Source: Rufibacter ruber
GTDB lineage: Bacteria > Bacteroidota > Bacteroidia > Cytophagales > Hymenobacteraceae
Length of the DNA: 39,683 bases
NCBI RefSeq assembly: GCF_001647275.1
Contig: NZ_LRMM01000050.1
Span: 1 to 39,683 of the forward strand
Direction of reading: 5' to 3'
Part shown: in pieces, positions 1-39,683 of the stretch
How positions within the stretch are numbered: position 1 is the stretch's first letter
Layout of the letters: every line of letters starts with the position of its first letter
Notes under the pieces: model-generated
What the model was told of the DNA's origin: nothing
Databases searched by the model: none
The model's input: the letters and a program-made list of their open reading frames with translations, nothing else
Program-made: the position numbers and the translations under genes

Positions 1-100
1 TGCCATTCTAAAGATTCTTTCATAAAGGCTTCATCCCGTCCTGTACACTTTTGGGCCTGATGAAAGCGTTGCCTGGAACAGGAGCGCCTGCCTGTATTTT

Positions 101-138
101 TGTTTTCGGGCTGTTTTTTGAAAAACAGCCCGAAAACA
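101..138. repeat. Palindromic intergenic repeat, copy 1
   Basis: Perfect 18-base arms (101-118 and 121-138) around a 2-base loop. The stem core is CGGGC/GCCCG, whereas other copies have GGCC or GGGG with matching changes in the other arm. It sits 4 bases beyond the mfd stop, so it may act at the mfd 3' end. Confidence 0.9.
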
Positions 139-142
139 GAAA

Positions 143-3100
143 TCAGGTTTGAAGTTCTTCAAAAATAGCCTTGGCTGCCTCCAAAGTACGGATGTCTTCT
201 ACAATGACAATCAGCTTATCTTTGGCTTCTTTCAGTCTGGAACGGCGGGAGTGCTGCTGCACGTACTGCAAAATACGGCTAAAGGTTTCAGACTGGAAGT
301 AGGCCTCATTGTGCTGGCTGGGGATGTAGCCCTTCAAGGTTTCTTTCTTGATGGTCAGTTTTTCAAAACCCAGCCGGCAGGCTTCCCAGCGCATCTTCAC
401 AATGGCCACCAGCTGCTGCACCTCTGCAGGCAATGGACCAAAGCGATCTACCATGCCTACCACCAGTTTGTCCAGGCTCTCCAGGTCTTTCACGCTGTCT
501 AGCTTGCTGTACATCTGCAGGCGCTCAGAGATGTTGCTGATGTAGGTGTCTGGAATGAGAATCTCCAAATCGGTTTCAATAGAGCATTCACGCACCGGCT
601 CCAGCAGCTTATCGGCCTCCAGCTCTTTGAAGAACAGGTCTCTGAATTCAGTTTCTTTGAGCTCCTGCACGGCCTCGTCCAGAATCTGGTGGTACGCTTC
701 AAAGCCCAGATCAGTGATAAACCCGCTCTGCTCGCCGCCCAGCATGTTGCCCGCCCCGCGTATGTCCAAATCGCGCATGGCAATCTTGAAGCCTTCGCCC
801 AAGTCAGAGAATTCTTCCAAGGTACTTAGCCGCTTGCGGGCGTCTGACGGCAGGCCGGAAACCGGAGGGGTGAGTAAATAGCAGTAGGCTTTCTTGTTAG
901 ACCGGCCCACGCGCCCGCGCATCTGGTGCAAATCTGAAAGCCCGAACATGTGCGCCCGGTTGATGATGATGGTGTTGGCGTTGGGAATGTCCAGCCCGCT
1001 TTCAATGATGTTGGTGCTCACCAGCACGTCATACTCGGCCTCCACGAAGCGCATCATGCGTTTCTCCAGCTCCTCGGGGTCCATCTGGCCGTGGGCGTAG
1101 GTTACTTTGGCGTCTGGCACCAGCTTCAGAATCAGGTTGGCCATCTCCTCAATGTCAGAGATGCGGTTGTGCACAAAAAACACCTGCCCCTTGCGTTTGA
1201 GTTCATAGGCCACGGCGTCTCTGATGAGCGCGTCATCAAACACGTGCAGCTCGGTTTGCACCGGCTGGCGGTTGGGCGGCGGCGTGGCAATCACAGACAG
1301 GTCACGGGCCCCCATGAGCGAGAAGTGCAGCGTGCGCGGAATGGGCGTAGCCGTTAACGTGAGCGTGTCTACGTTCACCTTCATCTCTTTGAGACGGTCT
1401 TTGGTTTTTACACCGAATTTCTGCTCCTCGTCAATAATAAGTAGCCCCAGGTTCTTGAACTTGACGTCTTTGCTGACAATGCGGTGCGTACCAATGAGAA
1501 TGTCGGTTTTGCCTTCGGCCAGGCGGCCGAGGGTTTCTTTGATTTGCTTGGTGGTTTTGAAGCGGTTGATGTACTCCACGTTCACGGGGAACGCCTCCAG
1601 CCGGTCCCGGAACGTTTTGTAGTGCTGCATGGCCAGAATGGTGGTAGGCACCAGCACGGCCACCTGCTTGCCGTCACAGGCGGCTTTGAAGGCGGCCCTG
1701 ATGGCCACCTCGGTCTTGCCGAAGCCCACGTCACCGCAGACCAGGCGGTCCATGGGGTGCGGCTGCTCCATGTCGTTTTTCACGTCTTCGGTGGCCTTGC
1801 CCTGGTCTGGGGTGTCTTCATAAATGAACGAAGATTCCAGCTCGGCCTGCAGGAAACCGTCACGGGAAAAGGCGTAGCCGGGGGCTTTTTTGCGTTTGGC
1901 GTAAAGTGAAATGAGTTCGGCGGCAATGTCTTTGACCTTGCTCTTGACTTTTTTCTTCTTGTTTTCCCACTCGGGTGAGCCCAGTTTGCTCATGGTGGGC
2001 GGCGTGCCTTCTTTGCCGGTGTATTTGCTGATTTTGTGCAGCGAGTGAATGCTTACATAAAGTAAGTCGTCATCTCGGTAAATGAGCCGGATAGCCTCCT
2101 GCAACCTGCCGCCCACTTCTACCTTCTCCAGCCCGGCAAAGCGGCCAATGCCGTAGTCCATGTGGGTGACGTAGTCGCCGGGTTTGAGGGTGCGCAGCTC
2201 TTTTAAGGTCAGCGCCTTTGATTTGGAGTAGCCTTCCTTGGTTTTGTGCTTGTAGAAACGCTCAAAGAGCTGGTGGTCTGTGTAGCACACCAGCTTGACC
2301 AGGTCATCTACAAAACCTTCGCGCAGCGCCAGCATGAGGTGGTGAAACCGCACATCATGGTCCAGCTCGTCAAAGATGGTGGTGAGGCGGTCTGCCTGGC
2401 GGGGAGACTCGGCGGCAATGACGTTCACGTAGCCGTTGCTCTGGTTCTCATGCAGGTTCTGGACCAGCCGTTTAAAGTCTTTGTTAAACGACGGCTGCGG
2501 GTGCGCCTGGAACTGTACCACCTCAGCATTCTTGAAGTTGAACCGCTTGCCAAACTCCACCAGCGTAAATGCCTCCAGATGCTTTTTAAAGGCTTTGCCA
2601 GATTCAAATAAATCTTCTGGCTTAGAGACAATCTGCACCCCCGCGCTGCCCTCCAGCATCTCCTGAAACGCCGTTTCAGCCTTCTCATAAGACTCAGAGA
2701 CCACTTCCACGGTGTGGCGGTAATCTTTGACCCAGATTTTGCTGTTCTCCGGTATGAAGTCCAGAAACGATTCACGGGTTTCCTGCAGCAGTTTGGTCTG
2801 CACGTTAGGAATGATGCTGATCTGCTTTTTCTGCTCTACAGAAAGCTGGGTATTAGGGTCAAACGTTCTGATGCTCTCAATCTCATCCCCAAACAGCTCC
2901 AGCCGGAACGGCAGCTCATTGGCATAGGAGAAAACGTCTACAATGCCGCCGCGCACGGCGTATTGGCCGGCCTCATACACAAAGTCTGTGCGTTCAAAGT
3001 CATAGCTGTTCAGGACCTCGGTAAGGAAGTTGACATCCAGCTTTTCGCCCACTTTGGCGCCCAGCGTATTGGCCACCAGTGACTTTTTGTTGATGACCTT

Positions 3101-3499
3101 CTCAGTGAGCGCCTCTGGGTACGTGACAAGGAGCGCCCCGGCCCCGGCGCGGTCATTGAGGCGGTTGAGCACCTCTGCGCGCAGCAGAATGTTGGCGTTC
3201 TCTGTGTGGTCAAACTGGTAGGCGCGCTTGTACGAACTGGGGAACAGCAGTACCTCCTGGCCGTCTTCCAGCAGGTTGGAGAGGTCACTGTAAAAGTAGG
3301 CGGCCTCTTCGCGGTCATGTAGAATGAACAGGTGCGTGCCCGCCTGCAGGGTTTGCAGGGCAGACGCCACCACGGCGTCTTGGCTGCCCACCAGGCCTTT
3401 CAGTTGTATATGTTGGGGCTCAGGAGTCTGCAGGCGCTGGGCCACGGTTTGCACCACGGGGTCCTGGCGGTACAGCTCCAAAAATTGAGTTGCTTTCAA
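143..3499 (-). CDS. mfd: Transcription-repair coupling factor Mfd
   Basis: This 1118-residue protein is the usual Mfd length. Mfd is an ATP-driven translocase that removes RNA polymerase stalled at DNA lesions and recruits UvrA. In order, I see an N-terminal UvrB-like region, the RNA-polymerase interaction domain (LKPGDYVTHMDYGIGRFAG, around residue 440), a Walker A motif GDVGFGKTE near residue 587, a DEEQ Walker B near residue 690, the TLTATPIPRTL motif, QMRGRVGRS near residue 860 and the C-terminal TRCF domain beginning near GGEQSGFITDLGF. The only start that fits the family N-terminus (FLELYRQDP a few residues in) is TTG at 3497-3499; the frame upstream is open only to a TGA about 25 bases away and contains no ATG. 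It is divergent from the PAS gene. Function is certain by family; the TTG start is an inference. Confidence 0.97.
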   Translation of the reverse strand: MKATQFLELYRQDPVVQTVAQRLQTPEPQHIQLKGLVGSQDAVVASALQTLQAGTHLFILHDREEAAYFYSDLSNLLEDGQEVLLFPSSYKRAYQFDHTENANILLRAEVLNRLNDRAGAGALLVTYPEALTEKVINKKSLVANTLGAKVGEKLDVNFLTEVLNSYDFERTDFVYEAGQYAVRGGIVDVFSYANELPFRLELFGDEIESIRTFDPNTQLSVEQKKQISIIPNVQTKLLQETRESFLDFIPENSKIWVKDYRHTVEVVSESYEKAETAFQEMLEGSAGVQIVSKPEDLFESGKAFKKHLEAFTLVEFGKRFNFKNAEVVQFQAHPQPSFNKDFKRLVQNLHENQSNGYVNVIAAESPRQADRLTTIFDELDHDVRFHHLMLALREGFVDDLVKLVCYTDHQLFERFYKHKTKEGYSKSKALTLKELRTLKPGDYVTHMDYGIGRFAGLEKVEVGGRLQEAIRLIYRDDDLLYVSIHSLHKISKYTGKEGTPPTMSKLGSPEWENKKKKVKSKVKDIAAELISLYAKRKKAPGYAFSRDGFLQAELESSFIYEDTPDQGKATEDVKNDMEQPHPMDRLVCGDVGFGKTEVAIRAAFKAACDGKQVAVLVPTTILAMQHYKTFRDRLEAFPVNVEYINRFKTTKQIKETLGRLAEGKTDILIGTHRIVSKDVKFKNLGLLIIDEEQKFGVKTKDRLKEMKVNVDTLTLTATPIPRTLHFSLMGARDLSVIATPPPNRQPVQTELHVFDDALIRDAVAYELKRKGQVFFVHNRISDIEEMANLILKLVPDAKVTYAHGQMDPEELEKRMMRFVEAEYDVLVSTNIIESGLDIPNANTIIINRAHMFGLSDLHQMRGRVGRSNKKAYCYLLTPPVSGLPSDARKRLSTLEEFSDLGEGFKIAMRDLDIRGAGNMLGGEQSGFITDLGFEAYHQILDEAVQELKETEFRDLFFKELEADKLLEPVRECSIETDLEILIPDTYISNISERLQMYSKLDSVKDLESLDKLVVGMVDRFGPLPAEVQQLVAIVKMRWEACRLGFEKLTIKKETLKGYIPSQHNEAYFQSETFSRILQYVQQHSRRSRLKEAKDKLIVIVEDIRTLEAAKAIFEELQT

Positions 3500-3910
3500 G
3501 GGTTCATCTTTTCTAGAAAATCAAAGGCAAAGCTAGCCATTCTTAGAGCATGTTTAAAATTTGTCTTTTGTGCTCCAATGGCCAAAGCAAAAGTCTGGCT
3601 TCGCTTGTTGAGCAGACAGAGCCAGGGCTTGAGCAGCGCTTACGGTCTCTCTGGAAACGCAAGGGGAGAAGGCTTGGTTCTGTACCGGCGGGAGAATCTG
3701 GCTGCTGCGTTTTTGGCCTGTTTTTCTGGAAACAGGCCAAAAACAGGAAACGCCCCTTGAATTTTTTAATGGGTGGCAAAACCTTTTGGCAGAGGACACG
3801 CTTTTTGTAACAGGAACGGCAGAGCCACGGCGGGAGCAGTAGGAAAACTACTTGAAAAAGTTACTTTTGCCCTTGGCCTGCTTCCCTCCAAAGCCTAACC
3901 AAAGCACCTT
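3500..3910. other. Divergent intergenic region between mfd and the PAS gene
   Basis: No convincing gene. It holds palindromic repeat copy 2 (3709-3744) and, close to the PAS gene, the promoter-like string AAAAGTTACTTTTGCC (3856-3871), which contains TACTTTTG, a match to the Bacteroidota -7 box TAnnTTTG. I see no TTTG box 19-21 bases further upstream, so this is only a half promoter. Confidence 0.5.
3709..3744. repeat. Palindromic intergenic repeat, copy 2
   Basis: 15-base perfect arms (3709-3723, 3730-3744) with a 6-base loop and a GGCC/GGCC core. It lies between the divergent mfd and PAS genes, so it cannot be a terminator of either neighbour. Confidence 0.9.
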
Positions 3911-5167
3911 ATGGACTTCTTCGATTACTTTATCAACGTTCCTGAGAACATAGTGGTGGTCTCGCCTGAGCTGAAGATTCTGGCGGCCACCAATACGTAC
4001 CTGAAAACCACCATGAAAACCCGTGAGGAAATTCTGGGAAAGGTTTTCCTGAAAGAGGTGTACCAGAACCCCGCTGTTTCTTTTGAGGAGAACCCGGTGA
4101 TTCTGTCTATCAAAAGAGCCATGCAAACCAAACAGGTTGACTATCTGGACGTGCTGCGGTATGACCTGGAGAAATCTGCCGCTGATGGCGGCGGGTATGA
4201 GGCCCGTTACTGGGAAGCTTCGCACACACCGGTGCTGGATGAGGCGGGGCAGGTGCGCTTTGTGATTCAGAACACCCATGACGTGACCGAGCGGGAACTG
4301 GCCAGGCAGGCCAGTAAAGTGAGCGAGGAGAAATTCAGGTTCCTGACAGACGCGGTGCCGCAGCTAATCCATACCAACGCCCCTGAGGGAGACTGCACCT
4401 ATGTGAACCAGCGCTGGCTGGAGTATACCGGCCTGCCGGCCGGAGAACTGCTGGGGGACAGATGGCAGCAGACCATACACCCGGAAGACATGGCGCAGGT
4501 GGCCCAGCGGCGCCAAAACGCCATGACGGAGCATGTGGAATACCAGATAGAGCTCAGGATTAAGAGCAAAGACGGGCAGTACCGGTGGCACCTGCTCAGA
4601 AGTGTTCCCATGAAAGATGCAGACGGTTCTGTGATCATGCGCGTGGGCAGCGCCCATGACATTCACAGCACCAAAATCATGGTGCAGGAAATGCTGGACA
4701 CCAATGAGCAGCTGTCTGCCCTCTCAGACCAGGTGCAGCAGGCGTACCAGCAGGCCGAGGACCAGCGGGCCACCATGGAGCAGCTCATCATGCAGGCGCC
4801 AGCCGTCTTTGCCATTCTGCGCGGGCCCCAGCACCGGTTTTCATTGGTGAACCCGCGGTACCAGCAACTCTTCCCCAAGCGGGAGCTGCTTGGCAAAACC
4901 GTGGCAGAGGCGTTGCCTGAGGTGGTGGGCCAAGGCTTTATTCAGATCCTGGACAGCGTATTTGAAACCGGCCAGCCTTTTGTAGCCGAAGAGATTGGCA
5001 TTACCCTTGACTGGCACAACACCGGCCAGCAAGAAGAAGCGTTTTTTACCACCACTTATCAACCTTTGGTAGAAAATGGGCAGGTGGCGGGAATTATTGC
5101 CTTCGGGTATGATGTTACCCCTGCAGTTAAGCTGAGACAAGAATTGGAGAGCCTTAAAAATGGTTGA
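3911..5167 (+). CDS. Triple-PAS sensor protein without a kinase domain
   Basis: 418 residues. Three PAS/PAC units are readable: residues ~1-130 (ending IQNTHDVTERE), ~140-265 (FRFLTDAVPQLIHTN, TYVNQRWLEYTG, MRVGSAHDI) and ~295-412 (TMEQLIMQAPAVFAILRG, GIIAFGYDVTP). A short coiled segment (EQLSALSDQVQQAYQQAEDQ) links PAS2 and PAS3. PAS domains sense ligands, redox state or light, and in Cytophagales they usually precede a HisKA/HATPase kinase. Here the protein stops right after the third PAC (LRQELESLKNG), where a kinase would start, and no kinase follows. It is either a stand-alone sensor or the front of a truncated histidine kinase. No signal peptide or membrane helix is seen, so it is probably cytoplasmic. 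The next gene, about 50 bases downstream on the same strand, encodes a CZB-like protein and may be co-transcribed. The start is ATG, preceded by CCTAACCAAA 7 bases upstream. Confidence 0.85.
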   Translation: MDFFDYFINVPENIVVVSPELKILAATNTYLKTTMKTREEILGKVFLKEVYQNPAVSFEENPVILSIKRAMQTKQVDYLDVLRYDLEKSAADGGGYEARYWEASHTPVLDEAGQVRFVIQNTHDVTERELARQASKVSEEKFRFLTDAVPQLIHTNAPEGDCTYVNQRWLEYTGLPAGELLGDRWQQTIHPEDMAQVAQRRQNAMTEHVEYQIELRIKSKDGQYRWHLLRSVPMKDADGSVIMRVGSAHDIHSTKIMVQEMLDTNEQLSALSDQVQQAYQQAEDQRATMEQLIMQAPAVFAILRGPQHRFSLVNPRYQQLFPKRELLGKTVAEALPEVVGQGFIQILDSVFETGQPFVAEEIGITLDWHNTGQQEEAFFTTTYQPLVENGQVAGIIAFGYDVTPAVKLRQELESLKNG

Positions 5168-5221
5168 GAAGTCTTGCTTTGAGAAGTTGCCTGTTCAACA
5201 CATAAGGAAAGCGTGCTCCAG

Positions 5222-5572
5222 ATGAACCAAGCCCAGATAGATTTTCAACAGTTGCGCATTAAACATATCCTGTTTAAGTCAAAGGTGCGCTCTGTGTTGT
5301 ACGGGGGCAAGGTAGATGAGGAGTTCTTTTCCCGCACCGGTCCCATTCACAGCTGGCTCACCTCTGTTGGCTCCTCCCGTTACCATTCTGCGGCTGAGAT
5401 GCTGGAACTCAAACAGGTGCAGCAGAACCTTGATGCGGCTGCCCAAAGCCTTTTCAGCCTCTACCGGAGCGGTCAAATTGAGCAGGCCCAAAACGGCCTT
5501 GCCGAAATAGAAGCCCTTTCTGACCGTTTTCTGGAACTGCTTTCTGCGTTAGAGGGTAAAATGTTCGTTTAG
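5222..5572 (+). CDS. Small CZB-like (chemoreceptor zinc-binding type) protein
   Basis: 116 residues from ATG 5222; a GTG at 5213 in the same frame is an alternative that lies closer to the AAGGA at 5204. The helical pattern IDFQQLRIKHILFKSKVR followed by a glycine turn and IHSWL resembles CZB domains, which bind zinc and control chemoreceptors and diguanylate cyclases. The CZB histidine before a helix (H15) is present, and H43 stands where a cysteine is common. The usual second HxxxH is not visible (KQVQQNLD instead), so metal binding is doubtful. It follows the PAS sensor on the same strand, which suggests a common signalling job. An alternative is an unrelated four-helix protein. The family call is tentative. 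Confidence 0.6.
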   Translation: MNQAQIDFQQLRIKHILFKSKVRSVLYGGKVDEEFFSRTGPIHSWLTSVGSSRYHSAAEMLELKQVQQNLDAAAQSLFSLYRSGQIEQAQNGLAEIEALSDRFLELLSALEGKMFV

Positions 5573-5794
5573 AGCATTTCTGTCTCTTCAGAACAAATAA
5601 GTAGCAAGGGAAATTACAACACTGATTTTTTGCCTTCCTGCAAAGATCTTGGCCGCAAGCAAAATACACGCCTATGGGCCGCTACTGCCGTTCGCCCCTT
5701 AGATCTGCTTAGGGTGACAGGGAGAACCGAGGAGTAAGGTCATTTCTACCCCGTCACTTAACGGCCCACCTGTCCTTCTGAATACAGGTGCAAC

Positions 5795-5821
5795 AAAAAA
5801 GCCACTCTTTGGCAGAGTGGC
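5795..5821 (-). terminator. Intrinsic terminator of msrA
   Basis: Read on the minus strand, an 8-base stem GCCACTCT/AGAGTGGC (arms 5801-5808 and 5814-5821) with a 5-base loop is followed by a run of six T. It lies about 40 bases past the msrA stop. Confidence 0.85.
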
Positions 5822-5861
5822 TTCCATTTCAACGGTTTGGCGCAGCAGGGCCGCCACAGGC

Positions 5862-6521
5862 TTATTCGTTGTCTTTGAGTTTGCCTTCCATCTTCTTTTT
5901 AAACTTCTCCAGCTTGGGTTTGGAGACGGCGCGCATGTACGGGTTGTCCTGGTTGTATTTGTAAAAGTCCTGGTGCTCCTGTTCTGCTGGCCAGAATTCA
6001 GTAAAGGCTACCACTTGCGTAACAATGGGGGCCTGAAACGCACGGGCTGCGTTCAGCTGCTGGATATAGGCGTCAATCTGCTTTTTCTCTTCAGGGGTGC
6101 GGTAGAAGATGGCTGAGCGGTACTGCGTTCCCACATCAGGGCCCTGGCGGTTAAGGGTGGTGGGGTCATGGGCCGCAAAGAAGGCCTCCAGTAGCGTCTG
6201 GTAAGAAATCACCTTGGGGTCATACGTAATCTGTACGGCTTCGGCATGGCCAGACTGGCCGGTGCTTACTTCTTCATAGGTGGGGTTTTTAGTGGTGCCG
6301 CCGGTGTAGCCAGAGACCACGCTGGTCACGCCTTTGAGTTTCTCGGCAGCTTCCTCGGTGCACCAGAAGCAGCCGCCGGCAAAGGTGGCCACGGCCAGCC
6401 CGTTGGGGGTGGTGGGTTGGGGAGTGGCTGCCTTCGGCGCAGCCGTCTGGTTGTTTTTCTGGCGCTGAGCGCAGGCAGACAGGCCCAGGAGCAGTATGAA
6501 AGAAAAAAGGAGGTGTCTCAT
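5862..6521 (-). CDS. msrA: Peptide-methionine (S)-S-oxide reductase MsrA, lipoprotein form
   Basis: 219 residues from the ATG at 6519-6521, chosen because it begins a lipoprotein signal peptide (MRHLLFSFILLLGLSAC, lipobox LSAC, lipidated Cys17). An upstream in-frame ATG at 6599 would put this signal inside the protein. The core motif AGGCFWCTEE (nucleophile Cys51, second Cys54), the GHAEAVQITYDP segment and the GTQYRSAIFY segment are classical MsrA. The enzyme reduces the S-epimer of methionine sulfoxide in oxidised proteins using thioredoxin-type electrons. The signal places it in the periplasm or on a membrane surface, for repair of envelope proteins. A low-complexity Thr/Pro/Ala linker (residues 25-40) joins the lipid anchor to the enzyme. 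It is divergent from the small gene at 6648, and its own terminator is adjacent. Confidence 0.95.
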   Translation of the reverse strand: MRHLLFSFILLLGLSACAQRQKNNQTAAPKAATPQPTTPNGLAVATFAGGCFWCTEEAAEKLKGVTSVVSGYTGGTTKNPTYEEVSTGQSGHAEAVQITYDPKVISYQTLLEAFFAAHDPTTLNRQGPDVGTQYRSAIFYRTPEEKKQIDAYIQQLNAARAFQAPIVTQVVAFTEFWPAEQEHQDFYKYNQDNPYMRAVSKPKLEKFKKKMEGKLKDNE

Positions 6522-6647
6522 AGCGGTTAAAGGGCGTTGGGCCGTTTTAAAGTAAAACCGGAAAGGGTGGGCAATAGTTTCTGCGGGCCAGGGTAACATT
6601 TTGCAGCTTGCCCCGTGAAAATAGGCAGGACCTAACCAAATAGAACT

Positions 6648-6914
6648 ATGTCAGCATCTGCGAAAACCACCACAGACCACAGTACCATAAAAAAATGGGC
6701 CGAAGCCCGTGACGGCAAACCCGCCACCGTAAAAGGCACCGGCCACGGTGACGAGGCCGGGCTGCTGCGCATTAATTTCCCCGGCGGGGCCGAAGATAGC
6801 CTGGAAGACATCTCCTGGGACGAGTTCTTCCAGAAGTTTGAGGAGAAGAAGCTGGCGTTCCTGTACCAGGATGAGAAAGACAGCACCTTCAACAAACTGG
6901 TAAACCGCGACTAG
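6648..6914 (+). CDS. Small conserved acidic protein of unknown function
   Basis: 88 residues, soluble, no signal peptide. The pattern TTDHSTIKKWAEARDGKPATVKGTG followed by LLRINFPGG matches, from memory, a widespread small family that is often mislabelled as a glucan branching enzyme; the sequence has no glycosidase features. The C-terminal half (WDEFFQKFEEKKLAFLYQDE) is predicted helical and charged. The upstream CCTAACCAAA is 7 bases from the ATG, exactly as for the PAS gene. The gene ends in repeat copy 3, which is followed by six T and could terminate it. Function unknown. Confidence 0.85.
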   Translation: MSASAKTTTDHSTIKKWAEARDGKPATVKGTGHGDEAGLLRINFPGGAEDSLEDISWDEFFQKFEEKKLAFLYQDEKDSTFNKLVNRD

Positions 6915-6944
6915 CCAGTTTCTCTGTGCCTATTCCATAAAAAG

Positions 6945-6992
6945 GCGTTTTGGGGCTGTTTTCTGAAAAACAGCCCCAAAAAACGCTTTTTT
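6945..6992 (+). terminator. Palindromic repeat copy 3, doubling as a terminator
   Basis: Arms 6945-6962 and 6967-6986 (GCG-TTTT-GGGG-CTGTTTT type; two extra A bulge in the right arm), core GGGG/CCCC. Unlike most copies it is followed by a T run (6987-6992), so it fits an intrinsic terminator of the gene ending at 6914. Confidence 0.75.
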
Positions 6993-7054
6993 ATGGGGAA
7001 ATCCAGGAGTTGAGCCCCGTCAGGAATTTAAATGAGGAAAATCACCAGATATTA

Positions 7055-7086
7055 TTTGGACTAATTCTAAACTGAAACTATTTTTG
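7055..7086 (+). promoter_or_regulatory. Bacteroidota-type promoter
   Basis: TTTG at 7055-7058 and TATTTTTG at 7079-7086, separated by 20 bases, match the primary sigma consensus of Bacteroidota (TTTG, about 19-21, TAnnTTTG). The expected transcript start is about 30 bases before the ATG at 7122. Confidence 0.6.
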
Positions 7087-7121
7087 TGCTGTTGCTTCAG
7101 TAATCAAAGTATAGAGTCCCC

Positions 7122-7475
7122 ATGCCTACGCCTCCCTGCCTGCACGAAATCTTTAAAACCGCTTATGGTGCCGTTTACCAGTGTAACCGGTACAACTGCT
7201 ATTTTGTAGAGTTTGCGGGAGGTATTTCGCCGTTCAAGGTGGCTGATTTCAAGGCCCTGAAGCGCCAGGTAGATGCCATTGATGTCTCTGAGATGGCCCA
7301 GGATACCAGCCGCGCCTCAGACGTGTACGTGCTCATGCCTGCCCGCTCAGAGCGTTGCTTTGTGCTGGGCCTGGCAGATGTGGTGCGGTTTCAGGAGCTC
7401 CTGCATGGGGCCAAAGCCATGATCACCCTGAACAGCCTGTTGCATGAATGCCTGCACGCCCCGGTGCTGGCCTAA
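7122..7475 (+). CDS. Small cysteine-containing protein of unknown function
   Basis: 117 residues, soluble, no signal peptide. Cysteines cluster near the N-terminus (CLHEIFKTAYGAVYQCNRYNCYFVEF) and there is another in ERCFVLG; a C-terminal CLHAPVLA follows a predicted helix. The spacing is not a canonical zinc ribbon. It resembles small uncharacterised Bacteroidota proteins, but I cannot name the family with confidence. A good promoter lies directly upstream and a degenerate palindromic repeat (copy 4) about 40 bases downstream, so it is a single-gene unit. Coding is supported by normal backbone codon use throughout. Confidence 0.75.
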   Translation: MPTPPCLHEIFKTAYGAVYQCNRYNCYFVEFAGGISPFKVADFKALKRQVDAIDVSEMAQDTSRASDVYVLMPARSERCFVLGLADVVRFQELLHGAKAMITLNSLLHECLHAPVLA

Positions 7476-7513
7476 CCCGCTTGCCCTGGCCTTGGCGGGG
7501 TACCCTGCTCTTC

Positions 7514-7552
7514 CTGTTTCTGGGCTGGTTTTCCCAAAATAGCCCAAAAACG
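7514..7552. repeat. Palindromic intergenic repeat, copy 4 (degenerate)
   Basis: Left arm CTGTTTCTGGGCTGGTTTT, right arm AAAATAGCCCAAAAACG; several mismatches. It lies downstream of the gene ending at 7475. Confidence 0.65.
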
Positions 7553-7716
7553 CGCCCTCTTCTTCTGGGCATTCTGGCGTGAATTCTTGTATTTAGACTG
7601 AATATGTATTGCGCAGATTCAGCGGTAAAGGAGAACCAATCAATCGTTTTGCGGGTATATTTGAGTTCAGACGCTACACTGGCTAGCCGCCTGCCCAACT
7701 TGATATACTGCAAACC

Positions 7717-8250
7717 ATGAAAGATTTATTGAGACTGCGTACCTCGCTTTCAGAAGAAGTGGAGACGCTCTTAAACGAACAGATAAAAGTAGAAGCCCAT
7801 TCCTCTGCCACCTATTTAGCCATGTCTAGCTGGTGCAACCGCCAGGGCTTTGACTACAGCGCAGATTATTTTATGAAACAGTCACATGAGGAGCGGGAGC
7901 ACATGCTCAAGCTGTTCAACTTTGTGAGTGACTTGGGCGGCCACGCCATCTCCCCAGAGGTGGTAAACATTCCGCAGGAGTTTGACTCGTTCAGAGATGT
8001 GTTTGAGAAAGCCCTGCAGCAGGAGATCTTTGTGACCCAGCAGTTCAACCGCCTGGCAGACCAGTGCATGAAGTCTAAGGATTTCATGACGTTCCAGTTC
8101 CTGCAGTGGTTCCTGAATGAGCAGGTAGAGGAAGAGTATGTTGCCCGCCGCGCCCTGGAACTGTTTGACGTGATTGGCGAAGAAGGCACCGGCCGCTATG
8201 AGATTGACAAGGCGGTGCGTAAAATCAGCTATGACGGCGGCGAAGAATAA
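7717..8250 (+). CDS. ftnA: Ferritin (FtnA type, non-haem)
   Basis: 177 residues, the normal bacterial ferritin length. Ferritin assembles into a 24-subunit cage that oxidises Fe(II) and stores it as mineral. Ferroxidase ligands are readable by comparison with E. coli FtnA: Glu26 and Tyr33 in IKVEAHSSATYLAM, Glu59 and His62 in HEEREHMLKLF, and the EQVEEE segment in helix D. There is no methionine at the position expected for a bacterioferritin haem ligand pair, so FtnA is preferred. A TATATTTG box at 7656-7663 could be the -7 element, but no clear partner box is present. The gene is monocistronic, and the next gene is convergent. Cytoplasmic iron storage and oxidative-stress protection are its known roles. 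Confidence 0.95.
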   Translation: MKDLLRLRTSLSEEVETLLNEQIKVEAHSSATYLAMSSWCNRQGFDYSADYFMKQSHEEREHMLKLFNFVSDLGGHAISPEVVNIPQEFDSFRDVFEKALQQEIFVTQQFNRLADQCMKSKDFMTFQFLQWFLNEQVEEEYVARRALELFDVIGEEGTGRYEIDKAVRKISYDGGEE

Positions 8251-8448
8251 TCTCTGCCGTTCTCCTCACAAATTGGTGTAACAGCTTGTTCACATTTTGG
8301 CCTTGCGGGCGGAAACGGGGAGTAAAAGGTGCTTCTATCCCGTTTTTAAAGCAGCACAGCAGCGCTATGGGGCGGGGCAACCGCCAGGTCAGGTTCATGT
8401 GAGGCCCGTTGGCAGCGCAAATGACCCATGCCATCAGGCACTAAAAGA

Positions 8449-8480
8449 AAATCCCTCAGACTAACGGGCCTGAGGGATTT
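8449..8480. terminator. Bidirectional intrinsic terminator
   Basis: 11-base arms AAATCCCTCAG (8449-8459) and CTGAGGGATTT (8470-8480) with flanking A/T runs on both sides. It sits 2 bases beyond the stop of the minus-strand [2Fe-2S] gene and also closes the ferritin transcript from the other side. Confidence 0.85.
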
Positions 8481-8482
8481 TT

Positions 8483-8755
8483 CTATTTTTGGAGCACCTG
8501 CTCTCTGAGAATCTGCAGTATCTGGTGCTCTGTCATGTCATGCAACCACAGGTTCTGCGGCTGCAGACAGAAGATGGGGCCGTGCTTGCAACGGTCTGTG
8601 CACTCGGTTTTGATGATCTCCACCTCGTCTTTGAGGCCGGCCATCTTGAGCTGGTCTCTGATTTCCTTTCTGATTTCCTTGCCCCCGCGCTTCTGGCATT
8701 TGCTGCCGGCGCAGGCGTAGATGACTTGCTTTGGGGTAGTGGGATATTTGCTCAT
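8483..8755 (-). CDS. Thioredoxin-like [2Fe-2S] ferredoxin domain protein
   Basis: 90 residues. Cys15 and Cys20 (ACAGSKCQKRGG) with Cys52 and Cys56 (TECTDRCKHGP) form the four-cysteine pattern of thioredoxin-like [2Fe-2S] ferredoxins, as in the NuoE C-terminal domain and stand-alone small ferredoxins. An additional Cys63 is present. No partner redox enzyme is adjacent, so the electron acceptor cannot be inferred. Start is ATG at 8753-8755. Convergent with ferritin, sharing a bidirectional terminator; whether the iron theme is meaningful is speculation. Confidence 0.9.
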   Translation of the reverse strand: MSKYPTTPKQVIYACAGSKCQKRGGKEIRKEIRDQLKMAGLKDEVEIIKTECTDRCKHGPIFCLQPQNLWLHDMTEHQILQILREQVLQK

Positions 8756-8892
8756 GGGCTGTTCTTCTTCTTGGGCGGCGCTCCTTCCCCTTCTACGGAA
8801 AAAAAGCGGCTATGCTCTGTTTACCAGCCGCAGACTGCTCGGTCAGGAGCGTGATCACGGCAGCGGTGCGGTATTCTTCAGGGGGTTGCTTT

Positions 8893-8932
8893 CTGTTTTC
8901 AGCCTGTTTTGGTAAAAACAGGCCGAAAACAG
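8893..8932. repeat. Palindromic intergenic repeat, copy 5
   Basis: Arms 8893-8910 and 8914-8932 with one mismatch (CAGCC against GGCCG). It ends 5 bases from the stop codon of the minus-strand gene at 8938 and lies upstream of the gene at 8755. Confidence 0.85.
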
Positions 8933-8937
8933 CTGTG

Positions 8938-9498
8938 CTAGTCTAGTACTTCGTCCCGGTTGCGCTGCATTTGTATGATCTTGTAAATATAGAGCAGGAT
9001 ACCGGCCGCCAGTAGGCCATACATCAAATAAGTGACCCAGTTATAACGGTCGTTCTTGATGGTTTCCTCTGGCAGCAAAAAAGACTGACTCTTAGAAGGC
9101 ACTGCTAACCCGAAGAGCTTGCGTTCACCCTCCGTGTCTAAGGGGTTGATGCTGCCATCATACTCTACCCGCACCCGGTCGCCGGGTTTCACCTGCGCCT
9201 TGAAAGCAGCGGTGTCAAAGGCGGCGGCATCACGTTTGGTCAAAGCAAAACGTTCTGAGAATTCTTTGAGCCAGACCCCGTAGTCCCGCTCGCCCTCAGG
9301 GGTTTTCCTGAAGGAATAATTGATCAGCGTGCCTTCCTTTACGGTCAGGTCAGTCACGGTACGCACGCCGCCGCCAATGCTCTGGTAGATCATCAGGGCC
9401 AAGCCGGCTACAAGGAGCAGGGTGGCCGGCAGAAACTTGCCGGAGATGGGCATGGGAAACGTAGGAGTGCCTAAGGTTCTTCTGGGGCGTTGCGCCAT
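8938..9498 (-). CDS. Two-helix membrane protein of unknown function
   Basis: 186 residues. A basic N-terminus (MAQRPRRTLG) precedes a membrane helix at ~22-39, followed by an extracytoplasmic domain of about 110 residues and a second helix at ~155-172 ending in a short charged tail. The domain between the helices (LTVKEGTLINYSFRK, KPGDRVRVEYDGSINPL) looks like a small beta fold of the type seen in DUF3592-like proteins, but I cannot assign the family. ATG start at 9496-9498. It stands alone between two large non-coding stretches. Function unknown. Confidence 0.8.
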   Translation of the reverse strand: MAQRPRRTLGTPTFPMPISGKFLPATLLLVAGLALMIYQSIGGGVRTVTDLTVKEGTLINYSFRKTPEGERDYGVWLKEFSERFALTKRDAAAFDTAAFKAQVKPGDRVRVEYDGSINPLDTEGERKLFGLAVPSKSQSFLLPEETIKNDRYNWVTYLMYGLLAAGILLYIYKIIQMQRNRDEVLD

Positions 9499-10140
9499 AT
9501 GTGTAAAATGAATTCAGGTCTAAAAGTATAAAATAAAAACCCTTCCCAGGTGATAAGAGTTCGATTTTACACGTGAAGCCCTTTCTCCCAGAGCCCGTTT
9601 TGGGCGGCAATGTTTCTGTGCTGCGTGTGCCTGCCCGTGATCATCTGGCCTGTTATCTTGAGCGGTGGAAAAAGACAGAGCTGGTGGAGGTGCGGCGTGC
9701 GTTATGACAGAACCACCGCTTGTTTCCTGAACGGGAGGAGAACCCTTGTGCAGAGAACCAAGTTGACAGTACTTTTAGCTAATTGCAGGAAGGGCAGAGG
9801 GGAAAAACTGAAGCCGCTTGAAAAGGAGTAGCGGCCGGTTAAAAGTTATCATTGCCGCGGCTACCCTATGCGTGCATAATCAAAAGTTACCCTTGCCCTA
9901 CGGCGTACACGGGGGCATGGCTGGTGGCATTAGGAGTAGCCGTCTCCTGCATGCCTGATGAAGGGGTGGGGTTCTGCCCGGGTAGGAGTTGCCTCTGTTT
10001 TTGCCTGTTTTCAGGAAAACAGGCCAAAAACAGAACAGAATTTTTAGACATTCTAGTTGCGAGCCAGCTTCTAACGGCCCATGCTGTAGTCAGAACAGCT
10101 GCAGATCTATAAACCCCAAAAAACTCTGCTGTATTCCCTG
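9499..10140. other. 640-base intergenic region with tandem promoter-like elements
   Basis: No reading frame here looks real. Two copies of AAAAGTTANNNTTGCC lie 41 bases apart (9841-9856 and 9882-9897); the same 16-base pattern precedes the PAS gene at 3856. They resemble -7 boxes, yet no plus-strand gene follows. An 8-base inverted repeat AGCGGTGG/CCACCGCT (9661-9668, 9713-9720) and palindromic repeat copy 6 are also present. Confidence 0.4.
9995..10033. repeat. Palindromic intergenic repeat, copy 6
   Basis: CTGTTTTTGCCTGTTTTC paired with GAAAACAGGCCAAAAACAG around a short loop; the left arm lacks one G. About 100 bases past the stop of the lipoprotein gene at 10141. Confidence 0.8.
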
Positions 10141-10722
10141 CTAGAAGGCAGCGTCTTTGAGACGGCCTTCTGTGATGCGGTACCCTTTGCCGGCAATTGC
10201 ATCAAATACCTCCAGCTCAAAGTTGGCCGAGAAGCGCCTTTTCTCTGCATTGAATTCAGTCACGGTAAAGGTGCCCACGTGTTGTGCATCTGTGGTGAAC
10301 ACGCCGTGGGAGATGATGTAGGGTCTGCGGTCCAGAAATTTAAGGGCTCCATTATTGCCGGCACCGCTGCCGTACGTCTGGTCCAGCTTCTGGTACACCG
10401 GTGATTCGTCATTGAGGGTGAACGTGCCCGTGGTCCTTACATTCTTGACCGTGAGGTGAATGCTTCTGGTTGAGTCATTGCAAGCGTCTGTGCCAATGAT
10501 TGATAAATTGCCAGATGCGGCATCATAGGTCACGGCTAGTTTATCTTTGGGGAGGGTAATGTCAGGGCTCTTCCCGCTCCCGCTCAGTATGGAGCAGGCG
10601 GTGAATTCACGGCCGTTGATTTTGGCCGTCATCACAGGGTCTGCCATCAATTCATCAGCAACGCTGCAGCTGGTAAACACGGTAGCTGTACAAAGCAGCA
10701 GGAGGGCAAGAAATGGGCGCAT
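10141..10722 (-). CDS. Lipoprotein, DUF6252-like
   Basis: 193 residues. The signal peptide ends in the lipobox FTSC (lipidated Cys19), so the protein is exported and membrane anchored. The mature part begins with VMTAKINGREFTAC and contains repeated beta-strand elements (GTFTLNDESPVY, GTFTVTEFNAEKRRFSANFELEV), the layout of DUF6252-type Bacteroidota lipoproteins of unknown function. Two cysteines in the mature part (in FTACSI and TDACND) could form a disulfide. ATG start at 10720-10722; downstream of the giant surface protein on the same strand, 78 bases from its stop, so the two might be co-transcribed. The family assignment is from memory and moderate. Confidence 0.8.
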   Translation of the reverse strand: MRPFLALLLLCTATVFTSCSVADELMADPVMTAKINGREFTACSILSGSGKSPDITLPKDKLAVTYDAASGNLSIIGTDACNDSTRSIHLTVKNVRTTGTFTLNDESPVYQKLDQTYGSGAGNNGALKFLDRRPYIISHGVFTTDAQHVGTFTVTEFNAEKRRFSANFELEVFDAIAGKGYRITEGRLKDAAF

Positions 10723-10800
10723 AAGGATATCTGGAATAGAGAATTCTTATCACCTGACCATTAAAGTTCTCTATTCCCCTATGCCAGGTTTTTTTTATTT

Positions 10801-13800
10801 CTACCGAACTATCTCCACCCAGCCTTTGGCGGTATTGCCCGCTTCGTCTTTCAGCAGGTAAAAGTAGGTGCCGTCTGATAGCTTGCCCCCGTTCCAGCTT
10901 TGCTGGTAGACCTTTTCATAGTGTACTTGCTTGCCCCAGCGGTTAAAGATGGTAATCTCTGTAGGCAGGCAGCTGAACTTCTGGAAGAAGGTCTCGTTGA
11001 GGTTGTCTCCGTTAGGCGTGATGATGTTGGGCAGGAAGTTAGGTTCTACCACCACCTGGGCTATGGTTCTGGTTTCCTCACAACCGTTTCCGTAGAAGGT
11101 GGTGAGGGTTACCTTGTACGTGCCGGCTCGCTCATACACATGCTGCGGCTCCTGCTCTGTTGACTGGCTGCCGTCACCAAAGTCCCAGGCAAAACGGGTG
11201 GCATTGGTGGTTTGGTTGGCAAAAACTGCTTTAAACGGGGTATAGCCGGTAATCTGCGGGTTGCTAAAGCAGAGACCATTGGTGAGGTTGGCCCGGAAAA
11301 CAGGGGTGGGGGCCACAGAGATGGCCACGTTTTTAAAGACGGTGCAGAGGCCGGCAACGGTGTAGGTGGCCTGGGTAGAGCCGGTGAAGCCCTGCGGAGG
11401 CGTAAATAGTCCGGTGGCTGAGACGTGGGCGCCGGTCCAGATCCCACCAGCCGGGGTGGCGCGCAATTGGAAAGGCGTCATACTGCCTGGGCAGATAACC
11501 GTGTCTGGGCCCGTCTGAATAGCAGGGGCGGCCAGAACCTCTACCTCTTTGGTAACAGTACCGCAGATCCCGTTACTGCCGTTGCTGGAGTAGGTAACCG
11601 TGTGCTGCCCTGGGCCAAGCAAACCGGGCGAAAAGGTTGAGGTCACCGTCCCGTTTACCTTGAAGGTGCCCCCGGCGGGTGTCCCTTGCAATTGAACAGG
11701 CGCACTACTGGCGCAAATGGGGCCTTGAAGGGCAATAGTATGCAAGCTGGTCTGGTTAACGGTAATTACCATGTTGTTGGCGCGGGTACATTGTCCGGTT
11801 CCGGGAATGGTATAGGTAAGGGTATTGTTCCCGAGAACGGCTTGGCTTGGGGTAAAAACATACTGGCTATTGACCAGACTGACCCCGTTCCCGCTCCAGA
11901 TTCCCCCAGCAGGCGTGCCACCCAAAATAATGGGCGCGTCTCCTGTACAAACCCGCCTGTTGGCCCCAGCCACGGGTGTGACTACCTGGAAATCAAATTT
12001 AAAGGCGGCGTTGTTGCAGTTGGAGCTTTCGTTGTCTTTCCTGAAATAGTGTGCTCCGGGAGGGATGGGGAAATTTGTTCTCCCCTGGCACCCGCCGCAT
12101 ACGGCCTGATAAATGAAGCCCCTCCGGTCAAACCTGCTGGTGCCGCCGTCTACGTGTTCAGTTGCAGAGGTGTTGCTGGCTTGAAGGCCCCCGTAGAAAG
12201 TAGCATATTCCAGAGAGGCGGCATTGGGTGAGAGCTGCATCAGGTAAAAGTCTCCGCCGTCTGTGGTTTTCTGTACCGCGTTAGAAGTGAACTGCAGGCC
12301 ATTGGTAGTGCCGTTGCCGTAATTGACATTGGCGCCGCCGCCCCACCCGCAGACATAGATGCGCTCACAGTCATCTACCAGAAAGGCTGTTGGGGAAATG
12401 TCCAGGTTAGGTCTGCCAGATCCAAAGACGGTGGAGAAAAGGGTTGTTTTCAGGTCAGGGGTGAGCTTATGGATAAACTGCTTGCCGTTGGTGTTAGAAT
12501 ACGTGTCTGCGGTTACCGGGTACCCCCCCAGGCTCTGCCCGTACACATACACGTTGGCCTCTACATCAAGCTGCAAAAAATAAGCCTGGTCATAAGAGCT
12601 GGTACCCAGGTAGGAGGCCCCCAATACCTTGTCTCCGTTTTTGTCAATTTTTACTACAAAGCCGTCTACATCTCCTCTGGCGGTAGGGTGAAGCCCACCG
12701 GTGGTGTTAGGCAAGGTGGTGCTGGTGGTGCCACCGGCTATGTACACATTGCGGGCGGTGTCAAGCTGGATAGAGTATGCGGCATCCTCCCCTTCCCCCC
12801 CGTAGTAACTGCTCCAGATGATCTGATTCAAGGCTGGGGTGAGTTTGCAGACAATGGCATCAGAGCCGCTATAGGCTTGGTTCCTAAAGCCGTTAGGCGC
12901 GGGGAAATCATTTGAGGCCGTGCTGGAGGCCACATACACAAAACCGTCTGGGTCTGTAATAATGTCACCTCTGAACTGGTCACCGTAATTTCTGGTTAAG
13001 GGACTTGTGATTTCTAATAACCCGTCATTCTTGCTGCCGCCCAGAAAGGTAGAGGCAATAAGGGCTCTGCCGTCTTCACTCAATGTAGTAATGGCCAGGT
13101 CAGAGCCCTGGGAGTAATTAGGGTCGCTGTTATTCCCCAGCGGGGAAATAGCGGTGCCTTGCCCAAAGAAACGGTCAAAGGCGTTGAGACTGGTAGGGAA
13201 ATTTGATGAGCCCACGCTAGACAGGATGAGGAGCTGGTTTTGGGCATTCACCACCATGCTGTGGGGGCATTCTGCATTGCTCCCTCCCAAATAGGTGGCG
13301 TATAGCCGGGCCGCATCTCCTGTCACATTTGTCCTGAACTTGAGAATGCCAATGTCTACTGAACCGCTAAACGTGGTCTTGAAGGCCCCGGTAGAAGCCG
13401 GAAAACCTGTGTTGAACACAATGCCCCCAGAATACATATTGCCTTGGCTGTCATACGTGGCGGTAAAGCCCCAATTGTCTGCGCTAGAGCCGGAAAAGGT
13501 TGAAAACACCACCACCGGGTCAATCACCAGCGGTAGCTTCAGGTTATAGCCTTTAGGGAACTGAAACCCCAGTACGTTTCCGGTTAAGGTGTAGTGGCAG
13601 GGCACCTCCACCCGCTGGCCGTTGACCATTTGAAAAGCCACCGGCCGCTGCTCTGTGATAGTGCCTACAGAGGTTTGTATCTGCAGGTGGCCATTGGTCA
13701 GTTTCAGGCCCGTAACCCCGTCATAGCGCAGCTTGATATGGTCTGTGGCGGTACCGGCGGTGAGGTGCAGGTCATATTTAAGTTTGCCGCCGTACTCATA

Positions 13801-14325
13801 GAGCGCCAGGTCTACCCCGGGGTACAGGGCCTGGTAAGTTACTTTTCTGAAGCCTCTGGCCCCGCTCCCCCAGCGGGCAGGATTGTCACCCAGGTAATAG
13901 TTCCTGAGCCCTGCAGTGGGTTCTAAGGCGGTGAGCGGGGTGGTGGGGGTGGCGCCTTCAAAAGTGACAGAATAGGCATGGCCCCTCAGTTCATCATGGG
14001 GTTGGGCGGCAAGGGTGGTCTCTGGCTGGGGCTGCCCGTGGGAGTTGAATTTCTCTAAGGCGGCGGGGTCATGGAAGACATACGTAAAGCAGGTGGGCTG
14101 CAGGAACAGTTTACCGGTAGGGATGTCTGCCGCATACTTCACCTGGTGGGGCCACTGCCCTTTGTTCTCTACAAACTCAAGCGTTCTGGTATCTGCTGAA
14201 AACCGTGCCGTTTGCTGGCCGGAAACTACTGCGGGGGCTGGCGCCTGCGGGGCGGGCAGACCCAAAAGCAGGCCCAGTAACAACTGGTAAGCAGAGAGAA
14301 TGAAAAGGGAAATAGAGAAACGCAT
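10801..14325 (-). CDS. Large secreted SBBP-repeat/PKD protein with gliding-motility-type C-terminal domain
   Basis: 1174 residues. Signal peptide at residues 1-~28, then an N-terminal domain beginning FVENKGQWPHQVKY (a DUF7948-type module found before SBBP repeats), a beta-propeller-like stretch of SBBP repeats (recurring LGGSxND/YYGGExxD with TTLSEDG or KLTPALN), cysteine-containing Ig-like repeats (CAGDAPI/GGTPAGGIWSG, seen three times) and a PKD domain (FAWDFGDGSQSTEQEPQHVY) around 1040-1090. The last ~78 residues (PNIITPNGDNLNETFF, IFNRWGKQVHYE, WNGGKLSDGTYFYLL) are a CHU_C/type B sorting domain, which targets proteins to the type IX secretion system and the cell surface. The known role of such proteins is surface adhesion or matrix; the ligand is unknown. 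The AT-rich region upstream ends in repeat copy 7. Confidence 0.92.
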   Translation of the reverse strand: MRFSISLFILSAYQLLLGLLLGLPAPQAPAPAVVSGQQTARFSADTRTLEFVENKGQWPHQVKYAADIPTGKLFLQPTCFTYVFHDPAALEKFNSHGQPQPETTLAAQPHDELRGHAYSVTFEGATPTTPLTALEPTAGLRNYYLGDNPARWGSGARGFRKVTYQALYPGVDLALYEYGGKLKYDLHLTAGTATDHIKLRYDGVTGLKLTNGHLQIQTSVGTITEQRPVAFQMVNGQRVEVPCHYTLTGNVLGFQFPKGYNLKLPLVIDPVVVFSTFSGSSADNWGFTATYDSQGNMYSGGIVFNTGFPASTGAFKTTFSGSVDIGILKFRTNVTGDAARLYATYLGGSNAECPHSMVVNAQNQLLILSSVGSSNFPTSLNAFDRFFGQGTAISPLGNNSDPNYSQGSDLAITTLSEDGRALIASTFLGGSKNDGLLEITSPLTRNYGDQFRGDIITDPDGFVYVASSTASNDFPAPNGFRNQAYSGSDAIVCKLTPALNQIIWSSYYGGEGEDAAYSIQLDTARNVYIAGGTTSTTLPNTTGGLHPTARGDVDGFVVKIDKNGDKVLGASYLGTSSYDQAYFLQLDVEANVYVYGQSLGGYPVTADTYSNTNGKQFIHKLTPDLKTTLFSTVFGSGRPNLDISPTAFLVDDCERIYVCGWGGGANVNYGNGTTNGLQFTSNAVQKTTDGGDFYLMQLSPNAASLEYATFYGGLQASNTSATEHVDGGTSRFDRRGFIYQAVCGGCQGRTNFPIPPGAHYFRKDNESSNCNNAAFKFDFQVVTPVAGANRRVCTGDAPIILGGTPAGGIWSGNGVSLVNSQYVFTPSQAVLGNNTLTYTIPGTGQCTRANNMVITVNQTSLHTIALQGPICASSAPVQLQGTPAGGTFKVNGTVTSTFSPGLLGPGQHTVTYSSNGSNGICGTVTKEVEVLAAPAIQTGPDTVICPGSMTPFQLRATPAGGIWTGAHVSATGLFTPPQGFTGSTQATYTVAGLCTVFKNVAISVAPTPVFRANLTNGLCFSNPQITGYTPFKAVFANQTTNATRFAWDFGDGSQSTEQEPQHVYERAGTYKVTLTTFYGNGCEETRTIAQVVVEPNFLPNIITPNGDNLNETFFQKFSCLPTEITIFNRWGKQVHYEKVYQQSWNGGKLSDGTYFYLLKDEAGNTAKGWVEIVR

Positions 14326-14384
14326 AGCCAGAATGAAACTTCTGACTAAATTAAACTAAATTTTGTAATATTCTTGAAACTGAA

Positions 14385-14426
14385 TTGCCTTTTGCTGTTT
14401 TTCAGAAAACAGGCCAAAAACGGCAA
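14385..14426. repeat. Palindromic intergenic repeat, copy 7
   Basis: Outer arms TTGCC/GGCAA match each other but no other copy; the inner left arm is shortened (TTTTGCTGTTTT against AAAACAGGCCAAAAA). Located between the stop at 14445 and the giant gene start. Confidence 0.7.
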
Positions 14427-14444
14427 CCTGTGGTAAACAATTGC

Positions 14445-14990
14445 CTACCAGCCCCTTCTTTCCTTCAACGCGGTGATGTGCGCCAGGTGGTGCCGGCTGT
14501 GCCAGGCATACAGCGCCACCACCTGAAACAGGAACAGCTCGCCGCCTTCAGGATGCACAAATGTGCGGTGCCACTGCGGGAAATCCATGGCGCGCAGCAG
14601 GTGTGCCCAGCGCTGGTGCAGTGCGGTTAGCAGTTGAACCGAAACCGCCGGATCCCCCTCACGGGCGTCTGGCAGCTGCGCCCAGCCCGCCTCGTCATAC
14701 GGTTTAATCACGGGCCTCTCTTCGGTCAGCGCCAGCCGGAACCTAATGTAGCTGTTCATGTGGCTGTCCGGCAGGTGGTGCACCACCTGCCGGATGGTCC
14801 AGCCGCCGGGGCGGTAAGGGGTGTCCAGCTGTTCCTCAGAAAGACCGGCAATGGCCTGCTGCAGCTGCTCCGGCAGCGCCTCCAGGGTGGCAATGGCCTC
14901 CTGGATACGCACTGATTGAAACACAGAAGGGGCTTCAAACCGGCCCACCGGAAAGCGCAGTTGTTCTATAGACAGGGTAGGGGTTTCCAT
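14445..14990 (-). CDS. YfiT/DinB-family metal-dependent hydrolase (bacillithiol transferase-like)
   Basis: 181 residues, the normal YfiT length. The DinB four-helix fold is recognised from the N-terminal LRFPVGRFEAP and from the metal-binding histidines: His71/His72 in RQVVHHLPDSHMN and His164 with His168 in YAWHSRHHLAHI, matching the three-histidine nickel/zinc site of B. subtilis YfiT. Members transfer bacillithiol or hydrolyse small electrophiles. In Bacteroidota, which largely make bacillithiol, the detoxification role is plausible but not shown here. ATG start at 14988-14990. It lies alone; the upstream region holds repeat copy 8. Confidence 0.9.
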   Translation of the reverse strand: METPTLSIEQLRFPVGRFEAPSVFQSVRIQEAIATLEALPEQLQQAIAGLSEEQLDTPYRPGGWTIRQVVHHLPDSHMNSYIRFRLALTEERPVIKPYDEAGWAQLPDAREGDPAVSVQLLTALHQRWAHLLRAMDFPQWHRTFVHPEGGELFLFQVVALYAWHSRHHLAHITALKERRGW

Positions 14991-15046
14991 AAGCGTGCAT
15001 TACATCTCGTTCAAAGCAAATCTAACAAAACCGTACCACCTGCCCC

Positions 15047-15086
15047 GCGTTTTTGACCTATTTTTCTGAAAACAGACCCAAAACAG
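15047..15086. repeat. Palindromic intergenic repeat, copy 8 (degenerate)
   Basis: GCGTTTTTGACCTATTTTT / GAAAACAGACCCAAAACAGC with several mismatches around the central CTG; upstream of the minus-strand gene at 14990. Confidence 0.65.
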
Positions 15087-15475
15087 CACCAGTTGAAAAG
15101 TTCGGGCAAGGCCAATGGGGACTAGGCCGCATAGATGCCGGGCGGGTAGGGAGCTGCCCCGGTTACAGCCTACCCGCAAAGCAAGAGAGGCGGCGGCGAA
15201 GGTTTCTGCGGCGGCCCCTCTTTCTGCCCGTGCGGCCCCCCCTGCACAGGTGGTGGTCTGGCTTTGCGGGTGCGCCATGATTCTTCAAGAGCGGTATTCT
15301 CAACGTGCGTGGCCGCGCCTGTCTGCCGCGCCACCCGTTGCGGCACTGCCGAAAAATAAGACGGAACGGCTATGCGGGGAACCGGGGGCAGAAACTCAGG
15401 ATGGGGGAGGGGCTGCGGTGCACGTAACAACACTTTTTGCGTAACATTCAGCAGATTTGCCTGTTCAACCAGAAG

Positions 15476-15514
15476 CTGTTTTCGGCCTGTTTTCTGAAAA
15501 ACAGGCCAAAAACG
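15476..15514. repeat. Palindromic intergenic repeat, copy 9
   Basis: GTTTTCGGCCTGTTT (15478-15492) pairs with AAACAGGCCAAAAAC (15499-15513) with one mismatch. It ends 14 bases before the glycosylase ATG and would be in its 5' leader. The frame through it is open, so a gene caller may wrongly start at 15457. Confidence 0.85.
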
Positions 15515-15528
15515 TAATTCCTGCCGCC

Positions 15529-16344
15529 ATGCCTGAACTACCCGAAGTAGAAACCTACCGCCGTTTTATTGATGAAACCTGCCTCTGCCAACCCATTGCC
15601 GAAGTGGAGGTGCAAGACCCCAACCGCCAGCTGCAGGTAGATTTGGACGAATTTAGGCGGGCTTTGATTGGCAACCAGTTCACCGGCACCCACCGCATTG
15701 GCAAGCAGCTGTTTCTGGAGACAGAGAAAGGCGTGCTCGTGACCATGCACTTCGGGATGACGGGTGATGTGGCCTATTACCGTGATGCCGCCGAGACGCC
15801 CCGTTTTGCCCGGGCCGTTTTCCTTTTCCAGAACGGGTTCAGGTTTGCCTTTGTAGACTCCCGCAAGTTTGGCCGGCTGGGTCTCACGCAGAGCGTAGAC
15901 GAGTTCAGAAAGCAGAAGAAACTGGGGCCAGACGCGCTCACCCTCACCGCTGAAGAATTGGCCAAAGGCTTGGCCAACAAGAAAGCGCCCATCAAACCCC
16001 TGCTGCTGGACCAGCGCATTGCCCCCGGCGTGGGCAACTGGATTGCCGATGAAGTTCTGTTCCAGGCCCGCCTGCACCCCGAGCGCCCCGCCAACCGCCT
16101 GAGCGCAGAGGAAATTGATCGCCTGGCCGCCGCTATCAGGGAAGTGCTGGAAACCGCCGTACAGGCAGAGGCTATCTACCGCGATTTTCCCGCCCACTAC
16201 CTCATTCACGCCCGCGAATGGGACACCGCACCCGCCTCACCGGTAGCAGAAGCCCACCTGCACTGCCCGCACTGCCAGAGCCGCATTGAGAAAGAGTATG
16301 TGGGCGGCCGCGCCACGTACTTCTGCCCTGTCTGCCAGGTATGA
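15529..16344 (+). CDS. Formamidopyrimidine-DNA glycosylase/endonuclease VIII family protein (Fpg/Nei)
   Basis: 271 residues from ATG 15529, chosen because the family demands an N-terminal Met-Pro-Glu-Leu-Pro-Glu; the mature Pro is the Schiff-base nucleophile and the following Glu is catalytic. Upstream in-frame codons to 15457 only translate a repeat. Lys59 in RIGKQL and the HFGMTGD segment (residues 74-80) fit the lesion-binding region, and the helix-two-turn-helix part appears as DQRIAPGVGNWIADEVLF. The C-terminal zinc finger is complete (Cys246, Cys249, Cys266, Cys269). The enzyme removes oxidised bases such as 8-oxoguanine and nicks the abasic site. I cannot decide between Fpg and Nei specificity. 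It converges on tamL, with palindromic copy 10 between. Confidence 0.95.
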   Translation: MPELPEVETYRRFIDETCLCQPIAEVEVQDPNRQLQVDLDEFRRALIGNQFTGTHRIGKQLFLETEKGVLVTMHFGMTGDVAYYRDAAETPRFARAVFLFQNGFRFAFVDSRKFGRLGLTQSVDEFRKQKKLGPDALTLTAEELAKGLANKKAPIKPLLLDQRIAPGVGNWIADEVLFQARLHPERPANRLSAEEIDRLAAAIREVLETAVQAEAIYRDFPAHYLIHAREWDTAPASPVAEAHLHCPHCQSRIEKEYVGGRATYFCPVCQV

Positions 16345-16349
16345 GGTAA

Positions 16350-16395
16350 AGTCTGTTTTGGGGCTGTTTTCTGAAAAACAGCCCCAAAACAGACT
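16350..16395. repeat. Palindromic intergenic repeat, copy 10 (longest perfect copy)
   Basis: Perfect 21-base arms (16350-16370, 16375-16395) around CTGA, core GGGG/CCCC. The outermost AGTCTG/CAGACT is unique to this copy yet fully paired. It is the only structure between the convergent glycosylase and tamL genes, so a two-way 3'-end role is possible. Confidence 0.95.
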
Positions 16396-16420
16396 TGTGT
16401 CTTAACGCAAAGCAGCAGGT

Positions 16421-18775
16421 CTAGAAAGGATAGCCAATGGCCAGGTTTAGCACACCGCTGCCAAAGAGGCCGCTTTTGGGGCGGTCGTTGTTGGGGTAGT
16501 TGGGGTCCCGGAGCGGGAAGGCCAGATCAAACCGAAGCACAAAAAACTGCACGTCAACCCGCACCCCGGCGCCGGCGCCCACGGCCAGCTGACTCATGAA
16601 GTTGCCGGAGAACTTGGCGCCTGGGCGGTCTGGATCTTCATTGATCAACCAGACGTTACCGGCGTCTACAAAAACAGCCCCTTTCAGGTACGGGTCCAGG
16701 AGCGGGAACCGGAATTCGGCGTTGCCTTCAATACGTATGTCACCGGTCTGGTCAAAGAACGAGAAGCTCTGCGCCACGGGATCATCTGTGTTCAGGTTGC
16801 GGGTGGGCTCATACACCCCGGGGCCAATGCCGCGGGCGGGGAACGCCCTGATACTGTTGGGGCCCCCAATACCATATTGCTTGATGTACGGCAGCACGGT
16901 AGAGTTTCCGTAGGGAATACCCACGCCGCCAATCAGGCGGGTGGCCAGCACCAGTTTGTCTGTAATGTTGAAATAATAGCGGGTCTCCAGGTCTGTCTTC
17001 ACGTACTGCGAAATGGCTTGGCCGGCCAATGTGTTAGGGTCTTCCGGATCTGCCGGTCGGCCATTCTTGGCCCTGAAAAACAAACCCCACAAGCCGCCGG
17101 AGAGGTCAATGCCGGGGCTGATGTAGAACTGGTGCTTGCGCCCCTGTATGCCCTGGGTGTTATAGGTGAACCGGTAGTTACCGCCAATGATGAACTGCTG
17201 GTCAAAGCTGCGGGCCAGGAACGGGCGGTCACGCAAGATTCTGCTGAATGCCTCAGTAGAGTCAACCAGACGGGCAAACATGACCTGCACCGGGTTGATC
17301 TGGATCTCTGTGGTGGCGCGCTGTTTCCAGGAGTAGCCGTACTCAAAGTTAAACGAGTTCTGCTGGAAGTATTCGCGGCGGTCAATGAACCGGAAACCGG
17401 CCATGAACCGCGTACGCGGCTGGTACATGCTGTTGGAGATCCTGATGTCAAACGGTGAGATGATGCGCGGGATCTGCATTTCGGCGTCTGCCCCAAACTC
17501 ATAGGAGGTGAGGCCGGCGGGGCGTTCGGCGGTGCCGCTGGTCTGGTTCTCAAACGAGGCCACCAGGTTGAGCATGAGCAGTTCTGCGCCGCGCAGGGCG
17601 TTCCGGTTCCTAAAGTTGATGTTGATGCCCGGCCCGGCGTAGCCGTTTGACTTGGTCACCATCTGCACCTCGGGCCTAACAGATTTCTTCTTGGCTTGGG
17701 TCAGGAGAATGTCTGCGTTGAGCAGGCCGTTGGTGCCCACAGAATCCAGAGGCTCAAACCGCACCTCGGCAAACTTAAACGTGCCCAGGTCCATGAGACG
17801 GTTAATGGTCTGCAGGTGCCTTCTGCGGGAGTAGTAATCGTCATTCTTGATAAACACCGCGTTAAGAATGGCCTTGGCTTTGAACGTCTTCTCATCTGGG
17901 TAATACAGATAGTCTTCAAACTGCACCGGGGGTAACGAAGCGGAGCCCAGGCTGTCACCAATAGAGTAATCTGAAAAGACAGAGACTTGGTTGTATTTGT
18001 AGGGAATCAACGCCTTGTCTGGGGCGTCTTCTTTGATACGCACATAAATGTTCACCTTGTTCTGCTGGGTGCTGTCTACGTGAAAGATGAGGTAGCCTTC
18101 GTCAAAGAAGAAGTAGCCCTGTTCCTTGAGCGCGGCATCAATGCGTATGCGTTCGGCAATGAGCGTCTCCAGGTTGTACGGGTTGTTGACCTTGAGCAGG
18201 CTCTGCGGCTCGGTAGCCCTGATCCTGATGGCCAGGCTGTCCTGCCCCTGCGGGTACTGGATCTGCTGAATGGTATATTGTTTGCCCACCGTGGCGGTAT
18301 AGTGCACCTGCGCCATCTTGCGCTTGCTGGTGCTGTCAACGGTGTGGGCCAGCTCTGGCTGGAAATAACCAATGTTGTACAGCCGGTTGATCATTTGGCT
18401 GCGCACGCGGGCCGGATACGCCTCACTCAACAGTACCGGCGGCTCCCCCAGACGGGTTTTGATCCAGTTCTTGATGCCTTTGGTTTCCTTGTTGCCGCCC
18501 ATGGCGCTGTAGATGGCCAGCTTGGGGCGCATACCTAAAAAAGAGGTGTTCGGCTTGGGCCTGATGGCGTCTGCCAATTCTGCCTCTGCCGCTTTGGTGT
18601 CTGTTTCCGGGTAAGGCGAGGTGACTTTGATATCACCGCCAGTGTAGAGATAATCGCCCTGCGGAACACTTTTAATGCCGCTACAGCCCGCCAGCAGCAG
18701 GAGCGCCAGAAAAAGGGCACCGGTGCAAGAGGCGGCGGCAGCGCGGGAACGATTATGGAAGAAGGTCAGGGTCAT
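16421..18775 (-). CDS. tamL: TamL: BamA/TamA-family outer-membrane lipoprotein
   Basis: 784 residues. The signal peptide with lipobox LLAGC (lipidated Cys31) distinguishes Bacteroidota TamL from proteobacterial TamA. POTRA-type repeats occupy roughly residues 40-350 (for example KVNNPYNLETLIAERIRIDAAL, EQGYFFFDEGYLIF). The C-terminal half is a 16-strand Omp85 barrel (YYFNITDKLVLATRLIGG, SIRAFPARGIGPG resembling the conserved lid-loop motif, GAVFVDAGNVW) ending in aromatic Phe. It assists insertion of selected outer-membrane proteins together with TamB, encoded immediately upstream. The two reading frames overlap by one base (TAATG), so translation is coupled. Nothing unusual was seen in length or motifs. 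Confidence 0.93.
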   Translation of the reverse strand: MTLTFFHNRSRAAAASCTGALFLALLLLAGCSGIKSVPQGDYLYTGGDIKVTSPYPETDTKAAEAELADAIRPKPNTSFLGMRPKLAIYSAMGGNKETKGIKNWIKTRLGEPPVLLSEAYPARVRSQMINRLYNIGYFQPELAHTVDSTSKRKMAQVHYTATVGKQYTIQQIQYPQGQDSLAIRIRATEPQSLLKVNNPYNLETLIAERIRIDAALKEQGYFFFDEGYLIFHVDSTQQNKVNIYVRIKEDAPDKALIPYKYNQVSVFSDYSIGDSLGSASLPPVQFEDYLYYPDEKTFKAKAILNAVFIKNDDYYSRRRHLQTINRLMDLGTFKFAEVRFEPLDSVGTNGLLNADILLTQAKKKSVRPEVQMVTKSNGYAGPGININFRNRNALRGAELLMLNLVASFENQTSGTAERPAGLTSYEFGADAEMQIPRIISPFDIRISNSMYQPRTRFMAGFRFIDRREYFQQNSFNFEYGYSWKQRATTEIQINPVQVMFARLVDSTEAFSRILRDRPFLARSFDQQFIIGGNYRFTYNTQGIQGRKHQFYISPGIDLSGGLWGLFFRAKNGRPADPEDPNTLAGQAISQYVKTDLETRYYFNITDKLVLATRLIGGVGIPYGNSTVLPYIKQYGIGGPNSIRAFPARGIGPGVYEPTRNLNTDDPVAQSFSFFDQTGDIRIEGNAEFRFPLLDPYLKGAVFVDAGNVWLINEDPDRPGAKFSGNFMSQLAVGAGAGVRVDVQFFVLRFDLAFPLRDPNYPNNDRPKSGLFGSGVLNLAIGYPF

Positions 18776-21700
18776 TATTTTGCTTTGCCTGTGTTTTTGA
18801 AAAGTTCAGCTAGGTTGTCATAGTCTTTGACGAAGATGAGGGAGAGGCCCGTGCGCTGCAACTGCCCGTCTAAGAAGCCCTCATATGAATTCTGACGGAA
18901 CGCCCGCAGCCGCAGCCTGCCGTCTGGCAGCACCGAGTACTCCACCAGCACGTCACCGGCAAAGCCGCTGGCACCAGAGGCTGAACTCTGGCCGCTGCCC
19001 TCCAGGTTGATGTCTGTCCCGAAGCGCACGGTGAGCCGGTCATTGAGCAGCTGCTGCTGCAGCGCCACGTTCAGATCAGTGCGGCTTTGCCCTTCGCCGG
19101 TAGAATAGTCATCATAGGTGTTCAGCCCCAGATCTAGTCCAAGTCCGCCCAGGTATTTCCCGGTGAGGTTGTTCAGCTGGTCTGAGAGTACCTTGCTGGC
19201 GCTGCCGCGCAGGGCGCTGTTGATGCCACCGCCGCCCGACGAGGCCAGCGGGTCTGGTGCCATGAACCTACCCAGTACCAGCAATGAGAATACCTGCTTG
19301 GTACGCTCAGACTCCTGCGTGGGCTGGTTCAACTGTTCCAGACGGGCCTCTATCTCGGCATCGCCGCGGGCGTTTTCTTCCATCGCAATGCTGAAGGAAA
19401 TGGCAGGGTTCATCAGTTCACCAGACATGTTCAGGTGTACCTCAAACGGCATCTTCTGCCGGAACTGCGGTGCCGGATTAGGATCTTGGTTGGCAATGAG
19501 CTCATACGGCGCGGCATCTACCTTGTAGATTGCCGTGACGTTGACATCTGGGGTGTACGGGTCTCCCGTCCAGACCACGTAACTTTCTGGCGAGAATTCA
19601 AAACGTCGTTCCACCAGCTCATACAGGCTCATCTCATACGAGCCCTCGGTTACGTCAAAGCGGCCGGTGAGCGTGATGTTCTCTGTCACGTCATAGCCCA
19701 GATTCAAAGTAGTGTTGCCCCTGATGGTGAGTTGGTCACCGGCGTTGGGGTCTACAATCACGTTGATAGGTGTTTCATCTGTGAGCTCCAGGGTCATGGC
19801 CATCTCAATCCCTGACACCTCGGCATCTAGCGTGTCTAGTTCTTTCTGCCTTCTCAGGCGGCGGTTACGGGTACTGTCAACGTCTACAAAGACCACAATG
19901 CCTTCGCGGTTCACGCTGGTGGGCTCATCTGGCATCACGTAGGTGAAGGTGGAGTTAGGCGCCACTTTCACGTTGGTGTTGATCACGGGCACGTTCAGGT
20001 CGCCGGTAATGCGGGTGTCACTGTCCAGGAACACGGTGCCGTAGTACAGCGGGTTGTCGGCCGCGGTGCTGTTCATGGCCAGGAAGTTATCTGTGGTGGC
20101 CCGCAGGTTAAAGCGGTAGTCAATGAAATTGGTGGTGAGAATGGCCCCGTTGATCACCGCCTCATTGCCCAGCGAATCAACCAGGGAGAACTGGTTAAAC
20201 TGAATGCCTTCATTGTTCACCACCAGCCGCTCATCTGGAATGCGGTAGGTGGAGTTGAGCATGGCCACGTTGAAAGAGGCGTTCTGGAACTGCAGATCCC
20301 CCTGAATATTTGGGCTGCTGGCGCTGCCCCGCACTGCCACGGTACCGCCTAAACCGCCGCTCATGTCTTTGAGCATGCCTTGGGTGAACGGTTGCACGCT
20401 GGCCAGATTCAACTGGTCTAAGGTTACATCAAAAGACAAAGGCTGACCTTCAGTGGCCAGATAATAACCCGTCACCGCTACATTGTTGCCGTTGCCGGTA
20501 AGGCGGGCGTTCACGTCATAGCGGTTAGCGGTGGTGTTACGCGCTTCAACAGCAATATCACCCACGGGGTTGTTCTGGTAGCGGAGCCCCGTCAGGTCCA
20601 TGTCAGCGGTGAAACTCATGGTGCCGGCCAGGTCATTGATAGTGGCTTGCCCGTTCAGTTGCCCGGCCAGCAGACTGTCATCTTGCGTGACGGCGCGGGC
20701 TAAGTACCCAAGGTCCAGGTTCTGGATATTCACGTTGAGCGGCGAATTCTGGTTATTTGCGTTCTGGCTTTGCAGCGCAATGGACTGCGGCCCGTTAGAC
20801 AGCTGCAGATTATTGGCCACCACCGCGCCTGAGGCGGTATAATAGCGCACAAAATTGTTCGGTGATACTGCCCACTTATCCCGGTTGATCACCAGGTCTG
20901 GCGAGATGTTCACCTCAAGGGCATTGGCCAACTGCTTTAACTGCACGCCAATGGCGGTTTCTTCTTCGCCCCCGGCGCTCATGTTAGCCGCCCTGGCCGC
21001 CACTATGTTGTCTTGCACGTTGCCGGCCAGCACAAGGTTGTTCACCCTGAAGGTGGTATCTTGCCGCACTCGTTCTGCCCTTACCGCATAATTCAACTGG
21101 TCAGGGTTGGAGTCTACATTCAGGGTGAGCGAGTCTAACCGGTAGCCGCTGTACCTGATGCGCGGCAACAGGCCGTGCACCTCTAAGTTGGCGGTTCGGC
21201 TGTCATAAGAACCGTAGAGCGTGTCCAGCTGAATTCTCCTGAGTCCCGGTACAAAGGCGGCAATGACTCTGGGCTTGTGCAGCGCCATGCCAAACGTAAA
21301 CTGCTGCGGCGTAGCCGATGCCCGGTAGGGGCCGTTGCCCATGTCATAGTACCGGCTGATGTGGTTGATAAGCTCCGGCGCCAGATTGCCCAGGGCAATG
21401 TTACCATCAAGGTTGGCGGTTAAGATGTCAGATAACAGACGTACCTGTGTCTGCCCCGGCCGCTGCACCAGCGCCAGGTTCAGCGTGTCAATGGGAATGA
21501 GTTGGTTGTTTGTGGTCACGGCCGCGTCATAGGCCACCACGGTTCCGTTGAGGCTGTTGGCGTCTGCTCCCGTCATGTTGGCCTCAATTCTTCCGCGCAA
21601 GCGTAAATCCTCACTATATAGCTTGATGGCTTGAAAATCAATGTGGCTGATGTTGGCGGCCACCTGAAAATCAGGCTGCTCCCCGCGCAGGTTCACTACC

Positions 21701-23778
21701 CCGTTCAGGCTGAAGGCAATGTTCTCATCACGGCTGCTGAGGGCTTTGATGTCATAGCGGTTGCGGTTTACATCTACATCCAGGTCAATGTTGCGGTAGG
21801 CGTAGCCGTTGTACTCCAGGCTCTGCACGGCCCCGTCTATGCGGGCCACCATGTTCTCAGGGGCCAGACCGGTGCCATTGATGTTGGCTACCAACGTAGC
21901 TCGGCCCAAGGCCGGATTTTGAATCAGTTTGCCTACGTCAAAGCGCAGAAGGCGCACGTTGCCCTGAATACGTTCCTGGCCCGGCGCCCGCCCCGGTTCC
22001 ATGTCAATGTTGGCCACGGCATTCCCGAAGCTGGTGCGCAAGGTGGCATTCACATCAAATGCGGTGGTGCTGCCGCTGAAGGTACCCTCCAGGTCTATGG
22101 ACGGCGGCAGCGTAATGTTGGCGGGCAACGTACCGGCCGGCAATAATGATTTGATGTCTGCGGCGGTGGTGTGGAACCGGTTGATCTTTACGTTGGCCAG
22201 CAGGTTGTCTACGTTGGGCAAGCCTCGTATTCTTCCGCTGGCGGCCAGTTCTGTATTGCGCCAACCGCTCACCCGCAGGTTATTCACCAAGAGGTTGTCC
22301 ATGCGGCCGTCTACCTGCCCACTCAGGCGCACGCTCTGGTTCAGGTTGCCCGCCAACGGCGGCTGTTTGGCCAAGGCGGGTTGCAGCAGGGCAATGTCTT
22401 CAAAGCCAATGTAGGTGTTCTGAAAATCTGCGCTCAGGGTGAGTTTGCTCAGGTCATCTGCGGCAGTTTCCAGTGACGGGTAGCCTACTTTGAGGCGGCG
22501 GGCAATGCGGCTGTTGCCGGTTTGCAGAACTAAATCAGTGAGTTCGGTCTGTACCGAGTCAAACAGAATGCCGGCGGTGAACTGCTGCACCTGAAACCCG
22601 CTCTTCTCCTGAAAACTCAGGTTCTCCAGCTGGGCGGTGGTGCGGTTGTTGCTGAAGAACAGATCATTGAGCTGTACGTTCAGGTTGCGGGCCTGCAGGT
22701 GGTTATAGTCCATGCCCCGGGCCTGGCGGGGCTGGTCATAGTTGTCAAAAACCGCATCTACACCTGTGATGTTCAGGTTGTCCAGCGTAACCACCCAGTT
22801 GGCCGGCTGGCCGGTTTTCTCCACGGCTTCTTCCAGCGCCTCAATGGCTTCTTTGGGGTTGACCACGCGGTACTCAGCGGGCATGTCGGCGTTTTGGGCG
22901 TAGGCCAGGGTGCTGTTGTGCAGCTCCAGGCTGGCCAGGTCAATGCGGGTTTTCTGCAGGTCAATGTTATCGGCGTCTAGCCGCGCCTTGCCCAGGTTCA
23001 CGTCTATGAATTGCCGGGCCACGCCGTTGCGGTACTTGAGTTTCACGCGGTCAAGGGCCACCGTGTTCAGCCCGAACTGCATGGTAAGCGGTTCCTGTTC
23101 GCCCTCTGGCGGAACTTTGGTCTGCACCATGTCTACCCACGTATCGCGCAGCGCGATGTTCTCAATACGGTAGATTTCCTTGGTAAGGTCCAGCTCGTCC
23201 ATCTCCACGTTCAGAGCGCCCACGCGGGTGGCCACGTTCTGGCCGTTCACCTGGTCACGGTAGGTGAGGTAGATGTTCTGCAGGTCAATGGTGCCAATGT
23301 CATAGGTAAAGCCGGCACTGGTGGTGTCAGTGACGGTAGTGTCTGGCGGGGTGGTGGCGAAGGCGGCCAGAATGTAGTCAAAGTTGAAGGTGCTGTCTGG
23401 CAGGGTGCGCTGCACGTGCAGCGTGGCGTTGTGCAGCTCCAGGGAGTGGAGCGCCACGTTTGATTTAATGAGACCGAAGAGGTCCAGATTGGCCGCCAGA
23501 TGTTTTGAGTACCAGAGGGTGTCGCCTTTTTGGTCTTCCAGGTACACGTCTTCCAGCAGGATGTCTTTGCGGAAGTCGCTCCGGAACTTGCCAATGCGCA
23601 CCTCGGTGCCAATTTTGCCTTGCAGATAGTTTTCGGCTTTGCGGGCGGCAAAGTCCTGTACTGTGGGAAACTGCAGTGCCACCAACAGCAGGAGCACCAA
23701 GGCCAGAATAATGCCAATGATCCAGAGGAGCACTTTGAGGGTGCCCAAGGTATATTTCTTAAATGCGTGCGTAGACAA
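18775..23778 (-). CDS. tamB: TamB: translocation and assembly module inner-membrane protein (DUF490)
   Basis: 1667 residues. One N-terminal membrane helix (VLLWIIGIILALVLLLLVAL, residues ~15-34) is followed by a very long repetitive beta-rich periplasmic region with AsmA/TamB-like repeats (LDNLNITGVDAVF, LNVQLNDLFFS) and a C-terminal DUF490 domain (LNLGYDVTENITLTGRFDVTEG, then LFSLLVLGRF, SDQLNNLTGKYLGGLGLDLGL). TamB forms a hydrophobic groove bridging the two membranes for outer-membrane protein assembly or lipid transport. The start is TTG at 23776-23778: the frame upstream shows no ATG, and the downstream sequence begins with the expected short charged segment before the helix. It is co-transcribed with tamL, the family's standard partner. 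Confidence 0.94.
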   Translation of the reverse strand: MSTHAFKKYTLGTLKVLLWIIGIILALVLLLLVALQFPTVQDFAARKAENYLQGKIGTEVRIGKFRSDFRKDILLEDVYLEDQKGDTLWYSKHLAANLDLFGLIKSNVALHSLELHNATLHVQRTLPDSTFNFDYILAAFATTPPDTTVTDTTSAGFTYDIGTIDLQNIYLTYRDQVNGQNVATRVGALNVEMDELDLTKEIYRIENIALRDTWVDMVQTKVPPEGEQEPLTMQFGLNTVALDRVKLKYRNGVARQFIDVNLGKARLDADNIDLQKTRIDLASLELHNSTLAYAQNADMPAEYRVVNPKEAIEALEEAVEKTGQPANWVVTLDNLNITGVDAVFDNYDQPRQARGMDYNHLQARNLNVQLNDLFFSNNRTTAQLENLSFQEKSGFQVQQFTAGILFDSVQTELTDLVLQTGNSRIARRLKVGYPSLETAADDLSKLTLSADFQNTYIGFEDIALLQPALAKQPPLAGNLNQSVRLSGQVDGRMDNLLVNNLRVSGWRNTELAASGRIRGLPNVDNLLANVKINRFHTTAADIKSLLPAGTLPANITLPPSIDLEGTFSGSTTAFDVNATLRTSFGNAVANIDMEPGRAPGQERIQGNVRLLRFDVGKLIQNPALGRATLVANINGTGLAPENMVARIDGAVQSLEYNGYAYRNIDLDVDVNRNRYDIKALSSRDENIAFSLNGVVNLRGEQPDFQVAANISHIDFQAIKLYSEDLRLRGRIEANMTGADANSLNGTVVAYDAAVTTNNQLIPIDTLNLALVQRPGQTQVRLLSDILTANLDGNIALGNLAPELINHISRYYDMGNGPYRASATPQQFTFGMALHKPRVIAAFVPGLRRIQLDTLYGSYDSRTANLEVHGLLPRIRYSGYRLDSLTLNVDSNPDQLNYAVRAERVRQDTTFRVNNLVLAGNVQDNIVAARAANMSAGGEEETAIGVQLKQLANALEVNISPDLVINRDKWAVSPNNFVRYYTASGAVVANNLQLSNGPQSIALQSQNANNQNSPLNVNIQNLDLGYLARAVTQDDSLLAGQLNGQATINDLAGTMSFTADMDLTGLRYQNNPVGDIAVEARNTTANRYDVNARLTGNGNNVAVTGYYLATEGQPLSFDVTLDQLNLASVQPFTQGMLKDMSGGLGGTVAVRGSASSPNIQGDLQFQNASFNVAMLNSTYRIPDERLVVNNEGIQFNQFSLVDSLGNEAVINGAILTTNFIDYRFNLRATTDNFLAMNSTAADNPLYYGTVFLDSDTRITGDLNVPVINTNVKVAPNSTFTYVMPDEPTSVNREGIVVFVDVDSTRNRRLRRQKELDTLDAEVSGIEMAMTLELTDETPINVIVDPNAGDQLTIRGNTTLNLGYDVTENITLTGRFDVTEGSYEMSLYELVERRFEFSPESYVVWTGDPYTPDVNVTAIYKVDAAPYELIANQDPNPAPQFRQKMPFEVHLNMSGELMNPAISFSIAMEENARGDAEIEARLEQLNQPTQESERTKQVFSLLVLGRFMAPDPLASSGGGGINSALRGSASKVLSDQLNNLTGKYLGGLGLDLGLNTYDDYSTGEGQSRTDLNVALQQQLLNDRLTVRFGTDINLEGSGQSSASGASGFAGDVLVEYSVLPDGRLRLRAFRQNSYEGFLDGQLQRTGLSLIFVKDYDNLAELFKNTGKAK

Positions 23779-23869
23779 GGTGAATAGGCTGGTAAAATCC
23801 TGTGATGCTACTTGTACTCAACTCATATAGCCGTGGTTACATATATGTAGGGTAACTACAATAAGAAGT

Positions 23870-23909
23870 GCGTTTTTGGGCTGTTTTTTGAAAAACAGGC
23901 TGAAAACAG
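23870..23909. repeat. Palindromic intergenic repeat, copy 11
   Basis: GCGTTTTTGGGCTGTTTTTT paired with AAAAACAGGCTGAAAACAG, with wobble/mismatch positions in the core. It lies about 90 bases upstream of tamB. Confidence 0.85.
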
Positions 23910-23997
23910 GAAGATAGAATGGGGCTTTGGCGGATATTTGCCTTTGAAGTTGATGAAAGTGGCTATTTGCACAGGAGTGTACACATTGATGATTATT

Positions 23998-24023
23998 CCC
24001 CTCCTCGGAGGGGTAGGGGTGGG
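23998..24023. repeat. G-run REP-like hairpin, copy 1
   Basis: CCCCTCC-TC-GGAGGGG hairpin followed by a further run TAGGGGTGGG. Same architecture as the element at 24493-24522. Confidence 0.6.
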
Positions 24024-24198
24024 TTAATACGCATTGCTGATCCTTCTTTTGCAATTTGAGTTTACAGAGATTCCAATGCCATTCAGCCCAAAAGCTTTTG
24101 CTCCCACTCCCGTTCCAACCAAGCCTCAAACTGCTGTTTCTCTCTGCTTAGGTTTGTCACGTTGATTCTTGATATTCAACCTAACCAAAAGAATCAAC

Positions 24199-24236
24199 AA
24201 GCCCCTGACTCGCTGCCGCTCAGACAGGAGGGGCTT
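24199..24236. terminator. Orphan terminator-like hairpin
   Basis: AAGCCCCT (24199-24206) pairs with AGGGGCTT (24229-24236). A T-rich stretch (CATTTGTTTT) follows on the plus strand, but no gene ends nearby. It could close a small RNA or be a relic of a lost gene. Confidence 0.4.
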
Positions 24237-24385
24237 CATTTGTTTTCCCACCTGTCCCGGGGCTGTCTGTTCCATTGCCACCGCGGGCACTGCTAACTTC
24301 AGCCGTCTGTCCGTGCTCCCGCTAAGCTCCTTCCCAGTGCCTGCGGCTTCTGCGTCGCCCGCTCCCGCAGGCACTGATGAGGAGG

Positions 24386-24428
24386 TTTGCGTTTTGGGGC
24401 TGTTTCCGGAAACAGCCCAAAACGCAAA
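24386..24428. repeat. Palindromic intergenic repeat, copy 12
   Basis: TTTGCGTTTT-GGGG-CTGTTTCC pairs with GGAAACAG-CCC-AAAACGCAAA with one bulged G. The outer TTTGCG/CGCAAA is copy-specific and paired. Confidence 0.9.
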
Positions 24429-24492
24429 ATGAAACATTTACTTTACTTCTATGGCGCGGAAGTTACTTCCGTGACTTACAACTCTAGTAGAT

Positions 24493-24522
24493 ACTCCCCC
24501 TTTGAAGGGGGCGCAGGGGGAT
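24493..24522. repeat. G-run REP-like hairpin, copy 2
   Basis: CCCCCTTTGAAGGGGG hairpin followed by CGCAGGGGGA. It parallels the element at 23998; a much degraded third form may sit at 28862-28882. Confidence 0.6.
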
Positions 24523-24946
24523 GTTTACACCTGCCGGTCCACGCGTGCCTAATGTTTATCTGGTCATTTATAGGAGACAACTGTAATGTATTCTGGAGGT
24601 AACTTCTCAAGGCAAGCAAAATACAGCCTGTGGATTCCTGTAGGGTAAGTAAAGGAGAGGTGTTAGGTGCAGGAAGCGCCTATAGTAATTGAAAGTTTAA
24701 GGGGTACTCCTTGTAAACACAAACGGCAGCTAGAGAGCTGCGACTGTGTCCTAATCATTTTCTACAAACAAACAGTGCAAAGCTAAGCTCCTGCCACCGG
24801 CTGGAACAAGCCAAAAACAAAGCTTAACAGAAAGTTGATGTAGCCGGGTGATTTTAACGCTAAAGTAGGAGAAACGGATTGTCTGGCTTCATCTTCCGGT
24901 AACCCTTCGGTAACACTTGTGAGCGAACGGGGATATTTTTCAGGAA

Positions 24947-26317
24947 TCAGGGTTGCAGAAACTGGCTGTACCATTGGCCGGACGCTTTGACAATGCGTTG
25001 CTGGGTCTCAAAGTCAACGTACACCAACCCGAAGCGCGGGTGATAGCCCTCTGCCCACTCAAAGTTGTCTGTGAACGACCAGACAAAGTACCCTTGCACG
25101 TTCACGCCTTCCTGCTTGGCTCTGAGTACCTGCTGCAGGTGGTCCTGCAGGTACTGTTTTCGCTGGAGGTCGTGTACCTGCCCGTATACCACTGTGTCTG
25201 GAAACGCTGCCCCATTCTCTGTGATGATGATTTTCTTCACGCCTGCATACGCACTGTATTTCTTGAGAACCTGATAGATGGCTTCAGGATGGATTTCCCA
25301 TTTCATGACGGTGTGGGGCACCTTCCGTTTGGGCGCAGGCACCAGTTTGGCTTGCAGAAAGGGGGTGAAGAAGGAATATCTGACCAGTTCGCGGGTGTAG
25401 TTCTGGAGGCCTATGAAATCAAAGTCAAAGGCTAGGCGCGCTTCATCGCCAGGGGCGAAATACTTTTCTATACGGCGCAGGTAAGGTACATCAGCCACGG
25501 GATAGCCCAGGCCTAAGGAAGGTTCCAGGAATAGCCGGTTCAAGAGGGCGTCTACCCTGCGGGTGGCGTTTCGGTCACGCTCCAGCGGGCGGTAAGGCTC
25601 CAGATGGGAGCAGGAGAAGGTGGTGCCTACTTCCGCGTGGGGCAGGAGTTGTTTCAGGATTCTACCGCCCTCGGCCTGGCAGAGGCTGGCGTGGTGGGCG
25701 GCGGCCAGAAAGGCACCAAGTTCGCGGCGGCCGGGGGCATGCACGCCTAAAAAGTAGCCGGCACCTACAAAGGCCATCGGTTCGTTGAGCACCATCCAAT
25801 GCTTAACCCTATCGCCAAACTTCTGGGCGCACAAAGACACGTACTCCTGAAACCAACTCACAATGTCGCGGTTGGCCCAGCCGCCACGTTTCTCCAGCGC
25901 TGCCGGTAGATCCCAGTGATAGAGGGTGACCCACGGTTCAATGTTCCGTTGCAGGCAGTTGTCCAGCAGGCGGTCATAGTAGTCTAATCCCTTTGTGTTC
26001 ACGGCACCGGTGCCTTCAGGAATAATTCTGGGCCACGAGAAGGAAAACCGGAAGCAGGGAATATGCAGGGCCTGCATAAGTTCTAAGTCCTGCGGGTAGC
26101 GGTTATAGAAGTCACAGGTGTGGTTAGCGTGGTGCCCCCGTTGGATTTTGCCTTTCCGCTGGGTGAACTCGTCCCAGATGGAGGCGCCTTTGCCATCGGC
26201 GGTGTGGGCTCCCTCTATCTGGTAGGCTGCCGTTGAGACGCCCCATTTAAATTCTTGCCCGAAATCTTCTTTCTGTAAGGGGGAATCTTCTTGATTTGCT
26301 GCTGCTTCGTTGTCCAT
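24947..26317 (-). CDS. Glycoside hydrolase family 1 beta-glucosidase
   Basis: 456 residues, the family's typical length. The GH1 signature region FKWGVSTAAYQIEGA is at residues 23-37. The acid/base glutamate is Glu179 in WMVLNEP, and the nucleophile is Glu367 in IIITENGAAF. VWSFTDNFEWAEGY and the fixed YHWDLPAAL motif are present. It cleaves beta-linked glucosides or galactosides with retention of configuration. There is no signal peptide, so it is cytoplasmic and would act on imported disaccharides, although no transporter is adjacent. The sequence ends in a TGA at 24947-24949. It lies 71 bases downstream of the glycosyltransferase gene on the same strand and could share its transcript. Confidence 0.95.
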   Translation of the reverse strand: MDNEAAANQEDSPLQKEDFGQEFKWGVSTAAYQIEGAHTADGKGASIWDEFTQRKGKIQRGHHANHTCDFYNRYPQDLELMQALHIPCFRFSFSWPRIIPEGTGAVNTKGLDYYDRLLDNCLQRNIEPWVTLYHWDLPAALEKRGGWANRDIVSWFQEYVSLCAQKFGDRVKHWMVLNEPMAFVGAGYFLGVHAPGRRELGAFLAAAHHASLCQAEGGRILKQLLPHAEVGTTFSCSHLEPYRPLERDRNATRRVDALLNRLFLEPSLGLGYPVADVPYLRRIEKYFAPGDEARLAFDFDFIGLQNYTRELVRYSFFTPFLQAKLVPAPKRKVPHTVMKWEIHPEAIYQVLKKYSAYAGVKKIIITENGAAFPDTVVYGQVHDLQRKQYLQDHLQQVLRAKQEGVNVQGYFVWSFTDNFEWAEGYHPRFGLVYVDFETQQRIVKASGQWYSQFLQP

Positions 26318-26388
26318 GCCGGGGTGGCCCGTGGGTCTGTAGGTAAATTGTGGTTTTGGTAAAAGCCTAAGGGGTGTATCAGCGGCTT

Positions 26389-27396
26389 TTATGGGTGTAC
26401 TACGGCCGGAACGGCGTGGGTTTCTAAAACCAGGTCAATGATCTGCTCCGTCTCATTGGGGTAGTGTACGGGAACTACCTGCCCGTGTGCCAGCCATTCG
26501 GCAATGGTGGGGAGGTGTTTTGACTTGAGGCTCTTGATCACCGGCACGCCCATGGCGGCCAGTGCGGCGGCATTGCAATGCTGCTCATACTGGCGTTTCA
26601 TGGGCACCACCAGCAGCTTTTTCTGCAGGTAGAGCGCCTCAGCGGGTGTTTCAAAACCTGCCCCGCACAGTACGCCGGCGCTGCTGGCCATGCTCTGCAC
26701 AAACTGCTCATTATTGATGGGCTTAATGTTAATATTACCCTGCCTGATGGGGAACTGGTTGTGCTTGGAGAAGACTTCCCACTTCACCTCCTGAAAAAAA
26801 GAAAGTTTTTTGAGGAGCACCTCATCTTCATAGGCCGGTAGGTAAACGGTATAGTGGCCTTGGTTAGTGGGCTCCAACTCCCGCACCTGCGAGCGGATGA
26901 CCGGCGTAAAGGTGTTTTTAGAAAAGCGTTCAAAATGGAAACCGTAATGGGCCGTGGCGGGCGCGTAGTTCTTCAGGATAAACCTGCCCAAGTAATCATC
27001 TTTTTTGGGCTGGGGTGCCTTGGGGTCCAGAACCGCACTTTGGTGGCTCAGGGCCACGCATGGCTTCTTCTTAAAATAGCAGGCCCACGCCGAGATGGGT
27101 TCAAAGTCAGAGATGACCAGATCATAGTCCTCTACCGGCAGGTCCCGCACCTGCTCATAAAACATCTTGGTCTGGAGCTGGGCAAAAGTCTTGACAAAGT
27201 TCACGCCCCCTTTCTTCCCGAAGATGAAGCTCAGGCCATGGCATCTATATTTCACCTCAAAAGGTAAAGCCAGATCTGCCTGGCAGCCGCTCACCAGAAT
27301 GTCTACCTGGCACCGTTTCTGGAGCAGGGGGACAAGGTCTAGGGCGCGGCTCAGGTGGCCGTTGCCCGTGCCTTGTATGGCATATAAAACTCTCAA
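26389..27396 (-). CDS. Glycosyltransferase of the GT28/MurG-like fold (uncharacterised family)
   Basis: 335 residues. The N-terminal MRVLYAIQGTGNGHLSRAL carries the GxGxxH loop (residues 9-14) of GT-B enzymes that act on membrane lipids. The C-terminal half has CGAGFETPAEAL, LVVPMKRQYEQHCNAAALAAMGVPV, the donor-nucleotide region of the GT28 fold. The start is TTG at 27394-27396: it overlaps the stop TGA of the upstream phosphoesterase gene by 3 bases (TTGA), and the family N-terminus begins exactly there. The coupled LpxH-like gene suggests a joint task in glycolipid or lipid A-type modification; the sugar donor is unknown. Confidence 0.85.
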   Translation of the reverse strand: MRVLYAIQGTGNGHLSRALDLVPLLQKRCQVDILVSGCQADLALPFEVKYRCHGLSFIFGKKGGVNFVKTFAQLQTKMFYEQVRDLPVEDYDLVISDFEPISAWACYFKKKPCVALSHQSAVLDPKAPQPKKDDYLGRFILKNYAPATAHYGFHFERFSKNTFTPVIRSQVRELEPTNQGHYTVYLPAYEDEVLLKKLSFFQEVKWEVFSKHNQFPIRQGNINIKPINNEQFVQSMASSAGVLCGAGFETPAEALYLQKKLLVVPMKRQYEQHCNAAALAAMGVPVIKSLKSKHLPTIAEWLAHGQVVPVHYPNETEQIIDLVLETHAVPAVVHP

Positions 27397-28268
27397 GCCC
27401 GTTTTAGGTTAAATTCTGAGATCAGGTTCAGGAACAGCTGATTGGTGTCTAAAGACTCTGCGGTAACATCTTCCAGGTGGTGAAGGTCCTGGGGCGCGGC
27501 GGCGTCTTCCTGGTGCCGGTAGAGGTGCCACTTGCCATCATCATACTCCAGGGCGGTGAGGTTCTCTACCCAGTCACCGGAGTTGAGGTAGGTGACAGCG
27601 CCTTTGCCGTTGGCGATTTCCCTGATCTCCGGTTGGTGAATATGGCCGCAGACCACATACTGGAACTGGTTTTCTATGGCAATCTCGGCGCAGACCTGTT
27701 CAAAGTCATTGATGAATTTTACCGCGCTCTTTACCCGGTTTTTGATGCTCCTGGAGAAAGAGACTTTGTTTCGGTTCAGTTTATGGCATATGAAATTGAC
27801 CAGGCTGTTGAGCAGGATGAGCAGGTCATAGCCGTGGGCCCCCAGCCGGGCCAGCCATTTGGAGTGCTTCATGGTCACGTCAAAGACATCACCGTGGAAG
27901 ATCCAGGCCTTTTGCCCGTCCAACTCCAGCACCTCTTTGTTCTGAATACTGAACGAACCCAGCTTGAAGCCCACAAACTTGCGCAGCATCTCATCATGGT
28001 TGCCCGTGATGTAGGTGACCTGCACGCCTTTGGCAATTAAGCCGGTAAGGTACTTGACCACCTGCATGTGGGAGGTGGGCCAGTAGTTTTTGCTGAACTG
28101 CCAGATGTCAATGATATCTCCGTTGAGGATGATCTTTTTGGGTTTAATGCTTTTGAGGTAGGCCAGCAGTTCTTTGGCGTGGCAGCCGTACGTGCCCAAG
28201 TGTACATCAGAGATCACCACCACGTCTACCTTCCGCTTTCTGTGAAGCTTCACTTTCTTCATACCCAT
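27393..28268 (-). CDS. LpxH-like metallophosphoesterase (UDP-2,3-diacylglucosamine diphosphatase family)
   Basis: 291 residues. Metal-binding motifs of calcineurin-type phosphoesterases are complete: Asp21 and His23 in ISDVHLG, Asp51 in ILNGDIID, Asn90-His91-Asp92 in ITGNHDE, then HGDVFD and VCGHIHQP. A DVHLGTYGCHAKELLAYL start and the WQFSKNYWPTSH segment are typical of LpxH-related proteins in Bacteroidota. LpxH removes UMP from UDP-diacylglucosamine in lipid A synthesis; here the pairing with a glycosyltransferase by a TTGA stop-start overlap points to another phospho-glycolipid step, which I infer only from context. Start is ATG at 28266-28268; a second ATG two codons later is equally possible. 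Cytoplasmic or peripheral membrane. Confidence 0.87.
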   Translation of the reverse strand: MGMKKVKLHRKRKVDVVVISDVHLGTYGCHAKELLAYLKSIKPKKIILNGDIIDIWQFSKNYWPTSHMQVVKYLTGLIAKGVQVTYITGNHDEMLRKFVGFKLGSFSIQNKEVLELDGQKAWIFHGDVFDVTMKHSKWLARLGAHGYDLLILLNSLVNFICHKLNRNKVSFSRSIKNRVKSAVKFINDFEQVCAEIAIENQFQYVVCGHIHQPEIREIANGKGAVTYLNSGDWVENLTALEYDDGKWHLYRHQEDAAAPQDLHHLEDVTAESLDTNQLFLNLISEFNLKRA

Positions 28269-29047
28269 AGGCGTTGGTGCTTAGTGCAATTTAAAAGGAG
28301 AGTAGAAAGAATGCAGCCGGTACACCAGTACCTGGAAGGCTACTTTTTGCAGGAAAGATTTGATCGTTTTCATGGAGCGTATAGTATACATAGAGGTGGC
28401 AGAAGCGTTTGTGTGCCATGTTCCCGGGTAGCCTGTAAGGCCTCAGAAGTTCTGCTCATTTATACGTTAAAGCTACTCCAGCACTATTGCCCCATGATTA
28501 TTGTTTGGTTACCGTTTTGTTAAGCTTGCGGTCGGTAAATTGCTGATATGAAATGGTTTGTGATTGTTTTGTTTTACTGGGCTGGCACCTGCCAACAACA
28601 TGTGTAAGAAGAGAAACGTCTGCTTTTAGGTGGCGGTAGAACGGCTCAAATTCCTTTAAACTATAAATACGCTTTGGTGGGATTGGAATACTGGATGCAG
28701 GTGATTCGCAACCGCTTTTTCTGTGGTTTGATCTGCAAGCGCCCCGTATTATAAATCCGGAGGTACTGGGGTTGGGGATGGCAAATCCCGAACAGAAAAA
28801 GACGCCAATGGGACGCTCCTGCCTCTCCAACCAAGGGCATTACCTAAATGGGATGAAACTCCATTCCTTAGAGGGGTAGGTTTATCTGTATGGTTATACA
28901 AAAGCAGGAATCAAGGTGGAAAGCTGTTTTTGGCCTGTTTTCTGGGAAACAGGCAAAAACAGAAATGCTTTGTTGGTATTCGGCGGAGCCGCTAAGTGCA
29001 TACCTGCTCCGGTGGCCTGCGTATGCTAGGGAAACACCTGCCTGGTT
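28269..29047. other. 780-base intergenic region
   Basis: No supported gene. A 110-codon minus-strand frame (28498-28830) looks spurious. The part 28676-28800 contains ATAAATCCGG and GCAAATCCC, phrases typical of short intergenic repeats of Bacteroidota. Palindromic repeat copy 13 is at 28924-28962. Confidence 0.4.
28924..28962. repeat. Palindromic intergenic repeat, copy 13
   Basis: CTGTTTTTGGCCTGTTT paired with AAACAGGCAAAAACAG (one C missing in the right arm). About 85 bases upstream of the channel gene start. Confidence 0.85.
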
Positions 29048-29920
29048 ATGCCTGAGAAAGAAACCCCGCCCCCTGTAGAGTCAGCCCTGAACCGAGAGCG
29101 GCGGCAACTGCTGCGCCGCATTCAGCACGCCATGGAAGGACCCATGATTGTACTGGGGTTTGTGTGGCTGGTGCTGCTGGTGGTGGAGTTTATACGGGGG
29201 TTGGGGCCGGTGCTGGATCTGGTGAACTACTGCATCTGGGGTGTCTTTATTCTGGACTTTCTGCTGCGGTTTGTGCTGGCGCCCGAGAAGCTCCCGTTCC
29301 TGAAGACCAACTGGCTGACCTTGATCTCTCTGGCGGTGCCGGCCTTGCGGGTATTCAGGCTGGCGCGGTTTGTACGGGTGTTCAGGACGGTACGGGCGGT
29401 GCGGGGTATCAGGCTGGTGCGGGTGCTCAGCTCGCTGAACCGGGGCATGAAAAGCCTGGGGGACACTATGGGGCGGCGTGGCTTTGGCTACATGCTGGCG
29501 CTCACGCTGGCCGTGCTGCTGGCAGGATCTGCGGGCATGTATGCCTTTGAGCGTGAGGCGGAAAATGGGTTGGCCGCCTTCGGCGAAGCCCTGTGGTGGA
29601 CGGCCATGATCTTGATCTCCCTGGGCAGCGAATATTGGCCGAAGACACCTGAGGGGCGGGCGCTGTGCTTTCTGCTGGCCCTGTACGGGTTTGCCGTGTT
29701 CGGGTATTTTACGGCGCTGCTGGCCAGTTTCTTTTTGGACCGTGACGCGGCCAACCAGGAGACCCAGATTGCCGGTGCCGCCCAGATAAACCAGCTGCAC
29801 CAGGAGGTGCGGGCGTTGAGGGCTGAGCTGCAGGCGGTGCTGGCCCAGCAGCAGCAGAAAGGAACGGCTGTCCCTGACAACCGTGATGCCGCAGGGGAGA
29901 AGGACGGGAGGGAACGCTAG
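29048..29920 (+). CDS. Voltage-gated-type ion channel with non-canonical selectivity filter
   Basis: 290 residues. Membrane segments are at roughly 32-48 (S1), 56-76 (S2), 84-98 (S3), 100-127 (S4), 144-165 (S5) and 205-231 (S6). S4 is striking: nine arginines at exact three-residue spacing (positions 101, 104, 107, 110, 113, 116, 119, 122, 125), more gating charges than a typical channel. The pore helix and filter read WWTAMILISLGSEYWPKT (183-200), where a potassium channel would show TVGYGD. The family with GSEYWP or GSDYWP is known in bacteria, but its ion selectivity is not inferable. A cytoplasmic coiled coil (INQLHQEVRALRAELQAVL, residues 247-265) probably holds the tetramer. Conducted ion and stimulus are unknown. 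Convergent with the GNAT gene. Confidence 0.88.
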   Translation: MPEKETPPPVESALNRERRQLLRRIQHAMEGPMIVLGFVWLVLLVVEFIRGLGPVLDLVNYCIWGVFILDFLLRFVLAPEKLPFLKTNWLTLISLAVPALRVFRLARFVRVFRTVRAVRGIRLVRVLSSLNRGMKSLGDTMGRRGFGYMLALTLAVLLAGSAGMYAFEREAENGLAAFGEALWWTAMILISLGSEYWPKTPEGRALCFLLALYGFAVFGYFTALLASFFLDRDAANQETQIAGAAQINQLHQEVRALRAELQAVLAQQQQKGTAVPDNRDAAGEKDGRER

Positions 29921-29946
29921 GAGGGAGGTGCCAGAGAAACCGAGGA

Positions 29947-29990
29947 ACCTGTTTTTAGGCTGTTTTCTGAAAAATAGCCCAAAAACAGGT
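29947..29990. repeat. Palindromic intergenic repeat, copy 14
   Basis: ACCTG/CAGGT outer pairs with GTTTTTAGGCTGTTTT against AAAATAGCCCAAAAAC. The only structure between the convergent channel and GNAT genes. Confidence 0.85.
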
Positions 29991-30001
29991 GAGGCAAGTT
30001 C

Positions 30002-30436
30002 CTACAGCGGTTTGCGCATCTGGTAGTGCTGCACCTCGCCAAACAGCAGGTGGGTGGGGTGTTCTTCTATGAAACCGTTGCGCTTGTAGAAGTTTCTGGC
30101 GTACTCCCGGGCCTGCACAATCAGTTCTTTGGCACCCAGTTGGCGGGCCTCTTCTTCTACTCTCTGCAGGAGCTGGCGGCCTACCTGTTTGTTCTGGTAC
30201 TTGGGCCCCACGGCCAAAAACCGGAGCTGCGCCACCGTGTCTGTCTCCAGGTGTACGCGGCAGCCGCCCATGATTTCGCCGGAGTCATCGTTCACAGCCA
30301 TCAGGTGCACGGCCTGGTCATCGTCTTCGGCGCGCTCGCTGCCTACCGGCTGGTGCCAGGGTTTGCGTAACATTTCATAGCGTAAGCGGTAATATTGCTC
30401 AAACTCGTCAAACGAAGAGGGCTTGATAATTTGCAT
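30002..30436 (-). CDS. GNAT family N-acetyltransferase
   Basis: 144 residues. The GNAT fold is seen from the N-terminal YYRLRYEMLRKPWHQP and ED-rich loop, the beta-4 strand AQLRFLAVGPKYQNKQVGRQLLQRVEEEA (the acetyl-CoA loop Q-N-K-Q-V-G-R has Val where Gly is more common) and the C-terminal YARNFYKRNGFIEE. The substrate is unknown, and the family is similar in layout to ElaA/RimI-like single-domain enzymes. Cytoplasmic. It is divergent from yajQ, so promoter elements for both lie in 30437-30545. ATG start at 30434-30436. Confidence 0.92.
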   Translation of the reverse strand: MQIIKPSSFDEFEQYYRLRYEMLRKPWHQPVGSERAEDDDQAVHLMAVNDDSGEIMGGCRVHLETDTVAQLRFLAVGPKYQNKQVGRQLLQRVEEEARQLGAKELIVQAREYARNFYKRNGFIEEHPTHLLFGEVQHYQMRKPL

Positions 30437-30545
30437 GACTGCGTTTTTGTCTTTGTCCGTAAAATCGCCTAAATCTACTAAGTTTGTACGGCTTTAAGCA
30501 AGACATGCCGGTGATTCGGTCATTATTTAACCTAATCTTTTTGTT

Positions 30546-31037
30546 ATGCCATCATTTGATATTGTGAGCAAAGTTGATCCGCAGACCCTGGACAACGCCA
30601 TTAATACTGTAAAGAAAGAAATCCAGTCCCGCTTTGACTTTAGAGACACCAAGGGCGGCGTGGAGCTGGACAAGAAGAGCAACGTGGTGCACATCACCAC
30701 TGAGAATGACATGCGCCTGCGCCAGATTGAAGACATCATTCTGAGCAAGATTGTGAAGCAGCAGATAGACGCCACCGCCCTTGATTTCAGCAATGAGGCC
30801 TTCCCCAGCGGGCCTATGATCAAGAAAGACGTGAAGGTGCGCGCCGGCATTGACAAGGAAGACGGCAAGAAGATTGTGAAACTGATCAAAGACAGCAAGC
30901 TGAAGGTGACGCCCGCCATCATGGATGACCAGGTGCGCGTAACCGCGAAGAAGATTGACGACCTGCAGGAGGTGATTGCCATGCTGCGCCGCGCCGAGCT
31001 GGGGATTCCGCTGCAGTTTGTGAACATGAAATCGTAA
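30546..31037 (+). CDS. yajQ: YajQ family nucleotide-binding protein
   Basis: 163 residues, exact family length. MPSFDIVSKVD at the start, LDNAINTVKKEIQSRFDFRDTKG in the middle and DDLQEVIAMLRRAELGIPLQFVNMKS at the end are nearly universal in YajQ. Members bind nucleotides; one homologue is reported as a cyclic di-GMP effector, but this does not prove the same here. Possible promoter: TAAGTTTG at 30479-30486 with TTTG at 30452-30455, spaced 23, longer than ideal. The leader contains ACCTAATCTTT just before the ATG. Cytoplasmic, no operon partner. Confidence 0.95.
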   Translation: MPSFDIVSKVDPQTLDNAINTVKKEIQSRFDFRDTKGGVELDKKSNVVHITTENDMRLRQIEDIILSKIVKQQIDATALDFSNEAFPSGPMIKKDVKVRAGIDKEDGKKIVKLIKDSKLKVTPAIMDDQVRVTAKKIDDLQEVIAMLRRAELGIPLQFVNMKS

Positions 31038-31161
31038 GCGGGCATCAGTAGTTGTACTATAAATCTTTCTACACCCATGGCTGGGCTTAACCCGTATCTG
31101 CCAGCTGCGTTAAAGTTGGCAGGCGTACACGCCGTTATGCACTTCCGCTACTTCTAAAACT

Positions 31162-31956
31162 ATGTTTGACGTTTTCTCCAGCCCAGATGTGTGGCTCAGT
31201 CTGCTCACGCTTACCTTCATGGAGGTGGTGCTGGGCATTGACAACATTGTGTTCATCTCTATTGTGGTGTCACGCCTGCCGCGCGAGCAGCAGGGCCGGG
31301 GCCGCACCATTGGCTTGCTGCTGGCGCTGGTCTTCCGGATCATCCTGTTGATGTTCATCAGTTACATTGTGCACGCCAACCAGCCGCTCTTCACCTGGGA
31401 CCTGCCGTGGCTGGACGAGCCCTTTGACGTCTCCTGGCGCGACATCATCCTGTTTGGCGGGGGCTTGTTCCTGCTGGCCAAGAGTACCACTGAGATTCAC
31501 AACAAACTGGAGGGTGAGGAAGAAGGTACGCATGGCGCCAAGGGCGGCAACGCCACCATGGGCAAAATCATCATTCAGATTATTCTGGTAGACATTGTGT
31601 TCTCCTTTGACTCTATCTTGACGGCCGTGGGTCTGGTAGACCACGTGAGCGTGATGATTGTGGCGGTGATCATCTCCATGCTGATTATGCTGGCCTTTGC
31701 CAAGTACGTGAGCGATTTTGTGAACAACCACCCAACCGTGAAAATGCTGGCCCTGTCGTTCCTGATTCTCATTGGCGTGATGCTGGTGGTAGAGGCCCTG
31801 CACGCGCATATCCCGAAAGGCTACATCTACTTCGCCATGTTCTTCTCACTGGCCGTAGAGATGCTCAACCTGAAACTGCGCAAGAAAACCAAGCCGGTGC
31901 AGCTGCGCCAGAGCGATATCGTAGATACTGACGGCAACCCGGAGACGTTAATGTAA
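31162..31956 (+). CDS. TerC family integral membrane protein
   Basis: 264 residues with seven or more membrane helices. The conserved EVVLGIDNIVFISI near the N-terminus and LVDIVFSFDSILTAVGLVDH near residue 150 carry the paired acidic residues that are the family signature. TerC proteins are linked to tellurite resistance and to export or metalation of manganese proteins; I do not claim tellurite resistance here because no ter cluster is present. A cytoplasmic, charge-rich loop (EGEEEGTHGAKGG) separates the halves. A strong intrinsic terminator follows (31987-32019). It is the last backbone gene before the cassette array. Confidence 0.93.
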   Translation: MFDVFSSPDVWLSLLTLTFMEVVLGIDNIVFISIVVSRLPREQQGRGRTIGLLLALVFRIILLMFISYIVHANQPLFTWDLPWLDEPFDVSWRDIILFGGGLFLLAKSTTEIHNKLEGEEEGTHGAKGGNATMGKIIIQIILVDIVFSFDSILTAVGLVDHVSVMIVAVIISMLIMLAFAKYVSDFVNNHPTVKMLALSFLILIGVMLVVEALHAHIPKGYIYFAMFFSLAVEMLNLKLRKKTKPVQLRQSDIVDTDGNPETLM

Positions 31957-31986
31957 GCGGTTTTCTGGAGATTATATTTTTTGAAG

Positions 31987-32019
31987 AGCGGAGGCGGTGA
32001 AAACTGCCTCCGCTTTTTT
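31987..32019 (+). terminator. Intrinsic terminator of the TerC gene
   Basis: AGCGGAGGCGGT (31987-31998) pairs with ACTGCCTCCGCT (32003-32014), one G-T wobble, GAAA loop, followed by six T. It insulates the downstream cassette array from the TerC transcript. Confidence 0.9.
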
Positions 32020-32033
32020 GTTTATACAAGCTT

Positions 32034-32073
32034 GCGTTTTTGAGCTGTTTTTAGGAAAAGAGGCCGAAAACGG
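32034..32073. repeat. Palindromic intergenic repeat, copy 15 (degenerate)
   Basis: GCGTTTTTGAGCTGTTTTT opposite GAAAAGAGGCCGAAAACGG; several mismatches. Between the TerC terminator and the cassette array. Confidence 0.6.
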
Positions 32074-32117
32074 GAAGTGCTTTATTATGAGAGATCTAAA
32101 TCCTATATTCGGCAGTG

Positions 32118-32216
32118 CAATTACGTTTATCCGCCGGAAACGGGATGTAAACCGTATGTTTAGGTACGGCTATAGGTGTGATAAACGTAATTGTGACGGT
32201 TATACGGTAGTTAGCT
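32118..32216 (+). other. Left boundary of the cassette array (candidate attI or decayed attC)
   Basis: A 14-base perfect inverted repeat, CAATTACGTTTATC (32118-32131) and GATAAACGTAATTG (32180-32193), encloses 48 bases. Two core-site-like triplets follow, GTTATAC at 32199 and GTTAGCT at 32210. The second is the crossover site of the first cassette (between 32210 and 32211), since its sequence is complemented at that cassette's end. No RYYYAAC box precedes the left arm, so it is not a normal attC. Confidence 0.5.
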
Positions 32217-32231
32217 GTTATTTATAAAATA

Positions 32232-32696
32232 ATGAATTCAAAAGCCTTTCTTACTCTAGTCCTGATTTTGCTATCTGTAGCATCATATGGACAAGTAGAA
32301 AAAATTGACCCGACAGGTTCATATATTCTGGAAGCGAAAAAGATTAAAAATGGAGAGAAGGGCTCACACGGCGAGATTCATGTAAAGCTTATTGAAAACG
32401 ACTTGGCAGCAATTAGTTTCTATTATAATGTCGGACATCCAAGCTACAACTCTGGCTCTTTCGTTGATACTTTGGCTTATAAGGACAACAAGATTATCTA
32501 TACTTATAAAGAACCAGGAGAAGTTAATCCCGACTGTAAACTGACCTTCACATTTGAGCAGAAGAGAGTAATCATAAAACATGAAGCCAGCGACTATAAC
32601 TTCAGTTGCGGTTTTGGACATGGAGTTATAGCCAACCTGACAATTAAAAAGAAAACAAATAGAATTCCTATAATAAAAGATTACTGGGACAAATAA
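32232..32696 (+). CDS. Cassette 1 gene: small secreted protein of unknown function
   Basis: 154 residues. The N-terminal MNSKAFLTLVLILLSVASYGQ is a Sec signal peptide, so the product is exported. The mature part is beta-rich and charged (DPTGSYILEAKKIKNGEKGSHGEIHVKLIENDLAAISFYYNV), with two cysteines (PDCKLTF, FSCGFGHG) that could pair. It resembles small exported Bacteroidota proteins, but I cannot name a family. ATG start is 21 bases after the cassette crossover; the stop is only 8 bases before the complementary end sequence, the compact layout of cassette genes. AT-rich codon use unlike TerC. There is no promoter in the cassette, so expression needs outside transcription. Confidence 0.85.
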   Translation: MNSKAFLTLVLILLSVASYGQVEKIDPTGSYILEAKKIKNGEKGSHGEIHVKLIENDLAAISFYYNVGHPSYNSGSFVDTLAYKDNKIIYTYKEPGEVNPDCKLTFTFEQKRVIIKHEASDYNFSCGFGHGVIANLTIKKKTNRIPIIKDYWDK

Positions 32697-32704
32697 AGAA
32701 AAAC

Positions 32705-32776
32705 AACAGCTAACAACACCTAAACGTCAGCCTTCGGCCGACGGCCTCGCCCGTCGTTTAGCTTAGAACGTTGTAC
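32705..32776 (+). other. attC-like site 1
   Basis: R'' box GCTAAC ends at 32714, five spacer bases, L'' CTAAACG (32720-32726), L' CGTTTAG (32755-32761), then the crossover G at 32770 in GTTGTAC. The central hairpin contains GGCCGACGGCC. Total length 69 bases from 32708, within the size of known attC sites. Confidence 0.8.
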
Positions 32777-32792
32777 ATAATTTAAAATATAT

Positions 32793-33245
32793 ATGGCCTC
32801 AGGTTTTATTAAATTTAGAAATGGAGAAAGCTGGTATGCTAGGTGGTCAAGATATGATTGGGTTCTTGAAAGAATAATGCTTGAATTAAGTGAAGATGGT
32901 AAAGAAGGAGAATTAAAAGCATGGATAGAGTCTTTGCTACCAGATGAAGATAGAGGAGATATAGAATGTGGTTGGAGCTTTATTAAAGCTACACCTGAAA
33001 GCGAAATGGTTACACGGATACTTGACACAAGATTAATGAAGGAAGAATATCAGCAGATTTTTTGGGAAGGTGCTAGAAGGGCAATGGAGAAAGAACCCGA
33101 CAAGGAAGATGGTATTGGCTTTTTGATTAATCAACTTTATAAAATGTACGAAGAAAGCTTAAATGAAGAATATGTTCCACCAAAACCATTTAATCCAGAA
33201 GAAGACGATATAGAAGATTATCAAATAGGGCCAGGCTGGAAATAG
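32793..33245 (+). CDS. Cassette 2 gene: acidic soluble protein of unknown function
   Basis: 150 residues, no signal peptide, strongly acidic and helical (MLELSEDGKEGELKAWIESLLPDEDRGD, EEDDIEDYQIGPGWK). It has many tryptophans and tyrosines at the front (WYARWSRYDW). Such composition is common in immunity or anti-toxin-like proteins of cassette arrays, but that is only a resemblance. ATG start 23 bases inside the cassette; the stop at 33243-33245 is 6 bases before the complementary end. AT-rich. No neighbour helps to define it. Confidence 0.8.
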   Translation: MASGFIKFRNGESWYARWSRYDWVLERIMLELSEDGKEGELKAWIESLLPDEDRGDIECGWSFIKATPESEMVTRILDTRLMKEEYQQIFWEGARRAMEKEPDKEDGIGFLINQLYKMYEESLNEEYVPPKPFNPEEDDIEDYQIGPGWK

Positions 33246-33251
33246 AAAAAC

Positions 33252-33321
33252 TATGTACAACATTATATAAACACCATGCTAGGCCGACGGCCTAGCACGT
33301 TGTTTATACTAGCCGTTATGT
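33252..33321 (+). other. attC-like site 2
   Basis: R'' sequence TATGTACAAC (33252-33261), L'' TATAAACA (33266-33273), L' TGTTTATA (33301-33308), crossover G at 33315 in GTTATGTGC. The central stem GCTAGGCC/GGCCTAGC (33278-33296) is perfect and contains the shared GGCCGACGGCC. 67 bases. Confidence 0.8.
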
Positions 33322-33440
33322 GCAATTGTAAATAGAAGTTCTCGCGGCGGCAAGCAATAAAATCAGCAGAAGCCGACGAAAAATCGGGAATTGCTGCAAA
33401 AGTGAACCGGCAAAACGTTAGATTACCTCAGTAAAAGAAA

Positions 33441-33596
33441 ATGAACGCCGCCCGACTCTCATCGGCTAATGTTGCAGTAGAGGGATCGGCCAGGCGTTTG
33501 AGCAAAAGGAATTTGTCGGCAACGTGTGCAGACGGACCGATTCATAATGCGTTTCCGGCTTCTTTTTCTGAAAACGTGCCAAAAACAGACGGATAA
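33441..33596 (+). CDS. Cassette 3: possible 51-residue frame in an otherwise non-coding cassette
   Basis: The cassette (33316-33761) has no gene of normal size. The only plus-strand candidate is a 51-codon frame from ATG 33441 to TAA 33594-33596 (MNAARLSSANVAVEGSARR and on, basic). It runs through palindromic repeat copy 16, so its C-terminal part is repeat translation, which argues against it being a real gene. Listed so it can be checked. The cassette is better read as non-coding, carrying two host-type intergenic repeats (33549-33588 and 33613-33653). Confidence 0.25.
   Translation: MNAARLSSANVAVEGSARRLSKRNLSATCADGPIHNAFPASFSENVPKTDG
33549..33588. repeat. Palindromic repeat copy 16, inside cassette 3
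   Basis: GCGTTTCCGGCTTCTTTTTC against GAAAACGTGCCAAAAACAG; core mispaired, clearly of the same family as the chromosomal copies. Confidence 0.6.
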
Positions 33597-33612
33597 AGAA
33601 TTGCGGCTGATT

Positions 33613-33653
33613 CCCGTTTTCGGGCTGTTTTCCTGAAATCAGGCCAAAAACAG
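33613..33653. repeat. Palindromic repeat copy 17, inside cassette 3
   Basis: CGTTTTCGGGCTGTTTTCC opposite AAATCAGGCCAAAAACAG. Two copies within 105 bases in one cassette. Confidence 0.7.
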
Positions 33654-33696
33654 AGAAAGTAAAATAAGAAATCGGCGGCGGGCGCAAAGAAACAAC

Positions 33697-33767
33697 TGCA
33701 CATAACAACACCTAAACGTCACGCTTCGGCCGACGGCCTAGCGCGTCGTTTAGCATAGACGTTAGCT
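33697..33767 (+). other. attC-like site 3
   Basis: R'' TGCACATAAC (33697-33706), L'' CTAAACG (33712-33718), L' CGTTTAG (33747-33753), crossover G at 33761 in GTTAGCT. The core GGCCGACGGCC is again present. It closely resembles site 1. 68 bases. Confidence 0.8.
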
Positions 33768-33871
33768 GTAATTTTAATCTACTTCCCAATATATTTACAG
33801 TAATGATTTTAATAAATATATTGATAATTAAATATTTAGTAAATTGAACTAGTCTTCAATCAAATAACGAC

Positions 33872-34543
33872 ATGGAAAAGATAGCTGTAAGTAAAATTGT
33901 AGAATTCAGGACAAAAAAGACTAAAGGTTCTCAAAGTAATTTTATTAATAATATAAAATACCCAAAGCCGAAAACATCTGATGAAGGAGGTGATTATTGG
34001 ACTATTTCAATTAGTGCCATTAGCAAAAATTTCAAAGATGATAACAGAGGAATTATAACAGATAAAATTGATGAGGTAAATGAGAAAAGAGCAGTTGCGA
34101 CAGCTAAGATTTCAAAAGATATGTATCAAAGAAATATTGATATACTTATCAATTCCTTAGAATTTGATTTATCTAACTTAAAGCCAAACGCTGATTTAAA
34201 CTATATTAGTAGGAACCAAAATGTTATAAAAATAAATGGCCTTCCTGTTCAAGTAAAACCTCAACATATTTTTACGTTCAAAGAACAGAATGTAGAAAAG
34301 GTCGGAGCAGTTTGGTTTGTATCTAAACTTAACGGATTAAAACTTGAAGAGATAGAAATATTTACTGACAGTTTACATAGATACCTAGTTGAAAACTTTT
34401 CAAGTAAATATGAAATAAGTGCTGAGTATTGTATAACAGTAGATGTTGTAAGCCAAAATAGCGTAAGATATTCTGAAATAGCGGAAAGGGAAACAATTTC
34501 TTTGCTTGAGCCAACAATAGAATCGATTAAAGCTTTTTGGTAA
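33872..34543 (+). CDS. Cassette 4 gene: AT-rich protein of unknown function
   Basis: 223 residues, no signal peptide or membrane helix; lysine-, asparagine- and isoleucine-rich, visibly more AT-rich than any backbone gene. It begins MEKIAVSKIVEFRTKKTKGS and has RNIDILINSLEFDLSNLK and LEEIEIFTDSLHRYLVEN as helical blocks. I recognise no catalytic motif. The stop at 34541-34543 is 7 bases before the complementary end TACAGCTAAC. About 110 bases of very AT-rich leader (TTAATAAATATATTGATAAT) lie between the crossover and the ATG, longer than in cassettes 1 and 2, so this unit may carry its own promoter. Confidence 0.8.
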   Translation: MEKIAVSKIVEFRTKKTKGSQSNFINNIKYPKPKTSDEGGDYWTISISAISKNFKDDNRGIITDKIDEVNEKRAVATAKISKDMYQRNIDILINSLEFDLSNLKPNADLNYISRNQNVIKINGLPVQVKPQHIFTFKEQNVEKVGAVWFVSKLNGLKLEEIEIFTDSLHRYLVENFSSKYEISAEYCITVDVVSQNSVRYSEIAERETISLLEPTIESIKAFW

Positions 34544-34550
34544 AAAAAAC

Positions 34551-34621
34551 TACAGCTAACATTGTGCATAAGCCATGCTACGGCCGACGGCCTTGCACGC
34601 CTCATGCACTAGACGTTAGCT
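34551..34621 (+). other. attC-like site 4 (right end of array)
   Basis: R'' TACAGCTAAC (34551-34560), L'' GTGCAT (34564-34569), L' ATGCAC (34604-34609), crossover G at 34615 in GTTAGCT. The core GGCCGACGGCC recurs. No sequence further right ends in the complement of the TTAGCTGATTA that follows, so the array stops here. Confidence 0.75.
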
Positions 34622-34812
34622 GATTATTATATTTTATGTTGCCATAACTGTTTTTGGTCATAATTCATTATTTTGCCTACTTAAATCCCATTCAGCCTAA
34701 GTTTTAGAATAGAACCTAAGAGAATGGGTGAGAGGATGGTTAGTATCTTTAAAGAGCTAAAAACAAGCCCCGACCCGCTAAGTGTAATTGAGTTTTTACA
34801 AGTAGAATTGAT

Positions 34813-35070
34813 ATGCAGAAGAATACGTACAAAGAGTTGACAGATGAGAAACTGCTGAAGAGGAGTGAACTCATGAAGGGTGTTTCTATTGGCTTCGGGG
34901 TTGTTTATTTACTTGCCATTGCGGCGGTAACCTATCTTTTTTTGACCAAGGGCTCCGGACGCATGTCTATGGCTGTTTTCATTCCTATTTTGATGATGCC
35001 CGTGGCGTTTATGCCTTTGTTGATCAACTGGAGCCTGTTAAACAAAGAAATCAAAGCCAGAAGCCTCTAA
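34813..35070 (+). CDS. Small two-helix membrane protein
   Basis: 85 residues. Charged N-terminus (ELTDEKLLKRSELMKG), then helices at ~23-46 and ~54-72 and a basic tail (NKEIKARSL). The layout matches small Bacteroidota membrane proteins often called redox-active disulfide protein 2, although no cysteine is present here, so that name would be misleading. The stop is only 6 bases before the DUF3667 gene, so the two form an operon. Composition returns to that of the backbone here, after the array. Function unknown. Confidence 0.85.
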   Translation: MQKNTYKELTDEKLLKRSELMKGVSIGFGVVYLLAIAAVTYLFLTKGSGRMSMAVFIPILMMPVAFMPLLINWSLLNKEIKARSL

Positions 35071-35076
35071 GGTCTT

Positions 35077-35880
35077 ATGAGTGTTATGCTGCTGAACTGT
35101 AAGAACTGTGAGCAAACCCTCGCCGGGAATTTCTGTGCGGTTTGCGGGCAGAAAAAGTACAAGAGAATTGACCGGCACTACCTCTGGGAAGAGTTTCAGT
35201 ACACGGTGCTACATACCAACAAGGGTCTGCTATATTCTATAAAGAGCGTCCTCAGAAATCCGGGTAAAACCGCTAAAGAATACATAGACGGGCACCGGGT
35301 AAACCATTACAAACCTATCCTGCTGGTGTTTGTTCTGAGCGGTATTGCTACGTTTCTTTCTTTTAAGGTGCTGAACTTGAAAGAGGTAATGGCCGTATAC
35401 TTTGCCCAGCAGAACGTTGACGCAGGGCTGGTTGGGACTATCCTCTCGTTCATGTCAAGCTACAGCTCCATGCTCATGCTGCTGTACGTTCCGCTTTTCG
35501 CGCTCACCACTAAGATCGCTTTCAGGAAATGGGGGCATAACTACTATGAGCATGTAGTCATGAACGCCTATATCCTGTCTTTCTACACCTTGGTGAGCAT
35601 CATCTTTGCGTACCCCATCATGTTCATTTTCAGGCATTCGCCTGAAGATTTTTATACGGTCACCCAAATCTCCATCTTGGCGGTGCCTGTTATCCTGGTG
35701 TTCTTCTTTAAAGAAGTCTACCAAGGCAAACCCTTGAAATCTATTGTGCTGAGGGTAATTGGCGTAATGTGTTTGGCCTTACTGGGGTATATTTTGTTTA
35801 TTATAGTTGCTGGAATCATTGGTTTTGCCATTGCTATGCTGAAAGGGCCAGAGGCTCTGGAAATGTTAAAGACTAAATAA
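35077..35880 (+). CDS. DUF3667 membrane protein with N-terminal zinc ribbon
   Basis: 267 residues. Two CxxC pairs (Cys8, Cys11 and Cys20, Cys23 in NCKNCEQTLAGNFCAVCGQK) form a zinc ribbon, followed by the DUF3667 motif TVLHTNKGLLYSIKSVLRNPGKTAKEYIDGHRVNHYKPI and about four or five membrane helices. DUF3667 is a Bacteroidota-centred family of unknown function. Start is ATG 35077, coupled to the preceding gene; a second ATG is three codons later. A terminator-like hairpin lies 65 bases past the stop. Inner-membrane location is inferred from the helices. Confidence 0.9.
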   Translation: MSVMLLNCKNCEQTLAGNFCAVCGQKKYKRIDRHYLWEEFQYTVLHTNKGLLYSIKSVLRNPGKTAKEYIDGHRVNHYKPILLVFVLSGIATFLSFKVLNLKEVMAVYFAQQNVDAGLVGTILSFMSSYSSMLMLLYVPLFALTTKIAFRKWGHNYYEHVVMNAYILSFYTLVSIIFAYPIMFIFRHSPEDFYTVTQISILAVPVILVFFFKEVYQGKPLKSIVLRVIGVMCLALLGYILFIIVAGIIGFAIAMLKGPEALEMLKTK

Positions 35881-35893
35881 GCGGCACATCTTT

Positions 35894-35932
35894 CGTTTTC
35901 GGCCTGATTTTCTGAAAATAGCCCTAAAATGG
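35894..35932. repeat. Palindromic intergenic repeat, copy 18
   Basis: GTTTTCGGCCTGATTTT against AAAATAGCCCTAAAAT, several mismatches. 13 bases after the DUF3667 stop. Confidence 0.65.
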
Positions 35933-35945
35933 AAACACCTATGCA

Positions 35946-35988
35946 CAGAAAGCGGGTGGCTTTGCTAAGCTGACCGCTTTCTGTTTTT
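35946..35988 (+). terminator. Intrinsic terminator of the small-membrane-protein/DUF3667 operon
   Basis: CAGAAAGCGG (35946-35955) pairs with CCGCTTTCTG (35974-35983), 18-base loop, followed by TTTTT. Confidence 0.8.
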
Positions 35989-35998
35989 AGAAGAAAGT

Positions 35999-36036
35999 GC
36001 GTTTTCGGGCTGTTTTAGCCAAAGTAGGCCAAAAAC
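35999..36036. repeat. Palindromic intergenic repeat, copy 19 (degenerate)
   Basis: GCGTTTTCGGGCTGTTTT opposite AAAGTAGGCCAAAAAC. In the 302-base stretch between the DUF3667 gene and the amidohydrolase; nothing else is seen there apart from the terminator and repeat 18. Confidence 0.65.
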
Positions 36037-36182
36037 ATAAGGGAAATTTTTGACTAAAGCTGGGGACAAGGCTGAGTTCAGAAATACGGCCAGCCGCAAA
36101 TGTTAAAATCCCGCTATTCCCATAAAAAGTCCTTACCTTCACTTCTCCCAAACACACACACCTACAACAAACTTAATTTTTT

Positions 36183-39100
36183 ATGAGGAAGCAGTTCTTG
36201 GCCAGCAATTTCTCTGGCTGGAAGAAACCCGTGCTGCTGCTTTGCACCCTGGGCCTGTTCACTGAGCCGTCTTTGGCTCAGAATGCACCCGCCCCGGCCA
36301 AAAAAGACAGCCCCAAGAAAGAAGAGAAAAAAGACCTGCCGCTGGAGGCGGGCAGAACCATTGACCTTAAAACCAATGAAGGGTCCTGGCTGGCGCTGGA
36401 CGTGCACCCAGACGGCAGTAAATTGATCTTCAGTATGCTGGGAGACCTGTACCTGCTGCCCATAGGCGGCGGCAAGGCCGAACAACTCACCGACGGCATG
36501 GCCTTAGATGTACAGCCGCGTTTCAGCCCAGACGGTAAGTCTATTGTGTTCCTCTCTGACCGTGACGGCAATGACAACGTCTGGATCATGGACCTGGCCA
36601 CCAAAAAGACCCGCCAAATCAGCAAGAGCAAAAACGAGAACTTTCAGGCCGCCGAGTGGACTCCAGACGGTGAATACCTGGTGGTTTCCCAAGGCCGGAG
36701 GAATTTGAAACTGCACCTTTACCACAAAGACAGCGGCGGCGGTACGCAACTTATCAAAACCCCAGAGACGCTGAAGACGGTAGAGCCCGCCTTTGGCAAC
36801 GATAGCCGCTACATCTGGTACGCCCGCCGTACCGGGGCCTGGAACTACAACGCCCAACTGCCGCAGTACCAACTGGCCACTTTTGACCGCGAAACCGGTG
36901 AAACCGATACCCGCACTCGCGCTACGGCTCGGCATTTTCTCCTACGTTGTCGCCAGACGGTACTATGCTGGTGTATGGAACCCGTTATAATAACCAGACC
37001 GGCCTCATTGTGCAGAACCTGAAATCGGGTGATGAGAAGTGGCTGGCCTACCCGGTGCAGCGCGACGAGCAGGAATCCATCGCGCCGCTGGGCGTGTTAC
37101 CAGCCATGTCGTTCACGCCCGACAGCAAAGAGTTAATCGCCTCGTACGGCGGAAAAATCTACCGCATTCCGGTGAGCGGCGGTGCGGCCAAGGAGATTCC
37201 GTTTGAGGTGGAGACCAAAATCGCCATCGGCCCGAAGGTGGAGTTCAAATACCCCATCTCTGATGACAAAACCATGAAGGTGACCCAAATCCGCGACGCG
37301 GCCATGTCACCAGACGGCAAACGGCTGGCCTTCACCGCCCTGGACCGCCTGTACATCACCGAGTACCCGAACGGTACGCCCAAGCGTGTCACCACCAATG
37401 ACTTCACCGAGGCGCAACCCGCCTGGTCGCCAGACGGCAAGGAACTGGTGTTTGTGACGTGGCACGAGAAAACCGGAGGTGCTATCTACAAAGTGTCGGC
37501 CACCGGCAAAGGCAAACCCGTGAAGCTCACGCAGGAGAACTCGGTTTTCCAGGAGCCGGTGTGGTCGCCTAAAGGTGATAGAATTGTGTTCATCAAAGGC
37601 TCGGCGCAGACCTACCGTGAATCGGCGGGGCCGGGGGCGTTTGACTCGCGCCAGACCATCAACTGGATTTCCGCCAAAGGCGGACCCAGCACCTTTGTGA
37701 CCAAAGCCAACCTAGGCGCGAACCCGCATTTTGTGCAGGGTGATGACCGTATTTACCTGTACAGCTCAGCAGACGGCCTGATTTCCATCAGATGGGACGG
37801 CACCGACAAGCGCCCATACGTGAAAGTGAAAGGCATCACCACCTTTGGGTCTTACGCCGACATGCTGGAGGAGGAAATGAGCCATAACCACCACCTGAAC
37901 GAGCGCGAACCGCAGCAACAGGCCTCTACCGCCACCACCGTCATTAAATCGCCGAAAGGCGACAAAGCGCTGGCCTTGATTAACAACGAGATTTACGTAG
38001 TGACCATTCCGTTTGTAGGCGGCGAAACCCCCACCATCTCGGTGGCAGACGTGGCCAGTTCGCAATTCCCCAGCTGGAAACTCACTGACATCGGCGGCCA
38101 ATTCCCTAGCTGGTCCTCTGACGGTAAATCTGTGTATTGGTCCATTGGCAATGCCTTCTTCGCCTATAATTTAGACGCCGCCTTCGCTAAAAAACGTGAA
38201 ATGGAGGCCGCTGAGGAGAAAAAGAAAGAAGCCAAACCAGACACCGAAGCCAAGAAAGACAGTACCGGCGCCAAAGAGGCCGTGAAGATTGAAGGCTACA
38301 AGCCCATTGAAACCAGAATCGCCATTACCGTTCCACGTGATATCCCCACCGGAAATATTTTGTTGCAAGGTGCCCGCATCATCACCATGAACGGCGATGA
38401 AGTGATTGAAAACGGCGACATCCTGATTGAGAACAACCGCATCAAGGCGGTGGGTAAAACGGGTACGTTAACCGCAGGCAACGCCACCGTGGTAGACGTG
38501 AAGGGCAAAACCATTACGCCCGGCTTTGTAGATACCCACGCACACATGTGGCCGCGCTGGGGTGTGCACTCCAACCAAGTCTGGATTTACGCCGCCAACC
38601 TGGCCTACGGCGTGACCACCACCCGTGACCCGCAAACCGCCACTACTGATGTGCTCACCTACTCAGACATGGTGGAAACCGGCAAGATGATTGGTCCGCG
38701 CGTGTACTCCACTGGTCCGGGTGTGGGTTACTGGTCTTATAACCTCAAGAGCCTTGACCACGCCAAGAGCGTACTCAAACAATATTCAGAGTACTACAAC
38801 ACCAAGACCATTAAAATGTACCTGGTGGGCAACCGCCAGCACCGCCAATGGATTATCATGGCCGCCAAAGAGCAGGGCCTGATGCCAACTACTGAGGGCG
38901 GTCTGGATTTCAAACTGAACCTCACTGAAGTACTGGACGGTTACCCGGGCCACGAGCATTCGTACCCTGTTTTCCCGCTCTACAAAGACGTGCTGGAGTT
39001 TGTGTCCCAGTCGCAGATTGCCTACACGCCAACCTTATTGGTGTCATACGGCGGCCCATGGGCCGAAAACTACTACTACGCCACCGAAGACCTGGTGAAC

Positions 39101-39604
39101 GACAAAAAACTCAACTACTTCACCCCAAAAGTGGAGCTGGACGAGAAATCGCGCCGCAGAAGCGGTTGGTTTATGAAAGAGGAGCACGTGTTTGACAAGC
39201 ATGCCCAGTTTGTAGACCGCCTGGTAAAAGCCGGAGGTCTGGCCGGCGTAGGTTCGCACGGACAGTTGCAGGGCTTGGGCTACCACTGGGAGCTGTGGTC
39301 TATGCAGTCTGGCGGCATGAGCAACCTGAACGCCTTGAAAACCGCTACCATTCTGGGGGCCAAGTCGTTGGGCTTAGACGGTGACCTGGGCTCCATCCAG
39401 AACGGCAAACTGGCCGACCTGGTGATTATGGACCAGAACCCGCTGGAGAACATCCGGAACACCAACACCATCCAATACGTGATGCGGAACGGCCGTCTGT
39501 ATGATGCCAACACCTTAGATGAATTGGCCCCAACCAAAAAGAAAGCCCCAGACTTTGACTGGCACAGCGCTATGCCCGTAGGCGTACCGGGTATTCAGGA
39601 ATAA
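36183..39604 (+). pseudogene. Secreted TolB-like beta-propeller/amidohydrolase, broken by a one-base frameshift
   Basis: Conceptual product of about 1140 residues. The first 33 residues are a signal peptide (PVLLLCTLGLFTEPSLAQ), followed by WD40/TolB-type propeller repeats (RFSPDGKSIVFLSDRDGNDNVW, AWSPDGKELVF, AFTALDRLYI) and, after a Lys/Glu-rich linker, an amidohydrolase domain with the metal-binding HxH (GFVDTHAHMWP near nt 38523), HEHSYPVFPL and GSHGQLQGLGYHWELWSM. The 5' part reads in one frame to about 37022, the 3' part in another from at least 36917. Joining them by adding one base between 36916 and 36917 gives TRT-SRYGSAFSPTLSPDG, the expected continuous propeller repeat. It is therefore a frameshifted gene or a sequencing error. 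Extracytoplasmic; substrate unknown. Confidence 0.85.
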
Positions 39605-39623
39605 TTCTTTCCTGCTGCTATTG

Positions 39624-39656
39624 AAAAGCCTCACCTGCCTTGGCAGTGAGGCTTTT
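39624..39656 (+). terminator. Intrinsic terminator of the amidohydrolase gene
   Basis: AAAAGCCTCAC (39624-39634) pairs with GTGAGGCTTTT (39646-39656), with an inner CTGCC/GGCAG stem, followed by T and C. 20 bases past the stop. Confidence 0.85.
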
Positions 39657-39659
39657 TCC

Positions 39660-39683
39660 GTTTTCGGGCTGTTTTCCAGAAAA
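39660..39683. repeat. Palindromic intergenic repeat, copy 20 (cut by the window end)
   Basis: GTTTTCGGGCTGTTTTCC and the start of the right arm (AGAAAA) are visible; it is placed directly after the terminator of the amidohydrolase gene. Confidence 0.7.

Follow-up and report, generated by a model that had tools for sequence, protein, structure and literature searches.

An integron-type cassette array in Rufibacter ruber, probably served by a tyrosine recombinase without the helix I2 insertion

Introduction

Between a terC gene and a DUF3667 gene, a 39,683-nt stretch of the Rufibacter ruber genome (contig NZ_LRMM01000050.1; hereafter the window) carries four integron-type cassettes, and no integrase is encoded within these 39.7 kb. 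Integron integrases are commonly recognized by an additional domain, or patch, with helix I2, which one report used for selecting intI genes (PMC2426708); another source calls the helix I2 domain essential (PMC8138268), and in current accounts the recombination of cassettes as single strands is linked to the gain of I2 (PMC7790495). Because surveys find integrons by an IntI with this domain, a lineage that lacks I2 would be passed over. The IntegronFinder 2.0 report names complete Bacteroidetes integrons only from Salinibacter ruber (PMC9024848), and our literature search (by title, outside subscription papers and preprints) found no description of Bacteroidota systems such as the one considered here. 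A first-pass annotation had read the locus as an integron-type array built elsewhere in the genome, or brought in, by an integrase that the window does not contain; cassette ends, bottom-strand folding, presence or absence at the locus, a recombinase-attI-array locus on contig C5 and a cassette shared between contigs C47 and C54 all agree with an array that has no integrase beside it and is apparently served by one encoded on another contig. On the present sequence comparisons, the cassettes appear to belong to a gene-capture system that recurs across Bacteroidota and is run by a recombinase without the supposedly essential helix.

Results

The array comprises four head-to-tail units. The terC gene (31162..31956, + strand, PF03741) lies to the left of the array, and an 85-aa ORF with a DUF3667 gene (34813..35880, + strand, PF12412) lies to its right. 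Crossover G bases at 32210, 32770, 33315, 33761 and 34615 delimit four cassettes that occupy positions 32211-34615 and all point in one direction, as had been proposed. Mapping of these bases and matching of each cassette's own ends place cassette 1 at 32211..32770, cassette 2 at 32771..33315 and cassette 4 at 33762..34615 (all + strand), with listed ORFs for hypothetical proteins of 154 aa (32232..32696, +), 150 aa (32793..33245, +) and 223 aa (33872..34543, +), respectively; none of these three proteins has a match in Pfam, NCBIfam or PADLOC. Cassette 3 (33316..33761, +) has no clear gene, the longest sense ORF found by scanning being 51 codons, and is 89% identical to a cassette on contig C11 of relative G010 and 77% identical to one on contig C54 of the same genome. 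The first-pass annotation described the content as AT-rich, which holds for cassettes 1, 2 and 4 (GC of 0.375, 0.358 and 0.302, respectively, against 0.529 for the whole window) and less so for cassette 3 (0.473).

Each cassette matches its own ends. In all four window cassettes, 13 of the first 14 bases match the reverse complement of the cassette's own end, position 11 being the sole mismatch; the 10-base complementarity noted earlier was thus real and an underestimate of its length. Over positions 4-10, own pairs agree at 7/7 positions and the 12 other start/end pairings at 1-6. Among 26 cassettes of the R. ruber genome, own starts and ends agree at 5.92/7 positions compared to 3.03 ± 0.27 when ends are shuffled among cassettes; since none of 20,000 such shuffles reached the observed value, the matching is not due to chance. 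Similar values were obtained for a larger set of 30 own-genome cassettes (5.83/7; shuffled, 2.99) and for 86 cassettes of relatives (6.13/7; shuffled, 2.73). Across own and relatives' cassettes, base 11 of the start is A in 115/116 and the complement of the end is G in 106/116, so that base 11 forms A.C in the top strand and a wobble pair, G.T, in the bottom strand. The longest ORF runs in the cassette sense in 102/116 cassettes, and in the 100 whose sense ORF reaches at least 50 codons the ATG lies at a median of 25 nt from the cassette start.

Cassettes are joined by attC-like sites that favor bottom-strand folding. Counted from a cassette's own arm through base 14 of whatever follows its crossover G, the next cassette where there is one, the four sites lie on the + strand at 32701..32783 (76.9 bits; bottom-strand z -1.68), 33248..33328 (68.1 bits; z -6.89), 33693..33774 (71.0 bits; z -3.92) and, as the last of the array, 34547..34628 (77.6 bits; z -3.70). 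Measured from arm start to G they span 68-70 bases, a slight correction to the 67-69 bases first given for these folded sites, and all four contain the core GGCCGACGGCC, as had been noted. A genome-wide search for further exact cores, suggested by the first-pass annotation, gave 45 occurrences, 41 of which were judged attC-like by context, with four intragenic ones set aside. With DNA folding parameters, the bottom strand had a lower fold energy than the top strand in 38/40 sites, with a mean bottom-strand z of -3.15 over the 40 sites and z < -2 in 30/40; among the window sites, site 1, with a z of -1.68, would fail on folding alone.

These data bear on a first alternative, namely that the recombinase, like Xer at dif, uses sites in double-stranded form and that the hairpins have another role (e.g., at transcript ends). 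We regard this as unlikely: the two arms of one in-array site, which belong to different cassettes, agree at only 3.05/7 positions (shuffled, 3.03; i.e., chance level), whereas own arms, which meet only in the circular form, do match, and the bottom-strand bias together with the A.C/G.T pair at base 11 makes sense only for a folded strand.

The array starts at a recurring head element. Genome repeats and alignment define a stretch of approximately 175 bp (32035..32210, +) that ends in an attI-like site (32165..32212, +), with the crossover between G32210 and T32211; this site aligns with the sequence that follows the stop codon of the contig C5 recombinase. Inside the head element is a 14-bp inverted repeat, with its left arm at 32118..32131 (+) and its right arm at 32180..32193 (-), which on alignment doubles as the left half-site of the attI-like sequence. 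Position 32118, originally given as the start of the array, hence falls within the head element at this left arm, and the first cassette begins at 32211. Five further copies of the head element, 141-191 bp long and 82-85% identical, are found in the same genome (contigs C37, C87, C160, C68 and C54), and three weaker copies occur in relatives (two in G004 and one in G009). The array does not lie at a random site, since its first cassette directly follows a copy of the attI-like site that belongs to the system itself. A cassette promoter (Pc) is predicted just before the attI-like site, with TATATTCGG at 32104..32112 (+) as a possible -7 element; TAnnTTTG is the -7 motif of Bacteroidota. By eye, TATATT is present at this position in 9/13 rows of the head or attI alignment, and TANNTT occurs exactly 11 nt after the recombinase stop in 18/27 relatives and at 10-14 nt in 23/27.

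A recombinase without the I2 insertion adjoins an attI-like site on contig C5. On this contig, a tyrosine recombinase of approximately 490 residues is followed by an attI-like site and then by cassettes, all in one direction, with the G homologous to the attI-like crossover 134 bp past the recombinase stop; the same order and direction are found in relatives. The recombinase of this type in the R. ruber genome is therefore encoded on a contig other than that of the window. The catalytic residues R, K, H, R, H and Y are present in 34/34 aligned homologues, while the insertion that holds helix I2 is missing: the spacing from GKGxKxR to HxLRH is 58 residues in 26/26 and in a further 2/2 of these recombinases (58-59 in 34/34 by alignment), compared to 100 residues in 31/31 IntI and 62-66 in 11/11 Xer proteins. 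The recombinase scores 202 bits against TIGR02249 (cut-off 265) and 208.9 bits against XerA_Arch NF040815 (curated cut-off 220), i.e., below both cut-offs. The protein lacks the I2 insertion and has N-terminal modules instead; a Foldseek search with its N-terminal region returned nothing convincing, and in a second structure comparison the resemblance to XPB damage-recognition and HARP domains was below the level that shows homology. In a quick tree of 84 rows, Xer, IntI and the remaining sequences formed separate groups; in a more careful tree of 79 rows, from which five long or odd rows had been dropped, the I2-less rows did not form one clade (single clade in 35% of 200 bootstraps).

Sites and recombinase co-occur. 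Among 150 genomes of the family, 66 have both attC-like sites and the recombinase, 71 have neither, 11 have sites only and two have the recombinase only. At named loci across Bacteroidota, a first cassette with matched ends lies within 320 bp of a related recombinase in 32/54 testable loci, and 29 of these 32 cassettes share the A/C at base 11; controls gave 0/54 for reversed sequence, 0/50 for the 5' side and 0.4 expected for shuffles. A search for loose cassette chains, for which the reverse complement is no control as the pattern is symmetric, showed many loci without excess over plain reversal.

A second alternative is that the cassettes were put together by a canonical IntI that has since disappeared or is missing from the assembly, the linked recombinase being an Xer-type bystander. 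The sites do resemble attC in looks and folding, canonical IntI is present in 84/296 genomes of the phylum, and CALINs without integrase are described in the literature (e.g., PMC8618304). Nevertheless, we consider such a relic decidedly unlikely. The first-pass annotation had looked to an integrase of IntI type that carries the patch III insertion, and an IntI profile search of the whole R. ruber genome found no gene above the cut-off; only one of the 84 IntI-bearing genomes (G095) is of the same class or closer; the attI-like site stands directly behind the I2-less gene in relatives, and the sites co-occur with that gene. Moreover, in the canonical loci inspected, arms match over about 9-10 bases and have no base-11 signature (judged by eye, chance rows included). 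Finally, dispersed palindromic repeats of REP or MITE type, spread by transposition and lying by chance between small genes, would fit sites scattered over many contigs and a head element that is itself a dispersed repeat, yet this already disfavored explanation is hardly credible as it accounts neither for cassette-specific matched ends nor for the single orientation with sense ORFs nor for anchoring directly after the recombinase.

Discussion

An overlooked integron lineage without I2 is, on sequence evidence, the best reading of these data, and the window probably holds a satellite array that belongs to a system of this kind, one still active or active until recently, with the contig C5 recombinase serving in trans. 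In the mechanism we propose, this enzyme would capture a cassette circle in the form of its folded bottom strand, with the cassette's own two ends paired over about 14 bases beside the hairpin, and would insert it between the G and TT of the attI-like site, such that newcomers enter at the array head; recombination between two attC-like sites would excise or shuffle cassettes, and the predicted promoter directly before attI would transcribe the first ones. Copies of the attI-like site in head elements may represent extra entry points served in trans, one of them between terC and the DUF3667 gene. The N-terminal modules, with a predicted fold like that of small DNA-distortion-recognition domains, may replace the grip of I2 on attC. 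With regard to the phylum as a whole, we see about an even chance that Bacteroidota have their own phylum-wide integrons, with single-stranded attC recombination without I2, one or two N-terminal DNA-distortion-recognition modules in its place, and satellite attI heads that allow one recombinase to build arrays at several places in the chromosome.

Like integrons with IntI, attI, attC and Pc, the system described here has a tyrosine recombinase that adjoins an attI-like site, mostly single-gene cassettes in one direction along with gene-less ones, G|TT junctions, and imperfect hairpin sites with a bottom-strand bias; it differs in a recombinase that lacks the I2 insertion and carries N-terminal modules, in arms of 14 bases that carry a fixed base-11 mismatch, and in a hairpin with the core GGCCGACGGCC in the family of Rufibacter and sites of about 120 bases in other families. 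Transcription of intI toward attI and the cassettes is shared with chromosomal integrons of Treponema as described in PMC3607928; that account treats these as intI integrons, whereas the Rufibacter-type gene is without the insertion. Structures and models of XerA/Xer (5hxy, 4a8e; NF040815) share a catalytic core without I2, but XerC/D-like proteins are encoded by separate genes in the Rufibacter genome, Xer differs from the C5-type recombinase in regard to the N-terminal modules that the latter carries, and an SPLD-type tail common to this recombinase and IntI in the rows inspected was not seen in 11/11 Xer. The label CALIN, initially applied to the window array, fits in that four sites (at least two attC) occur with no integrase nearby; unlike a CALIN, the array has as its start an attI-like copy that forms part of a recurring head element, and the term therefore describes only that no integrase lies nearby.

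If the system is active, I2 would be no requirement, a natural enzyme without I2 would be at hand for testing how integrons originated, and mobile cassettes would come to light in large numbers in Flavobacteriaceae, Hymenobacteraceae and other families. If a phylum-wide I2-less lineage proves true, hairpin-cassette recombination would either predate I2 or have had two origins.

An Rfam search of the window at the gathering threshold gave no matches. Indirect signs that cassettes may have moved are their absence at the terC locus of relatives and the sharing of cassettes between arrays. While terC adjoins a yajQ-like gene in 15/15 relatives examined, the DUF3667 gene and 85-aa ORF were not found beside terC in these 15, and at the terC locus of 11 relatives no attC-like site was found, nor was the head element in 13 stretches of this locus from 11 relatives. 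A clean empty site at terC was considered and rejected, as the interval differs in genes and length among relatives; what this comparison shows is therefore the absence of sites and head element. With regard to sharing, one cassette is common to contig C47 and the dispersed array on contig C54, with 98% identity.

Cassettes and their ends

Four cassettes lie head-to-tail (32211-32770, 32771-33315, 33316-33761, and 33762-34615) between terC (31162-31956), their left neighbour, and a DUF3667 gene (35077-35880) on the right. Each begins at the TT of a G|TT junction, and in all four the start, with the junction G counted, is the reverse complement of the cassette's own end at 13 of 14 positions, with position 11 mismatched every time; this confirms the first-pass annotation's reading of four same-direction units with starts complementary to their own ends. 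Cassettes 1, 2, and 4 each carry a single ORF (154, 150, and 223 aa, respectively), all in the same direction and without relatives in Pfam, NCBIfam, or PADLOC. Cassette 3 (33316-33761) has no clear gene; it shows an 89% match in the relative G010 and a 77% match on contig C54 of the same genome. Gene-less cassettes of this family, ~400 bases long, occur in many arrays of the genus (including G010 C11, G012, and our genome's C54, C156, and C36) and could encode either an RNA or a promoter; an Rfam search of the window gave no match.

A genome-wide search for further sites with the GGCCGACGGCC core found 45 copies, 41 of which were attC-like (i.e., resembling the hairpin site that ends each cassette) as judged by context. 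Among 26 cassettes of this genome, starts agreed with their own ends at 5.92 of 7 positions, versus 3.03 ± 0.27 when partners were shuffled, and none of 20,000 shuffles scored as high. A covariance model trained on 37 attC-like sites, from which 47 of 72 matches in own-genome stretches and 102 of 117 in relatives' stretches were used (the others being opposite-strand echoes, weak matches, or cut matches), yielded agreement of 5.83/7 versus 2.99 shuffled for 30 own cassettes and 6.13/7 versus 2.73 for 86 cassettes of relatives. The two arms of one arrayed site, which belong to two neighbouring cassettes, agreed at 3.05/7, no better than chance, which bears out the earlier observation that neighbouring half-sites differ; full arm pairing would thus return only in the excised circle.

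At position 11, the cassette start has an A in 115 of 116 cassettes and the complement of the cassette end is G in 106, giving an A.C mismatch on the top strand and a G.T pair on the bottom strand. The bottom strand folded lower than the top in 38 of 40 sites (mean z -3.15), as expected of attC-like folding, while 10 of the 40 fell short of z -2. The window array is real and integron-type.

A sense ORF of at least 50 codons was present in 100 of the 116 cassettes (at least 80 codons in 96), and the 100 have their ATG a median of 25 nt into the cassette. The longest ORF ran in the sense direction in 102 of the 116; median cassette length was 549 bases in the own-genome set and 517 in the relatives' set. 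In one array of relative G013 (stretch L099), two cassettes are 100% identical over 712 bases, a sign of recent duplication.

A recombinase without the IntI insertion

The first-pass annotation had expected an IntI-type gene with the characteristic insertion elsewhere in the genome, but no gene passed the TIGR02249 cut-off; the best match, an open frame of 544 codons on contig C5, encodes a tyrosine recombinase without this insertion (~490 residues, taking the start suggested by relatives). It scores 208.9 against XerA_Arch (cut-off 220) and 202.3 against the integron integrase model (cut-off 265). Catalytic R, K, H, R, H, and Y are present in 34/34 named homologues. The GKGxKxR-to-HxLRH spacing is 58 residues in 26/26 family members and 2/2 divergent ones, 58-61 in 14/14 order-level and other relatives, and 58 in 33 rows and 59 in one of the 34-row alignment of named homologues, compared with 62-66 in 11/11 Xer and 100 in 31/31 IntI sequences. 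An SPLD tail is shared by recombinase family rows with IntI and absent from the 11 Xer rows; by a strict pattern it was found in just 15 of 32 anchored loci and hence is not universal. IntI and Xer each formed one clade in both trees, in which the Xer rows came from Bacteroidota only, and the rows lacking I2 (the helix in the IntI insertion) fell between them, not surely as one clade. The C5-type recombinase fails the defining IntI test and is not an IntI. In relative G040 (L111, L221), a relative of this recombinase family with 326 codons, an SPLD tail, and no clear N-terminal extension is present in about nine nearly identical copies; it may be a transposon-like element.

I2 has been described as an acquisition of integron integrases that reads extrahelical bases of attC (PMC7790495), and the IntI insertion is called essential, yet not fully conserved in an integron-like subgroup (PMC8138268), so I2-less IntI relatives as such are not new; one survey selected intI genes by the insertion domain (PMC2426708), and complete integrons of Bacteroidetes are reported from Salinibacter ruber (PMC9024848). 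Canonical IntI scored above cut-off in 84 of 296 genomes of the phylum, just one of the 84 being marked as same class or closer. Among the titles listed, our literature search found no description of an I2-less Bacteroidota cassette system. In all the sequence tests applied, the C5-type system appears integron-like. The array deserves attention for its partner, a linked recombinase that lacks I2, co-occurs with the sites, and extends across much of the phylum.

On C5, the recombinase stop is followed by 134 bp, the G of an attI-like site (the entry site beside the recombinase), and cassettes in the same direction, the same orientation as that described for Treponema integrons (PMC3607928); the remaining array pieces of this genome occupy small contigs or contig ends. 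The order of recombinase, attI, and cassette is kept in relatives, where GATAA-CGTA ... TTATAC-TAG|TT motifs recur 3' of the recombinase stop and are followed by cassette-specific sequence; this form was taken from the rows that align, the junction not being reliably placed in several. TANNTT lies exactly 11 nt past the stop in 18 of 27 rows (10-14 nt in 23), and the fuller TANNTTNG lies within 30 nt in 11 of 27 versus 1.2 in shuffles; from this placement, we infer a putative cassette promoter 3' of the recombinase stop. Broken or partial recombinase copies elsewhere in some genomes (G011 C111, G021 C10, G371 C6, and G375 C19) suggest old platforms that were lost.

The head element and the terC locus

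The array starts with a recurring stretch, the head element (32035-32210), with five more copies in this genome (141-191 bp, 82-85%) and three weaker ones in two relatives. An attC-like site follows within ~150-1000 bp of the copies on C68 and C54 and in the three relatives' cases; the copies on C37, C87, and C160 are uninformative here, as their contigs end soon after. The right part of the window's head element can be aligned to the C5 attI-like site, and we interpret the window array as a satellite that begins at a copy of this site. A cassette on contig C47 recurs at 98% in a dispersed array on C54. The opening ~38 bases of the head element (32035-32072) belong to a short palindromic intergenic repeat widespread in the genus, perhaps a terminator.

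The terC-yajQ pair is kept in 15/15 relatives, and the DUF3667 side was not found at the terC locus of these 15. Neither attC-like sites nor the head element were found in 13 terC-locus stretches from 11 relatives (nine covering ~4 kb downstream of terC and four running all the way to the next shared gene, with two relatives in both), a presence/absence difference at this locus.

Distribution in the family and phylum

Sites were present in 30 of 59 relatives, including every genome of four genera (g1 to g4) in this sample. Among 150 family genomes, 77 had sites and 68 the recombinase (E <= 1e-60): both were present in 66, neither in 71, sites only in 11, and the recombinase only in two (Fisher p 4e-28, a value that ignores relatedness, with a pattern that follows genera). 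The sites-only genomes, G023 and ten others in which no C5-type recombinase was detectable, are candidates for left-behind arrays or a still different recombinase.

A scan of named genomes gave 552 confirmed loci, the best 80 of which include Rufibacter (three), Pontibacter, Adhaeribacter, Flavobacteriaceae such as Maribacter, Aquimarina, Arenibacter, and Gelidibacter, and Bacteroidales, among others. Among these 80, 54 were testable, with at least 1000 bp downstream, and a first cassette with matched ends (at least 9 of 10 positions, leaving out position 11, and a start within 320 bp of the recombinase) was found in 32 (8/13 Hymenobacteraceae-like loci and 24/41 others), versus 0/54 in reversed sequence, 0/50 on the 5' side (four being too short), and 0.4 expected in shuffled sequence. 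A looser cassette-chain search discriminated poorly in many loci. The same A/C pair occurred in 29 of the 32 matched loci at position 11, a position outside the selection. Printed examples beyond the family have sites of ~110-125 bases and palindromes directly before the first cassette.
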